Source of the DNA: Candidatus Nanoarchaeia archaeon
Lineage (GTDB): Archaea > Nanobdellota > Nanobdellia > Woesearchaeales > JANQNE01
Direction: 5' to 3'
DNA length: 51,070 bases
Assembly: GCA_028279725.1 (NCBI GenBank)
Contig: JANQNE010000007.1
Coordinates: 163,406-214,475 of the forward strand
Within the stretch, counting starts at the first letter, position 1, and every line of letters begins with the position of its first letter. The notes beneath the pieces were generated by a model, which was given only the letters and a program-made list of their open reading frames with translations, ran no database searches and had not been told where the DNA came from. Positions 1-51,070 of the stretch are shown here, piece after piece. The translations under genes were made by a program, and so were the position numbers.

Positions 1-69
1 AACAAGTTAGAAGACGAGGAAAAGAGAAAGAAAGAAGAGAAAGATAAAGTGCTTACAAAGAAAGAGTGA
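1..69 (+). CDS. C-terminal tail of a truncated upstream gene, probably ribosomal protein eL32
   Basis: The window opens inside a reading frame whose last 22 codons encode a Lys/Glu-rich tail and end in TGA at 67-69. Nothing in the tail itself is diagnostic. The gene immediately before eL19 in archaeal ribosomal operons is normally eL32, so that is the best guess by synteny. The stop codon overlaps a GAGTGATC sequence that can serve as the ribosome-binding site of the following eL19 gene, which suggests tight coupling within the operon. Confidence 0.5.
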   Translation, partial: NKLEDEEKRKKEEKDKVLTKKE

Positions 70-74
70 TCTGA

Positions 75-530
75 ATGAATCTTCCAGTTCAAAAAAGGCT
101 TGCTGCCGGTGTTTTAGGGGTTTCCCAGAAGAAGATATGGGTAGATCCTGCTAGACTGGATGAAGTAAAGGAAGCCATCACAAAAGTTGATATTAAAAAA
201 TTGATCTCAGAAGGGATAATCAGGGAAAAACCATCCCAGAATACTTCAAGAGGAAGAGCTAGAAAGATACAGGTCCAGAAAAGCAAAGGAAAAAGAAAAG
301 GATCTGGCTCTAAAAAAGGAAAATTCACTGCAAGGCTTCCTAAGAAGAAAGCATGGATGAGCAACATAAGAGTGCAGAGGGGATTCATCAAAGAGCTGAA
401 AGACAAGGAGATAATCAGCAGTAAATCTTATCGTGCTCTTTATTCAAGATCCAAAGGAGGATTTTTTAGGAGTAAGAGGCACATCAAACTATACATCGAA
501 GAGCATAAGATGGTAAATAAGAAGAAATAA
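75..530 (+). CDS. rpl19e: 50S ribosomal protein L19e (eL19)
   Basis: This is a structural protein of the large ribosomal subunit found in archaea and eukaryotes. The 151-residue length is the family norm. The N-terminus (LPVQKRLAAGVLGVSQKKIW) is the conserved eL19 start, followed by a basic Arg/Lys-rich middle (about residues 58-95) that threads into rRNA and a basic C-terminal helix containing RSKGGFFRSKRH. It sits between the presumed eL32 tail and uL18, the canonical archaeal order, and the next gene starts one base after its stop, so it is co-transcribed. Identification is secure. Confidence 0.97.
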   Translation: MNLPVQKRLAAGVLGVSQKKIWVDPARLDEVKEAITKVDIKKLISEGIIREKPSQNTSRGRARKIQVQKSKGKRKGSGSKKGKFTARLPKKKAWMSNIRVQRGFIKELKDKEIISSKSYRALYSRSKGGFFRSKRHIKLYIEEHKMVNKKK

Positions 531-531
531 A

Positions 532-1104
532 ATGGCAAGAAACAACAGATTCACAGTCCAGTACAGGAGAAAAAGAGAAGGCAAGACTAATTACAAGAAG
601 AGGCTTAAGATACTGAAAGCTAATAAGCCAAGACTTGTCATAAGAAAATCTCTTAAGAACATAATTATCCAGGTCGTGGAATATCATCCGGAAGGGGATA
701 AGGTCATGACAAGTGTAATTTCAAAAGAACTTGAAAAATATAATTGGAGCCTTAACAAATCAAATCTTCCAAGCGCTTACCTGACAGGATTGCTGTTAGG
801 AAAGAAAGCGATCAAAAATAAGATCAATGATGTTGTTGTAGATTTCGGACTTAATGAATCCATAAAAGGCTCAAAACTCTATGCAGTACTGAAAGGAGTT
901 TTGGACAGTGGATTAAAGATACCAGTATCTGAAGAGATTCTTCCTTCAGAAGATAGGATAACTGGAAAACACATCGCTGATTATAATACTCTATTAAAAG
1001 ATGATGCAAAAAAGCAGTTCTCTGGCTACATTAAAAATAATATAAATGTTGGAGACATAACAAAATTGTTTGAAGAAGCGAAGAATAAGATATTAAAATC
1101 ATAA
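532..1104 (+). CDS. rpl18: 50S ribosomal protein L18 (uL18)
   Basis: This is the large-subunit protein that binds 5S rRNA. The N-terminus (RFTVQYRRKREGKTNYKKRL) is the archaeal/eukaryotic L18/L5e signature, followed by the RLVIRKS RNA-binding strand and the LPSAYLTGLLLGKKA helix. The protein has 190 residues, in the archaeal range. It begins one base after eL19 and is followed by uS5 nine bases downstream with an AAGGTGG ribosome-binding site. The position between eL19 and uS5 is the conserved archaeal order. Confidence 0.96.
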   Translation: MARNNRFTVQYRRKREGKTNYKKRLKILKANKPRLVIRKSLKNIIIQVVEYHPEGDKVMTSVISKELEKYNWSLNKSNLPSAYLTGLLLGKKAIKNKINDVVVDFGLNESIKGSKLYAVLKGVLDSGLKIPVSEEILPSEDRITGKHIADYNTLLKDDAKKQFSGYIKNNINVGDITKLFEEAKNKILKS

Positions 1105-1113
1105 GGTGGGATA

Positions 1114-2007
1114 ATGGCAGAAGAAAAAGAATCAAAACCAGCTGTTGAAGAGGAAAAGACTGAAGAAGTTAAGGTTGAAGAAACTCAGGAAACTGCAGAA
1201 GAAGCTAAGGAAGAGATCATAGAAGAACTAGGAAAAGCAGAAGTTCTGGAAGAAGCTAAAGAAGAGACAAAAAAAGAAGTGAAAGATGGTTTTGATAAAG
1301 AAGGATGGGCTCCTAAGACAAGCATCGGAAAAAAAGTAAAAGCTGGAGATATAACAAAGATTGATGAGTTGCTTGATAATGGATTCAAGATTCTTGAAGC
1401 TGCTATTGTTGATGTGCTTATTCCCGATCTACAGAGTGATCTACTACTGATTGGACAGTCAAAAGGTAAGTTTGGAGGCGGTCAAAGACGTGTTTTCAAA
1501 CAGACTCAAAAAAAGACAAGAGAAGGAAACAAGCCTAAGTTCGCAACAATGGCTTGTGTAGGTAATGAGAATGGTTATGTTGGTATAGGATATGGAAAAA
1601 GTAAAGAGACTGTTCCGGCAAGAGAAAAAGCGATCAAGAATGCTAAACTTAATATCATGAAAACAAGACGTGGATGTGGCTCATGGGAATGTGGATGTGG
1701 AGAACCTCATTCTATCCCTTTCGAAGTAGATGGAAAATGTGGATCCTGCGTCATAGAACTGAAACCAGCTCCAAAAGGAACTGGCTTATGTATTGAAAAA
1801 GAGTGCGCAAAGATACTGAAACTTGCAGGCATCAAAGATGTTTGGTCCAAGACATTTGGACACACTGCAACAAAGACTAATCTTATTGTAGCTTGTGTAG
1901 AAGCTCTTAACAAGCTTACTTCAACCAAGATAAACCCAGAACACATTCAGAACTGTGGAATTGTTGAAGGTGGCATCACTGTCAAAGATGAGGTTGAAAA
2001 TGAGTGA
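1114..2007 (+). CDS. rps5: 30S ribosomal protein S5 (uS5) with an acidic N-terminal extension
   Basis: This is the small-subunit protein at the mRNA entrance that contributes to decoding fidelity. The S5 core begins near residue 66 (EGWAPKTSIGKKVKAGDI) and includes the double-stranded-RNA-binding-like fold with GFGYGK-type sequence (VGIGYGKSKETVPAREKA) and the Cys-containing archaeal segment RGCGSWECGCGEPHSIPF. Residues 1-65 are an almost purely Glu/Lys/Ala/Val extension that is not part of the conserved fold; at 297 residues the protein is longer than typical archaeal S5 (about 210-240). An ATG with an AAGGTGGG ribosome-binding site supports this start, so the extension is probably translated. 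The end overlaps the uL30 start. Confidence 0.95.
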   Translation: MAEEKESKPAVEEEKTEEVKVEETQETAEEAKEEIIEELGKAEVLEEAKEETKKEVKDGFDKEGWAPKTSIGKKVKAGDITKIDELLDNGFKILEAAIVDVLIPDLQSDLLLIGQSKGKFGGGQRRVFKQTQKKTREGNKPKFATMACVGNENGYVGIGYGKSKETVPAREKAIKNAKLNIMKTRRGCGSWECGCGEPHSIPFEVDGKCGSCVIELKPAPKGTGLCIEKECAKILKLAGIKDVWSKTFGHTATKTNLIVACVEALNKLTSTKINPEHIQNCGIVEGGITVKDEVENE

Positions 2008-2374
2008 AGAGACAAAAAAAGGAAAGTTAGCAGCTGTAAGAGTTAGAGGTCTCGTAGGGATAAAAAAAGAGATAAAAGACACTCTTGATATGTTAAAATT
2101 ATACAGGAAAAATTACTGTGTTGTCCTGGATGACACTGTTACATCCAGAGGTATGCTTAACAAGGTTAAAGATTTCATCACATGGGGAGTCATTGATGAA
2201 GAAACAATAAAATTACTAAAAGAAAAAAGATCTGAAAAAGATAAAAAATTCTTTAGGCTAAATCCTCCAAAAAAAGGTTATGGAAGAAAAGGCATAAAAA
2301 TTGCTTTCGGTATTGGGGGAGCTCTAGGAGATAGAAAAGAGAAGATCAATGATCTGCTTAACAGGATGATTTAA
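2000..2374 (+). CDS. rpl30: 50S ribosomal protein L30 (uL30)
   Basis: This large-subunit protein has the archaeal L30/eukaryotic L7 form. The core is recognisable from AAVRVRGLVG, the helix containing MLKLYRKNYC, the DDTVTSRGMLNKVKDF segment and the basic C-terminal Gly-rich stretch FRLNPPKKGYGRKG. I chose the ATG at 2000 because a good ribosome-binding site (GAGGTTG, 1990-1996) precedes it and because upstream in-frame codons lie inside uS5 and do not match the family. The start overlaps the uS5 stop by eight bases, indicating translational coupling. It has 124 residues with this start. Confidence 0.93.
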   Translation: MSEETKKGKLAAVRVRGLVGIKKEIKDTLDMLKLYRKNYCVVLDDTVTSRGMLNKVKDFITWGVIDEETIKLLKEKRSEKDKKFFRLNPPKKGYGRKGIKIAFGIGGALGDRKEKINDLLNRMI

Positions 2375-2375
2375 G

Positions 2376-2864
2376 ATGGTTATCAACAAAAGAAGTAAAA
2401 ATTCCAGGCAAAGAGGAGGATGGACCCATGGATGGGGTTCAAAAAAGAAGCACAGAGGTGCAGGCCATAGAGGAGGTAGAGGTATGGCTGGAACAGGAAA
2501 AAGAGGGGATGTAAAGAAGACTCTTATCTGGAAAAACAAGAAATATTTCGGAAAATTCGGCTTTAAGAAGAAAGGTGTAGCTGAAAAGATAATTGCGATC
2601 AATCTAGTTGATATTGAAAGAAACGTTGATTCCTGGATTGCTAAAAAACTCGTAAATGATGAAAAAGGAACATATTCAATAGAAGCTGAGAAAATAGGCT
2701 TCAATAAGGTCCTTGGAACAGGTAAATTAACGAAAAAGTTAAAAATATCATGTCCTTATTTTTCTAAATCAGCTGTTGAAAAGATAAAAGCTGCTGGAGG
2801 AGAGGTGATTCAGCCAAATCCTCCTGTTCAAGAAGCTCCAACTTCTGAACAAAAAGAGGAATAA
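2376..2864 (+). CDS. rpl15: 50S ribosomal protein L15 (uL15)
   Basis: This is a large-subunit assembly protein. The N-terminal Gly/Arg/Lys-rich segment with GGWTHGWGSKKKHRGAGHRG is the archaeal uL15 hallmark, followed by the globular C-terminal domain with VLGTGKLTKKL and SKSAVEKIKAAGGEV. It has 162 residues, normal for archaea, with a slightly Pro/Gln/Glu-rich tail. It starts one base after uL30 and is followed two bases later by secY, reproducing the conserved archaeal and bacterial L30-L15-SecY order. Confidence 0.97.
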   Translation: MVINKRSKNSRQRGGWTHGWGSKKKHRGAGHRGGRGMAGTGKRGDVKKTLIWKNKKYFGKFGFKKKGVAEKIIAINLVDIERNVDSWIAKKLVNDEKGTYSIEAEKIGFNKVLGTGKLTKKLKISCPYFSKSAVEKIKAAGGEVIQPNPPVQEAPTSEQKEE

Positions 2865-2866
2865 AA

Positions 2867-4261
2867 ATGTCTTTTTGGAATGCACTCTTGTACAATCTTC
2901 CTGAGGTAAGTGGACCTCAGCAGAGAAAACTATCATTCAAGGAAAAATTAAAGTGGACAGGCATAATTCTTGTTATATTCTTTGTCCTTGGTATGATTCC
3001 TTTATTCGGGCTTGGTGAAAACGCTCTACAGCAGTTCGAATTCCTATCATTAATCTTAGGAGCTGAATTTGGATCCATTATCTCGCTTGGTATTGGTCCT
3101 TTAGTTACAGCATCTATCGTTCTGCAGCTTCTGGTCGGATCAGGAATCCTAAAACTAGACCTAACTAACCCAGAACATAAGAAAAAATTTCAAGGTTTGC
3201 AAAAGATAACCGCTATATTCTTCATAATCTTTGAGGCCATAATATACATCTTTATGGGAGGTTTAGCTCCTGCAGCTGAGCTACAGGGAACTGCACTATT
3301 CTTCCAATTAGAGCTTATCTTGGTTTTCCAGCTCATATTAGGCGGATTCCTGATAATGTTTATGGATGAAGTTGTATCCAAATGGGGTTTCGGCTCAGGT
3401 TTAAGCTTATTTATTGCAGCTGGAGTTTCAAAAAGTGTCTTTGTAAGAGCTCTTAGCCCTCTTCCATCACCAACAAACCCAAATATATCGACAGGAGCTA
3501 TTCCTGCATTATTCCAGAGTCTTGCAGCTGGAGATCCTATGACTGCAGCTCTTATGATAGCAGCTCTTGTATCAACAATCTTAGTTTTCCTTATCGCTGT
3601 TTATTCACAGGCTATGAAGATAGAAATTCCATTGTCATTCGGAAGAATAAGGGGACATGGTATCAGATGGCCGTTAAACTTTATCTATACAAGTAACATT
3701 CCGGTTATATTAGTTGCAGCACTTATGGCTAACGTTCAGTTATGGGCAAGATTATTGCAAAATTGGGGACATCCCATACTTGGAACATTCTCAGGTAATG
3801 CTCCCCAATCAGGATTAGTCTTCTGGATGTACTCTCCAGATATTGTCAAAAGTATAATCACTGGATCTTTAACATGGACCCATGTAGGTCAGGCAGCTGT
3901 ATATATAATATTCATGATAATAGGTGCTGTTATATTTTCGATCTTCTGGGTCCAGACTGCAGGAATGGACGCAAGATCACAGGCAAAACAGATCATGGCT
4001 TCAGGATTACAGATACCTGGTTTTAGAAAAGACCAGAGAGTTCTGGAGACCTTGCTTAATAGATATATCTGGCCTTTGACAGTCATGGGTGCGATTGCCG
4101 TTGGTATAATGGCAGCTTTAGCAGACCTGACAGGTGCTCTTTCCAGAGGAACAGGGATATTGCTTACAGTTATGATTGTCTATAAGTTATATGAAGAGAT
4201 CGCAAAAGAACATATGATGGACATGCATCCTATGATGCGAAAGATGATGGGTCAGGAGTGA
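2867..4261 (+). CDS. secY: Preprotein translocase subunit SecY
   Basis: This is the channel-forming subunit of the Sec translocon in the cytoplasmic membrane. The 464-residue protein has about ten hydrophobic segments. Recognisable features are the amphipathic N-terminus, GSIISLGIGPLVTASIVLQL (TM2/plug region), KWGFGSGLSLFIAAGVS, the cytosolic loop around IPLSFGRIRGHGIRWPLNFI and the C-terminal region ALADLTGALSRGTGILLTV. It follows uL15 directly, as in most prokaryotes. The adjacent DUF106 protein is a likely partner in membrane-protein insertion. Confidence 0.97.
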   Translation: MSFWNALLYNLPEVSGPQQRKLSFKEKLKWTGIILVIFFVLGMIPLFGLGENALQQFEFLSLILGAEFGSIISLGIGPLVTASIVLQLLVGSGILKLDLTNPEHKKKFQGLQKITAIFFIIFEAIIYIFMGGLAPAAELQGTALFFQLELILVFQLILGGFLIMFMDEVVSKWGFGSGLSLFIAAGVSKSVFVRALSPLPSPTNPNISTGAIPALFQSLAAGDPMTAALMIAALVSTILVFLIAVYSQAMKIEIPLSFGRIRGHGIRWPLNFIYTSNIPVILVAALMANVQLWARLLQNWGHPILGTFSGNAPQSGLVFWMYSPDIVKSIITGSLTWTHVGQAAVYIIFMIIGAVIFSIFWVQTAGMDARSQAKQIMASGLQIPGFRKDQRVLETLLNRYIWPLTVMGAIAVGIMAALADLTGALSRGTGILLTVMIVYKLYEEIAKEHMMDMHPMMRKMMGQE

Positions 4262-4265
4262 TCTT

Positions 4266-5018
4266 ATGGCTCTTAATTCTATCCTGGATCCCGTACTAAA
4301 ACCAATACTTACTCTTCCGCCTTTCTGGGGGATTCTTATTATTTCGCTAATCATCGCAGTCATAATGACTTTCATCTACAAATGGATGACAGATCAGCAT
4401 CTCATGAAAGCACTGAAAGATGATATAAAGAAATTCCAGAAAGAGATGAAACTATTAAGGCATGATCCTCAAAAGATGTTATCCATGCAGAAAAAAGCCA
4501 TGGAAACAAACATGAAGTACATGATGCATTCTATGAAGCCAACAATCTTCACGATCATCCCGATAATCCTTATCTTTGGATGGCTAACTTCAAATATCGC
4601 TTATCTGCCTATAATGCCTGAGCAGGAATTCACAACAACTGCTATGTTTGCAAAAGAAATAGTTGGGTCAATAGAGATTGTTCCGCCAGAAAACTTCGAA
4701 CTAAAAAGTAATATGACTCAGGAGATAATAGATAATAAAGCGTCTTGGACTTTAATAGCACCTGAAGAAGGAGAATACACTATTGAATACATTTTCAGCG
4801 GAAAATCATACTTCAAAGATATTATCATCACAACAAAACAGAAATATGCTCCTGTTAAAGAGACAATAAAAAACAGCGAACTTAAGATGATTACTATAGA
4901 TAATCCTCCTTTAAAGGTATTGAACCTTTTTGGATGGAGAATTGGCTGGTTAGGAAGCTACATAATATTTTCAATAGTTTTCAGCATGTTGCTGAGAAGA
5001 TGGCTAAAAATACACTGA
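4266..5018 (+). CDS. DUF106 / archaeal YidC-like (EMC3/TMCO1 superfamily) membrane protein with an extracytoplasmic insertion
   Basis: The family is a minimal insertase core thought to help insert membrane proteins. The sequence shows TM1 at about residues 18-38, a positively charged cytosolic coiled coil at about 48-85 (KKFQKEMKLLRHDPQKM), TM2 at about 93-115 and TM3 at about 222-245. Between TM2 and TM3 lies a beta-rich segment of about 100 residues (roughly 116-216, with TWTLIAPEEGEYTIEYIFSG) that would face outside and makes the protein longer than typical members. Its place directly after secY is common in archaea and agrees with the insertase role. Adenylate kinase, which often lies between the two, is missing. 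Confidence 0.85.
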   Translation: MALNSILDPVLKPILTLPPFWGILIISLIIAVIMTFIYKWMTDQHLMKALKDDIKKFQKEMKLLRHDPQKMLSMQKKAMETNMKYMMHSMKPTIFTIIPIILIFGWLTSNIAYLPIMPEQEFTTTAMFAKEIVGSIEIVPPENFELKSNMTQEIIDNKASWTLIAPEEGEYTIEYIFSGKSYFKDIIITTKQKYAPVKETIKNSELKMITIDNPPLKVLNLFGWRIGWLGSYIIFSIVFSMLLRRWLKIH

Positions 5019-5037
5019 TTATGCTCGATAAAACGTT

Positions 5038-5050
5038 AACTTTATAAAAG
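5038..5050 (+). promoter_or_regulatory. TATA box for the eL34-eL14 pair
   Basis: AACTTTATAAAAG is a good archaeal TATA element centred about 25-30 bases upstream of the predicted transcript start near 5070, just before the GGTTGAT ribosome-binding site (5067-5073) and ATG (5077) of eL34. This suggests eL34 and eL14 can be transcribed separately from the upstream ribosomal operon. Confidence 0.6.
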
Positions 5051-5076
5051 AATTAAAATTCACAAGGTTGATAAAA

Positions 5077-5343
5077 ATGCCTGCTGGAAGACATAAATCA
5101 AGGACATTAAGAAGGGTTTCAAGAAAGACCCCAGGAGCTAAGACTACTTTACAGTATAAGAAAAGAAAGCCAAGTAAAGCTAAATGTGGTATGTGTGGGG
5201 CTGTACTTTCTGGTGTTCCTAGAGAAAGGCCTAAGAAGATGCAGAACATTTCTAAGACAAAGAAAAGACCCGAAAGACCATTCGGTGGAGTTCTATGTCC
5301 TAAGTGCATGAGAAAGATAATCAAAGAGTCTATTAGAGAATAA
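5077..5343 (+). CDS. rpl34e: 50S ribosomal protein L34e (eL34)
   Basis: This is a zinc-ribbon large-subunit protein shared by archaea and eukaryotes. The 88 residues begin MPAGRHKSRTLRRVSRKTPG, match the family start and contain two Cys pairs (CGMC and CPKC) around a basic central loop, with the signature RPFGGVLCPKCM near the end. I prefer the ATG at 5077 over the upstream TTG at 5068 because a GGTTGAT ribosome-binding site lies just before it and the protein then begins exactly where the family does. It is followed by a hairpin and then eL14. Confidence 0.95.
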   Translation: MPAGRHKSRTLRRVSRKTPGAKTTLQYKKRKPSKAKCGMCGAVLSGVPRERPKKMQNISKTKKRPERPFGGVLCPKCMRKIIKESIRE

Positions 5344-5383
5344 TCTCTTGCTTATTAGGTGACTATAAGCAGAAATAAGAGAT
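5343..5383 (+). other. Intercistronic hairpin between eL34 and eL14 genes
   Basis: An outer 7-bp stem (ATCTCTT 5343-5349 with AAGAGAT 5377-5383) and an inner 6-bp stem (GCTTAT 5350-5355 with ATAAGC 5365-5370) enclose a 9-base loop, with a 6-base bulge on the 3' side. It begins at the last base of the eL34 stop and ends one base before the eL14 ribosome-binding site GGAGGG (5385-5390). It could be an RNA-processing or autoregulatory element; no poly-T tract follows, so it is not a classic terminator. Confidence 0.5.
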
Positions 5384-5396
5384 CGGAGGGATCAAA

Positions 5397-5804
5397 ATGA
5401 TTGAAATTGGAAGATTATGTGTAAAGCTTGCCGGAAGAGATGCAGGCAAAAAATGTGTTATTGCTGATGTCCTGGACAAAAACTTTGTTCTTATTGATGG
5501 TGAGACTAGAAGAAGAAAATGCAATATCAGACATCTGGAGCCATTAAAAGACATGATAAAGATCAAAAAAGGAGCAGCAAGCTCAGAGATCTCAGCTGAA
5601 TTCAAGAAATTAGGTATTGAAGTAAAAGAGACTAAGAAGAAAGAAAAGGCAGAGAAGCCAAAAAAACTGAGAGGAAAAGATAAGAAACCATCAGAAGAAA
5701 AGCCTAAGAAAGAGAAGAAGAAAGCTGACAAGAAGGAAAAGCCTGCAGAAAAAAAGGAAGCCCCTAAAAAAGAAACCAAGAAAGAAGAACCTAAAAAGAA
5801 ATAA
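5397..5804 (+). CDS. rpl14e: 50S ribosomal protein L14e (eL14) with a Lys/Glu-rich tail
   Basis: This is an archaeal/eukaryotic large-subunit protein with an SH3-like (KOW) domain. Residues 1-55 (EIGRLCVKLAGRDAGKKCVI, then RRRKCNIRHLEPL) match the compact eL14 core, which in most archaea is nearly the whole protein (about 75-100 residues). Residues 75-135 are a low-complexity Lys/Glu/Pro tail of KKEKPAEKKE-type repeats. A strong GGAGGG ribosome-binding site seven bases upstream fixes the ATG. The cmk gene usually before it and truB/cbf5 after it are not present. The next gene, pheT, is convergent and ends 14 bases away. Confidence 0.92.
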   Translation: MIEIGRLCVKLAGRDAGKKCVIADVLDKNFVLIDGETRRRKCNIRHLEPLKDMIKIKKGAASSEISAEFKKLGIEVKETKKKEKAEKPKKLRGKDKKPSEEKPKKEKKKADKKEKPAEKKEAPKKETKKEEPKKK

Positions 5805-5818
5805 TTTTTATTTCTGCT

Positions 5819-7471
5819 TTATTTTTTATTTAGTATCCTAAACAATTCTGAAATATTTAGCTCAAACCCACTCACAGGCATATCTAATCCCCACTTCTCA
5901 AGAACTTTTGGATGTATCTCCCCCATATATGCAACTTCAACACCATTGACACTTACTCTGCCAACTCTTCCAGGTATAAAAGAATCATGCTCTGTCTCAT
6001 CAATCTCATAATCAAGATCCAATCCTTTCATAAGATAATCAAGGATCTGCTTAACTTCAGTATAATTAACCTTTGAATGGCTGCTCAGAACAGCTAATCT
6101 CTCGAACTCCTTAACATTTGTCTCTTCTTTTATATCTTTCTTAAATACAGTTCCGATCTCAAATATCTTTTGAGGATAATCATGATGCCTGTTCTCCTCC
6201 AAAACTTTCATAAGTGAAGGAATCATCCAATTTCTTAAGCAATTATAATCAACAGGAGCATTCTCAAGTTTGATAGGAGACCAGTCAATACACATCTTAT
6301 CATTTAATTCTTCCCTGCCCATCAGATGATATGTATTAGTCTCCAATAACTCAAGTCCAACTAAAATATCTGAAATTTTATTGACAAATTTTCCTAAAGC
6401 ACTTTCCTCCCCGACAGTTGCTACATGGGGTATTTCTTCCTTAAAATTTTCATAACCATATGCGATAGCGATATCTTCAACTAAGTCAATCTGATGTAAA
6501 ATATCCACCCTATAAGCTGGAACCAGCACTTTTTTGTTCTTATAGCCATAACCCATCTTTTCAAGGCATCTTTTCAGGCTAGGCTCCTCCAGCTCAAGCC
6601 CAAGTATCTTGTTCACATACTCGAGATCAACTTTCATCTCCTCGGGTTTAAGATCTGGAGTTGTATATTTCCCATCAGGATATTCCAGATTCATAGAATA
6701 TACTTTGCCACCCATATCTGACAAAGCACAAACTATAATATTAAGACATTTGCTCAAAACATTAAAATCAAATCCGCTGCATTCTATAAAAACATCCTTT
6801 GTCCCTTGCATTATCTTGCCGACCTCATGAGAATTTATTATTGGAGGCATTGAAAGGATCTGATCATTATCATCAATAAAAACAGGGAATTTCTCCTTCC
6901 CTTCCAACAAAGACCCATACTCTCTTCCAGCAGGATGTTGAGATAATATCTGCTGCCCAGTGATCTCTTTAGGAAATTCAAGTGGTCTAAACTTAATCTC
7001 ATTTGGCTTTTTCGCCATATATTTTATTGGTGGTTTTATCTTTTCAAAAGGATAAACTCCGATAGCAACTTTCTTCCTATTTCTTCCATAAGTGATATGT
7101 AATTTCTCCTGGATCTGTATTATTTCTTTTATTTTCTCATCATCAAATTTCAACCCTTTTACTATAGCGCACGCTGTAAAAGGTCTTACCTTTGCAACTG
7201 ACTTATCGATTACAACTTTCTCTCCTGATTTATCAACCTTGTACTCTTTCAGTCCGGTCTTAATGCCTATAAAAGAAGAAAATGCCCTCGCAAATCCTTG
7301 TTCAGAAAGAAAATCTGGACGGTTAGGAAATATCTCAACTGTTATATTATTCCCTTCAATAGATTCAAGATCAGTTCCTAAATAGCTGATCCTATCCCTT
7401 AATTTATTCAAAGGCAGCTTTTTACCTACTAATTTCTCAAATACATTTTTGTTTAGCGTTATTGTTGGCAT
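5819..7471 (-). CDS. pheT: Phenylalanine--tRNA ligase beta subunit
   Basis: This is the non-catalytic subunit of the alpha2-beta2 enzyme that charges tRNA-Phe; it carries the B3/B4 editing region and the B5 domain. The 550 residues are the typical archaeal/eukaryotic short form, without the bacterial N-terminal EMAP-like domain. Visible landmarks are TLNKNVFEKLVGKKLPLNKL at the N-terminus, IEIFPNRPD-type sequence near residue 48 (VEIFPNRPDFLSEQGFARAF), the editing-domain segment LSMPPIINSHEVGKI, and the C-terminal FIPGRVGRVSVNG with GEIHPKVLEKWGLD. It is third in the operon after pheS and an unrelated membrane-protein gene, starting one base after that gene's stop. Confidence 0.96.
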   Translation of the reverse strand: MPTITLNKNVFEKLVGKKLPLNKLRDRISYLGTDLESIEGNNITVEIFPNRPDFLSEQGFARAFSSFIGIKTGLKEYKVDKSGEKVVIDKSVAKVRPFTACAIVKGLKFDDEKIKEIIQIQEKLHITYGRNRKKVAIGVYPFEKIKPPIKYMAKKPNEIKFRPLEFPKEITGQQILSQHPAGREYGSLLEGKEKFPVFIDDNDQILSMPPIINSHEVGKIMQGTKDVFIECSGFDFNVLSKCLNIIVCALSDMGGKVYSMNLEYPDGKYTTPDLKPEEMKVDLEYVNKILGLELEEPSLKRCLEKMGYGYKNKKVLVPAYRVDILHQIDLVEDIAIAYGYENFKEEIPHVATVGEESALGKFVNKISDILVGLELLETNTYHLMGREELNDKMCIDWSPIKLENAPVDYNCLRNWMIPSLMKVLEENRHHDYPQKIFEIGTVFKKDIKEETNVKEFERLAVLSSHSKVNYTEVKQILDYLMKGLDLDYEIDETEHDSFIPGRVGRVSVNGVEVAYMGEIHPKVLEKWGLDMPVSGFELNISELFRILNKK

Positions 7472-7472
7472 T

Positions 7473-8273
7473 TTATTCTATATCAAGTGGCATTCCCACC
7501 AAAACTAATGTCTTATCGGGATCAGGTATTGTATCCATTAGTACAAGCTTAACAGTTGTGTTAAGTCCCTTAAAGCTTATATAAACATCCTGCTTTTCTT
7601 TGATCCATTCTCCATTCTCAAGGGTTCGGTCGATTGTTATAGTTCCCCTGGTCTCTGTCTGTCTCATCAGGTTATCGCTTTCATTATACACCCTCACATA
7701 CAGTTTTGGCATTATAGTACTTTCTCCTTCATTCAATACTGTATATCCAATGTTAGTTATCGTTCCCCAATTATCTCCTTTCATCTCAAAATCAACACTG
7801 TCTATCGCAACAGTCACATTAAATGCAGTATGTTGATGCTCAGTTGTTATATCTATCTCCTCTGCAAGATCACACACTGATCTGTTCAAGACTTCACTTC
7901 CATCTTCACATATGTAAATCCTCTCCTTCTTCCATTCACAGTCTTCTTCATCTCCAGCAACAGTTCCGTCTGAACATACATAACTTACTATGGGCTTTAT
8001 CTTCTCTTTTGTCGGGCATTCTGATTCATTAAATTCAGGACAGATACAAGCAGCACATTCTTTACATTCAGGACATTCAACAGCAGGACAATCATCTCTT
8101 CCACCGACCATAACTAACATACCTAGTATCAAAAATATTAGTATCAAAATTAATATCTTCAGCACACTAAGCCTATAAGTCCTGTAAAGTAGAGTATTCT
8201 TTATATTATGCCAGTGAAACTTAGGCATCAGCTCATTTCTGACTCCATACTTGAATATATCAGTTGGTTTCAT
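7473..8273 (-). CDS. Uncharacterised single-pass Cys-rich extracytoplasmic protein between pheS and pheT
   Basis: I do not recognise a named family. Residues 1-37 are a basic cytosolic N-terminus, 38-57 a strongly hydrophobic membrane anchor. Residues 60-90 are Cys-rich (Cys 62, 67, 70, 73, 76, 78 and 86, mostly in CPEC/CKEC pairs). Two related motifs follow, YVCSDGTVAGDEEDC (98-112) and YICEDGSEVLNRSVC (120-134). Residues 148-266 look like a beta-sandwich. The orientation implies the Cys motifs and beta domain lie outside the cell. The start ATG overlaps the pheS stop as ATGA, so it is translationally coupled to a tRNA synthetase despite no obvious functional link. Confidence 0.7.
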   Translation of the reverse strand: MKPTDIFKYGVRNELMPKFHWHNIKNTLLYRTYRLSVLKILILILIFLILGMLVMVGGRDDCPAVECPECKECAACICPEFNESECPTKEKIKPIVSYVCSDGTVAGDEEDCEWKKERIYICEDGSEVLNRSVCDLAEEIDITTEHQHTAFNVTVAIDSVDFEMKGDNWGTITNIGYTVLNEGESTIMPKLYVRVYNESDNLMRQTETRGTITIDRTLENGEWIKEKQDVYISFKGLNTTVKLVLMDTIPDPDKTLVLVGMPLDIE

Positions 8274-9796
8274 TTTATCCAGGCTTTCATCTCCCTCATC
8301 TGCTTAAGATCATTCTTATACAAATCCCTGATATCCGTTATCTTAAAATAACCGGATATTATCCTAGGCATACCCAATCCCCATGCTAACACCGGAGTCT
8401 CAACTCCAATCAGTGGTTTTGTAACTTCAGGCCTGAATATTCCAGCCCCTCCAAACTCAACCCATTCTTTCTTTACAGGATGATAAACATCAACCTCCAC
8501 ACTTGGTTCTGTATAAGGAAAATGAGCAGGTCTCATCCTTACATCAGGATAACCCATCTTTCCAAAAAATTCTCTCAAATATCCTTTAAGGTTCTTAAGA
8601 TTAGCATCAGGATCAACGACTATCCCTTCAACCTGATAAAACTCAAAAAGATGTTTCCAGTCCAAAGTTTCGTTCCTGAAAACCTTTCCTACAGAAAAGA
8701 ACTTTGCAGGTAGATCTTCTTTTTTCAGCTTATTTATTGTCTGAGCACTCAATACAGTGGTATGTGTTCTCAAAAGCAGCTCCTTAGCTCTCTCCTCTGA
8801 CCACACACTCTGCCATCCTTTGCTTCCTGTATCCCCTCCATTCTCATGAACATCTTTTATTTTCTTAAAAAATGAAGGCAGCTTGCCTTGTTTAGGATTT
8901 TTCAGATAAAATGTGTCCTGCATCTCCCTGGCAGGATGATCTTGCGGAACAAATAAAGAATCCAGATCCCAGAAACTTGACTGCACCATATTTCCTTCCA
9001 TTTCCTTAAATCCAAGATCAAGCCAGATTCTTTTGATATAATCAATAGACTGGTTTACAAAATGCCTTTTTCCTCCGAAAACTGAAGGAACATTGATCTT
9101 TATATCATAACCTCTGAACTGTTTCTTCTTCCAGCTTCCGTCCTTGATCATCTTTGGAGTCAATACATCAATTACATCTCCGGCATCTCCAAGATCTTTC
9201 AATAGATCTCTGCCCAAAGAAGTTAAAGTCACAGTCCTCAACTTGACAATTTCAGTTTTCAGTATACTTTTCCTTTTCTTAAGATTATCATAAGCCAGTT
9301 TATCTAGATCTTTTAATGATCCTACTTCAACAGGAAAATCTCCCTTAAGAAACTGTTCTTCAGGAGATTCTTTGTCTAACATTCTCTTCCCATGGGCTGT
9401 TATAGAAAGCTCTCCTCCTTTTAGTATCGAGATCGCAGCTTTTTTCTTCAGTATCCCAAGACAGGCATTCTTTTCATTCTTATCTAAAGTTGCAAACTTT
9501 ACTTCAGAAAGTTTTATCTTCTCCTTTTCATTAATGATCTTAAGAAACCGCTTTTCTGGTAATCCTCCCTCTTTAACATAAAATTTTCCGTTCTTATCAA
9601 GGCTTACCCTCTCCTTAACTTCTTCATCTATCTTTACCAGCTCTTTGTTGGCCAGCCATTGTAAAGCTCTCATAACTTCAATATCTTTTAACTTAGTCTC
9701 TTCCAAAATATCATCAAAAGAATTAAATTTATCCAAAACAACTATTACCTTTCTTTCCAATGGGTGCAACGTATTTGCTAGATTCTTGATATCCAC
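8270..9796 (-). CDS. pheS: Phenylalanine--tRNA ligase alpha subunit
   Basis: This is the catalytic subunit of PheRS. The N-terminal third contains winged-helix DNA-binding-like repeats (HPLERKVIVVLDKF, MRALQWLANKELV) as in archaeal and eukaryotic enzymes; the C-terminal half is the class II aminoacyl-tRNA synthetase core with motif 1 region (GFKEMEGNMVQSSFWDLDSL), FVPQDHPARE, motif 2 (GKVFRNETLDWKHLFEFYQV) and motif 3 (GLGMPRIISGYFKITDIR). No ATG is available; I favour GTG at 9796 because GGGGTT (9803-9808) sits at proper spacing, while TTG at 9802 would be too close. A TATA box lies at 9831-9840. It heads the pheS-membrane protein-pheT operon. Confidence 0.95.
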   Translation of the reverse strand: MDIKNLANTLHPLERKVIVVLDKFNSFDDILEETKLKDIEVMRALQWLANKELVKIDEEVKERVSLDKNGKFYVKEGGLPEKRFLKIINEKEKIKLSEVKFATLDKNEKNACLGILKKKAAISILKGGELSITAHGKRMLDKESPEEQFLKGDFPVEVGSLKDLDKLAYDNLKKRKSILKTEIVKLRTVTLTSLGRDLLKDLGDAGDVIDVLTPKMIKDGSWKKKQFRGYDIKINVPSVFGGKRHFVNQSIDYIKRIWLDLGFKEMEGNMVQSSFWDLDSLFVPQDHPAREMQDTFYLKNPKQGKLPSFFKKIKDVHENGGDTGSKGWQSVWSEERAKELLLRTHTTVLSAQTINKLKKEDLPAKFFSVGKVFRNETLDWKHLFEFYQVEGIVVDPDANLKNLKGYLREFFGKMGYPDVRMRPAHFPYTEPSVEVDVYHPVKKEWVEFGGAGIFRPEVTKPLIGVETPVLAWGLGMPRIISGYFKITDIRDLYKNDLKQMREMKAWIK

Positions 9797-9830
9797 TGTC
9801 AAAACCCCTTAAATAATCAATAAATGCTCT

Positions 9831-9840
9831 ATTTATATAC
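9831..9840 (-). promoter_or_regulatory. TATA box of the pheS operon
   Basis: On the minus strand GTATATAAAT lies about 25 bases upstream of the expected transcript start (near 9810), which would give a leader of about 14 bases carrying the GGGGTT ribosome-binding site of pheS. Confidence 0.55.
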
Positions 9841-9844
9841 TTTT

Positions 9845-10657
9845 TTATCCTCTTCCGACTGATTTAGCAACTTTTCTTACTTCTTCAACCAATCTTCCAA
9901 ATTCATCTATATCTATTGTCTGATCCTTGTCAGAGATAGACTTCTCAGGATCAACATGTGCTTCAATCATAAGCCCATCACAACCAGAAGCAACTGCTGC
10001 TTTACCCATAGGAACGACAAAACTCCTAACTCCAGTGCCATGGCTAGGATCTACAACAACAGGCAGATGTGTTTTCTCTTTCAAAGCCGGAACTAAAGAA
10101 AGATCCAGTGTATTTCTCGTATATGTATTGAAGGTTCTTATCCCTCTTTCACACAATATAACATCATTATTCCCTTCAGCAGCAATATACTCAGCTGCAT
10201 TGATAAATTCATCTAAAGTTGCACTCATCCCTCTTTTCAAAAGAACAGGCTTTCCTGCTTTTCCAACTTCTTTTAGTAAAGAAAAGTTCTGCATATTCCT
10301 TGTTCCGACCTGTAATATATCAGCATACTTTGCAACTAACTCAACATCTTTTGTATCCATGACTTCTGTAACAATAGGAAGTCCAGTCTCATCTCTTGCA
10401 GCTTTCAAACACTTTAATCCTTCTTCGCCCATACCTTGAAACGAATAAGGGTTTGTTCTTGGCTTAAACGCACCCCCTCTCAGCATATCTGCTCCTTTTT
10501 CTTTAAGAGCTTTAGCAATCCCAATAATCTCTTCTTTTCCAGAAATAGCACAAGGTCCGGCAATAAAAACTATATTCTTCCCTCCAATTTTGACCCCATT
10601 AACATCTATGATAGTATTTTTTTTCTTTCTTTTCCTGCTAACTTTTAATTCTCCCAT
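9845..10657 (-). CDS. aroF: 3-deoxy-7-phosphoheptulonate (DAHP) synthase, type I-beta
   Basis: The enzyme condenses phosphoenolpyruvate with erythrose 4-phosphate to start the shikimate pathway. The TIM-barrel signatures are present: FIAGPCAISGKEE, the KPRTNPYSFQG substrate-binding motif that separates DAHP synthases from KDO-8-phosphate synthases (which have KANRS/T), ILQVGTRNMQNFSLL, LLKRGMSATLDEF, VILCERGIRTF and VVVDPSHGTG. At 270 residues it is the core barrel preceded by a short basic N-terminus, without the ACT or chorismate-mutase regulatory domains. No other shikimate genes lie in the window. The gene has an unusual leader with two strong hairpins (10674-10725). Confidence 0.9.
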   Translation of the reverse strand: MGELKVSRKRKKKNTIIDVNGVKIGGKNIVFIAGPCAISGKEEIIGIAKALKEKGADMLRGGAFKPRTNPYSFQGMGEEGLKCLKAARDETGLPIVTEVMDTKDVELVAKYADILQVGTRNMQNFSLLKEVGKAGKPVLLKRGMSATLDEFINAAEYIAAEGNNDVILCERGIRTFNTYTRNTLDLSLVPALKEKTHLPVVVDPSHGTGVRSFVVPMGKAAVASGCDGLMIEAHVDPEKSISDKDQTIDIDEFGRLVEEVRKVAKSVGRG

Positions 10658-10673
10658 TTTATCTCAAAATTAT

Positions 10674-10725
10674 GAAAATCCCAAGTGGATTTTCAGGATG
10701 CTAAAAGACCTTGTCTTTTAAGCAT
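10674..10725 (-). promoter_or_regulatory. Two tandem hairpins in the leader of the DAHP synthase gene
   Basis: Hairpin A pairs GAAAATCC (10674-10681) with GGATTTTC (10687-10694) around a 5-base loop. Hairpin B pairs ATGCT+AAAAGAC (10698-10709) with GTCTTTT+AGCAT (10713-10725) around a CTT loop, with one bulged A: a 12-bp stem. A TATA-like TTATATATTT (minus strand, about 10735-10745) would start the transcript near 10720, inside or at the foot of hairpin B, so A and probably B lie in the 5' leader. Function is unknown: mRNA stability, regulation or an operator are all possible. Confidence 0.5.
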
Positions 10726-10780
10726 AACATTAAGAAATATATAAGTTTAATGGTAAAAAGAAAAGAAATAAATGAAAAGC

Positions 10781-11584
10781 TTATGTGCTCTTCATATCTT
10801 TCCATGCAAGGTTAAACATTCCGTCTAATGCCTTTGCAAAGAATGGTGTGTTTACCCAGATACCCATGTCATATGTAGGATGTACTTCGCTGTCATCCAA
10901 GACCATGAAAACTAGTTCTTTTCCGTCAACAACACAGAATCTTGCGCTGATCTTATCAACATTCTTCACTTCAGCAACTTTGCTCAATTCCTTCACTGCA
11001 TCTTTTGATTCTTTTGTTATTGGAGCAGCAACTCTGATCTTAACTCCTTTTTTCTTAAGCTTCTCGAATGTTGGCATCAGTCCTTCAACTTTTCTGATCA
11101 ATCCTTGTGCTGTTGTCATAAGTGTTACACTTTCTTCAGCATTTCTGATTGTCAGCTCAATGTGATTATATAAGTTATGTCTTCCCCTCAAGCTTCCTGA
11201 AAGATCTGCAGGCTCTATCAATTCCACACCCTGTGTGTGTAATGTATTAAGCTCACCGATAACATCAGTTCCTTTAAGATTCTCTAATCTTCTTACTTTC
11301 TCTTCAGCATCTGTTCTCATGTTTTTCTTAACTCTTTCAACAACTTCTGCTGGAGGTACTGCCATATACTTTATTGGCTTTCCTAGCTTCATAACTACAA
11401 ACCCTTTCTTCTCCAATGATTCAAGAACATCATAGCTTCTTGACCTTGGAACATTTGCAATATCACTCAACTCTCCTGCTGTTGAAACCCCTCTAGAAAG
11501 CAATGCTGTCCAAATCTTTACTTCATAAAGATTCAGCGAGAAATACCTTCTTAATTTGCTTAAAAATTCTTCTTTAACTATCAT
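10781..11584 (-). CDS. TrmB-family transcriptional regulator (copy 1)
   Basis: This is a predicted DNA-binding regulator. The N-terminal winged helix (about residues 1-70) includes LYEVKIWTALLSRGVSTAGE, the recognition helix ANVPRSRSYDVLESLEKKGF and a wing with KLGKPIKYMAVPP; a linker coiled coil follows, then a C-terminal phospholipase-D-like TrmB sensor domain (ESVTLMTTAQGLI, ARFCVVDGKELVFMVLDD, DMGIWVNTPFFAKA). I start at ATG 11584 because a GGGGGGATGG ribosome-binding region precedes it and because the paralogue at 41671-42495 begins at the same residue; a longer in-frame extension to 11647 is probably untranslated. Ligand and targets cannot be read from the sequence. Confidence 0.85.
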   Translation of the reverse strand: MIVKEEFLSKLRRYFSLNLYEVKIWTALLSRGVSTAGELSDIANVPRSRSYDVLESLEKKGFVVMKLGKPIKYMAVPPAEVVERVKKNMRTDAEEKVRRLENLKGTDVIGELNTLHTQGVELIEPADLSGSLRGRHNLYNHIELTIRNAEESVTLMTTAQGLIRKVEGLMPTFEKLKKKGVKIRVAAPITKESKDAVKELSKVAEVKNVDKISARFCVVDGKELVFMVLDDSEVHPTYDMGIWVNTPFFAKALDGMFNLAWKDMKST

Positions 11585-11780
11585 TAAACCATCCCCCCTC
11601 TTTTTTTTTGTAGACGCCGCGTTTTTACCCGCGACATGAACAAACAAATACTACTACTTAATATATGTTACGATTTTTTACCCCATGCCAGTACTTCCAG
11701 CATTATCAAACAATCATAACACATATCATATTACTATGTAGTGATTTATTTGATTCACTTCTAAAGAGAAATATAGCAAT

Positions 11781-11800
11781 ACTAGTATTTAAAGCTTTCT
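11781..11800 (-). promoter_or_regulatory. Putative BRE/TATA upstream of TrmB-like copy 1, implying a long leader
   Basis: On the minus strand AGAAAGCTTTAAATACTAGT lies about 203 bases upstream of the ATG at 11584. A closely similar element (CCTTTAAATATTAGT) lies at an almost equal distance before the paralogue at 41671-42495. A nearer TATA-like element (ACATATATTAAG, about 11658-11669) could instead give a leader of about 55 bases. The rest of 11648-11819 has no gene that I can support. Confidence 0.35.
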
Positions 11801-11819
11801 ACAGTTCTCGAGGAAGAAA

Positions 11820-13793
11820 TTACTCCACTCTACTGTCAAACAAAACCTTAACAACTTGAGGGTTTGCCAAAGTAGTTATATCTCCTTCAAACTCTTTTCC
11901 CTCAGCGATTGATTTCAGTATCCTTCTCATGATCTTTCCTGATCTTGTCTTAGGCAACGCATCTGCAAACTGCAGCTTGTCTGGCTTAGCGATTGGTCCG
12001 ATCTCCTTAGATACATGTTTAGCCAGCTCTTTCTTAAGATCATCGCTCATCTCTGCTCCTTCTTTCAAAGTCACAAATGCATATATCCCCTGCCCTTTAA
12101 GTTCATGAGGCATCGGAACAACTGCTGCTTCAGCGATAGCTTCATGAGAAACTAATGCAGATTCTACTTCTGCAGTCCCAATCCTATGGCCAGAAACATT
12201 TACAACATCATCAAGTCTTCCCATAACCCAGAAATCTCCATCTTCATCAACCTTTGCTCCATCTCCAGTAAAATACATTCCTGGATATTTTGAGAAATAA
12301 GTTTTCTTGTATCTTTCAGGATCACCATATACATTTCTTATCATTGAAGGCCATGGTCTCTTTATTACAAGATAACCTCCTTCCTCTGCTTTAGCCTCTT
12401 CCCCATTCTCCTTCAGTATTACAGGAACAACTCCGGGGAATGGTCTGTTAGCAGATCCAGGCTTTAATGTCATAGCTCCGGGCAAAGGTGTTATTAAAAT
12501 TCCACCTGTTTCTGTCTGCCACCATGTATCTACAATAGGACACTTTCCTTTCCCGATAACTTCATGATACCACATCCAAGCTTCAGGATTGATTGGCTCT
12601 CCTACGGATCCTAATAATCTCAAACTAGATAAGTCGCGTTTGTTTGGCCATTCATCTCCTTCTCTCATCAAAGCTCTTATTGCTGTCGGCGCAGTATAAA
12701 ATAGACTGACTTTATATTTCTCAACTATCTGCCAAACTCTGTCAGGCTCTGGATAAAATGGAACTCCTTCAAACATAAGTGTTGTCGCTCCATTTGCAAG
12801 AGGACCATAGACAATATAAGAATGTCCTGTTATCCACCCGATGTCCGCAGTACACCAATACACATCTTCTTCTCTTACATCAAATATCCATTTGAAAGTC
12901 TGATAAGTATAAACCATATATCCTCCAGTAGAATGTAAAACTCCTTTTGGTTTGCCTGTTGTTCCTGATGTATATAAGATAAATGAAGGGTGTTCTGATT
13001 CCACTGATTCTGCTTCACATTCAGCAGAAATACCTTCAGCATTCATCTCATTATCCCACCAGAAATCTCTTCCTTCTTTCATATTAACTTCATTCTCTGA
13101 TCTCTTGACAACAATAACTTCTTCAACTGTTTTGCATCCATCAATTATCTTGTCAACTCCATCTTTAAGCGGGATAACCTTTCCTTTCCTTACACTTCCA
13201 TCAGAAGTAACAAGCAGCCTAGCTTCACAGTCATTTATCCTGTCAGCTAATGAGTTAGGTGAAAATCCTCCAAAGACGATAGAATGTATTGCTCCTACTC
13301 TGACACAGGCCAGCATAGCAATCGCCAGCTCAGGAATCATTGGAAGATATAGACAAACTCTGTCTCCTTTCTTTATCCCTCTTTTCTTAAGAACATTTGC
13401 AAACTTGCATACTTCTTCATGTAATTGTTTATATGTAAATTTCCTTACAAGATCTTCAGGCTCTCCTTGCCATATAAGTGCAACCTTGTCTCCTCTCTCT
13501 TTAAGGTTCATATCCAGGCAATTATAAGAGATGTTAGTCTCTCCTCCTTCAAACCATCTACTTTCCGGTTTTTTTGGATCCCATGATTCTACTTTATCCC
13601 ATTTCTTAAACCAATGAAGCTGTCCTGCTATCTCAGACCAGAACTTTTCAGGATCATTGACAGATTCATCGTATACCTTTTGATATTCTTTTAGTGACTT
13701 TATGTGTGCTTTCTCACTGAACTCCTTTGATGGAGGAAATTTTCTGCTTTCATGCATTACAGATGTTATGGTTCCTTCTTCTATTTTGACCAC
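11820..13793 (-). CDS. acs: Acetyl-CoA synthetase, AMP-forming
   Basis: The enzyme activates acetate to acetyl-AMP and then acetyl-CoA, releasing AMP and PPi. The full-length ANL-superfamily protein (657 residues from the GTG) has the family N-terminus with RKFPPSKEF, the P-loop-like [11 protein letters not shown] (274-284), [10 protein letters not shown], the YFTGDGA/hinge region and the C-terminal [11 protein letters not shown] whose Lys620 is the catalytic and acetylation-regulated lysine. Start is uncertain: GTG 13793 lies inside a GAGGTG ribosome-binding sequence, ATG 13757 trims conserved residues, and an ATA at 13784 has ideal spacing. It precedes no partner in its operon but lies just downstream of the ion-pumping pyrophosphatase gene. 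Most archaea use the ADP-forming enzyme instead. Confidence 0.95.
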
Positions 13794-13845
13794 CTCATAA
13801 TATCGTGCAGAAAGAGCAACTCATTATTAAGGTTAACTGAAAAAA

Positions 13846-15822
13846 TTAGATAAAAAGTGGAGCAAAAACCAAGGCCACTATCGATATTAACTTAATCAAT
13901 ATATTTAAAGAAGGACCTGATGTATCTTTGAATGGATCACCGACAGTATCTCCAACAACCGCTGCTTTATGTGTGCTTGATCCTTTTCCGCCAAGATTTC
14001 CTTCTTCGATATACTTCTTTGCATTGTCCCAAGCTCCTCCTGCATTTGCCATAAACACAGCCAAAAGAAATCCTGTAACTGTGGCTCCCATAAGCAAACC
14101 GCCTAGAGCATCAACTCCTATGAACAATCCCACTAAAACAGGGATGATCACAGCAAGCAAGCTAGGTAAGATCATCTCTTTAAGAGCAGCATGTGTTGAT
14201 ATCGATATACATTTTTCATAATCTGGCTTTTTAGTTCCTTTCATTATAGCTTTATTCTTGAACTGTCTTCTTACTTCATTGACTATCTGATAAGCAGCTT
14301 TCCCCACAGCTTTCATTGTTAATGAAGAAAATAAAAATGGAAGCACAGCTCCGACAAAAACACCGACAATAACAGTAGGCTCTGTCAACCCCATTATAGG
14401 TTCTACGCCAGTCAGCTGCTTGATCACCTGAGTATAAGAAGCAAACAAAGCCAAAGCTGTTAATGCAGCTGATCCTATGGCAAAACCTTTCCCTATGGCT
14501 GCTGTTGTATTCCCCACAGCATCAAGCTGCTCCGTTCTTTTTCTGACATTAGGGCCTATATTTGCCATCTCTGATATTCCCGCTGCATTGTCTGCAACAG
14601 GCCCGTAAGTGTCAGTAGCTAAAGTTATCCCTAAAGTTGACAGCATACCTACAGCTGCTATTGCTATCCCATATAATCCTGCAAAATTATAAGCCAACAG
14701 TATTGCTGCACTTACCGCTAACACAGGGATTATTGTAGACATCATCCCGACAGAAAGTCCTTGTATTATGTTAGTTGCAGATCCGGTCTTTGATGCTTCA
14801 GCAATTGATTTTGCAGGCTTTTTATCAGTAGCAGTATAATATTGTGTAGAAATCCCTATCACTACCCCTGCACCAAGACCTGATATTGTAGCATACAAAA
14901 TCCCATTATCTCCTATAAAATGATCTATCAAGAAATAAGATAAGACAGCCATCAATAATGCCGCAGTAAATATTCCTTTATTCAAAGCTGAATGAGGATT
15001 AGATTTTTTTCCTGTCCTGACAAAAAAAGTTCCGATTATTGAACATAAGATGCCAAGCGCAGCCAAAGCCATGGGCAATATAACATAGCCATCAGTGACC
15101 TTAGGTGTTAAGGTTATCATAACCCCCAACACCATTGCAGCGATTATAGAATCTACATAGCTTTCAAATAGATCAGCACCCATTCCCGCAACATCGCCGA
15201 CATTATCTCCTACATTATCTGCTATAACTGCAGGATTTCTTGGATCATCTTCAGGAATGGATTTTTCAACTTTTCCCACAAGATCAGCTCCAACATCTGC
15301 AGCCTTCGTATATATGCCTCCACCAACTCTTGCAAACAGAGCGATTGAAGAAGCTCCAAATCCAAACCCATAGATGATATTTGGATCTCCAAATATATGA
15401 TAAAGAACACTTACACCTAACAAGCCAAGACCGACGACAGATAACCCCATCACAGTTCCTGAAGAAAAAGCGATCTTCAACCCATGATTGATGCTTTCCT
15501 TTGATGCCTGCGCTGTCCTTGCATTTGCTTTTGTTGCGATCCTCATCCCTATATTTCCTGCTAATGCTGAAAATATTGCTCCGGTGACAAAAGATAATGC
15601 TAATTCACGATTCAAAAACACAGCAAGAACGATCATAACAATGATGACAAAAATAACTAAGATCCTATATTCTTTATTCAGAAAAGTCATAGCACCAGAG
15701 TGTATTGTGTCAGATAATTCTTTCATCTTCTCATTCCCGGAAGATTCCTTAAGAATTGAGACAGCTTTTATAATTGCAACAACTAATGCAAAGATTGCAA
15801 TCAAAGATATGTACAGCAACAT
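13846..15822 (-). CDS. hppA: Membrane-bound ion-translocating pyrophosphatase, K+-dependent type
   Basis: The enzyme hydrolyses cytoplasmic PPi and pumps H+ or Na+ across the membrane. The 658-residue protein has about 16 hydrophobic segments and all signature motifs: [11 protein letters not shown] (176-186), the [18 protein letters not shown] segment (203-220) and a C-terminal [20 protein letters not shown]. The selectivity positions in [11 protein letters not shown] are Ala441 and Gly444 rather than Lys/Thr, the pattern of K+-dependent enzymes. Whether it pumps H+ or Na+ cannot be settled by eye. A perfect GGAGGTG ribosome-binding site supports the ATG. It lies immediately upstream of acs, which produces PPi. 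Confidence 0.95.
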
Positions 15823-15876
15823 AATAGCACCTCCTCAATATTCAAAAAAGAACTAGTAGTATATATAAGTGTTTTG

Positions 15877-16938
15877 TTAATAGTTCAACTTGTATCTTAA
15901 TATCGCAGCAATCCCGCTAAGGCCCCCTAATTTCTTTCCACCTTCATGGTCTGATGATATGATATGAACTTCACCTTTCATAGAATCGGTTTTTTTCATT
16001 ATCACTTCAATCTTTTCATATTTTCCTTCTTTCCTTGTCTTCTGGATAAGCTTATCAGAAACCAATAAGACTTCTATCGCCCCTGCTTCAGAAGCAGCAG
16101 TAACTTCTTTAATACCATAAGCAGCTAATCCTTCTTTAGAGATTTCAGCAAGTAATTTTTCTACAAGAGTTATTTCTTTGCTTATCCTGTCTTTCCTTAA
16201 AATCTCTCTAACCTCTCCTCTTCTCAATACTTCATTTATAGCATTCTCTCCTACAGATGAACATGTAGCTAATACTACCTTCTTCTTCAGGTCTTCATCA
16301 GTTATCTGCTTTTGCAGATCTTCCTTAAAGAAAGCAGGACTTGCCAACACAATATAGTCAAGTTTGTATCTTTTTGAATATTCAGTTGTAGTCTTTATTA
16401 TATCAGCATAAAATGATCCGCCTTTACTTGCTCTCTCTTCCTTTTTCTCTACTTCTCCTTTAAGACTGCTGATCATCTCATAGCCATATTTCTTTGACAA
16501 TGCAAAATATACTTCTTCTCTGTCAAAATTACATATCAATATCTTAGGGACTTTAGTCTCACTAGCCTCCTTCAGCACATTCAGCTGATACTTAAGCCAT
16601 TTCTCTTTGATTATCTTTATCTCACTTCCTTCTTCTAGATTAAATGTATGATGGCTTCCCCTAGGAACATCTTCAGGCCCTTCAACTACAATACCCGCAA
16701 CTCTCAAGACATTAGAATGTTTGGAAAACTCTACTTTCTCAACTTCAAGAGTCATAAAAACAGCTTTCTTGCTCACACTCCCTTTTTCCTCATCGCCACC
16801 TTTCTTTATCTTCCTGTAAGTCTTCCCAGAAATCTTGTCTTTAGTGTCTATTAAGCTGCTTAAATACCACAAATCATCCAGGTTTTCCAATTTAACCTTT
16901 ATTACGCCTTTTTTAGTATCAGAAAGCACTGTTTTCAT
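15877..16938 (-). CDS. pelA: Pelota/Dom34 mRNA-surveillance protein
   Basis: Pelota recognises stalled ribosomes with an empty or blocked A site and, with ABCE1, splits them. The 353 residues show the SM-like N-terminal domain (KVKLENLDDLWYLSSLI through GSHHTFNLEEG), the eRF1-like central domain (KILICNFDREEVYFALSKKYG, DYIVLASPAFFKEDL) and the C-terminal L7Ae-like domain (LAAYGIKEVTAASEAGAIE, VHIISSDHEGGKKLGGLSGI). As in Pelota, no GGQ tripeptide is present in the central domain. I start at ATG 16938 (MKTVLSDTKKG); upstream in-frame sequence is non-homologous and overlaps the promoter. The TATA palindrome at 16955-16970 would make this mRNA leaderless. Confidence 0.95.
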   Translation of the reverse strand: MKTVLSDTKKGVIKVKLENLDDLWYLSSLIDTKDKISGKTYRKIKKGGDEEKGSVSKKAVFMTLEVEKVEFSKHSNVLRVAGIVVEGPEDVPRGSHHTFNLEEGSEIKIIKEKWLKYQLNVLKEASETKVPKILICNFDREEVYFALSKKYGYEMISSLKGEVEKKEERASKGGSFYADIIKTTTEYSKRYKLDYIVLASPAFFKEDLQKQITDEDLKKKVVLATCSSVGENAINEVLRRGEVREILRKDRISKEITLVEKLLAEISKEGLAAYGIKEVTAASEAGAIEVLLVSDKLIQKTRKEGKYEKIEVIMKKTDSMKGEVHIISSDHEGGKKLGGLSGIAAILRYKLNY

Positions 16939-16954
16939 ACTATAAAAAGAAAAA

Positions 16955-16970
16955 CATTTATATATAAATG
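16955..16970. promoter_or_regulatory. Perfectly palindromic, probably bidirectional TATA box between pelA and the surface-protein cluster
   Basis: CATTTATATATAAATG is a perfect 16-base palindrome in the 67-base divergent gap. Leftward, the usual ~25-base spacing places initiation at the pelA ATG (16938), giving a leaderless message. Rightward, initiation would fall near 16988, giving a leader of about 18 bases with a GGTGAT ribosome-binding site (16997-17002) before ATG 17006. Confidence 0.6.
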
Positions 16971-17005
16971 TATTTATTTTTATTATAGTCGCAAGTGGTG
17001 ATAAA

Positions 17006-18238
17006 ATGATGAAAAAAAGAGGCCAGACAGGCTCTGGCACTGGAGCTGCTACATTAGTTGCTGTCATTACTTTATTGATTGTTCTATATATATTGTTCAT
17101 CCCTCCAGAAAGCAGGGAAGAGCTTCTTGGATTAAACGAGACAACAGATGATGATAGTTCAACAACCAGCGATGGAACTAAATTCAAACCATATAATAAG
17201 ACATTGACTATGGCTTGTGAAGGTATTCCTGGAAGAGTTGATTACCTGGCTCAAAAAGAAGTAGAGCATAACATTCCTGCAACCACTATCATGACTAAGA
17301 CTTCAGCAGCGATCATCAAAGAAGTCAGAAGCCTGTATGTTAAAGATTCATTATTTAGCGACTCTATGGACAATATAACCTTCAACATTGATGACATATC
17401 AAATACAAAAAATGTTTTGTTGAGCTTCTTGATCAAAGAACATAGCGGCAGGCTCATAATAACTCTTAATAACAGAGAAGTATACAACAAAGAAGTATTT
17501 AGTGAAAATATAGAGCCGATCATTCTTCCAAAAGAATATTTACAGACTGAAAATGTTCTGGAGTTTAAGACTTCAGGAATTGGTATGGTCTTCTGGAAGA
17601 CCCATGAATACTCGCTGGAAAATATCAAGATCACTGGAGATCTTACAAGTGTTGATGCTCAGGAAAGCAAGACTGTTTTCTTGGTTAGCTCTTCTGAAAA
17701 AGACAATTTAGACAAGGCAAAGATAAGGTTTGTGGCAGACAAATGTGATGAATCTGTACCTGGAAAGATATTTGTAACATTGAATGGATATACTATATAC
17801 TCAGGAATTCCTGACCTGGGAACACCAGTGACTTATGAGTTTGCTGCTGAAAGACTATTTGGTGGAGAGAACGAGATAAGATTTAGAGTAGATCAGGGAT
17901 GCTATTTGGTTGATCAGATAATTATTGACTCAGAGTTGAAAGAAGCATTCCAGCCTTTCTGTTCTTTTGAACTTACTGAAGAAGAATATGAAGACATTGC
18001 TGCTGGAAGGGAAGACATCAACTTAAGCTTAACTTTCGGAGCTGACTTGGATGTACAAGGGATCCAGAAAGTTAATGAAGGCAAGATATTTATCAATAAT
18101 AACGCAAGAAATTTCTACACAAGAGCTTTAGAAGAGAATTGGGTAATAAACTCTTATGTTGAAGAAGGTTATAATTCGATAAAAGTAGTTCCAAGAAACA
18201 AGATGTACATAAATAAACTGGAAGCAGAAATGTATTAG
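17006..18238 (+). CDS. Membrane-anchored beta-repeat surface protein (first gene of envelope cluster)
   Basis: Function unknown. The N-terminus is short and basic (KKRGQTGSG) followed by one hydrophobic segment (about residues 14-32), then a Thr/Ser/Asp-rich spacer (45-57). This resembles the anchor or pilin-like leader of many DPANN surface proteins; no cleavage can be proven. The ectodomain appears to contain three related beta-rich units around 148-192, 253-298 and 359-396, each with the pattern G-(K/R)-hydrophobic strand, TLNN/TLNG/INNN, an aromatic-rich strand, then E/Y-N-x-(I/L)-hydrophobic. GGTGAT at 16997-17002 is the ribosome-binding site; ATG 17009 is an alternative start. It is followed 54 bases later by the transglycosylase-like gene. 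Confidence 0.7.
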   Translation: MMKKRGQTGSGTGAATLVAVITLLIVLYILFIPPESREELLGLNETTDDDSSTTSDGTKFKPYNKTLTMACEGIPGRVDYLAQKEVEHNIPATTIMTKTSAAIIKEVRSLYVKDSLFSDSMDNITFNIDDISNTKNVLLSFLIKEHSGRLIITLNNREVYNKEVFSENIEPIILPKEYLQTENVLEFKTSGIGMVFWKTHEYSLENIKITGDLTSVDAQESKTVFLVSSSEKDNLDKAKIRFVADKCDESVPGKIFVTLNGYTIYSGIPDLGTPVTYEFAAERLFGGENEIRFRVDQGCYLVDQIIIDSELKEAFQPFCSFELTEEEYEDIAAGREDINLSLTFGADLDVQGIQKVNEGKIFINNNARNFYTRALEENWVINSYVEEGYNSIKVVPRNKMYINKLEAEMY

Positions 18239-18245
18239 TTTCTGC

Positions 18246-18279
18246 TGCAGAATTGTTTTTTGGTTGGGGGAATTCTGCA
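18246..18279 (+). other. Intercistronic hairpin between the first two genes of the envelope cluster
   Basis: TGCAGAATT (18246-18254) pairs perfectly with AATTCTGCA (18271-18279), a 9-bp stem enclosing a 16-base G/T-rich loop. It fills most of the 54-base gap. The next ATG (18293) lacks a nearby ribosome-binding site; the only G-run (18266-18270) is in the loop. It may modulate expression or processing between the two genes. Confidence 0.5.
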
Positions 18280-18292
18280 TTGATTATTCAAG

Positions 18293-20650
18293 ATGCCACT
18301 ACCAGCAATTTTAGCAGGAATTGGAAGAGTAGGATTAGCTGCTGGAAGGACAATTAGTACTGCCGCAGGCAGAGGAGTTGCTATGGCCAAAAGTGCAGCA
18401 ACCAAGATAAAGACGATGAATGATGCAAGAAAAGCAGCTAATGCTGCAAAAACCGCAGAATCAAGTGGTATGAGTACAGGAGCAAAAGTTGCTACAGCCG
18501 CTGGCGCAGGACTGATGGGTGGTGCCCTCATAGAAAAGATGAAGGGTGCTGGAAATACAGCAGTCGAAGGAGCAAAACATTTTGGAACACACTATCTGGT
18601 TGTCCTTCTTATCTATCACTTCATAAAAACATGGTGGTATGCAGACAGAAGCCTCCCCTTATATTTCTTGATAATCAGTGTCCTTATGGTATTATGGGTC
18701 GTAAATGCTGAAGGATATAGTGGAAAAAACGCATTACCATTGATAATTATCTTGCTTGCATTGGAGTATTTTGGCATAGCCAATATATTAGAGATGTTTG
18801 GTATCGGCTCACAAGGATGGGCAACAGCGATATATTGGCCCTGGTTATTCTATTTCGTAATAATCAACAAGATAATAAAAAAGGATTTTGGAGTCGCAGA
18901 TGGTGTAGTGATCATGATAACAATACTTTTTATTGCACAAGTGACCGGATTAGCTGAAAGATATGATCTCTTTGCAACACAAGGTTCTGATGAAAAAAAA
19001 GCTGCTGAAGAAAAAGCAGCAGAACTTGAAGAGGGCAAGACAGAATTCACGCGATGGGATAAGATAGGTTTCTGGTGGGATTGTGTGATGGATGGTAAAC
19101 TTTCTTCTAAAGCCAGAAACGATTGTATTGATAAAAAGATAAATCCCCCTAAAGAAGAGCAGAAGATATCTTCCCTAGTAGAAGAAGGATTAGAACCAAT
19201 GAGATTGGAAATTGTTGAAGATAAACTGATAATCTCCCTTAGTGCACAGGAATTTAATGGATTATTAACTTTCATAAGTCCTAGAGGGGATAAAGATGTT
19301 GATCTTGAATGTAGTTTATATGATATAAGGGCAAGATCAGGTATTGAAGTTGAAGGGGATAAAAAAACTTTTGAAGATGAGAGTTTGATATTCGCTGAAA
19401 AATTCCACTGTGAGCCAAAAACTAGCCTTGCTCAGGGAAGTTATATTTATCAGATTATAGCAAACGTAAAAGATATTGAAACGACTGTAGAGCTGGATAG
19501 TTTCTTTGTCGGTAAAAAAGAGTTGGATAGTTTAGAGAAAGAATATATGAGTGAACTTTTCAAGCAAGGATTAGATACAACCACAATCCTGGCGCAAGTT
19601 GAAAAAAAGAGAAAAGACTGGTATGACAATCTGGAAACATTACTCAAGAATGCTTATGGTGGAGATAAAGTAGCATCAAAATCTTCCCCAGACCTAAGTG
19701 AACTAGCACTATCGATAGGACCATCAACACTTAATGGCATAGAAGAAGGTGATGAATTGACCCTTACAATCGCAATGCAAAATACTGTACGTGATAGTAA
19801 GATAAGAGATGTCAAGGAACTGTCTATTAAATTGCCTAAAGGTGCCACAGTAAAAGATGAATGTAATGGAAAATTCAGCTCAAAAATATTAGAAGATGAA
19901 ACTGTCCAGCTTGATGCAACAGAATCTTTCCTGGATACTTTTAATTTTGGTTCTATAACATACACTAGTGTAGGTGCTAAGCCTCTGGCTTCCTGCAAAA
20001 TAATAATATCAAACTTAGCTGAGTTTCTGCCTGATGTAGATCATGTTGAACACAAGATCTTTGAAGGAGTTATAAAATATGACCAAGCTGTAAGGAAAAA
20101 CTTCAGCAAAAGGATAACTTCAAGCGAAGCTCCTGCCGACGCAACATCAGTTGATGTTCAAGTAGCTTCTGAAAGAAATTCTGCTCTTGCTGAAAAGATT
20201 AGATCTCATGCAAAAAATCATGGTGTTCCGGAAAATATTGCACTTGCAGTAGCGACAAAAGAAAGCGGAATAAAGCATTATGACAGCAGCGGAGGAGTTA
20301 TAACAAATGGCGCTGACTGGGGAGTCATGCAGGTCAACCAAAAAGCCCATGAAAGTGCAGGATGCTTTAGTGCATCCGCAGCAAAAAGTGGAGTCTGTAA
20401 CGTAAACTCATGCTCAGGTACATCTGTCCTGCTAAGCGAAGACTGCAATATTGAAGCAGGATTTATGATATTGAAGAATTGTTACAATCAGGGCACTTCT
20501 AACTATCCTGACGGAAGAGAATATAAATGCAATGGTAAAACCTATAAAGGATGGGATTATGCTTTAAGATGTTACAATGGATGGGGAGAATCTTCAACAG
20601 TCTGCAGCTTTGCAAGGAATTATGTTGAAGATGTAAATGCTTTGGCTTAA
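18293..20650 (+). CDS. Polytopic membrane protein with a C-terminal lytic-transglycosylase/lysozyme-like (SLT) domain
   Basis: Residues 1-95 are an Ala/Gly/Lys-rich segment; residues about 98-225 hold four or five membrane helices; 226-290 are charged with a Lys/Glu-rich helix; 290-620 are beta-rich and predicted extracytoplasmic (including LSIGPSTLNGIEEGDELTLT). Residues about 629-785 form an SLT-like domain: ENIALAVATKESG with candidate catalytic Glu657, the GVMQVN motif (677-682), and a C-terminal AGFMILKNCY helix. Eight Cys in this domain suggest disulfides outside the cell. The family cleaves peptidoglycan, which archaea lack, so the substrate is unknown. In-frame TGA at 18281 fixes ATG 18293. 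It overlaps nothing and is followed one base later by a lipoprotein gene. Confidence 0.78.
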   Translation: MPLPAILAGIGRVGLAAGRTISTAAGRGVAMAKSAATKIKTMNDARKAANAAKTAESSGMSTGAKVATAAGAGLMGGALIEKMKGAGNTAVEGAKHFGTHYLVVLLIYHFIKTWWYADRSLPLYFLIISVLMVLWVVNAEGYSGKNALPLIIILLALEYFGIANILEMFGIGSQGWATAIYWPWLFYFVIINKIIKKDFGVADGVVIMITILFIAQVTGLAERYDLFATQGSDEKKAAEEKAAELEEGKTEFTRWDKIGFWWDCVMDGKLSSKARNDCIDKKINPPKEEQKISSLVEEGLEPMRLEIVEDKLIISLSAQEFNGLLTFISPRGDKDVDLECSLYDIRARSGIEVEGDKKTFEDESLIFAEKFHCEPKTSLAQGSYIYQIIANVKDIETTVELDSFFVGKKELDSLEKEYMSELFKQGLDTTTILAQVEKKRKDWYDNLETLLKNAYGGDKVASKSSPDLSELALSIGPSTLNGIEEGDELTLTIAMQNTVRDSKIRDVKELSIKLPKGATVKDECNGKFSSKILEDETVQLDATESFLDTFNFGSITYTSVGAKPLASCKIIISNLAEFLPDVDHVEHKIFEGVIKYDQAVRKNFSKRITSSEAPADATSVDVQVASERNSALAEKIRSHAKNHGVPENIALAVATKESGIKHYDSSGGVITNGADWGVMQVNQKAHESAGCFSASAAKSGVCNVNSCSGTSVLLSEDCNIEAGFMILKNCYNQGTSNYPDGREYKCNGKTYKGWDYALRCYNGWGESSTVCSFARNYVEDVNALA

Positions 20651-20651
20651 A

Positions 20652-21677
20652 ATGAACAAAAAGATAATATTAATAACAACACTCATTCTCCTAATCATAT
20701 TCAGCTTCGGCTGTCAAAGAAAAAGTGACGGCCCAGGCCCTAGCGACAGAAAAGACCCTATAACTCCATCTGAGATGGATTATCATAAAGGAACAAAAGC
20801 GCTGACTATGAAATTTATTGAAAACCAGCCTCCTAATGAAGTATGGGAAGGTACTCCGTTCCAGATAGCGCTGGATATAAAGAATGAAGGTGCCACAGAT
20901 ATCGCTGGAGTTGATGAAGGGCTTCTATACATAAGCGGATTTAAGTATATAAATGTAAACAGAGAAAAATCATTCAGCTTAGAAGGTAAGGATCAGTTCA
21001 ACCCGGAAGGAGGTTTTGGTGTTGTAACTTTTCCTGCAGAAGCAGTTCAGATTGATGATAGAGACCAGACAGATTCTTTTGTAATTACAGCTTGTTATAA
21101 ATATAAGACAGAAGCTGGAGTTGATATCTGTATAAACCCAAATGTTCTTGATATTGCAAAGATAAAAGAAGGTGAATGCAAGCCTAATACTGTTTCTGCT
21201 TCTGGAGGGCAGGGTGCTCCTATAACAGTGACAAAGATAGAACAAGAATATATCCCCATAAAAATACCTGCACAGGCAGGAGATACAAGAGAGACAAAAG
21301 TGTTGTTTAAGATTCATATAGCAAATAGAGGAGATGGAAAAGTCGTTAGCTATGACGCTTATGAAAAGAAATGCAGACAGACTGGAGCAGGATTAGATGC
21401 TGAAAAAGAACTTAATGTAGTAAGAGTTAAAGATGTAAGATTCTCAGAATATGCTCTGGATACAGCGATCGGTGCAGAATATAGGATCGATTGTACAGGA
21501 TTTAAAGATCCATCAAAAAGAGAGATAAAGATTCCCATATCAAAAGATCTTGTTATGACCTGTTCAGCTACACTATATGGAGACAATGCATACATCTCCC
21601 CATTGACAGTTGAGCTGGAATACGGCTATAACCAATACCTCACAAAAGCAATTACAGTAAAGAATATTGGAACATAG
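20652..21677 (+). CDS. Predicted surface lipoprotein, paralogue 1 of 3
   Basis: Residues 1-21 form a signal peptide with a lipobox-like end (IFSFGC) so Cys21 may be lipidated. The mature part has two beta-sandwich-like halves: the first with LTMKFIENQPPNEVWEGTPF and a NEGATD turn like CARDB/adhesion modules, then a Cys pair (ACYKYKTEAGVDIC) and the landmark GGQGAPITVTKIEQ, and a second half ending in LEYGYNQYLTKAITVKNIGT. The same architecture recurs in the next two genes. I use ATG 20652, one base after the preceding stop; ATG 20637 inside the previous gene would spoil the signal peptide. Function unknown; likely works with the transglycosylase-like protein. Confidence 0.7.
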   Translation: MNKKIILITTLILLIIFSFGCQRKSDGPGPSDRKDPITPSEMDYHKGTKALTMKFIENQPPNEVWEGTPFQIALDIKNEGATDIAGVDEGLLYISGFKYINVNREKSFSLEGKDQFNPEGGFGVVTFPAEAVQIDDRDQTDSFVITACYKYKTEAGVDICINPNVLDIAKIKEGECKPNTVSASGGQGAPITVTKIEQEYIPIKIPAQAGDTRETKVLFKIHIANRGDGKVVSYDAYEKKCRQTGAGLDAEKELNVVRVKDVRFSEYALDTAIGAEYRIDCTGFKDPSKREIKIPISKDLVMTCSATLYGDNAYISPLTVELEYGYNQYLTKAITVKNIGT

Positions 21678-21682
21678 AAAGA

Positions 21683-21692
21683 TTTATATAAA
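21683..21692 (+). promoter_or_regulatory. TATA box of lipoprotein paralogue 2
   Basis: TTTATATAAA lies in the 37-base gap, about 25-30 bases before ATG 21715. Initiation would fall almost at the start codon, so this gene can probably be expressed independently and nearly leaderless, although an AGGTTAAT sequence (21704-21711) could help if initiation is further upstream. Confidence 0.5.
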
Positions 21693-21714
21693 AAATTATT
21701 ATTAGGTTAATAAT

Positions 21715-22689
21715 ATGAAGAAAAAATATTTTTCAGTCATTTTCACAATTCTTATAATAGCGATACTTGTATCTGGAGCTCGTTGTCCTGTTAACAGAGG
21801 CAATGTTGATGCTGAAAAAGAAGCTGAACAGGCTATGAAATATGGCACAGACATATATGAAGGGAATGATGGATTGGTTATTGAGTTTGTAAAAGATGTT
21901 CCTCCTAAAAGGGTCTATTCTGGAGATGCTATGACTATTGCTTTTGATATATATAATATGGGTGCAAAAAGTACAGAAGCAAATGATGCTTATCTATATC
22001 TAAGTGGCGCTGATCCAAATATACTAAAATTAAACTCACAAAAAATTGCACTTGATGCAATCCCTGGAAAAGGTGAAGTTCTTGGAGAAGGAGGATTCAC
22101 TACAGAAACATTCGAAACTTCAGGACCTGTAAATATTCCAACAGGAACTGATGTCTACAGGCCAAAACTTATCGGAACTGTCTGTTATAATTATGAGACA
22201 ACTGCCAGCCCAGTAGTTTGTATGGATCCAAATCCATTCGGAACATTTTCAGGAGACCGAGCTTGTGATATAAGGGATGTCTCAACTACAGGAGGGCAGG
22301 GTGCTCCTGTTGCTGTAACCAAGATAGAACAGCTGCCTATGAAAGGATCTACACAGCTAAAGATTTATGTAAAGAATGTCGGAAAAGGAAAAGTGATCCA
22401 TTCAGACAAGCTGCAGACATGTACGCAGGTTGGAGCTCAGGATTACAACTACATAAACAAGCTTGATTGGTATACTGTCACCATTGGAGGTACTGATCTG
22501 TCTGATTGTAAACCTGCATCTGTAAGGCTAACAAACAATGAAGGGATAATTATCTGTAAACATACGTTCTCTGATTCTAATATTCAGGCTTTCACAACAC
22601 CTGTAACTATTAAACTAGGTTACAGCTACATTGAATCCACTAACCCTTATGAAGTGGAAATAATGAATATCGAGCCTGTTGTTGGTTAA
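21715..22689 (+). CDS. Predicted secreted or lipid-anchored protein, paralogue 2 of 3
   Basis: A hydrophobic signal peptide (about residues 5-23) ends in VSGARC, an imperfect lipobox because Arg precedes Cys. The mature protein repeats the features of its neighbours: GLVIEFVKDVPPKRVYSGDA, a NMGAKS turn, LYLSGADPN, the Cys pair in CYNYETTASPVVC, the landmark GGQGAPVAVTKIEQ and a C-terminal IKLGYSYIESTNPYEVEIMN strand pair. It has 324 residues. Order and similarity imply tandem duplication. No enzyme motif is visible; the folds look like binding or structural beta-sandwiches. Confidence 0.7.
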   Translation: MKKKYFSVIFTILIIAILVSGARCPVNRGNVDAEKEAEQAMKYGTDIYEGNDGLVIEFVKDVPPKRVYSGDAMTIAFDIYNMGAKSTEANDAYLYLSGADPNILKLNSQKIALDAIPGKGEVLGEGGFTTETFETSGPVNIPTGTDVYRPKLIGTVCYNYETTASPVVCMDPNPFGTFSGDRACDIRDVSTTGGQGAPVAVTKIEQLPMKGSTQLKIYVKNVGKGKVIHSDKLQTCTQVGAQDYNYINKLDWYTVTIGGTDLSDCKPASVRLTNNEGIIICKHTFSDSNIQAFTTPVTIKLGYSYIESTNPYEVEIMNIEPVVG

Positions 22690-22701
22690 TTTTAACCAAA
22701 A

Positions 22702-22744
22702 CCTTTATATATTGTTAATCTAACTATTAACCAAAAAATAGTTA
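22702..22744 (+). promoter_or_regulatory. Promoter and inverted-repeat operator candidate of lipoprotein paralogue 3
   Basis: The TATA element CCTTTATATATT (22702-22713) is followed by an 8-bp inverted repeat, TAACTATT (22721-22728) and AATAGTTA (22737-22744), separated by 8 bases and centred near the expected transcript start (about 22735). The arrangement could be an operator overlapping the start site or a weak hairpin. A GGAGG ribosome-binding site (22747-22751) precedes ATG 22759. Confidence 0.4.
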
Positions 22745-22758
22745 ATGGAGGCCTTAAA

Positions 22759-23757
22759 ATGAAAAAGAGCGTTGTTTTGATATCAATTCTTATTATTGGC
22801 ATTTTTCTGTCTGGTTGTGCTCCAAAAGAGACAGTTGAGAACGTAACACAGCAAACAGGAAAAGCATACATTGGTGGAAGCAAAGGCTTAGAGCTTTCTT
22901 TTGTTTCAAACGCACCGCCTGATGAAGTATATGCACTTGAAGAGAATCAAGAGACAAACCCAAATACATTTGATATTAGTGTAAGAGTAGCAAATGTCGG
23001 TGAAGAGGATGTCGCTGCAGAAGATATGATTGTAAAACTTACAGGAATCGATCCTGGATCTTTTGACAAAGTAGCAGATGATTTTAAAGAGACGATTCCG
23101 GTTGAATCTCTCGAAAAGACAAGGATGTCTGTTGGAGAAGTTATCCCAGGAACATATGACTTTGTAGACTTTACCAATCTTGCCTACAAATATGAGGTTG
23201 CTGGAGAATATCCTGCAGTTGTAAGAGCATCTGCTTGTTACAAATATAAGACATATGCAACTTCAAAGATCTGTGTACTGGAAGATTTCTTCGGAAGAGG
23301 AGGGGCTTCAACTCTTTGTAAAGCAAATGAAGCTAAATCTGTAGAAAATTCCGGAGCGCCTGTGCATATTGAAGCAGTACAGGAGCAGGTTTCGGGAAAA
23401 GATGGAATCTCCATTGCATTCACTGTAAAACAAGCTGGAGACAATAACGATAATATCTTTAAGGTGATTAGTAAAGACAGTGAAGATGCTTGTGATGGAA
23501 AGAAGACAGAGAATGTTAACAAAGTTGGAGTAAAAGTTATGCTTGGAAATGAAGAACTGGCTGATTGTAGCGGAGTTAATGATGAAGGAATTGCTTCATT
23601 AAGCCCATCAACAAACAGTGCAGAGATCAGATGTAGGAAAGTCTGGAGCGCTGCAGATAGCAGGATTGACTCAGAAGTTCCTCTGAAGATAGAGCTAAGC
23701 TATGATTACTCTCAATATGTTGACAAAGAGATTAAAGTCAAGCAAATCGGAACATAA
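22759..23757 (+). CDS. Predicted surface lipoprotein, paralogue 3 of 3
   Basis: Residues 1-20 form a signal peptide ending in a perfect lipobox (FLSGC, Cys20), so this is the clearest lipoprotein of the trio. The mature part has GLELSFVSNAPPDEVYALEE, a NVGEEDV turn, KLTGIDPGSF, the Cys pair in CYKYKTYATSKIC, a shortened landmark NSGAPVHIEAVQEQ and the C-terminal IELSYDYSQYVDKEIKVKQI strand pair, whose ending is close to paralogue 1. It has 332 residues. GGAGG at 22747-22751 supports the ATG. The downstream T-rich stretch (23764-23790) is a plausible archaeal terminator for the cluster. Confidence 0.72.
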   Translation: MKKSVVLISILIIGIFLSGCAPKETVENVTQQTGKAYIGGSKGLELSFVSNAPPDEVYALEENQETNPNTFDISVRVANVGEEDVAAEDMIVKLTGIDPGSFDKVADDFKETIPVESLEKTRMSVGEVIPGTYDFVDFTNLAYKYEVAGEYPAVVRASACYKYKTYATSKICVLEDFFGRGGASTLCKANEAKSVENSGAPVHIEAVQEQVSGKDGISIAFTVKQAGDNNDNIFKVISKDSEDACDGKKTENVNKVGVKVMLGNEELADCSGVNDEGIASLSPSTNSAEIRCRKVWSAADSRIDSEVPLKIELSYDYSQYVDKEIKVKQIGT

Positions 23758-23763
23758 AAATAA

Positions 23764-23782
23764 GAATTTTTTCTTTTTTTAA
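23764..23782 (+). terminator. T-rich terminator after the envelope cluster
   Basis: Runs of T (TTTTTTCTTTTTTT) directly follow the last lipoprotein gene, as is usual for archaeal intrinsic termination, which needs T-tracts rather than a hairpin. The 74-base gap to the convergent coiled-coil gene holds nothing else that I recognise. Confidence 0.4.
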
Positions 23783-23831
23783 TTTATTTGTTTATAAATT
23801 ATGAGATAATTTGTAAACTATGGAAAACTAG

Positions 23832-24521
23832 TTATTTTTCCAGTTCTTCTTTTATTGAATCAATTTCTTTATTCAACTGATGTACTATCTTGTTCTTCTT
23901 TAGGATTGTGTTCTTAAGAACTCCTATCTGTCCATCTTTGTCGCTGATTAGATCCTTAAGCCTGTTGTTCTCTTCATCGCAGTTATTCACCTTTTGACCC
24001 AGCTTTATAACTTCGAAATCCTTGTCTTCTATCTTTTTCCTGTGGGACCCCAGCCTTTCATGATGATGGACAACTATCTGTTTTGTTTGTTCTAGTTCCT
24101 TTTCCAAGACAGAAATCCTCTTATTCAGTTGGCCTACTTCAGCTCTATTATGTTTCTTCTCTATCTGAAGCTCTCTGCTTCTCATATCCAGCTCATGCTC
24201 GACTGATTTAAGCTCTTTGTTCTTTGAATCCAATTCTTCCTTAAGAACATCAATATTAAGTTCTGATTTATCATATTTCTTCTTTATCTTATCAAGCTGC
24301 TTATCTTTCTCTATAGCAAGTTTATGTGCTTCCTTAATCTCATTATTCAGCCTTTTTATATTATCCATCCTCTTATTCAGTTCATGATTTAATATCAATA
24401 TGTTTGATTTGATCTTTCCTATCTCATCACTCTTAAGACTAGCTCCTTCTTTAACACCAAAAATATTCTTTATGTTGAACTTAGAACTATCTCCAGCTTT
24501 TTCCTCTTTTTTCTTTTTCAT
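23832..24521 (-). CDS. Long coiled-coil protein encoded in the rfcS operon
   Basis: The 229 residues are almost entirely heptad-patterned coiled coil from about residue 35 to the end, with a basic N-terminus (MKKKKEEKAGDSS). No signal peptide or membrane helix is present, so it is probably cytoplasmic. A GGAGTGAT ribosome-binding site for its ATG is embedded in the last codons of rfcS, four bases upstream, showing tight coupling to the clamp-loader gene. Function cannot be assigned from composition; an SMC-like or scaffolding role would be guesswork. Confidence 0.65.
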   Translation of the reverse strand: MKKKKEEKAGDSSKFNIKNIFGVKEGASLKSDEIGKIKSNILILNHELNKRMDNIKRLNNEIKEAHKLAIEKDKQLDKIKKKYDKSELNIDVLKEELDSKNKELKSVEHELDMRSRELQIEKKHNRAEVGQLNKRISVLEKELEQTKQIVVHHHERLGSHRKKIEDKDFEVIKLGQKVNNCDEENNRLKDLISDKDGQIGVLKNTILKKNKIVHQLNKEIDSIKEELEK

Positions 24522-24525
24522 ACTA

Positions 24526-25485
24526 TCACTCCTTTTTTTGTGCTAATGTAAACTGACTTAATAAAGCTTCTAATTGTATAAACTCATCACTTCCTTCAAC
24601 CATCCTAAACTCTATATCTCCACATTTATTGATCAGCTCAACCTTAGATCTGCCATCAATATTAAGATCCCATACTTCCTTCTGTATCTGCTTGACAACA
24701 TCCAGCCCGCTTAATCCATAATTAAGCATGATATCTAATAATTTATTTCTTGCATCTAAAAAGCTTCCTTTAATAGCAAGCTCCAAAGCCTCCTTCAACT
24801 CTTTAGGCCTAGCAACTGAAGCCATAGAAAATATAGTCTCCTCTGTTATATTCTTATTTATAGCAGCACTGCTCTGGAGTATATTCTCAGCCTTTCTGCA
24901 GTCTCCTTCACTGATCTCATAAACAGCATCTGCAACCTTCTTATCTATCTTAAGCCCTTCATCCTTGGCTATCTTATCGACAATAACTTCAATATCTTTC
25001 TTCTCAAGCGGTCTGAATCTGAACACAGCGCATCTTGATTGGATTGGATCAATGATCTTAGAAGAATAATTGCATGACAACACAAACCTGCATGTCTGTG
25101 TATAGTTCTCCATAGTTCTTCTTAATGCCTGCTGAGCCTCCTTTGTCAAAGCATCACACTCATCTAGGTATATTATCTTAAAAGGAACATCTCCAATAGC
25201 CCTTGTCCTTGCAAAATCTTTAACTTTGTTCCTTATTATATCGATCCCTCTTTCATCAGAAGCATTTAACTCTAAGAAATTACTTTTCCATTCATCTCCA
25301 AACAATCTCCTTGCAACCACTAGAGCAAGTGTTGTCTTCCCTACGCCAGCTGGACCTGAAAACAGTAGATGGGGCATATTCTTCTGCTCAACAAAAGCCT
25401 GCACTCTGTCAACTACATGCTTCTGTCCTTTGACCTCAGAAAAGGTCTGCGGCCTGTATTTTTCGATCCAGATTGCCTCACTCAT
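24526..25485 (-). CDS. rfcS: Replication factor C small subunit (clamp loader)
   Basis: RFC-S is the AAA+ ATPase that, with RFC-L, loads PCNA on primed DNA. The 319 residues begin with the RFC box (WIEKYRPQTFSEVKGQ), then Walker A GPAGVGKTT (44-52), Walker B LDECDAL (107-113), the arginine-finger SRC motif (150-152) and the C-terminal collar helices. No intein is present, unlike many archaeal rfcS genes. GGTGTTGAA precedes the ATG. The large subunit is not in the window. The coiled-coil gene follows in the same operon. Confidence 0.96.
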   Translation of the reverse strand: MSEAIWIEKYRPQTFSEVKGQKHVVDRVQAFVEQKNMPHLLFSGPAGVGKTTLALVVARRLFGDEWKSNFLELNASDERGIDIIRNKVKDFARTRAIGDVPFKIIYLDECDALTKEAQQALRRTMENYTQTCRFVLSCNYSSKIIDPIQSRCAVFRFRPLEKKDIEVIVDKIAKDEGLKIDKKVADAVYEISEGDCRKAENILQSSAAINKNITEETIFSMASVARPKELKEALELAIKGSFLDARNKLLDIMLNYGLSGLDVVKQIQKEVWDLNIDGRSKVELINKCGDIEFRMVEGSDEFIQLEALLSQFTLAQKKE

Positions 25486-25549
25486 TTCAACACCCTTATC
25501 AAAAAGAGAACTAACTACTATTTAAATGTTTATTGGATAAAAAGAAAAA

Positions 25550-25813
25550 TTATATTATGTCTTCTTCAGCAATAACCATGAAATCTCCAATCGCTATCAC
25601 TGCACTGAATGGAATCAATATATTCCCTTGCTTGTCTTTCTCAAGCTCCAATTTCTCTGTATAAGATGTAGGATTGATAAGAACCATGTGTATTAATTCG
25701 CCAGACCTTGTTTCAAAGACAATATCTCCAACTTCACCGAATCTCTTTCCTGTCTTGCTTACTACTGTTTTTCCGATTAATTGTCTTGAAAATTTTTTAT
25801 CTTCATCAGCCAT
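25550..25813 (-). CDS. PRC-barrel domain protein
   Basis: A single PRC-barrel domain of 87 residues: SRQLIGKTVVSKTGKRFGEV and GDIVFETRSGELIHMVL are typical of the small archaeal PRC-barrel proteins, whose exact role is unknown (RNA-processing or division-related roles have been proposed for some). I prefer ATG 25813 (MADEDKKF) because GAGGGGATC lies just upstream; an in-frame start at 25846 would overlap the promoter region. A textbook BRE/TATA lies at 25860-25877. Confidence 0.85.
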   Translation of the reverse strand: MADEDKKFSRQLIGKTVVSKTGKRFGEVGDIVFETRSGELIHMVLINPTSYTEKLELEKDKQGNILIPFSAVIAIGDFMVIAEEDII

Positions 25814-25859
25814 AAATGATCCCCTCGCAGTTTTATCTATAGCCAAATATAAAGCTAAG

Positions 25860-25877
25860 TAATATTTAAAGGTTTCG
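25860..25877 (-). promoter_or_regulatory. BRE/TATA promoter of the PRC-barrel gene
   Basis: On the minus strand CGAAACCTTTAAATATTA combines a purine-rich BRE (CGAAA) with a TATA core (TTTAAATA). The same 17-base GAAACCTTTAAATATTA string recurs before the TrmB-like copy 2 gene (about 42696-42712), which helps define the promoter consensus of this genome. Confidence 0.65.
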
Positions 25878-25901
25878 TTTTGTTTCTATTTGAGAGTTGT
25901 T

Positions 25902-26744
25902 CTATTTTAAAGCCTTTGTTTTTGCTAAAATAAGCCCTTCGTTGTAGCATTTCTCCCTCAATCCGCAAGAATTACATTTGTTCTCATTATCACAAAAATC
26001 AGGCACTTCTTGACTTTTTAAAAGATTATTAATAAATTTCACAGTTTCTATGACTTCTTCCCTAAGCATTGGATTCATAACAATCTCTCTTTTATCTTTT
26101 ATATCCATATAATCAATATAACCTCTTTTAACCTCAAGATTAAATTTCTCAGAAAGCAGTAGCATATAAGCAGCTATCTGTATTCTATGTCCTGGCCAAA
26201 CTCCTTCCTTGGGGGCTTTCCCAGTCTTTAGTTCTAGAGGAATAAAATAACTGTCAAAAACCTCCAGCATATCAACAATGCCTTTCAGCCCTAATCCCTC
26301 AGATTCAATCCTTACTTCTGATCTTATTTTTGGAGTTAGCTTTTCCCATAACTCTTTCCCAAAAATATTGTGCTCAGCCTTAAATCTAAAAACACTCTCC
26401 GCCCTTACTTCAGCTATATTCTCAAAAAATTTCCATGTATGCCTATAAGCGTCTATCAGAGGAAGTTGTACTCTTCTCAAACTCCCTTTGTTCTTCACAA
26501 TGACTTTCCTCAATATCTTAGTGTACTCTCTGACATACTTATTCTTTATATCTTCTAAACCATCAATCTCACTGATAGAATTCACAATCTCTTCTTCCGC
26601 CTTATTAGCCATATCAATTGCCTGATGTCTTATAGACCCCTTCACAATCGCATCCTTAGGAGGCTCAGAAAGTTTCAGTATATACTCAAGAAACATCTTC
26701 CTCTTACAATAAAGATAAGCAGAAAGCATAGTTACAGATATCAT
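25902..26744 (-). CDS. Cas4-like PD-(D/E)XK exonuclease with Fe-S cluster cysteines
   Basis: Cas4/Dna2/RecB-type nucleases trim DNA ends. The signature is complete: Cys13 near the N-terminus (YLYCKRKMFLEY) and three to four C-terminal cysteines (251, 257, 260, 266; CDNENKCNSCGLREKC) for the 4Fe-4S cluster, His40, Asp158 in GIVDML, and Glu171-x-Lys173 in PLELKTGK, followed by the QxxxY-like QIAAYMLLL helix. At 280 residues it is longer than a minimal Cas4. There is no CRISPR array or other cas gene in the window, so a role in repair is as likely as adaptation. It may be leaderless: TATA-like CTATTTAAATT lies about 25 bases upstream. Confidence 0.85.
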   Translation of the reverse strand: MISVTMLSAYLYCKRKMFLEYILKLSEPPKDAIVKGSIRHQAIDMANKAEEEIVNSISEIDGLEDIKNKYVREYTKILRKVIVKNKGSLRRVQLPLIDAYRHTWKFFENIAEVRAESVFRFKAEHNIFGKELWEKLTPKIRSEVRIESEGLGLKGIVDMLEVFDSYFIPLELKTGKAPKEGVWPGHRIQIAAYMLLLSEKFNLEVKRGYIDYMDIKDKREIVMNPMLREEVIETVKFINNLLKSQEVPDFCDNENKCNSCGLREKCYNEGLILAKTKALK

Positions 26745-26809
26745 AAACTAAGTTAACAGACTTTAATTTAAATAGATTATGTACTTTAGTCCAGTGTCCA
26801 GTGGAAAGC

Positions 26810-26823
26810 TTTTTATATTAAAC
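26810..26823 (+). promoter_or_regulatory. TATA box of tyrS, implying a leaderless message
   Basis: TTTTTATATTAAA is centred about 25 bases before the tyrS ATG (26841), so transcription should start at or next to the start codon. No ribosome-binding site is seen before this ATG. Confidence 0.6.
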
Positions 26824-26840
26824 AAAAAATAACTGGATAT

Positions 26841-27917
26841 ATGGACATTTCGACAAAATTAGAGCTGATTAAGCAGGTTGGAGAGGAGATTGTAACAGAA
26901 GAAGAGCTGAAACAGCTTCTTGAGACAAAAAAACATCCAATCGCTTATGATGGTTTTGAGCCTTCTGGTCATCTTCATATAGCTCAGGGGATTCTAAGAA
27001 AGATAAATGTAAACAAGATGTTAAAATCAGGGATAAAATTCAAGATGTGGGTTGCTGATTGGTTTGGCTGGATGAATAATAAGATGGGTGGAGACTTAGA
27101 AAAGATAAGGACAGTCGGTGAGTATCAGATCGAGACATGGAAAGCATGTGGGATGGATACAGATAAGATCGATTTCCTTTGGGCTAAAGATGTTATGTCA
27201 GATGATGAATACTGGAAAAAAGTTGTTAATATCGCAAGATCAAATACAGTAACAAGGATAACAAGATGCTCCCAGATAATGGGAAGAAGTGAATCTGAAA
27301 GCCTTAGTGCTGCACAGATATTTTATCCTTGCATGCAGTGTGCAGACATATTCCATCTTAAAGCAGATATAACTCAGTTAGGCATGGATCAAAGAAAAGT
27401 CAATATGCTTGCAAGAGAAGTTGGCCCAAAGCTTGGTTTTTGGAAACCAGTTGTTGTCAGTCATCATATGCTTATGGGCCTTGGACAGCCTCCAAAAACA
27501 GACCTTGCCGGAGCTGATAGAGGCGTAGAACTTAAGATGTCAAAATCAAAGCCAGACACTGCTATATTTATGACAGATTCTGAAGAAGACATCAAAAGAA
27601 AGATTAAGAAAGCATACTGTCCTGAAAAAATAATTGAAGAAAACCCAATCCTTGAGTACTGTAAATACATCATATTCGAAGAATTTGGTTCATTGGAGAT
27701 AAAAAGGCCGGAAAAGTTCGGAGGAGATCTTAATCTAGAATCCTATGAAAAACTAGCTAAGATTTTTGAAGCTGGAGAACTACATCCGATGGACCTTAAA
27801 GCTTCTGTAACTGGATACATAAATGAACTTATAGAGCCAGTAAGAGCTCATTTTCAAAAAAATTCCAAAGCTAAAAAATTATTGGAGCAGGTTAGAAGTT
27901 TTGAGATTACGAGGTGA
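26841..27917 (+). CDS. tyrS: Tyrosine--tRNA ligase, archaeal/eukaryotic type
   Basis: The enzyme charges tRNA-Tyr. The class I Rossmann fold carries a HIGH-like motif HLHIA (44-48) within YDGFEPSGHLHIAQG and a KMSKS loop in GVELKMSKSKPD. The spacing of tyrosine-binding residues, the C-terminal anticodon-binding region (HPMDLKASVTGYINELIEPV) and 358-residue length match archaeal TyrRS rather than TrpRS. Its last codons (ACG AGG TGA) contain a perfect GAGGTGAT ribosome-binding site for the next gene, so the two are coupled. Confidence 0.95.
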   Translation: MDISTKLELIKQVGEEIVTEEELKQLLETKKHPIAYDGFEPSGHLHIAQGILRKINVNKMLKSGIKFKMWVADWFGWMNNKMGGDLEKIRTVGEYQIETWKACGMDTDKIDFLWAKDVMSDDEYWKKVVNIARSNTVTRITRCSQIMGRSESESLSAAQIFYPCMQCADIFHLKADITQLGMDQRKVNMLAREVGPKLGFWKPVVVSHHMLMGLGQPPKTDLAGADRGVELKMSKSKPDTAIFMTDSEEDIKRKIKKAYCPEKIIEENPILEYCKYIIFEEFGSLEIKRPEKFGGDLNLESYEKLAKIFEAGELHPMDLKASVTGYINELIEPVRAHFQKNSKAKKLLEQVRSFEITR

Positions 27918-27922
27918 TTTAG

Positions 27923-28573
27923 ATAAGTTTCTCTTCAGCATTTGAGGAGTTCATCTACTCAAATGGCGCATTAGATTTTGTAACTTTTATACTTATCTTC
28001 TCTATACTTTTCTTTGGACTAAAAGCTTCAGGTGTTCTGGGAAAAGAGAAGAAAAGCCTAAATTATATAGTGGCTTTTATAGTATCTTTGTTGGTGATGG
28101 TTCCAAACATATTAGGAGTGTACCCTAGTGGTATTGACCCGGTTTCAGTTCTTCAGGAATTCCTCCCAAACATGGCTATCATGATAATAGTGATCATCCT
28201 TCTTCTTGTATTTAGTGGGCTTGCTGGACTAAAAAGCGACTTTTTCGCAAATAAACAGCACACTGTCTTCGCTCTTATATTTGTGATAACTATGAATGTA
28301 GTTGTATACTACGTAAAACCAGATTTATTTGATTTTTTCCTTATTTTCTCTACTCTAGCTGCTATCTTTTCGGGACTAAGTAAAGAACAAGGGCCTACAA
28401 CATACCTCCCAGTAACATTCGTCTCTGTATTTTTCTTTTTATTTGGCGATGCTTTCTTTGGAGCTTATGGAGGTGCACCCTGGTTGGTTTTCTTAAAAGA
28501 TCCATTAATCCAGAATTCAGCAATTGGTGTCCTTGTATTTATGATAATAATTAGATTAGTGTTTAGAGATTAA
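27923..28573 (+). CDS. Uncharacterised polytopic membrane protein, apparently starting at AUA
   Basis: Function unknown. Open reading continues upstream of the first conventional start (GTG 28070) to a stop at 27920-27922. The upstream 49 codons encode a plausible membrane helix (ALDFVTFILIFSILFFGLKA) and lead smoothly into the rest, so the gene almost surely begins before 28070. The only well-placed codon is ATA at 27923, six bases after GAGGTG (27911-27916) formed by the end of tyrS. With that start the protein has 216 residues and about five membrane helices. A base error changing ATG to ATA is the main alternative. It ends flush against the convergent M16 peptidase gene. Confidence 0.6.
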   Translation: MSFSSAFEEFIYSNGALDFVTFILIFSILFFGLKASGVLGKEKKSLNYIVAFIVSLLVMVPNILGVYPSGIDPVSVLQEFLPNMAIMIIVIILLLVFSGLAGLKSDFFANKQHTVFALIFVITMNVVVYYVKPDLFDFFLIFSTLAAIFSGLSKEQGPTTYLPVTFVSVFFFLFGDAFFGAYGGAPWLVFLKDPLIQNSAIGVLVFMIIIRLVFRD

Positions 28574-29782
28574 TCATTTCTGTTCTATCATTGCCAATGT
28601 ATAGTTCTTACCTAAATATTTCTTAGAAACTCTTCTCACATCAGCTAAACTGACTCCCTTTATCTTTCTGATATATTCCTTGATCATGCTTGCTTTTCCA
28701 ACTAATCCCCAAAAGCCAATCATATCTGCATAAGAATAAGTATCTTCAGTATGCAAAGAATGTGAACCTTCTATAAACTCCTTAGCTTCCAACAACTCTT
28801 CCTTGTTCAAATCCTGAAGCTTTCCAAACTCATCCAGTATAACTCTTTTAATCTTAGTGATATTCTTCTTGTCTGTCCCTAAATAAACTGCAAAAAAACC
28901 ATAATCACTGGCAGCTTCATGATGCACTCCGACCTCATAGGCTAATCCTCTTTTTGTTCTTATCTCATAGAACATCCTTCCGCTCTGCCCCCTTCCAAGC
29001 ACAGCTTTTATCACATCCATCACATAACTATCCTTATCTAGCCTAAATGGTGTCTTATACCCAAGAACAACGTAGGAATTTGATAACTTTTTCCTCTCAA
29101 CTACTTTTTTCGGCTTTGTCTGCCTAGGTTCTATTACTCTATTCCGTACAACAGGCTTTCCTTTTTTGATGTGAGAAAAATTTCTCTCTATCTTTTTCCT
29201 CAAACCAGGAACATTTCCTACAACTGTAACAATCATGTTGTTTGGAATATAGTATTTATGATAATAATCAAGAATATCTTTTTTAGTCATGCTGGCAACA
29301 GCTTCCCTAGCACCATATGTTGGATTCCTCGTAGGATGCTTAACAAACAAAGCTTTCTCAAATACGATCCACTGATGAAATCTCGGTTCATCTGTAACAA
29401 GCTTTATCTCATCTAAGATTATCTTCCTCTCTTTCTCAATATCTGCATCTCTGAATAAAGGGTTAAATACAATATCCCCCAATATTTTAAGTGCTATATC
29501 AAAATGCTTCTTTATTATCTTTATATGGTAGGCTGTTCTCTCATCAGAAGTATATGCATTCAATTCCCCTCCAAACTTTTCAACTTCATTTGCTAGATCT
29601 CTGCTAGAAGCATAATTCTTAGTTCCCTCAAATAACATATGCTCTATAAAATGGCTTATGCCATTTATCTTCTTAGTCTCATTATTAGAACCAGCCTTCA
29701 CCATAATTTCTATTGCAACAGATTTGGAAGGTCTCTTTTCATAAATCACAGTCATCCCATTCTTAAGTTTGAATTCTTTCAT
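28574..29782 (-). CDS. M16-family zinc peptidase (insulinase/MPP-like)
   Basis: The inverted zinc motif HFIEH (44-48) lies at the family position, with a third ligand Glu125 in IILDEIKLVTDEP, 81 residues after the first His. Other landmarks are FEGTKNYASSRDLANEVEKF, GGELNAYTSDERTAYH and the C-terminal half with LGRGQSGRMFYEIRTKRGLAYEV, whose R/Y pair binds substrate. At 402 residues it is the single-unit type that dimerises. No signal peptide is seen, so it is probably cytoplasmic. It is divergent from the M24 peptidase gene across 44 bases. Confidence 0.92.
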   Translation of the reverse strand: MKEFKLKNGMTVIYEKRPSKSVAIEIMVKAGSNNETKKINGISHFIEHMLFEGTKNYASSRDLANEVEKFGGELNAYTSDERTAYHIKIIKKHFDIALKILGDIVFNPLFRDADIEKERKIILDEIKLVTDEPRFHQWIVFEKALFVKHPTRNPTYGAREAVASMTKKDILDYYHKYYIPNNMIVTVVGNVPGLRKKIERNFSHIKKGKPVVRNRVIEPRQTKPKKVVERKKLSNSYVVLGYKTPFRLDKDSYVMDVIKAVLGRGQSGRMFYEIRTKRGLAYEVGVHHEAASDYGFFAVYLGTDKKNITKIKRVILDEFGKLQDLNKEELLEAKEFIEGSHSLHTEDTYSYADMIGFWGLVGKASMIKEYIRKIKGVSLADVRRVSKKYLGKNYTLAMIEQK

Positions 29783-29826
29783 AAAATCAAAAAATAGTTA
29801 AAGGGTTTATAATATTTACTATAAAC

Positions 29827-30549
29827 ATGGCAGGCAAGATAGAATCAATAAAAAAAGCATGTAAGATGACAGATATCATCTTCAAAGATCTTCTAAAAAA
29901 CATCTCAAATTTCAAGACAGAATCAGATATGGACAAATTTATAAGAAATGCCGCTAGAAAGCGAAAACTAAAGATCGCCTTTCCTCCAGTTGTCGCGACA
30001 GGAAAGAACGCTGCTGATCCGCATCATAAACCAAAGAATTCTAGACTAAAGGGTTTTACAGTCATAGATTTTGGAGTCAAAATCAATAATTACTGTTCTG
30101 ACATGACTCGGACATTATTTTTCGGAAAACCAAACAAAACTCAAAAAAATTTATACAATCTACTATTAAAAGTTCAAAATACAGCCATAAAAGATCTAAA
30201 ACCAAACAAAACTTACTTCAGCATAGACAAAAAAGCAAGAGAAAACCTAGGAAAACACAAAAAATATTTTATTCATGCACTTGGGCATGGAATAAGCAAA
30301 AAAGTCCACTGCAAACCAATAATCGCATCTATCTTCAAAAAGAAAAAATCTACTAAAAAAAGAGAAAAGCTCATACAGCAGGTAAAAAATACAAAAATAA
30401 ATATTAATGACACAATAACTATCGAGCCAGGAATTTATATAAAGAATAAATCAGGAATCAGAATAGAAGACACTTTAATCATAAAAAGAAGCAACGCAGA
30501 AATATTAACTAACTCTAAGAAAAAACTCTATATCTTAAAATCACCATGA
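29827..30549 (+). CDS. M24-family metallopeptidase (aminopeptidase P / Xaa-Pro dipeptidase-like)
   Basis: The pita-bread fold ligands are present: Asp81 (VIDFG), Asp92 (SDMTRT), His154 (ALGHGIS), Glu200 (TIEPGIY) and Glu214 (RIEDT). The DMTRTLFFG and GHGISKKVH patterns favour Xaa-Pro peptidases over methionine aminopeptidase. There is no N-terminal creatinase domain (240 residues). A Lys-rich insertion (about 170-190) sits between the His and Glu ligands. Its 3' end overlaps the convergent M29 gene by 22 bases. It lies among several other peptidase genes. Confidence 0.85.
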   Translation: MAGKIESIKKACKMTDIIFKDLLKNISNFKTESDMDKFIRNAARKRKLKIAFPPVVATGKNAADPHHKPKNSRLKGFTVIDFGVKINNYCSDMTRTLFFGKPNKTQKNLYNLLLKVQNTAIKDLKPNKTYFSIDKKARENLGKHKKYFIHALGHGISKKVHCKPIIASIFKKKKSTKKREKLIQQVKNTKININDTITIEPGIYIKNKSGIRIEDTLIIKRSNAEILTNSKKKLYILKSP

Positions 30550-31613
30550 TCTTGTATCAGTTTATTGTCAATATAGATCTTTCCTCCTCTTCTTAGATCT
30601 TTTATAAGATCCCAATGCACTGCTGACCTGTTCAGCTGAGCCTTATTGTTCCCGTTCCCAGTCTCTTTGTAAGCAGCTCCAAGAGCAAGATGGATAGTTC
30701 CTCCTATCTTCTCATCGAACAAAATATTCTTGACATGTGATTTTATGTTATAATTAGTTCCGATTCCAAACTCTCCTAAAAATTTAGCTCCTTTATCTGT
30801 GTTAAGGACATGATTTAATACATCTTGATTCTTATCAGCCACAGCTTTGATAACTTTTCCGTTCTTGAATGTTAACTTTATACCATCAACCTCCTTTCCC
30901 TCTTTTATTGAAGGAAAACTAAAAGCAATCTCTCCTTGAACAGAATCTTTTACAGGAGTTGTAAATACCTCCCCATCAGGCATATTATGGTGTCCATCAC
31001 ATTTTATAGCTTTCATGCCTTTTATGCTAAAGCTTAGATCAGTATCAGCTCCCACTATCCTTACGTGCTGTCCTTTATCAATTATTCTCTGCAATTTATC
31101 CATCTTCTGTGACTCTCTTTCCCAGTTTATGTTTGTTGACTTAAATACAAATGATTTAAACTCAGATAAAGACATGTTAGCTTCCTGTGCAAGAGCTTCA
31201 GTTGGATAATAAAAAATAACCCATCTTGTCCTCTCAGCTCTGTATTCAAAAAGCCTATGTAAAGCTTTAGTCCTCATAGCTATCTTTTTAGAGTTGATTG
31301 ATGCAAGCTCTCTTGTATTCAGAGGAGCTCCGATATATATCACCGCTTGTGTATTCTTCATCTCATGCATCGCTATTTTAGGGAATTTCTTCAGCTGTTC
31401 TTCAGAAGCATTCTTATAATAAGTATAAGCCTGACCAGGAATATTCATCTTAAGAACAGGATATGCTCCTCTCTGGATACATAGCTTATAGCATTCTAAA
31501 GCGAGCTCTTCTGATGCAGAATCAGCTATGATCTGCACATATTCATCTTTCTTTACCTTTGTAGAATGATCGACAAGTATCTTCGCTGCCTTTGTTATCC
31601 TTGAATCTGCCAT
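30528..31613 (-). CDS. M29-family aminopeptidase (AmpS/PepS type)
   Basis: This is a metal-dependent exopeptidase removing N-terminal residues. Conserved elements are the N-terminal AKILVDHSTKVKKDEYVQI, the central HHNMPDGEVFTTPV with metal ligands, GEFGIGTN and the C-terminal HLALGAAYKETGNGN followed by SAVHWDLI. The length of 361 residues is somewhat shorter than typical (about 370-410). A TTTTAAATA TATA-like element on the minus strand near 31637-31645 would give a leader of only a few bases. The gene diverges from pan and its end overlaps the M24 gene by 22 bases. Confidence 0.92.
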   Translation of the reverse strand: MADSRITKAAKILVDHSTKVKKDEYVQIIADSASEELALECYKLCIQRGAYPVLKMNIPGQAYTYYKNASEEQLKKFPKIAMHEMKNTQAVIYIGAPLNTRELASINSKKIAMRTKALHRLFEYRAERTRWVIFYYPTEALAQEANMSLSEFKSFVFKSTNINWERESQKMDKLQRIIDKGQHVRIVGADTDLSFSIKGMKAIKCDGHHNMPDGEVFTTPVKDSVQGEIAFSFPSIKEGKEVDGIKLTFKNGKVIKAVADKNQDVLNHVLNTDKGAKFLGEFGIGTNYNIKSHVKNILFDEKIGGTIHLALGAAYKETGNGNNKAQLNRSAVHWDLIKDLRRGGKIYIDNKLIQDHGDFKI

Positions 31614-31680
31614 AATAACATAAAAATCTACCCCTATTTAAAACTTACTAATGACTCGAAAATCGTAATTTTTGAGCAAA

Positions 31681-31690
31681 TTTTATATAT
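31681..31690 (+). promoter_or_regulatory. TATA box of pan
   Basis: TTTTATATAT lies about 25-30 bases upstream of ATG 31715 in the 101-base gap divergent from the M29 gene. The predicted initiation (about 31711) leaves a leader of only a few bases, so pan is probably leaderless. Confidence 0.55.
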
Positions 31691-31714
31691 GATTCATGCC
31701 TAAAACCAGTCAAT

Positions 31715-32854
31715 ATGGCTTCAAAAGAAGAACTTGATAAGGCAATCTACCAGTACACTGTAGATTCCAACGAACTGGAAGAGGAAAATAGGCTATTGAG
31801 AGAGACAGTTGGGAAACTGAAAGAAGAATTAGAAAAATTCAAGCTTTCACCTCTCATGGTCTGTGAAGTCAGGGATTTGATAAAAGAGCAGGCCATAATA
31901 AAGATCCCTAACGGAAACGAATTCTTGGTCAATATCTCATCTGACTGCGAAAAGATCAAGCCAGGAGATGGTGTTCTTGTTGAGCAAAAAAATCTTACGA
32001 TCATAAAAAAATTATCAATACCAAAGAAATTTGATGTTGAAAAATTTGTTATAATGGAGAAGCCAAAGATAGATTGGAAAGATGTTGGCGGATTGGATAT
32101 ACAGGTGCAGGAGGTGCAGGAGGTTGTTGAGCTTCCTCTGAAAAAACCAGAACTTTTCAAAAAGGTCGGAATAAAGCCTCCAAAAGGCATCCTCCTTTAC
32201 GGTCCTCCAGGTACAGGGAAAACACTGCTGGCAAAAGCTGTAGCTGCATCGACAAACTCAACATTTATCGAGGTTGTCGGATCAGAGCTCGTTCAAAAGT
32301 TTATAGGGGAAGGAGCAAAACTGATCAAAGAGATTTTCCAGCTGGCTAGAGAAAAAGCTCCTTCAATCGTATTCATTGATGAGATCGATGCATTAGCTGC
32401 AAAAAGGATAGAGATAGGAACTTCAGGTGAAAGAGAAGTTCAGAGAACATTCATGCAGTTCTTAGCTGAACTTGATGGATTCAAACCATTGGATAATGTG
32501 AAGATAATTGGATGCACTAATAGAAAAGATATTCTGGATCCAGCAATACTAAGGCCAGGAAGATTAGACAGGCTAATCAATGTTCCTGTCCCAAATAAAG
32601 AATCAAGATTAGAAATCTTGAAGATACATCTTAAGGATGTTAATGTTGATAAGAAATTAAATATAAAAACGATAAATAATAAGATGGAAAACTTCTCTGG
32701 CGCAGAGATCAAGGCTGTCTGTACTGAAGCAGGTTATTTCGCAATAAGGAAGAATAAGACCAAAGTTATAAAAGATGATTTGCTTAAAGGTATTGAAAAA
32801 GTAAAGAGAGAGGAAGAGCTGGAAGGAAAAGATTATATGGGCATGTTTGGATAA
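31715..32854 (+). CDS. pan: Proteasome-activating nucleotidase (PAN)
   Basis: PAN is the hexameric AAA ATPase that unfolds substrates for the 20S proteasome. Residues about 5-45 form the N-terminal coiled coil, about 48-100 the OB domain, then the AAA module with WKDVGGLDIQ, Walker A GPPGTGKT (163-170), pore loop KFIGEG (195-200), Walker B FIDEIDAL (220-227) and the second region of homology TNRKDILDPAILRPGRLDR. The C-terminus ends MGMFG rather than the usual HbYX tripeptide used to open the proteasome gate. No proteasome subunit gene is in the window. Confidence 0.93.
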   Translation: MASKEELDKAIYQYTVDSNELEEENRLLRETVGKLKEELEKFKLSPLMVCEVRDLIKEQAIIKIPNGNEFLVNISSDCEKIKPGDGVLVEQKNLTIIKKLSIPKKFDVEKFVIMEKPKIDWKDVGGLDIQVQEVQEVVELPLKKPELFKKVGIKPPKGILLYGPPGTGKTLLAKAVAASTNSTFIEVVGSELVQKFIGEGAKLIKEIFQLAREKAPSIVFIDEIDALAAKRIEIGTSGEREVQRTFMQFLAELDGFKPLDNVKIIGCTNRKDILDPAILRPGRLDRLINVPVPNKESRLEILKIHLKDVNVDKKLNIKTINNKMENFSGAEIKAVCTEAGYFAIRKNKTKVIKDDLLKGIEKVKREEELEGKDYMGMFG

Positions 32855-32855
32855 A

Positions 32856-32866
32856 CATTTAAATAC
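32856..32866 (+). promoter_or_regulatory. TATA box of the C/D box-like sRNA
   Basis: CATTTAAATACG starts two bases after the pan stop codon and is centred 25 bases before 32887, the first base of the terminal stem of the sRNA candidate. Confidence 0.55.
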
Positions 32867-32886
32867 GATTTCTCATTATCAACATT

Positions 32887-32957
32887 GTGCGCTGTGATTT
32901 GGTGAACACCATATGAAGCTTCGGCTGATGATTAACGGAAGTAACTGATGAGCGCAC
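32887..32957 (+). ncRNA. Candidate C/D box small RNA (2'-O-methylation guide)
   Basis: A perfect 7-bp terminal stem pairs GTGCGCT (32887-32893) with AGCGCAC (32951-32957). Just inside it are a C-box-like GTGATTT (32894-32900; consensus RTGATGA) and a D box CTGA (32945-32948), the layout of a kink-turn. Internally, ATGA (32913-32916) and TGATGAT (32926-32932) can act as D' and C', joined by AGC-TTCG-GCT, a UUCG-capped mini-stem. This leaves guide segments 32901-32912 and 32933-32944. A TATA box lies at the right distance upstream and a T-rich tract (32960-32985) follows. The target is not known. Confidence 0.55.
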
Positions 32958-32959
32958 AC

Positions 32960-33814
32960 TTATTTTCTCTTCTGTTTCTTTTTAGATTCATCTTCCTTAT
33001 GTGCCTTTATTGCCTGTAGGTTAGAAACATATAGGAGCAGTATAGCTATAAACAATATATTCAATATCCCGCTTATCAGCGCCTCAGTTGAAGCAACCAA
33101 TCTTGCAGCAGGACCCACAGGAGATATATCCCCATAACCAACTGTCGTAAAAGTGATCATACTGTAATAAAGAAATGTAGTATACCCTGGATTTTCATCT
33201 GCTATATTGAACTGCTGAGGTATTGTTTTGTCATTATATATCTCATAATACTGCCAGCCAAAACCTGCAACAAAAAACAGGGTTATCCAAAGATATATCC
33301 CGACAATTATCAGCTGATGATGATGCTTAAACCACTCTCTTATGTCTCCGTAGATCCCTAAGACCTCAGGTGCATATAAGAAAGTCAGCAATAAGTAAGT
33401 TGCAATAAATATCAAGTGATCCATAAGCATCCCAATATTCCCTTTCAACAAAGAGGGGATTGTCATAACTATGCTTATTATCAGAAAACCAAATACAGTC
33501 ATCCTGAATCCTTTCACTTTTTCTCTTTTTCTCATATAAGGTATTGTGAAAAAGAATACCAGTGTAACGAAAGGTATCAAAACTAAGCTAAATGTGGTCT
33601 TTGCAGTCAAACCAAGATAATCATGTATCTGCTTAGATATTATTATCGAAAGAAATATAGAGATAAAAACAGGGATGAAAAAAACAAGATTATATTTTAT
33701 TATTTTATTAAGAGAGATCTCTTCCTCTATAATTTTTACATCTTTCTCTACTTTCCTTACTTCTCTCTTTATATCATTCTCTAGAACCCTCACCTCTTTT
33801 TTTAACTTTCCCAT
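32960..33814 (-). CDS. Potassium channel subunit
   Basis: The pore loop TTVGYGD (223-229) preceded by YSMITFT is the K+ selectivity filter, flanked by a membrane helix at about 166-185 and an inner helix at about 245-266. Four more hydrophobic segments (about 42-60, 74-94, 104-121, 130-148) precede the pore, so the protein resembles six-TM channels, though no Arg-rich S4 is evident. The N-terminus (1-38) is a charged coiled coil (VRKVEKDVKIIEEE) that may assist tetramer assembly. The C-terminal tail is short, basic and has no RCK domain. It ends three bases from the sRNA candidate. Confidence 0.9.
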   Translation of the reverse strand: MGKLKKEVRVLENDIKREVRKVEKDVKIIEEEISLNKIIKYNLVFFIPVFISIFLSIIISKQIHDYLGLTAKTTFSLVLIPFVTLVFFFTIPYMRKREKVKGFRMTVFGFLIISIVMTIPSLLKGNIGMLMDHLIFIATYLLLTFLYAPEVLGIYGDIREWFKHHHQLIIVGIYLWITLFFVAGFGWQYYEIYNDKTIPQQFNIADENPGYTTFLYYSMITFTTVGYGDISPVGPAARLVASTEALISGILNILFIAILLLYVSNLQAIKAHKEDESKKKQKRK

Positions 33815-33857
33815 TCTCTATGTTATTTTACAAAGTTTTACTATTTAAATCTTTATG

Positions 33858-34679
33858 TTACAATACCTTAAAATCAACACATATCCTAAATACATGAGGA
33901 GCATGCTGTCCGCACTTTACTGTTCTTATAAACCTGCATTTCCTCTTGGCCCTTTTGCATGCTTCTTTGATTTTATCTCTGGCTAAAGCAAACTCCTGGT
34001 CATTCAAGAAATCATAAAAATGTATTATTGTTCCTTTCTTAGAAACCATTAAGGCAGAATCTAGAAATTCATCAGCTGTCTTAGGTAAAGGCATCAATAT
34101 TCTGTCAAACTTCTTCTTCAGTTTAGGAATCACTTTCTTTACATCACCTAAAAACAGCTGCACATTACTGGCCTTATTCAGCTGGATATTCTCAATCCCA
34201 AACTTATGTGCCTCAGGATTCATCTCTATCCCAAAAACCTCTTTAGCTTTTGTATTCTTAGAGATAACTAAAGTGTATGGTGCAACTCCAGAAAACATTA
34301 CAAGTACAGACTCCTTCGATTTTACCAGCTCCATGATCCTTTTTCTCTCTGTACTTAATCTTGGAGAAAAATAAGATGTCTCAACATTAAACCTTAATCT
34401 GACTCCGTTCTCTTTATAGACTGTTGTTTTCCTTCTCTCGCCAGCAATCACTTTAAGCTTCTGTCTCCTGTATCTTCCTTTATGTGCTCCTGATTTCTTG
34501 CATACTGTCTTTATATGTTTATTAAGTTCAAGAATCTTGTCAGCTATCAGCCTTTCCTTTTTCTCTAGCTCTTTCCTGATCTCTATGATAGCTATGTCCC
34601 CAATCATATCAAAAGCTCTTGTAAAAGATTTCTTCTCTTTCTTAGTTAATTTATTATCTAGGGCTTCTTTCAGTTTCAT
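33858..34679 (-). CDS. Trm5-like tRNA (guanine-N1) methyltransferase (Met-10+ family)
   Basis: The family methylates G37 of tRNA to prevent frameshifting. The class I SAM fold is visible: the RLRFNVETSYFSPRLSTERK motif, motif I FSGVAPYTLVISKNTKAKEV, acidic motif II IEMNPEAHKFGIENIQLN, LFLGDVKKVIPKLKKKFDRI and the HFYDFLND strand. The motif IV position reads MPLPKTADEFLDSAL where Trm5 proteins generally have MNLP. At 273 residues it is shorter than usual archaeal Trm5, keeping the core and D2 but little of D1. TYW2/Taw2-type activity is an alternative. Confidence 0.82.
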   Translation of the reverse strand: MKLKEALDNKLTKKEKKSFTRAFDMIGDIAIIEIRKELEKKERLIADKILELNKHIKTVCKKSGAHKGRYRRQKLKVIAGERRKTTVYKENGVRLRFNVETSYFSPRLSTERKRIMELVKSKESVLVMFSGVAPYTLVISKNTKAKEVFGIEMNPEAHKFGIENIQLNKASNVQLFLGDVKKVIPKLKKKFDRILMPLPKTADEFLDSALMVSKKGTIIHFYDFLNDQEFALARDKIKEACKRAKRKCRFIRTVKCGQHAPHVFRICVDFKVL

Positions 34680-34680
34680 T

Positions 34681-35559
34681 TTATATTATTATAAGATAAA
34701 CTCCTAATATCATAAAAGCTGATGTTAATAGTCTAAATATCAGATGTTTCTCATGAAAAAATTTGCCTCCAAAAAGGACTATAAGCAAGATTGAACTCAT
34801 ATGTATTGGCATCACCAAAGATACATAAGCCATTGAAAGTGATTTCAAGAAAAGAAGATTAGACAGAACAGAGAAAAAAGCGACTAAGATAGGAAGGGAT
34901 TTTGTCTTTTTGATACATTTGACACTATCCTTAATTCCATACATAAAAAAATGTATTATATTGAAATTAATAGCAATAAATAGCCATATGATGAAATAAT
35001 ATGTGTATATGTTTGTTATCTTATGTCCTATCATATATTTATCAAGCACAGAACATATGCTGAACAAAAATGATGCAAATATAAAATACAAGCTGTACTT
35101 TGATTTTAATATATGTTTTAACGGAGCAATAAGGTTTGAAAAATGGTGGTTTGATTCAAGCACATATGCTGAAATAAGTATTATTGATATCCCTAGTATT
35201 TCTTTCACGCCAAGAGATTCCCCTAAAAAAATAGCAGCCAATACAGCTATAAAAGCAGGGCGCAGTGTCGCAAGAGGAGATATTAAAGATAGATCCTTAT
35301 GCCTGTATGCTCTTGATGCATATAAGATTCCCACTGTGGCAAGCAAAGATACTATGTAAGCTACAACCAAAGAAGATTTATCAAAACTCCAGTCCGTAAA
35401 AGGAAGTACAAATAAGGCAAAAATAACAACAAAAAATATTCTGACAGATTCAAAATTCATCGCATGTGATTTCTGCAACGCTTCTTTTCTCAATACCTGA
35501 AAAAAGGTAAAGAAAAATGCTGACGCCAATGCAAATACATACCACTCCACTAAAACCAC
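34681..35559 (-). CDS. EamA/DMT-superfamily transporter
   Basis: The 292 residues form about ten hydrophobic helices arranged as two five-helix EamA-like repeats, with SRAYRHKDLSLISPLATLRP in the first and LSMAYVSLVMPIHMSSILLI in the second. The DMT superfamily moves small metabolites such as amino acids or nucleotide sugars; the substrate cannot be read from the sequence. The GTG start overlaps the end of fen by ten bases, and the trm5-like gene follows one base after its stop, so these genes form one operon. Confidence 0.85.
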   Translation of the reverse strand: MVLVEWYVFALASAFFFTFFQVLRKEALQKSHAMNFESVRIFFVVIFALFVLPFTDWSFDKSSLVVAYIVSLLATVGILYASRAYRHKDLSLISPLATLRPAFIAVLAAIFLGESLGVKEILGISIILISAYVLESNHHFSNLIAPLKHILKSKYSLYFIFASFLFSICSVLDKYMIGHKITNIYTYYFIIWLFIAINFNIIHFFMYGIKDSVKCIKKTKSLPILVAFFSVLSNLLFLKSLSMAYVSLVMPIHMSSILLIVLFGGKFFHEKHLIFRLLTSAFMILGVYLIII

Positions 35560-36584
35560 TCTCCTAATCCTTTTTGTTTATGTTTCTCTTTCTCCTTATT
35601 CATCTTTCCCAATGAAGTTTCTATCCTTCCTTTTGAAAAATCATGCTCATCACATAATACGCTTATAACTTTGTCTGGATCCATATCCTTCCACCTAAGT
35701 TCATAATCATCAGTTGTAGGCATCTTCTTTATCAGATAAAATACCTCAGTCCATTCATAATCAAAAAAATCATTCCACTTTACTTCCTCAAAAAGCTTAT
35801 CAAAATCACTTCCATATTGTTTTACCAATTTCAATGCATTCTTTGGGCCGATTCCTTTAACTCCTCCGATATTGTAATCTGTCCCCACTAGCATTCCGAT
35901 AACTATCAGCTGATCATTGTCTATCCCAAGATTATTGAGATTCTCAGCTAACTCTATCATCTCTGGCTTCACTACTTCATAAGCTAGTCTGTTAGGCAGC
36001 TTTTTTCTTTCAGAAACAGTAAGATTCCTCACTAATCTTTGAGCTCCGGACAATAAGCTGTCATAATCCTGGCTCACTGCTGCAAAAGCATCTCCTTTAT
36101 TTACGATGTATGCTGCCTGTGATTCTCCTTCAGATGGAGCTTGCACAATAGGCAAGCCCAAGGCCTTTATCAGTTCCTTCGCTTCATCTATCATTTCCTT
36201 AGTCAATCTAGTTGTCCTGGCAGCATATTTTTTCATCTCATCAACATCTTTCTTCTCAGCAGCTTCCTTATACTTGACTTCAGCCTCCATCTTAAGTCCT
36301 TTTCTCCTCTCCCTCTCTTTATCTTTCAGTGAAGGAGGTTTTCCATCAAAAACAAACCCAACCTGGATTCCTTTTTGCATCAGCTTCAAAGTCCTGTTAA
36401 ACAATCCAGTCAGATGGCTTGTTACCCTTCCTTTAGAATCCATAAGTAGGCTGCCATCTCTTTGTCTTATTGTAGTTAGAAACTGATAAAGTACATTATG
36501 TGCATCTACCATAAGCTTCTTGTTCTTAAGAAAGTCAAAATCAACCTCTTTTTTTACTATAAGATCTTTTAAGTTAGTTCCCAT
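35550..36584 (-). CDS. fen: Flap endonuclease 1 (FEN-1)
   Basis: FEN-1 removes 5' flaps in Okazaki-fragment maturation and repair. Catalytic acidic residues are at the canonical places: Asp27 (MVDAHNVLYQF), Asp80 (FVFDGKPP), Glu152 and Glu154 (APSEGESQAAY), Asp173 and Asp175 (SQDYDSLL), and the helix-hairpin-helix TDYNIGGVKGIGPKNAL. The last eight residues QKGLGEWF form a PCNA-interacting PIP box, also seen at the end of PolC in this window. At 344 residues it is the standard archaeal length. It is co-directional with the winged-helix gene upstream (one base apart). Confidence 0.97.
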   Translation of the reverse strand: MGTNLKDLIVKKEVDFDFLKNKKLMVDAHNVLYQFLTTIRQRDGSLLMDSKGRVTSHLTGLFNRTLKLMQKGIQVGFVFDGKPPSLKDKERERRKGLKMEAEVKYKEAAEKKDVDEMKKYAARTTRLTKEMIDEAKELIKALGLPIVQAPSEGESQAAYIVNKGDAFAAVSQDYDSLLSGAQRLVRNLTVSERKKLPNRLAYEVVKPEMIELAENLNNLGIDNDQLIVIGMLVGTDYNIGGVKGIGPKNALKLVKQYGSDFDKLFEEVKWNDFFDYEWTEVFYLIKKMPTTDDYELRWKDMDPDKVISVLCDEHDFSKGRIETSLGKMNKEKEKHKQKGLGEWF

Positions 36585-36585
36585 T

Positions 36586-37695
36586 TTACATTTTTTTGAA
36601 TATTATGTGATTCTTAAGGTCGCCTTCAAGCTCTTGTTGCGCTTTCTTTGTAAGATCTCCTTTGCTCAGGAATAAGGCGGGAAGTTTCTTAAGCTGTCCT
36701 TTGACCAGGGCAGAACTTAGATCTCCATCACTTATCCTCTTCTTATCTCTTGCTTTGCAAAAATAAGTAACTTCTCCAACAACACTTGGAACCTTTATTA
36801 TAAGCTCTAGGTCAGTTTTCTTCTTTATAATCTTAGACTCAATTATCTCTATCTTGTTCTTTGAACAATAACCCTTTATCTCATCTAAGAAAGAATCACT
36901 AACAGTCTCTTTGGTAGTAGGCTCTTTCTTTACCTCTTCCTTCAGGGTCTTCTGCTCGTCTTTTTTTGAAGTTTCTTTTTTGACAGCATTCTTTTTCTCC
37001 TCTTCTATCTTTTTTCTATCCTCTTCATTCTTTCGCTTTTCTTCTTCCAGTATTCTCTTCTCCTCTTCCAGTTTTACCTTCTCTGCCTCAATCTGTTTCT
37101 TTAATTCTGCTGCTTTATTCTTCTCTTCCTCCCGCTCCTGTCTCAATAATTCAGCTTCCTTTTTCTCTGACTCTATCTTCGCCTTTTCTTCCTCTTTTTT
37201 CTTTCTTTCTTCTTCCAGCTTCTTCTTATCTTCAACAAGGGCAGCTTGTTTCTGAACTCCAACTTCCAGATATTTTCTTATCAAAGGTTCTGCCTCTTTG
37301 TCATCAAGCAAATACCACTTCCAGAATACCTCTCTTTCTCCGCCTGCATTAACATTCAAAGGTGTCGCAAAGTCTTTTATGCTTCTAAGTGCAACCCTTA
37401 TTATCGGCTGCTGGCTTCTGTCTCTCAGAACTTTCCTTTCCTTAAGAAGGTCAAAAGCTTTCCTATCCTTGTCATTAAGATGCTTATAGAAAACCTGTAA
37501 TCTTGATTGCTGGCCAGGTAGATAATAAAGCGGAGAAGATCCTATCTTCAGGTGTGAAACGATCAGTTTTTTGGATGATACCATCTCAGAAAGATGTGCA
37601 CCGATAAACATGGTATTTGTCTTCAGCTGTTTTGCAAGATCAGATGGCAGTATAGGTCCTTTATTCCTGATTATATCTAGTATTTTATCGTCCAT
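36586..37695 (-). CDS. Uncharacterised protein: winged helix, long charged coiled coil, compact C-terminal domain
   Basis: Not a family I can name. Residues 1-60 look like a winged helix (ILDIIRNKGPILPSDLAKQL, then a wing with KIGSSPLYYLPG). Residues about 148-250 are a highly charged Glu/Lys coiled coil. Residues about 268-369 form a mixed alpha/beta domain with DLELIIKVPS, VTYFCKARDKK and LPALFLSKGDLTKKAQQEL, a layout reminiscent of restriction-endonuclease-like folds, but with Cys where the second acidic residue is expected, so nuclease activity is doubtful. It is directly upstream of fen and downstream of endA, suggesting a nucleic-acid role. Confidence 0.6.
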   Translation of the reverse strand: MDDKILDIIRNKGPILPSDLAKQLKTNTMFIGAHLSEMVSSKKLIVSHLKIGSSPLYYLPGQQSRLQVFYKHLNDKDRKAFDLLKERKVLRDRSQQPIIRVALRSIKDFATPLNVNAGGEREVFWKWYLLDDKEAEPLIRKYLEVGVQKQAALVEDKKKLEEERKKKEEEKAKIESEKKEAELLRQEREEEKNKAAELKKQIEAEKVKLEEEKRILEEEKRKNEEDRKKIEEEKKNAVKKETSKKDEQKTLKEEVKKEPTTKETVSDSFLDEIKGYCSKNKIEIIESKIIKKKTDLELIIKVPSVVGEVTYFCKARDKKRISDGDLSSALVKGQLKKLPALFLSKGDLTKKAQQELEGDLKNHIIFKKM

Positions 37696-37726
37696 AGAAT
37701 TACCTAATCTCCATTATTTAATAAAG

Positions 37727-38260
37727 TTATGGTCTTACCCACTTTATTTCATAATAGGTAACATCATCCTCTTCATCAACTATCCCTATAAGCAGCCTTT
37801 TCTTTGTAGAATGCGCAACCCTGTTCTTCGCTGCAAACTCATGCCAAGTAAGCACATCTTTTTCATGGACAGGATACACTATCCATTTCGCATGGTCCTC
37901 GCCAGGCTTTACTCCTCTGTCATATACTCTAAAATCAGCTCCAAACTTCAATGCTGTCTTTATTATGTATCCTCTGTTTCTTATATTCTTAAAAACACAG
38001 TATTTGATCCTAAAATCCTTCTCCAATCTTTTCGCTTTCTTGTAAAAGCTCTCAAAATCTATCACCTTGTTCCTCCCATCCAAAACTTCCAGTTTTTTCT
38101 TCTCCAAAAGATAAAGAGCTTCAGCTAAAGACAGCTGCAGTTTGCCACTGTCCATTACCTTCCCATATCTCCCTTTATCAAAAAGCTCTCTAGCTTCATC
38201 ACTGTTCTCAGTAAGCACTTGCTTATCACTCAAAACTCCTTTTACTTTTGTTGTTGCCAT
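37727..38260 (-). CDS. endA: tRNA-splicing endonuclease
   Basis: The enzyme excises introns at bulge-helix-bulge structures in pre-tRNA. The catalytic triad is intact: Tyr113 (FRVYDRG), His123 (GEDHAKWIV) and Lys153 (AHSTKKRLLIG). The 177-residue length is that of the homotetrameric (alpha4) archaeal type. I use ATG 38260; a TTG three codons upstream is less likely. Its presence implies intron-containing tRNAs in the genome, none of which are in the window. The divergent neighbour is RNase Z, another tRNA-processing enzyme. Confidence 0.95.
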   Translation of the reverse strand: MATTKVKGVLSDKQVLTENSDEARELFDKGRYGKVMDSGKLQLSLAEALYLLEKKKLEVLDGRNKVIDFESFYKKAKRLEKDFRIKYCVFKNIRNRGYIIKTALKFGADFRVYDRGVKPGEDHAKWIVYPVHEKDVLTWHEFAAKNRVAHSTKKRLLIGIVDEEDDVTYYEIKWVRP

Positions 38261-38382
38261 GTTTTTCAATATTTTTTGTTGTTTTAAAAACCTTTCTATG
38301 CTCTTTTATTTACCATATAGAAAATAAATATACATAAAATTTAACGAAAAGATTAAATAAGCTGTTAAATTTTAAAAAATCT

Positions 38383-39276
38383 ATGATTATAACATTTTTA
38401 GGTACTGCTTGCATGCAGCCTACAAAAGAGAGAAGTCATCCTGCGGTTTTACTTACTCATAAGTCCGAGAATGTTCTTTTTGATTGTGGTGAAGGAACCC
38501 AAAGACAGCTGAAGATTGCAGGCATCAAACCAGCAAAGATAACTAAACTCCTTATCTCACACTGGCATGGAGATCATATTCTCGGTATTCCAGGATTGAT
38601 GCAGACTATGGGTGCATCAGAATATTCAAAAAAACTGGAGATCTTCGGGCCAGAAGGATCAAAAAAATATCTTGAAAACATGCTCAAATCATTCTCATCT
38701 AAAGATTCGATAGATTATTCTATAAAAGAGATAAAAAAACCCGGAAAGATATTTGAAAACAAAGATTTCATAATAGAAGCCACTGAACTTAGTCATGGTA
38801 TTCCTACATTGGGTTTTAGCTTTATAGAAAAAGACAGGAGAAGGATAAGGGTTGGTTATGTGGAGAAATTAGGTATCCCAGAAGGACCCCTTTTAGGTGA
38901 TCTTCAGAAAGGAAAAGATATAATTTGGAAAAAGAAAAAAGTAAAAGTTGATGATGCAACCACGATAGTAAAAGGAAAGAAGATCACATATATCTCAGAC
39001 TCATTACCATGCACGAACGCTCTAAAGCTTGCCGAAAATTCAGACATCCTTATATCAGAAGCGTCTTTTACAAGCAGTCTGAAAGAAAAAGCTGAACAAT
39101 ACTTACACATGACTGCCAAAGATGCAGCACTCATGGCAAACAGGTCTAACTCAAAAAAACTTATACTGACTCACTTCTCTCAAAGGTATAAGGAGATAAA
39201 AGAGATTGAAGAAGATGCTAAAGATCTTTTTGATGATGTCACTTGTGCAAATGACTTCATGAAATTTAAATTATAG
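38383..39276 (+). CDS. rnz: Ribonuclease Z (tRNA 3'-end processing)
   Basis: RNase Z cleaves the 3' trailer of tRNA precursors. The metallo-beta-lactamase motif HWHGDH (60-65) lies in LLISHWHGDHILGIPGLMQT, with further ligands in ELSHGIPTLGFSF, YISDS and LILTHFSQRY. The flexible exosite arm typical of RNase Z is present as the charged segment around 171-195. It has 297 residues. The ATG starts a protein beginning MIITFLGTACMQPTKERSHP, matching the family. Seven bases separate it from hjc downstream. Confidence 0.95.
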   Translation: MIITFLGTACMQPTKERSHPAVLLTHKSENVLFDCGEGTQRQLKIAGIKPAKITKLLISHWHGDHILGIPGLMQTMGASEYSKKLEIFGPEGSKKYLENMLKSFSSKDSIDYSIKEIKKPGKIFENKDFIIEATELSHGIPTLGFSFIEKDRRRIRVGYVEKLGIPEGPLLGDLQKGKDIIWKKKKVKVDDATTIVKGKKITYISDSLPCTNALKLAENSDILISEASFTSSLKEKAEQYLHMTAKDAALMANRSNSKKLILTHFSQRYKEIKEIEEDAKDLFDDVTCANDFMKFKL

Positions 39277-39282
39277 AACAAA

Positions 39283-39675
39283 ATGTCTAGAAAATCCAAA
39301 GGAATAACTGCTGAAAGAGAGCTGCTTCATCTATTTTGGAAAAATGATTGGGCCTGCATCAGAGTTGCTGGCTCAGGTAATGTTCAGTTCCCGGTTCCAG
39401 ACCTTCTTGCAGGAAATTCAGCAAGAAAGCTTGCAATTGAGTGTAAAGCTATAAGCAGCGATAAGAAATATTTTTCACAGGAAGACATTGCTCAGATAAC
39501 TGAATTCTCCAAAAGGTTTGGAGCAGAACCATGGCTTGCTGTAAAATTCCTTAACAAAGGCTGGTTCTTCATCTCATTGGATGATTTGGAAAAGACAAAA
39601 GAGAATTTTGTAGTTTCCCTGGACTTAGCTAAAAACAAAGGCTTGATCTTTGATGAATTAATAGGAAAATTCTGA
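39283..39675 (+). CDS. hjc: Holliday junction resolvase Hjc
   Basis: Hjc resolves four-way DNA junctions. The small PD-(D/E)XK nuclease (130 residues) shows catalytic Glu11 (GITAERELLHLF), Asp40 (FPVPDLLAG), Glu53 and Lys55 (LAIECKAIS), and the downstream FSQEDIAQITEFSKRFGAEP helix. The start MSRKSKGITAERE is the standard archaeal one, six bases after rnz, so they form an operon. A T-rich stretch (39676-39696) right after the stop could end the transcript. Confidence 0.95.
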   Translation: MSRKSKGITAERELLHLFWKNDWACIRVAGSGNVQFPVPDLLAGNSARKLAIECKAISSDKKYFSQEDIAQITEFSKRFGAEPWLAVKFLNKGWFFISLDDLEKTKENFVVSLDLAKNKGLIFDELIGKF

Positions 39676-39919
39676 TTTTTTATTTTCTTTTGATAGTAAC
39701 AATCATCACTTTATCGATTCTTAAAGGCTAAAAACCACAATTCTATCCATTTTAGCTTGAAAAACGCTAATTTATCCTCTATTTAATAAAAATAAGGCAA
39801 AAAATAGCATAATAAACTGAAAAAAGAAAGGTTTAAATATTAAGAAAACGAAAAATTTATATATGTTAATATCCTAAAATATAGTCTATTAGTCAAATAA
39901 ATTATATAAATTATATAAA
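39676..39919. promoter_or_regulatory. Intergenic region hjc-tfe with tfe promoter
   Basis: The 244-base gap is AT-rich and non-coding. It opens with a T-rich tract likely to terminate the rnz-hjc transcript. A good BRE/TATA (ACGAAAAATTTATATATG, 39848-39865) would start a leader of about 35 bases before the tfe ATG (39920). A second TATA-like TTTAAATATT lies at 39832-39841. Just upstream of the ATG, ATTATATAA is directly repeated (about 39899-39917). No RNA gene was recognised. Confidence 0.5.
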
Positions 39920-40429
39920 ATGAAACTTTCAAATAAACTCATTGAAACTGTTGTATCACAAGTTGCAGGAGAAGATGTAATACCTTTGGTGCATTCTCTA
40001 AAGAATAAAAAAAATGTTTCTGAATTTAAGCTTGCAGATAACATCAAGACAGAGATAAATCTGACAAGAAATATGTTGTATCGTCTTTTTGATCATAATC
40101 TGGTCTCATTCATAAGAAGAAAAGACAAGAAAAAAGGATGGTACATCTACTACTGGACATTCAATATGAAGAGAATCAAGTATCTTGTTGAAAATCTAAA
40201 GAAAGATAGGCTTGAAAAACTAAAAGAAAGATTAAAAAGGGAAAATAGTGGTCAGTTCTATGCTTGTGAAGATAATTGTATAAGGCTTGATTTTGAGCAG
40301 GCAACTAATTTTGAGTTCAAATGTCCTGAATGTGGAAAACTTCTCAACTTAGAAGATAACACAGAAAAGATCAAAGAGATTGAAAAAGAGATTAAAGATC
40401 TTACAAAAGAACTCAAAAAGAAAAAGTAA
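39920..40429 (+). CDS. tfe: Transcription initiation factor E alpha (TFE)
   Basis: TFE assists promoter opening with TBP, TFB and RNA polymerase. Residues about 1-90 form the winged helix (VIPLVHSLKNKKNVSEFKLA, NMLYRLFDHNLVSFIRRKDK, GWYIYYWTF); residues 112-145 form a zinc ribbon with Cys116, Cys120, Cys135 and Cys138 (YACEDNC and KCPECGK); the end is a charged coiled coil. At 169 residues this is the normal archaeal size. No TFE-beta subunit is nearby. It converges with the R15P isomerase gene three bases beyond its stop. Confidence 0.95.
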   Translation: MKLSNKLIETVVSQVAGEDVIPLVHSLKNKKNVSEFKLADNIKTEINLTRNMLYRLFDHNLVSFIRRKDKKKGWYIYYWTFNMKRIKYLVENLKKDRLEKLKERLKRENSGQFYACEDNCIRLDFEQATNFEFKCPECGKLLNLEDNTEKIKEIEKEIKDLTKELKKKK

Positions 40430-40432
40430 TTC

Positions 40433-41335
40433 TTAGAACATCCACTTATTCAATTTTCTCATTTCTTCTATAAAATTTGTTGGCTTGTAGATTCCAAGCT
40501 CAGATATTATTCCAGACATAGTGTTCGGACTTACTTTCTCAAATGCATAATTGCTTATCTTGACTCCTTTTGGAGCATTCTCCCATATCTCGCTTGCTCT
40601 TCTTTTCTCTATCTCTTCTTCATAACCAAATACAGTCAAAGGATCAAACTTCCAGGAATGTGTGCATGAATATACTGGAATACTTCTTTCATTAGCAACC
40701 TCTGCAAACATCTCAGAACCTATCTTGTTTATCACGATACCTTCTGTAGTTATCGCATCTGCTCCGATCAGCATAAAATCTGCTTTCTTCAATGCAAACC
40801 TCGCAGCAGAATCAACATAAAGCTCAACTGGAATTCCTCTCTCCGCTAACTCTCTAGCAGTTTTCCTTCCCTGGAATCTTGGCCTTGTCTCTGTATTATG
40901 CACTCTAAATCTCTTCCCAGAATCCCACGCTTCAAACAATATATCCATGACAGTTGAGCTGTGACAGTGTGTAAATATTATCATATCATCTTTTATTTTT
41001 CTTGCTCCGATCCTTGCAGTATTTCTCTCAGCAGCCTTTATACTTTTCAAAAGGTCCATTACACTAAAGCTAAAATTATTCTTCAAATCTGCAACAGTAT
41101 CTCCTTTGATATTATAGATAAGATAATTCAGAGAATTCCTCATAAAAGGTTCTGTAGGTCTGGTCGAAAATAAGATTTCTTTTGCTTTATTTAACTCGCC
41201 CAAGAACGCATCCTTTGTCTTCGCTTTTGATTCTACAGCAACTTCCCCCAGGGCTCTGCATGCTTCCTTAGCTACATTTCTAGCTCCCTGAATCTTCAAG
41301 TCTTTTATATCTCTGACTATTTTCTGAAAATTCAT
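40433..41335 (-). CDS. Ribose-1,5-bisphosphate isomerase (eIF2B-like fold)
   Basis: The enzyme converts ribose 1,5-bisphosphate to ribulose 1,5-bisphosphate in the archaeal AMP pathway that feeds type III RuBisCO. The fold is that of aIF2B/MtnA. The residues known to be catalytic in the Thermococcus enzyme (Cys133, Asp202) align with Cys124 (FTHCHSSTV) and Asp193 (LIGADAI), both shifted by nine. Other landmarks are ETRPRFQGRKTARELAERGI, YVDSAARFALKKADF and YSCTHSWKFDP. AMP phosphorylase and RuBisCO are not in the window. An aIF2B-type regulatory role is the alternative. Confidence 0.88.
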   Translation of the reverse strand: MNFQKIVRDIKDLKIQGARNVAKEACRALGEVAVESKAKTKDAFLGELNKAKEILFSTRPTEPFMRNSLNYLIYNIKGDTVADLKNNFSFSVMDLLKSIKAAERNTARIGARKIKDDMIIFTHCHSSTVMDILFEAWDSGKRFRVHNTETRPRFQGRKTARELAERGIPVELYVDSAARFALKKADFMLIGADAITTEGIVINKIGSEMFAEVANERSIPVYSCTHSWKFDPLTVFGYEEEIEKRRASEIWENAPKGVKISNYAFEKVSPNTMSGIISELGIYKPTNFIEEMRKLNKWMF

Positions 41336-41368
41336 TTTAAGAAAAAAACATTTTAGAAAAAATAATAT

Positions 41369-41581
41369 TTATTTTTTCTTCTTGGTCTTCTTTGATCTTG
41401 CTGCAAGCTGCCTTTCTATCTTCAGCTCTTCTCTTACTATTCTCTCAGCTATCTTCTCGATATGTTCTTCTATTCTTTCTATCCTTCTGTCCATCAATAC
41501 AAGAACTCTTAAGCTATAGACAATAGCAGCTAATGTACCTATAATTATGCTCAATGTGACTTCCGCAACACCTAATGCCAT
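41369..41581 (-). CDS. Small single-pass membrane protein with a cytosolic coiled coil
   Basis: The 70 residues comprise one hydrophobic helix (about 5-28), then a heptad-patterned charged helix (RRIERIEEHIEKIAERIVRE) and a poly-basic C-terminus (SKKTKKKK). By the positive-inside rule the coiled coil and tail are cytosolic. AGAGGTGAAATTC-like sequence precedes the ATG (GGTGAA), a good ribosome-binding site. Function unknown. It lies between the R15P isomerase gene and a TrmB-like regulator, in the same direction. Confidence 0.75.
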   Translation of the reverse strand: MALGVAEVTLSIIIGTLAAIVYSLRVLVLMDRRIERIEEHIEKIAERIVREELKIERQLAARSKKTKKKK

Positions 41582-41670
41582 TTGAATTTCACCTCTTTAT
41601 TTGATAATGCTTCTAAAAACTCATGACTATTTAAAGCTTTTCGTTTAAATATTGAGAAAAAATAGGAATT

Positions 41671-42495
41671 CTAAGAAGCTTTGTTTATGTCAGACTTCTT
41701 AAGACCTTTCCACTTTGAGTCAAACAAATTTTCTAGTGCATTTGCAAAAAACATTGTATTGACCCAGATACCAACATCATATGTTGGGTGAACATCTTTA
41801 TCATCCATAAGCATGAATGTAAGCTCTTTTCCGTCAACAAGACAGAACCTTGCATTCACTTCTTTCTCTTCGATGTGCCTTATCTCTGCATATTCTCCAA
41901 GTTCTTTTGCAGCTTCTTTGCTCTCCTTAGTTACCGGAGCTGCAATCTTTATCTTAACTCCCTTCTTAGCAAGCTTTGAGAATACTGACTTCATAAGTTC
42001 AGCTTTTCTTGCCAATCCTTGAGCTGTAGTCATCATTGTAACAGTTTTTTCTGCTCCTTTCAAAGCGCTTTCTAAGTGGTTGTATAGGTTATTTCTTCCC
42101 TTTATGCTTCCGCTTAGATCTGTAGGTTCGACTAGCTCTACTCCTTGGTTATGCAATAAGTTTAGTTCATCAAGAACATCGCTTGATTTTAATGATTTTA
42201 AAGTGTTTAATTTTGATTCGCTATCATCCAATATTCTCTTCTTTACTCTCTCAACAACCTCTTCTGGAGGAACCGCAATATACTTTATTGGCTTTCCTAA
42301 TTTCATTATAATGAATCCTTTTTTCTCAAGTGATTCTAGAACATCATAACTTCTTGATCTTGGTACGTTTGCAATATCGCTTAATTCCCCTGCTGTTGAA
42401 ATTCCACGAGATAGCAATGCTGTCCATAATTTACTTTCGTATGTATTAAGGCCGAAATCTTTTAGTTTGCTTAAAAATTCTTTTTGGACTATCAT
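41671..42495 (-). CDS. TrmB-family transcriptional regulator (copy 2)
   Basis: This is a close paralogue of the product of 10781-11584. The winged helix is nearly identical in the recognition region (AELSDIANVPRSRSYDVLES) and KLGKPIKYIAVPP; the C-terminal PLD-like TrmB domain matches in TVTMMTTAQGLARKA, KEVNARFCLVDGKELTFMLM and DVGIWVNTMFFANALENLF. The linker and parts of the sensor domain differ more, so the two may bind the same DNA but sense different ligands. GGAGCTGAT, one mismatch from the ideal, is the ribosome-binding site. It ends in a unique short polar tail. Confidence 0.86.
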   Translation of the reverse strand: MIVQKEFLSKLKDFGLNTYESKLWTALLSRGISTAGELSDIANVPRSRSYDVLESLEKKGFIIMKLGKPIKYIAVPPEEVVERVKKRILDDSESKLNTLKSLKSSDVLDELNLLHNQGVELVEPTDLSGSIKGRNNLYNHLESALKGAEKTVTMMTTAQGLARKAELMKSVFSKLAKKGVKIKIAAPVTKESKEAAKELGEYAEIRHIEEKEVNARFCLVDGKELTFMLMDDKDVHPTYDVGIWVNTMFFANALENLFDSKWKGLKKSDINKAS

Positions 42496-42773
42496 ATTTG
42501 CATCAGCTCCGAGTGTTTTTGTTAATCAACTAAATTAAGCCCTATTGATTATGATTAGAGCAATATAGCTCGCTTTTTTATCTAAAACACCCGATTATTC
42601 CTCTTTTTTACTTATAACTGCTTATTTGGGCTTATTTACTTAGTTTCATGTATTAAATATAAACCTAAAATGTTTACTATCTCTTAGGTATAACTAATAT
42701 TTAAAGGTTTCGCTTTTTTTGCCATTTTAGAGTAGCAACAAATCAAGAAATAGCCCCTTGCTTATAATATTTC
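42496..42773 (-). promoter_or_regulatory. Intergenic region upstream of TrmB-like copy 2, with a strong BRE/TATA
   Basis: This 278-base AT-rich gap has no gene I can support. On the minus strand GCGAAACCTTTAAATATTAGT (42693-42713) is an excellent BRE/TATA about 204 bases before the regulator ATG, implying a long leader; an alternative GTTTATATTTAAT (about 42653-42666) is closer. GAGC (42559-42562) and GCTC (42569-42572) form a small hairpin. The equivalent region of copy 1 has a similar TATA at nearly the same distance. Confidence 0.45.
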
Positions 42774-43631
42774 CTAAAACAGCACAGGAGTTATGTAAAC
42801 CTCTATAAAAGCTGCCAAAAGCAAGAATAAGAGCGATATAGTGATCAATTCAGAAGCGTCAAACAAGATCTTCTCGAACCCTTTATTCTTGAAATCCTTC
42901 CTTACTATCGCTATTGAGATTATCCCTCCAGCTATTCCACCTATGACATATGCCATTATCTCGGGGATTCCATGTATAAAATATCTCAGTAAACTCAAAG
43001 AAAACACCTGGAAATAGCTCGCTGCTTTGACCATCCCCGCACTATGCGCATAAGCCCCCACATTTACTCTTATGAAATTACCAATGGCAACACCAATAAC
43101 AGATGCATTCCATGTAAGTATAAACACAGCTCCAAACCCATATATGAATGCAAACAATATGCAGAATGTTAACACCTTTATGTTGTTAAAAAGGATCTTC
43201 GAAAATAAGCCGAAAGAACTTATCGTAACACTTTTTCCAGAAACATAGTTGTTAATCCCTGCAATAGTCTCTGTCTGGGAATGGAATAATATCTGGACTA
43301 AATCAGGAGGTAAGATGATATACCAAAGAGTAAAAGATACAGTTATACCCAAAAATAAAAACATAACAAACATAGCCATCCTGCCATGCTCTCTTAATAA
43401 TGTGGTCTCTTTGTTTATCTTAAGGTCTTTTTCTTCTTCTAGCTTCAGCGCATTGTATATCAGAGGTATACATGCGATGACAGTCAAAAACACCATCACT
43501 AAACTTGCATAATTCCTGAATATCCATAAGCTCAGAAATATAGCAATCGTAGAATATAGGAATCCTACAAAAAATAACTCATAAGGCTTTTTTTCAGCCT
43601 TGAATACATTCATAAAAGCTTCTACAACCAT
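42774..43631 (-). CDS. SpoIIM-like (DUF95) membrane protein
   Basis: The 285-residue protein has about seven hydrophobic segments. Family landmarks in the C-terminal half are the NNIKVLTFCILFAFIYGFGA segment, VGAYAHSAGMV, and RYFIHGIPEIMAYVIGGIAG with the conserved HG-x-P-E motif. The bacterial namesake acts in forespore engulfment, but archaeal members occur widely without sporulation and are uncharacterised. It is divergent from the aIF2-beta gene. No operon partner is evident in the 277-base gap downstream. Confidence 0.82.
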   Translation of the reverse strand: MVVEAFMNVFKAEKKPYELFFVGFLYSTIAIFLSLWIFRNYASLVMVFLTVIACIPLIYNALKLEEEKDLKINKETTLLREHGRMAMFVMFLFLGITVSFTLWYIILPPDLVQILFHSQTETIAGINNYVSGKSVTISSFGLFSKILFNNIKVLTFCILFAFIYGFGAVFILTWNASVIGVAIGNFIRVNVGAYAHSAGMVKAASYFQVFSLSLLRYFIHGIPEIMAYVIGGIAGGIISIAIVRKDFKNKGFEKILFDASELITISLLFLLLAAFIEVYITPVLF

Positions 43632-43680
43632 AAAATAATTCTAAAGTAATTTTGTTTATAAATTTTCCTTTTTCCGACAG

Positions 43681-43690
43681 ATTTAAATAT
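43681..43690 (+). promoter_or_regulatory. TATA box of the aIF2-beta/DUF424 operon
   Basis: ATTTAAATAT is centred about 26 bases before the ATG at 43712 and no ribosome-binding site precedes that ATG, so the message is probably leaderless. The position also argues against a longer in-frame start at 43652. Confidence 0.6.
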
Positions 43691-43711
43691 GCTCCTCGAC
43701 TCCCAACAGGC

Positions 43712-44119
43712 ATGGATTATGAAAAATTGCTCGACAAAGCTAGAAAAGAATTGCCTGAAGCAGTATTTACTGCAGAACGTTTCGAAGTCCCGAAAGTAAA
43801 AGGCCATATAGAAGGAAACAAGACAGTTATCTCAAACTTTAATCAGATTGTAACAACATTAAGAAGAGATATCCAGCAGGTTATGAAATTTATCCTGAAA
43901 GAGCTTGCGACCCCTGGTGAGATGAGGAGGAGCAACCTGATCCTTGGAAGAAAGATTTCTGCTTCTATGATAAATGAAAAGATAAATAAATATGCAAGGA
44001 CATTTGTCCTCTGTTCTGAATGTGGAAAGCCAGACACAAAAATCCTTAAAGAAGGCAATGTAAGTTTTTTGAAATGTCTTGCGTGTGGTGCAAAACATCC
44101 TATTAAATCAAAGATTTGA
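43712..44119 (+). CDS. eif2b: Translation initiation factor aIF2, beta subunit
   Basis: aIF2 delivers initiator Met-tRNA to the small subunit; beta stabilises tRNA binding. The 135 residues begin MDYEKLLDKARKELPEAVF, followed by the central alpha/beta domain (KVKGHIEGNKTVISNFNQI, RDIQQVMKFILKELATPGEM) and a zinc ribbon with CSECGKPDT and CLACGAKHPI. I use ATG 43712 because it matches the family start and the TATA spacing. DUF424 follows six bases downstream, a conserved archaeal pairing. Confidence 0.96.
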   Translation: MDYEKLLDKARKELPEAVFTAERFEVPKVKGHIEGNKTVISNFNQIVTTLRRDIQQVMKFILKELATPGEMRRSNLILGRKISASMINEKINKYARTFVLCSECGKPDTKILKEGNVSFLKCLACGAKHPIKSKI

Positions 44120-44125
44120 TGCTCA

Positions 44126-44425
44126 ATGTTAGTAAAGATCCATAAGACGCCAGAAGGTCAGATTATCGCAGCTGTCTGCGACAAAGACTTGATTGGAAAA
44201 AAATTCTCAGAAGGAAAGATCCAGCTAGATCTCACTACTGATTTCTACAAAGGTGAAAAGATGAACGAAGAAGATATTGGAGATCTTCTAAGAAATGCAT
44301 ACATCGTAAATCTAGTCGGAGAAAAGTCAGTTGCTTTAGGAATAAAAGAAAACATAATTGAAGAAAAACACATTATAAGAATTGACAACATACCTCATGC
44401 AGAAGCTGTCAATGCTGAGGAATGA
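44126..44425 (+). CDS. DUF424 family protein
   Basis: The 99-residue protein matches the small archaeal DUF424 family: LVKIHKTPEGQIIAAVCDKD, GKKFSEGKIQLDLT, the acidic-helical NEEDIGDLLRNAYIVNLVGE and a C-terminal IIRIDNIPHAEAV. Its function is unknown; recurrent linkage to aIF2-beta suggests a translation-related role. It is the second gene of the aIF2-beta operon and ends flush with the stop of polC on the other strand. Confidence 0.88.
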   Translation: MLVKIHKTPEGQIIAAVCDKDLIGKKFSEGKIQLDLTTDFYKGEKMNEEDIGDLLRNAYIVNLVGEKSVALGIKENIIEEKHIIRIDNIPHAEAVNAEE

Positions 44426-47400
44426 TCACCCAAACCACTTCCCTAATCCTTCTTGCTTTTCCTTTTCCTTTCCAAAATTATCTTCAATTCTTCTTTTAGT
44501 CAGCTCTAAAGTCTGTTTTAGATAAGCAGGAACATTATATTTCTCAGCCAAACTTATACTGGGCTCCATATATTTGACAACACTCCCTTCAGATATCGTA
44601 AATATTATCTTTCCACCTTTGCATTTTGTACATTTTCCGACTAAAGGAGGACGCCTATATTTCTCATTGCAGTTGACACATCTAAACTGCTGCATTGAAA
44701 ACTTCCTGAGATTTCCTTTTGTATCTTTCAAAAAATGTTTTTCTATAACCAGCCTTGCAACATCACTTTCATCAACTGCTCTCAATCTTACAGCAAGATC
44801 CATCTGCCCTTTTAATTTCTCCTCCATAGAAGGTAATGACTTATACGCAGAACACATAACTCCTGCATTTATATTGCTTATATCATGAGTAAATCCAAAT
44901 TTCTCATATTGCCTTTCAGTATATAACCTATCCTTAAGTTGCTCGACAGAAACACTCCAAGGATACTTATATTCCAAAGCAGCATTGTAAAACTCCAAAG
45001 GGTATCTCTTGACGACATCTATTCCTAACACTTGATCATCCACTTCTGAAGGTATTAATTTTGATGTCAATACTAGTGGAGAATCCATTGTCCTTGATCC
45101 TCTTTTATCAGGTAAGAATTGCCTTGAAAAATTTATAAGAGCATCCATCAATAATATCACACAACATTCATCGCCATCACAATCCCTCCTTAACCCAGCA
45201 TGCCACATTGGATGGGCATAACAACCCTGAGTTTCACTAAACCCTACTATCCTGCCTACCATCCCTGCAGAAATATGGGGTGCCAATCCAATAACTAGAT
45301 GTCCGATCAAATCCTCTTTAACCTTAAGATTATAGAATGGTTTCTGCCCATACAACTTAACTAACATCTCATCTATAAAATTTGCAACCCTAAACAAAAC
45401 ATCATCAGCAGGTTCATCCAGTGTCTCTGGACTGCTCGGCAAGATAACATCCTGCGCTTTTAATTCAATGACCTGATCCCCATCTTTTATCTCTTCTCCT
45501 TTGATATCTTTAGTATAGCCTAGTTCCTTTAACTTCTCGATAGATACTCTTACTTCTTTTGGTTTGAAATGAGTTATAGGCAGCTCACTCATATCATATC
45601 TTGTAGTCCCATCTTTATTTACATATATGTCATGCTTTGCTCTTAACAGACCTTTAACCAGATTTTCAGGAGTATGGTCTTTATTGCTTGTTCCCCTGAC
45701 TCCTTTGATAAGATCAGGAGCTGTCCTGTCTCCTACAACTTTCATAGCCTTATTAAAATAATATCTTATATCAATCTCCTGTGCCTTATACAACTGTGCC
45801 TTTCCGTGTTTCGTACACTCCTCTTTCTCTATCCCGCCGCAAACTTTACAGTAATAGATTCTCTTTGCCGGCCTTCCGCATTCTTCACAGATCGGGTAGA
45901 TTGTATCTTTGTCGCATTTAGAACATCTATATATTGGAAAATCCCCTTTTATCTTCGAAGCATCTAAAGCAGCCTGGAAGCATCTTAACCTTCCTCCTTG
46001 GTCTCCTACTGGAAATAATATATGTGGGCTTCCTGTTAACTTACGCATCTTGGCTTTTTCGGGCCTTCCCATCCTAGCCCCGATAAACGTTCCGCTCTTA
46101 TCTCTTATTCTAACATTGAAGAAGCTATTTAGTATATCTACTGCTTTCTTATCTTTATTTTCTCCAATATATTTTTCAAGATCTTTTGGCTTCAGTTCAT
46201 CCTGAAGACTGAAAGAATATGCTATCGCAATAGCATCATCTTTTTCCAAAACAACAAATTCCTTGTTTACACATAGATGAGGGGCTCCGATCAACTCCAG
46301 AATTCTTTTCTCTTCTTCCCTGTAGGGAATAATTATCTTCTGTATCGTATTCTCCTCGACCCTTACGTTTGCCTTACTCACCCATTTGAACAATTTAGAC
46401 AATTGCTCTGTAGAGATGCAGTTCCAATGATAAGAATATTTTGGATGTAGTGGAATATTCAACCTCTCAGTTATGTTTACAGCAACATTTCCATCAACTT
46501 TGGCTTTTGTAGGTTCTTTCAATAACCTGTCTAGCCACTCAGCAGAGATCTGTAAAAGCTCAGCTAATTTATCTAGATCTAAGTTTCCAAACATATCGAC
46601 AGTAGCCTTCTCTAACTCCTGAACCCACCACTCTTCGCAATATCCCGGAGGGACTAACATATGTCCATTCTCAGAAAAATCTCCATAATTGAAAAGAAAA
46701 TCCCCTAAAAATAAGATCTCCTTGACTCTCTCAGCCAACTCCTTAGATTGGCCCTCCCCATAAATCCTAAGGACGCTTCCGTCATCTAATTTTACGATTG
46801 GTCCTTCTATAGAATCGCATAAAGTTATTGCAGCCGCTTTCCCCGGCCTTTCAACTTTAAGCTGTGTTCCTGTTGCGATATACTTATTTAGCAGATGCAT
46901 TGTAGCAGGATGTATTGAAGCTGCACTAAACCCGCTTATTCTCGTCCTACCATACCTCAATCTAAAACCTCCATGTGATAAAGGATGCGTCAATACAGGT
47001 CTTCCTGCAACCAAATCATTGATAAAAACATAATTAGGAGTTATCTTCTCTTTTTTCTCCTCTTTGCTTCCTTCTTCAGTTTTAGCTTTTTTCTTCTTCT
47101 GTAAATCCAGAAAGTCCTTCAAAAACTCCCAGTCTAGCCCAATCTCTTTGCCCCACTTTGCTAACCTTTTCCATATCTTGGGGCTTTTCTGGCAAAGTCC
47201 TTCAGCCAACACTAAACATATTCCTCCTCTTATTCTATTGGTCTCAACTCTTGGAAGATCCTTATGCTGGCTTACTTCAAAACTCTCTGTTGGATCTCCA
47301 TTTATCTCAACAGGAACGTGCCTGACCATAAACTTCAACTCATCTTCTGTTGGGAAATATTGTAAGTTGGTAACTCTCTCATGATAATCTAAAACTTCAG

Positions 47401-47989
47401 TTACATATCTGTTCACTTCATCCTCTGTAGGATCATAGGGATGATATCCTAACTTAACTCTCACATAATCAGCTAATATGACAGAAGTTGCTGCTGCAGT
47501 TCCTCCTGCCCCCCTTATGGGGCCAGAATAGAAGATGGAAAAATATTCTTGCCCATCTAACCTTTTCTTTATCCTTAGCTCAACAAACCCTTCCAGAGGA
47601 GCAGAGACGATTCCTACAGTCAGATATGCAAAACCGACTCTTATCCCTACTTCAATAGCTTCCTTCTTATCCTTAAACTTACAGAACTTCTCTTTTGCAA
47701 CTTCTTCAGCTATTATAAAACCAACTCTCCAATCCAGCACACCATATTCTTTCTCGAGTTGTATGATCCTTCTGGTTATACCACTACCAACAATCTGAGG
47801 AGCTACGTCGCTTATCAGTCCTTCAACTCTTTCAGCCATATTCTTCGCCAAAGGGATATCTACTTTTGTCTCAGGATCAAACCCTTTCTTCCTAGCTTCC
47901 TTAGCAACATCATAAGACTTCTGCACATCTTTATCTAATTGTTTGAAGTATTCTTCCATTTCCTTGGACATCAGCTTTTCTTCTGCCAT
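44426..47989 (-). CDS. polC: DNA polymerase D large (catalytic) subunit DP2
   Basis: DP2 is the polymerase subunit of archaeal PolD, with a two-barrel catalytic core. The 1187-residue protein shows the N-terminal DP2 region (ISDVAPQIVGSGITRRII), FYSGPIRGAGGTAAATSVIL, the catalytic Asp cluster in RRDCDGDECCV, two zinc-binding modules (CSKCDKDTIYPICEECGRPA near the middle; CVNCNEKYRR and CTKC near the end) and a final PIP-like QEGLGKWFG for PCNA. No intein is present. I use ATG 47989; a TTG four codons upstream would overlap polB. It follows polB after one base, so the two subunits are co-translated. Confidence 0.96.
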   Translation of the reverse strand: MAEEKLMSKEMEEYFKQLDKDVQKSYDVAKEARKKGFDPETKVDIPLAKNMAERVEGLISDVAPQIVGSGITRRIIQLEKEYGVLDWRVGFIIAEEVAKEKFCKFKDKKEAIEVGIRVGFAYLTVGIVSAPLEGFVELRIKKRLDGQEYFSIFYSGPIRGAGGTAAATSVILADYVRVKLGYHPYDPTEDEVNRYVTEVLDYHERVTNLQYFPTEDELKFMVRHVPVEINGDPTESFEVSQHKDLPRVETNRIRGGICLVLAEGLCQKSPKIWKRLAKWGKEIGLDWEFLKDFLDLQKKKKAKTEEGSKEEKKEKITPNYVFINDLVAGRPVLTHPLSHGGFRLRYGRTRISGFSAASIHPATMHLLNKYIATGTQLKVERPGKAAAITLCDSIEGPIVKLDDGSVLRIYGEGQSKELAERVKEILFLGDFLFNYGDFSENGHMLVPPGYCEEWWVQELEKATVDMFGNLDLDKLAELLQISAEWLDRLLKEPTKAKVDGNVAVNITERLNIPLHPKYSYHWNCISTEQLSKLFKWVSKANVRVEENTIQKIIIPYREEEKRILELIGAPHLCVNKEFVVLEKDDAIAIAYSFSLQDELKPKDLEKYIGENKDKKAVDILNSFFNVRIRDKSGTFIGARMGRPEKAKMRKLTGSPHILFPVGDQGGRLRCFQAALDASKIKGDFPIYRCSKCDKDTIYPICEECGRPAKRIYYCKVCGGIEKEECTKHGKAQLYKAQEIDIRYYFNKAMKVVGDRTAPDLIKGVRGTSNKDHTPENLVKGLLRAKHDIYVNKDGTTRYDMSELPITHFKPKEVRVSIEKLKELGYTKDIKGEEIKDGDQVIELKAQDVILPSSPETLDEPADDVLFRVANFIDEMLVKLYGQKPFYNLKVKEDLIGHLVIGLAPHISAGMVGRIVGFSETQGCYAHPMWHAGLRRDCDGDECCVILLMDALINFSRQFLPDKRGSRTMDSPLVLTSKLIPSEVDDQVLGIDVVKRYPLEFYNAALEYKYPWSVSVEQLKDRLYTERQYEKFGFTHDISNINAGVMCSAYKSLPSMEEKLKGQMDLAVRLRAVDESDVARLVIEKHFLKDTKGNLRKFSMQQFRCVNCNEKYRRPPLVGKCTKCKGGKIIFTISEGSVVKYMEPSISLAEKYNVPAYLKQTLELTKRRIEDNFGKEKEKQEGLGKWFG

Positions 47990-47990
47990 T

Positions 47991-49592
47991 TTATTTATCA
48001 AATCTTAAGATTTTTATCTCCCTTGTCTGTAGATTTATGATTGGAACTCTTGTGGGTTCTGGATGTAGTCCCATCTTCTCCTCAAAACTTGTCTTCTCCT
48101 GCCAGCAGCTTCCACATATCGTAGTTACGTTTCTATAGTTTGCAGCCATCGCTTTATGTATGTGTCCAGTTACAAAAAAATCAGGAACCTTATTTATCAC
48201 TAAAGGATCTGAATTTACATCAGGTATGTAAAGGGTAGAGGAATGTGTTGGAGCAAGATGCCTCCTTTTAAGCAAAAATTTCATTATTAAATCACTTCTA
48301 TCCATCCCACCCTCCTGTCTTATGCTTTCTACCATATCAGCATAATAGATAAAACTGTAGCCATGATACATCAAAACATCAAAACCAGAAAAATCTTCAG
48401 AAGAATGGATATTTATCATCGCTGGATTGCTTACTAAAGTTACATTTTTTAGTTTCCATATCGCTTCTGCAAAATCCTGATAAAGTGGTGGCTGAGGCTC
48501 CGCAATCCTCATAGCATCGTGATTCCCAGGACAGATTATTATCTTTATATGAGGAGGTATCATCTTCAATAACCTGGCACATTCTTCATATTGCTTGTAG
48601 ATATCTTTGATATGCAGTTCCTTATCTTGGTCAGGATATATCCCAACCCCATCGACAAGATCACCCATCACAAAAACATATCTTACTTTTCCTGCAATCT
48701 CTCTCTGTTTTTCATTTCCTGTTTCCTGCCTTATCCATTTCAAGAACTTATCAAATTCATCTGGCAAAAAATTACAAGATCCAACATGGAAATCAGATAA
48801 AAATACAGCATAACATTCATCCCTGGCTTTCTTAAGCTCCTTGTGCATTGGTATATCTGGAAATAATACATTATTGGCAAAAACAATATTCTCACCACTG
48901 ACTCCAACAACCCCGATAACTTCATCTAAAACAAGGTCCTTTGCCATCCCAAATATCTCAGGGTTGTTTTTATTTACCAAAACCCTTATTATCCCAGTTG
49001 GGTCCTCTAACTCTAAAGAAATGTTGTTGTTCTTCGTAAGATTCTTACTTACAACCATACCTATGAAAGCCACAATCTCCCTGTCTTTTTTGTTTAATAG
49101 TCTGGAAATAGAAGTTACATTCTGTAACTCTTGCCTATTTCTTAACATCCCTTCAATTGCCTTAAATCTATTTTTGAAAAATTTTACAAAATCCTGCATC
49201 TCTCTTTTCTTTAGGTCATCTTTATATGAGAATAAAACCTTAACCCTGTCATCTTCCTCTATAACCTCAGAACTCTTTAACCTCTCATCATCATCATCTA
49301 GATAGTTCAAAAACCCTTTATAGATTTTATCATCTTTGTTTTTCTCAGCAATAACTTTAGATTTGTCTAACCCCTTAAAATCAACATCTATCTTGTCCTT
49401 CTTCACCAAAAACTGCTTAAGATCATTATTTAAAACTAAAAAATCATCAGAACTTATCTTATCTTTTATCAGACTCTCAATATCTTCTATTTTTATCTCT
49501 TCATTCAAGGAGTCTAATAGATCCACACTGACTAAAATATCTTTTTTTAAGAAAAGATTTACTAATTCCTTTTTCTTGATTGTATCTTTCAT
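47991..49592 (-). CDS. polB: DNA polymerase D small subunit DP1 (3'-5' exonuclease)
   Basis: DP1 is the Mre11-like proofreading subunit of PolD. The 533 residues include an N-terminal domain, an OB fold (KDREIVAFIGMVVSKNLTKN) and a C-terminal calcineurin-like phosphoesterase domain with all motifs: LSDFHVGS, VMGDLVDGVG, CPGNHDAMR, MYHGYSF and VTGHIHKA. These intact metal ligands predict an active nuclease. It lies between cdc6 (33 bases upstream) and polC, the order known from Thermococcales origins. Confidence 0.96.
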   Translation of the reverse strand: MKDTIKKKELVNLFLKKDILVSVDLLDSLNEEIKIEDIESLIKDKISSDDFLVLNNDLKQFLVKKDKIDVDFKGLDKSKVIAEKNKDDKIYKGFLNYLDDDDERLKSSEVIEEDDRVKVLFSYKDDLKKREMQDFVKFFKNRFKAIEGMLRNRQELQNVTSISRLLNKKDREIVAFIGMVVSKNLTKNNNISLELEDPTGIIRVLVNKNNPEIFGMAKDLVLDEVIGVVGVSGENIVFANNVLFPDIPMHKELKKARDECYAVFLSDFHVGSCNFLPDEFDKFLKWIRQETGNEKQREIAGKVRYVFVMGDLVDGVGIYPDQDKELHIKDIYKQYEECARLLKMIPPHIKIIICPGNHDAMRIAEPQPPLYQDFAEAIWKLKNVTLVSNPAMINIHSSEDFSGFDVLMYHGYSFIYYADMVESIRQEGGMDRSDLIMKFLLKRRHLAPTHSSTLYIPDVNSDPLVINKVPDFFVTGHIHKAMAANYRNVTTICGSCWQEKTSFEEKMGLHPEPTRVPIINLQTREIKILRFDK

Positions 49593-49624
49593 TCCAGGTA
49601 AGAAGGATTATTCTTAACTTTGTG

Positions 49625-50836
49625 TTAAGATAGGTTCAATCCTTCCTCTAAAATCTTCTTTATATTTACTATATTTGAATCAGGCATAGTCAACGCTATC
49701 TCTCTTGTCCTCCCGTATCTTCCTTTTGATATGGTCCTTGCATTTATTATGCCCAACATGTCTAGTTCCGCAATAATATCACTTACTCTTCTTTGTGTTA
49801 AAGGTCTTAAGCCGATCTTATTGCATATCTTCTTATAAACATCATAAACTTCACCAGTAAAAACGATGTTCTTCTTGTTCTCATAGATAGAAAGTATCGA
49901 ATATAGTACGCTTTGATGTTGTTTCGGTTGTGTATTTACAACATCCAACATCCTGTCCTTCTCTATCTTCTCCTCAGCATCATCAATATGCTCAATTTTT
50001 ACTGTCTCACTTCCAGTTCTCTCCGCAACTTCCCCTGCAACCCTTAACAACTCTAAAGCCCTTCTTGCGTCACCATGCTCTCTTGCAGCATAAGCAGCAC
50101 ATTTCTCAATAACACCGCCGCTTAAAACACCTTCCTTAAATGCATTCTGGCTTCTCTGTTTCAATATATCTTGCAGCTGCATTGCATTATAGGGTGGAAA
50201 AACTAACTCTTCTTCACTTAAGCTGCTTTTCACCCTTGGATCAATATTATCCGTAAAAATCAGATCATTAGATATTCCTATTATTGAGATCTGGCTTTTC
50301 TCAAGATCAGAATTCATTCTCGTCAAATTATATAGTATCTCGTCACCTGCCTTCTTAACAAGCTGATCAATCTCATCTAAAATTAAAATCAATAATTGCT
50401 CTTCTTCCTCTAAAATCTTAAAAAAAGTCTTATAAACCTCTTCAGTTGGTAGTCCTGTTGCAGGAATCTCTTTCCCAAATTCCCTGGCAAGCTGCGCTAT
50501 CAACCTATATTCAGTATCTGCAACCTTCTTCAGCTTACAATTAAAATAAATAACTTTCAAAGGCTTGTTCCTTTCCAAAGCGACATTCTTCAAGTTATCA
50601 ACAACATATTTTACAGTTAAAGTTTTCCCAGTCCCTGTTTTTCCATAAACAAAAATATTGGATGGCTTATCTAACCTTAATGCAGGAGCTAATATTTTTC
50701 CAACAACATCAATCTGCTCATCCCTGTGAGAAATGCATTCGGGGGTGTAATTGGATAGCAATACTTTCTTATTGACAAACAATGGCTCCTTATCTAAGAA
50801 ACTCTCAAAAAACCCCTTTAATTTACTTTCTGTCAT
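49625..50836 (-). CDS. cdc6: Cdc6/Orc1 replication initiator
   Basis: The protein binds origin repeats and loads MCM. The 403 residues show the AAA+ module with YGKTGTGKT (64-72), Walker B LILDEIDQLV, sensor GISNDLIF, the arginine-finger DPRVKSSL region, and a C-terminal winged helix (KNIVFTGEVYDVYKKICNKI, LTQRRVSDIIAELDMLGIIN) that recognises ORB sites. AAAGGTG is its ribosome-binding site. A TATA (GTTTATATA, 50880-50888 on the minus strand) and an ORB-like site (50861-50880) overlap its promoter, suggesting autoregulation. Confidence 0.96.
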   Translation of the reverse strand: MTESKLKGFFESFLDKEPLFVNKKVLLSNYTPECISHRDEQIDVVGKILAPALRLDKPSNIFVYGKTGTGKTLTVKYVVDNLKNVALERNKPLKVIYFNCKLKKVADTEYRLIAQLAREFGKEIPATGLPTEEVYKTFFKILEEEEQLLILILDEIDQLVKKAGDEILYNLTRMNSDLEKSQISIIGISNDLIFTDNIDPRVKSSLSEEELVFPPYNAMQLQDILKQRSQNAFKEGVLSGGVIEKCAAYAAREHGDARRALELLRVAGEVAERTGSETVKIEHIDDAEEKIEKDRMLDVVNTQPKQHQSVLYSILSIYENKKNIVFTGEVYDVYKKICNKIGLRPLTQRRVSDIIAELDMLGIINARTISKGRYGRTREIALTMPDSNIVNIKKILEEGLNLS

Positions 50837-50860
50837 CTAAACACCTTTCCAAAACACAAA

Positions 50861-50880
50861 CTTCCAAACGAAATGGGGGT
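50861..50880 (+). repeat. ORB-like element 1
   Basis: CTTCCAAACGAAATGGGGGT has the parts of an archaeal origin recognition box: a TTCCA...GAAA dyad and a 3' G-string. It lies between the TATA box and start codon of cdc6. Confidence 0.6.
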
Positions 50881-50910
50881 ATATAAACTTTTTCTTTTTT
50901 TGTTAAACAC

Positions 50911-50934
50911 CAACCCCTTATTTTCTGTTGGAAA
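50911..50934 (-). repeat. ORB-like element 2, inverted relative to element 1
   Basis: On the minus strand the element reads TTTCCAACAGAAAATAAGGGG and continues TTG; it shares TTCCAA..GAAA and a G-string with element 1. The two face each other across about 30 bases. Confidence 0.5.
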
Positions 50935-51070
50935 TTAAAATTATAATTTAATAATCATTTCAAATCTAAATATTAAATAAAAAATATATTTCAAAAAATA
51001 CATAATATAAAATATATATTAAATTTATATCTTATTCTCGATAAAATAGATTTAATAAAATATTTCAATA

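Follow-up and report, generated by a model that had tools for sequence, protein, structure and literature searches.

Gene B, a membrane protein of the Woesearchaeal order, has kept its core while its C-terminal head has been swapped among unrelated peptidoglycan-cutting domains, non-enzymatic domains or none. The copy described here is a single open reading frame for 785 residues (18293..20650, + strand) in the window, a stretch of 51,070 nucleotides from a Candidatus Nanoarchaeia archaeon, and encodes a polytopic membrane protein with an ectodomain and an SLT head. It lies within a block of genes that is syntenic across the order. Taken as a whole, these data are best explained, with rather better than even confidence, by an outward-facing, tethered tool that would open the wall of a contacted bacterium locally.

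The SLT/goose-lysozyme-like (GH23) head comprises residues 629-785 (20177..20647, + strand) and was recognised by profiles and Foldseek. The call is marginal by Pfam alone: SLT (PF01464) matched residues 636-733 of the full protein only weakly, its 18.1 bits falling short of the cut-off (21.3), and in a scan of the whole 1.42-Mb genome, where this head was the only Pfam SLT match, it scored 21.5 bits, barely above that cut-off. It becomes secure with profiles of relatives, most of whose heads clear the Pfam cut-off easily (up to 64.5 bits). A profile built from 11 heads of other genomes, with the window excluded, recovered the window head at E=1.8e-22; against the same profile the isolated head scored 77.5 bits, compared with 9.7 for the best of 2000 shuffles. 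Among solved structures, a profile built from seven heads, that of the window among them, led to MltC (5.5e-5), Slt70 and EtgA. The leading Foldseek matches of an AlphaFold model of the head alone (pLDDT 67.8, pTM 0.71) were nearly all MltC, g-type lysozyme, Slt, MltF and MltE, with MltC and g-type lysozyme at the top (probability up to 1.00, TM ~0.55, E-values only 0.03 or worse).

The motifs of the head agree with the fold. Both G-x-M-Q and (A)-Y-N-G of GH23 are present, as GVMQ and CYNG, and Glu657 (codon 20261..20263, + strand), the predicted catalytic acid, aligns with the catalytic Glu. This residue is kept in 20 of the 22 different SLT heads; the two without it, L058 and L102, have also lost MQ. 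Eight Cys span residues 691-771. The last ~155 residues of gene B are thus confirmed as an SLT/goose-lysozyme (GH23) domain. A preliminary description of the reading frame had proposed this pattern, including the eight Cys, and the proposal is borne out: profiles and fold search lead to lytic transglycosylases and g-type lysozymes rather than to an unrelated fold, and Glu657, which it had singled out for a conservation check, is not lost. The head may be called SLT-type, but the choice between lytic transglycosylase and muramidase chemistry is not decidable from sequence; the SLT domain of PrgK, for example, turned out to be a muramidase (PMC11323569).

The membrane region of gene B (residues ~100-219; 18590..18949, + strand) contains four strong predicted helices and a weaker one at about residues 100-113, in line with the four or five noted earlier. 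The N-terminus of the protein is K/R-rich. The charge pattern favours an N-in, C-out orientation, and the head is accordingly predicted to lie outside the cell, as the preliminary description had assumed. Between membrane and head is a conserved ectodomain (residues ~300-610; 19190..20122, + strand) of two beta domains with helices between them, matching the beta-rich part described before, in which C340, C373, C524 and C568 are invariant across 24 homologues. The AlphaFold model of full-length gene B is poor (pLDDT 58), and a fold search with it against the PDB gave nothing at E<=0.001, the best matches being generic adhesin/Ig-like beta domains; this model and search thus suggest no function for the core. 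The sole PDB match of the gene B protein alone in phmmer was an antibody fragment. A Pfam match of the membrane part to O-antigen ligase was rejected (15.6 bits against a cut-off of 31, in one of 24 members). Pfam detected no wall-binding or peptidoglycan-binding domain in the gene B protein or in the 24 homologues scanned.

The block around gene B reads pelota (divergent), gene A (signal-anchored), gene B, three lipoproteins and rfcS. The genes at its two edges in the window, annotated from sequence, are a divergent pelota-like gene (15877..17187, - strand; true start probably near 16938) and a convergent gene for the replication factor C small subunit (24526..25485, - strand). Gene A, the first gene of the block (17006..18238, + strand), encodes a signal-anchored protein of 410 residues with a single membrane helix at residues 14-32 and a beta-rich extracellular part. 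Gene B is followed by lipoprotein 1 (20637..21677, + strand; lipobox SFGC), lipoprotein 2 (21715..22689, + strand; a weak CARDB match below cut-off) and lipoprotein 3 (22759..23757, + strand; lipobox LSGC). A gene A profile matched 275 of the 292 Woesearchaeal-order genomes and roughly half of those sampled from other orders of the class, the phylum sample listing no genomes outside the class. After removal of duplicates between collections, 126 fetched loci were available. Within the order, gene A is followed by a gene B homologue in 98 of the 101 loci with room for it, and pelota is divergent upstream of gene A in 93 of 103 loci; three or more lipoproteins were detected in 62 of 77 loci, and rfcS fell inside the retrieved sequence in 51 of 77.

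Some variants and neighbouring genes were seen in passing. In L008 (8480-11038), the block-adjacent RFC small subunit is 852 residues long, apparently with an intein, as read from its translation. Several genomes (G038, G110, G013, G054, G295 and others) have a longer gene A frame of 560-600 residues, whose profile match is confined to the first ~320 positions; each such genome has two or three matches. The window also encodes, judging from translations, two closely similar TrmB-like transcription regulators ~30 kb apart (10781-11647 and 41671-42495).

The exchange of heads is visible once gene B copies are compared. In a first search of 60 relatives, G009 and G006 carried SLT on the scaffold; G042 and G048 carried an M23 peptidase there. 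The gene B core terminates at a conserved motif, after which 0 to 656 residues of tail follow. According to Pfam, the tail is SLT in many copies, M23 in L009, L011 and L168, GH73 glucosaminidase in L047 and L093 (and, by a local profile, in L158 and L162), and M15 carboxypeptidase in L171; NlpC/P60 is located inside the ectodomain in L097 and beside an SLT in L173. Searches of the fetched neighbourhoods for further cutting domains of the four local profiles found none. A recognised peptidoglycan-cutting head is present in 31 of the 93 complete gene B copies of the order, no tail at all in 37 (~40%), and other tails in 25 (fn3-, PKD-, crystallin- or Ig-like, two possibly enzyme-like in L133 and L078, or unassigned), fractions that are not unbiased estimates because the sample was picked by hand, closest relatives first. 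Elsewhere in the class, 15 of 17 gene B copies have no tail. Given so many tailless copies within and outside the order, the core must act without an enzyme too.

Mapped on a gene A tree, a quick maximum-likelihood tree with many weak deep forks, the head labels need 31 changes, and the mere presence or absence of a cutting head needs 18. The exchange can also be followed between close relatives. In genus g103, L047 carries GH73 and L048 SLT; their gene A proteins are 77% identical and their gene B cores 54%, whereas the tails do not align with each other. Two further observations concern the tails. Those of L085, L113, L164 and L168 share an unassigned domain, without a Pfam match, that contains a D-x-[DN]-x-[DN] loop and may, from its sequence, be a degenerate, calcium-binding lysozyme-like domain. 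In G006, a second, single-helix protein with an SLT head is encoded beside pilin-like genes (L012, 8029-9183); this head is 64% identical over 186 residues to that of the gene B protein of the same genome, so that the same head occurs on another scaffold.

The host is archaeal. The genome (1.42 Mb, 96% complete) is Woesearchaeotal, the relatives of the window are mostly named Woesearchaeota, and translations of the window reveal archaeal genes for ribosomal protein, SecY, PolD, RFC and Orc1; the DPANN-like cell of the preliminary description is therefore supported. A mis-binned bacterial gene was considered and rejected, since the head is fused to an order-conserved core on a contig with archaeal genes. 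A tblastn search of 50,697 phage records for an origin of the head returned zero matches. Genome searches found neither a Mur_ligase-domain protein nor a penicillin-binding transpeptidase gene in the window's genome, and the wall on which the head would act is thus probably foreign. SLT, GH73, M23, NlpC/P60 and M15 are unrelated and cut different bonds, but their common usual substrate is bacterial peptidoglycan. That the target is the wall of another cell, one of several options raised before, is supported both by the missing genes and by the four other unrelated peptidoglycan-cutting families that take the place of SLT. Two of the other options, a pseudo-wall or a relic used for binding, are less likely for the window copy, in which E657 and the motifs are intact and whose head is replaced by peptidases in relatives.

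Put together, gene A, gene B and the three lipoproteins would form a Woesearchaeal cell-surface complex, with gene B as the subunit that bears the tool. The SLT-type domain, predicted to cleave glycan strands, would be held outside the archaeal cell by the membrane domain and beta ectodomain of gene B. When the archaeon touches a bacterium, the head would cleave the glycan strands of that bacterium locally, and the complex could then attach to the bacterial wall or reach through it. As partners change and bacterial walls differ, the head would be repeatedly swapped or lost, with the membrane complex staying in place. The outcome of wall opening may be attachment, feeding, killing, predation, scavenging or DNA exchange, among which the data do not decide. 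A broader and more tentative proposal, to which we give slightly less than even weight, is that the complex is an order-wide Woesearchaeotal surface structure with an interchangeable head, the type or absence of which records the bacterial or non-bacterial partner of each lineage. If this is true, the head type found in a genome could reveal host range.

Woesearchaeota are among the largest uncultivated archaeal groups, and little is known of their partners. Exchangeable bacterial-wall enzymes on a conserved surface complex would argue that bacterial walls are breached by many of these archaea. Head type would then be a testable predictor, readable from genomes, of which lineages do so and of the type of wall they face. 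The heads also offer a ready set of archaeal candidate wall enzymes on one scaffold for antibacterial tests.

Other readings of the same data differ mainly in what the head does. It could be a binding module that grips the glycans of bacterial walls without cutting, in a lectin-like manner, which would make the protein an adhesin. Several heads are indeed degenerate: L058 and L102 have lost the Glu and MQ, the first metal motif is gone from the M23 domain of L009, and the Cys from the NlpC/P60 domain of L173. Many of the other tails are, moreover, Ig-, fn3-, PKD- or crystallin-like, as in adhesins. However, these cases are outnumbered by SLT heads with an intact Glu, the window head retains E657 and all motifs, and inspection found intact active sites in most of the alternative heads (two of three M23, all four GH73, the NlpC/P60 of L097 and the M15 head); a head that only binds is considered unlikely. 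Action on a surface glycan of the archaeon itself or on methanogen pseudomurein is highly improbable. SLT-like enzymes with other glycan substrates exist, and the cellulase CtCel124 is among the lower Foldseek matches, but the window's genome has no Mur_ligase-domain protein, and with M23, NlpC/P60 and M15 peptidases replacing the head, peptidoglycan is the only substrate common to all.

If the heads do cut bacterial walls, the cutting could still serve other ends than contact with a living partner. The block might be a channel for DNA or protein transfer, with the head as its wall-opening enzyme, by the logic of PrgK and the VirB1-like proteins of type IV secretion, in which a membrane-anchored protein likewise carries external SLT and M23 domains; PrgK of pCF10 even combines LytM, SLT and CHAP, with a LytM that is degenerate as in L009 (PMC11323569). 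Against such a channel, no match to a VirB4-type AAA_10 ATPase was found in the genome, inspection of the block revealed no ATPase or relaxase, and Pfam scans of 24 homologues did not connect the core with VirB6/TrbL; the channel is regarded as rather improbable. Scavenging is given similarly little credence: the enzymes would digest peptidoglycan of dead cells for sugars and amino acids and attack no living partner, as peptidoglycan scavenging has been proposed for Pacearchaeota (PMC11537232), but a single tethered enzyme on a cell-surface block fits contact better than nutrient release. Local opening of the wall of a contacted bacterium is the preferred reading.

SLT proteins in Woese- and Pacearchaeota are already known, and bacterial partners have been suggested for these archaea (Castelle et al., 2021, PMC8204110; Vigneron et al., 2022, PMC9723730; likewise PMC10936187). 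The available portions of these papers describe the same organisms, an extracellular SLT/GH23 domain fused to large parts and a proposed bacterial-wall target, but treat the SLT domain only, with neither the block nor the exchange with GH73, M23, NlpC/P60 and M15; the protein cluster fam00969 (Castelle et al., 2021, PMC8204110) can be compared with gene B by its description only. At least one SLT-domain open reading frame occurs in 103 of 182 Woesearchaeal genomes of at least 90% completeness, mostly outside gene B and the block, with up to six matches per genome and lengths of up to 2239 residues. Although the preliminary description had found it striking, the domain is therefore not so by itself; the unusual part, invisible from the window alone, is the set of exchangeable heads on an order-wide block. 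In a literature search of one open-access library, neither the syntenic block nor the head exchange turned up, and this setting appears new.

Among characterised enzymes, E. coli MltC, Slt70 and goose-type lysozyme (GH23) share fold and catalytic motifs with the gene B head, but the latter has eight Cys, long insertions and an archaeal membrane scaffold. Archaeal peptidoglycan hydrolases that kill bacteria are known from Halogranum, namely Woldo and Danwoldo (M23; GH73), for which replacement of catalytic domains has been inferred too (PMC12352652). These are secreted, contain wall-binding domains and are patchily distributed, whereas the gene B scaffold is membrane-anchored and near-universal in its order, with only the head being patchy; by Pfam, gene B lacks the combination of catalytic and known wall-binding domain that defines the Halogranum group (PMC12352652). 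The closest functional analogue is PrgK of type IV secretion. Gene B resembles PrgK/TraG and VirB1-like proteins in having, by predicted topology, a membrane anchor with an external SLT, in the use of M23/CHAP-type domains and in the occurrence of one degenerate LytM (PMC11323569). It differs in being archaeal, with no secretion ATPase found and with a polytopic anchor plus beta ectodomain, and in that different species mostly carry different heads, rather than one protein having several in tandem.
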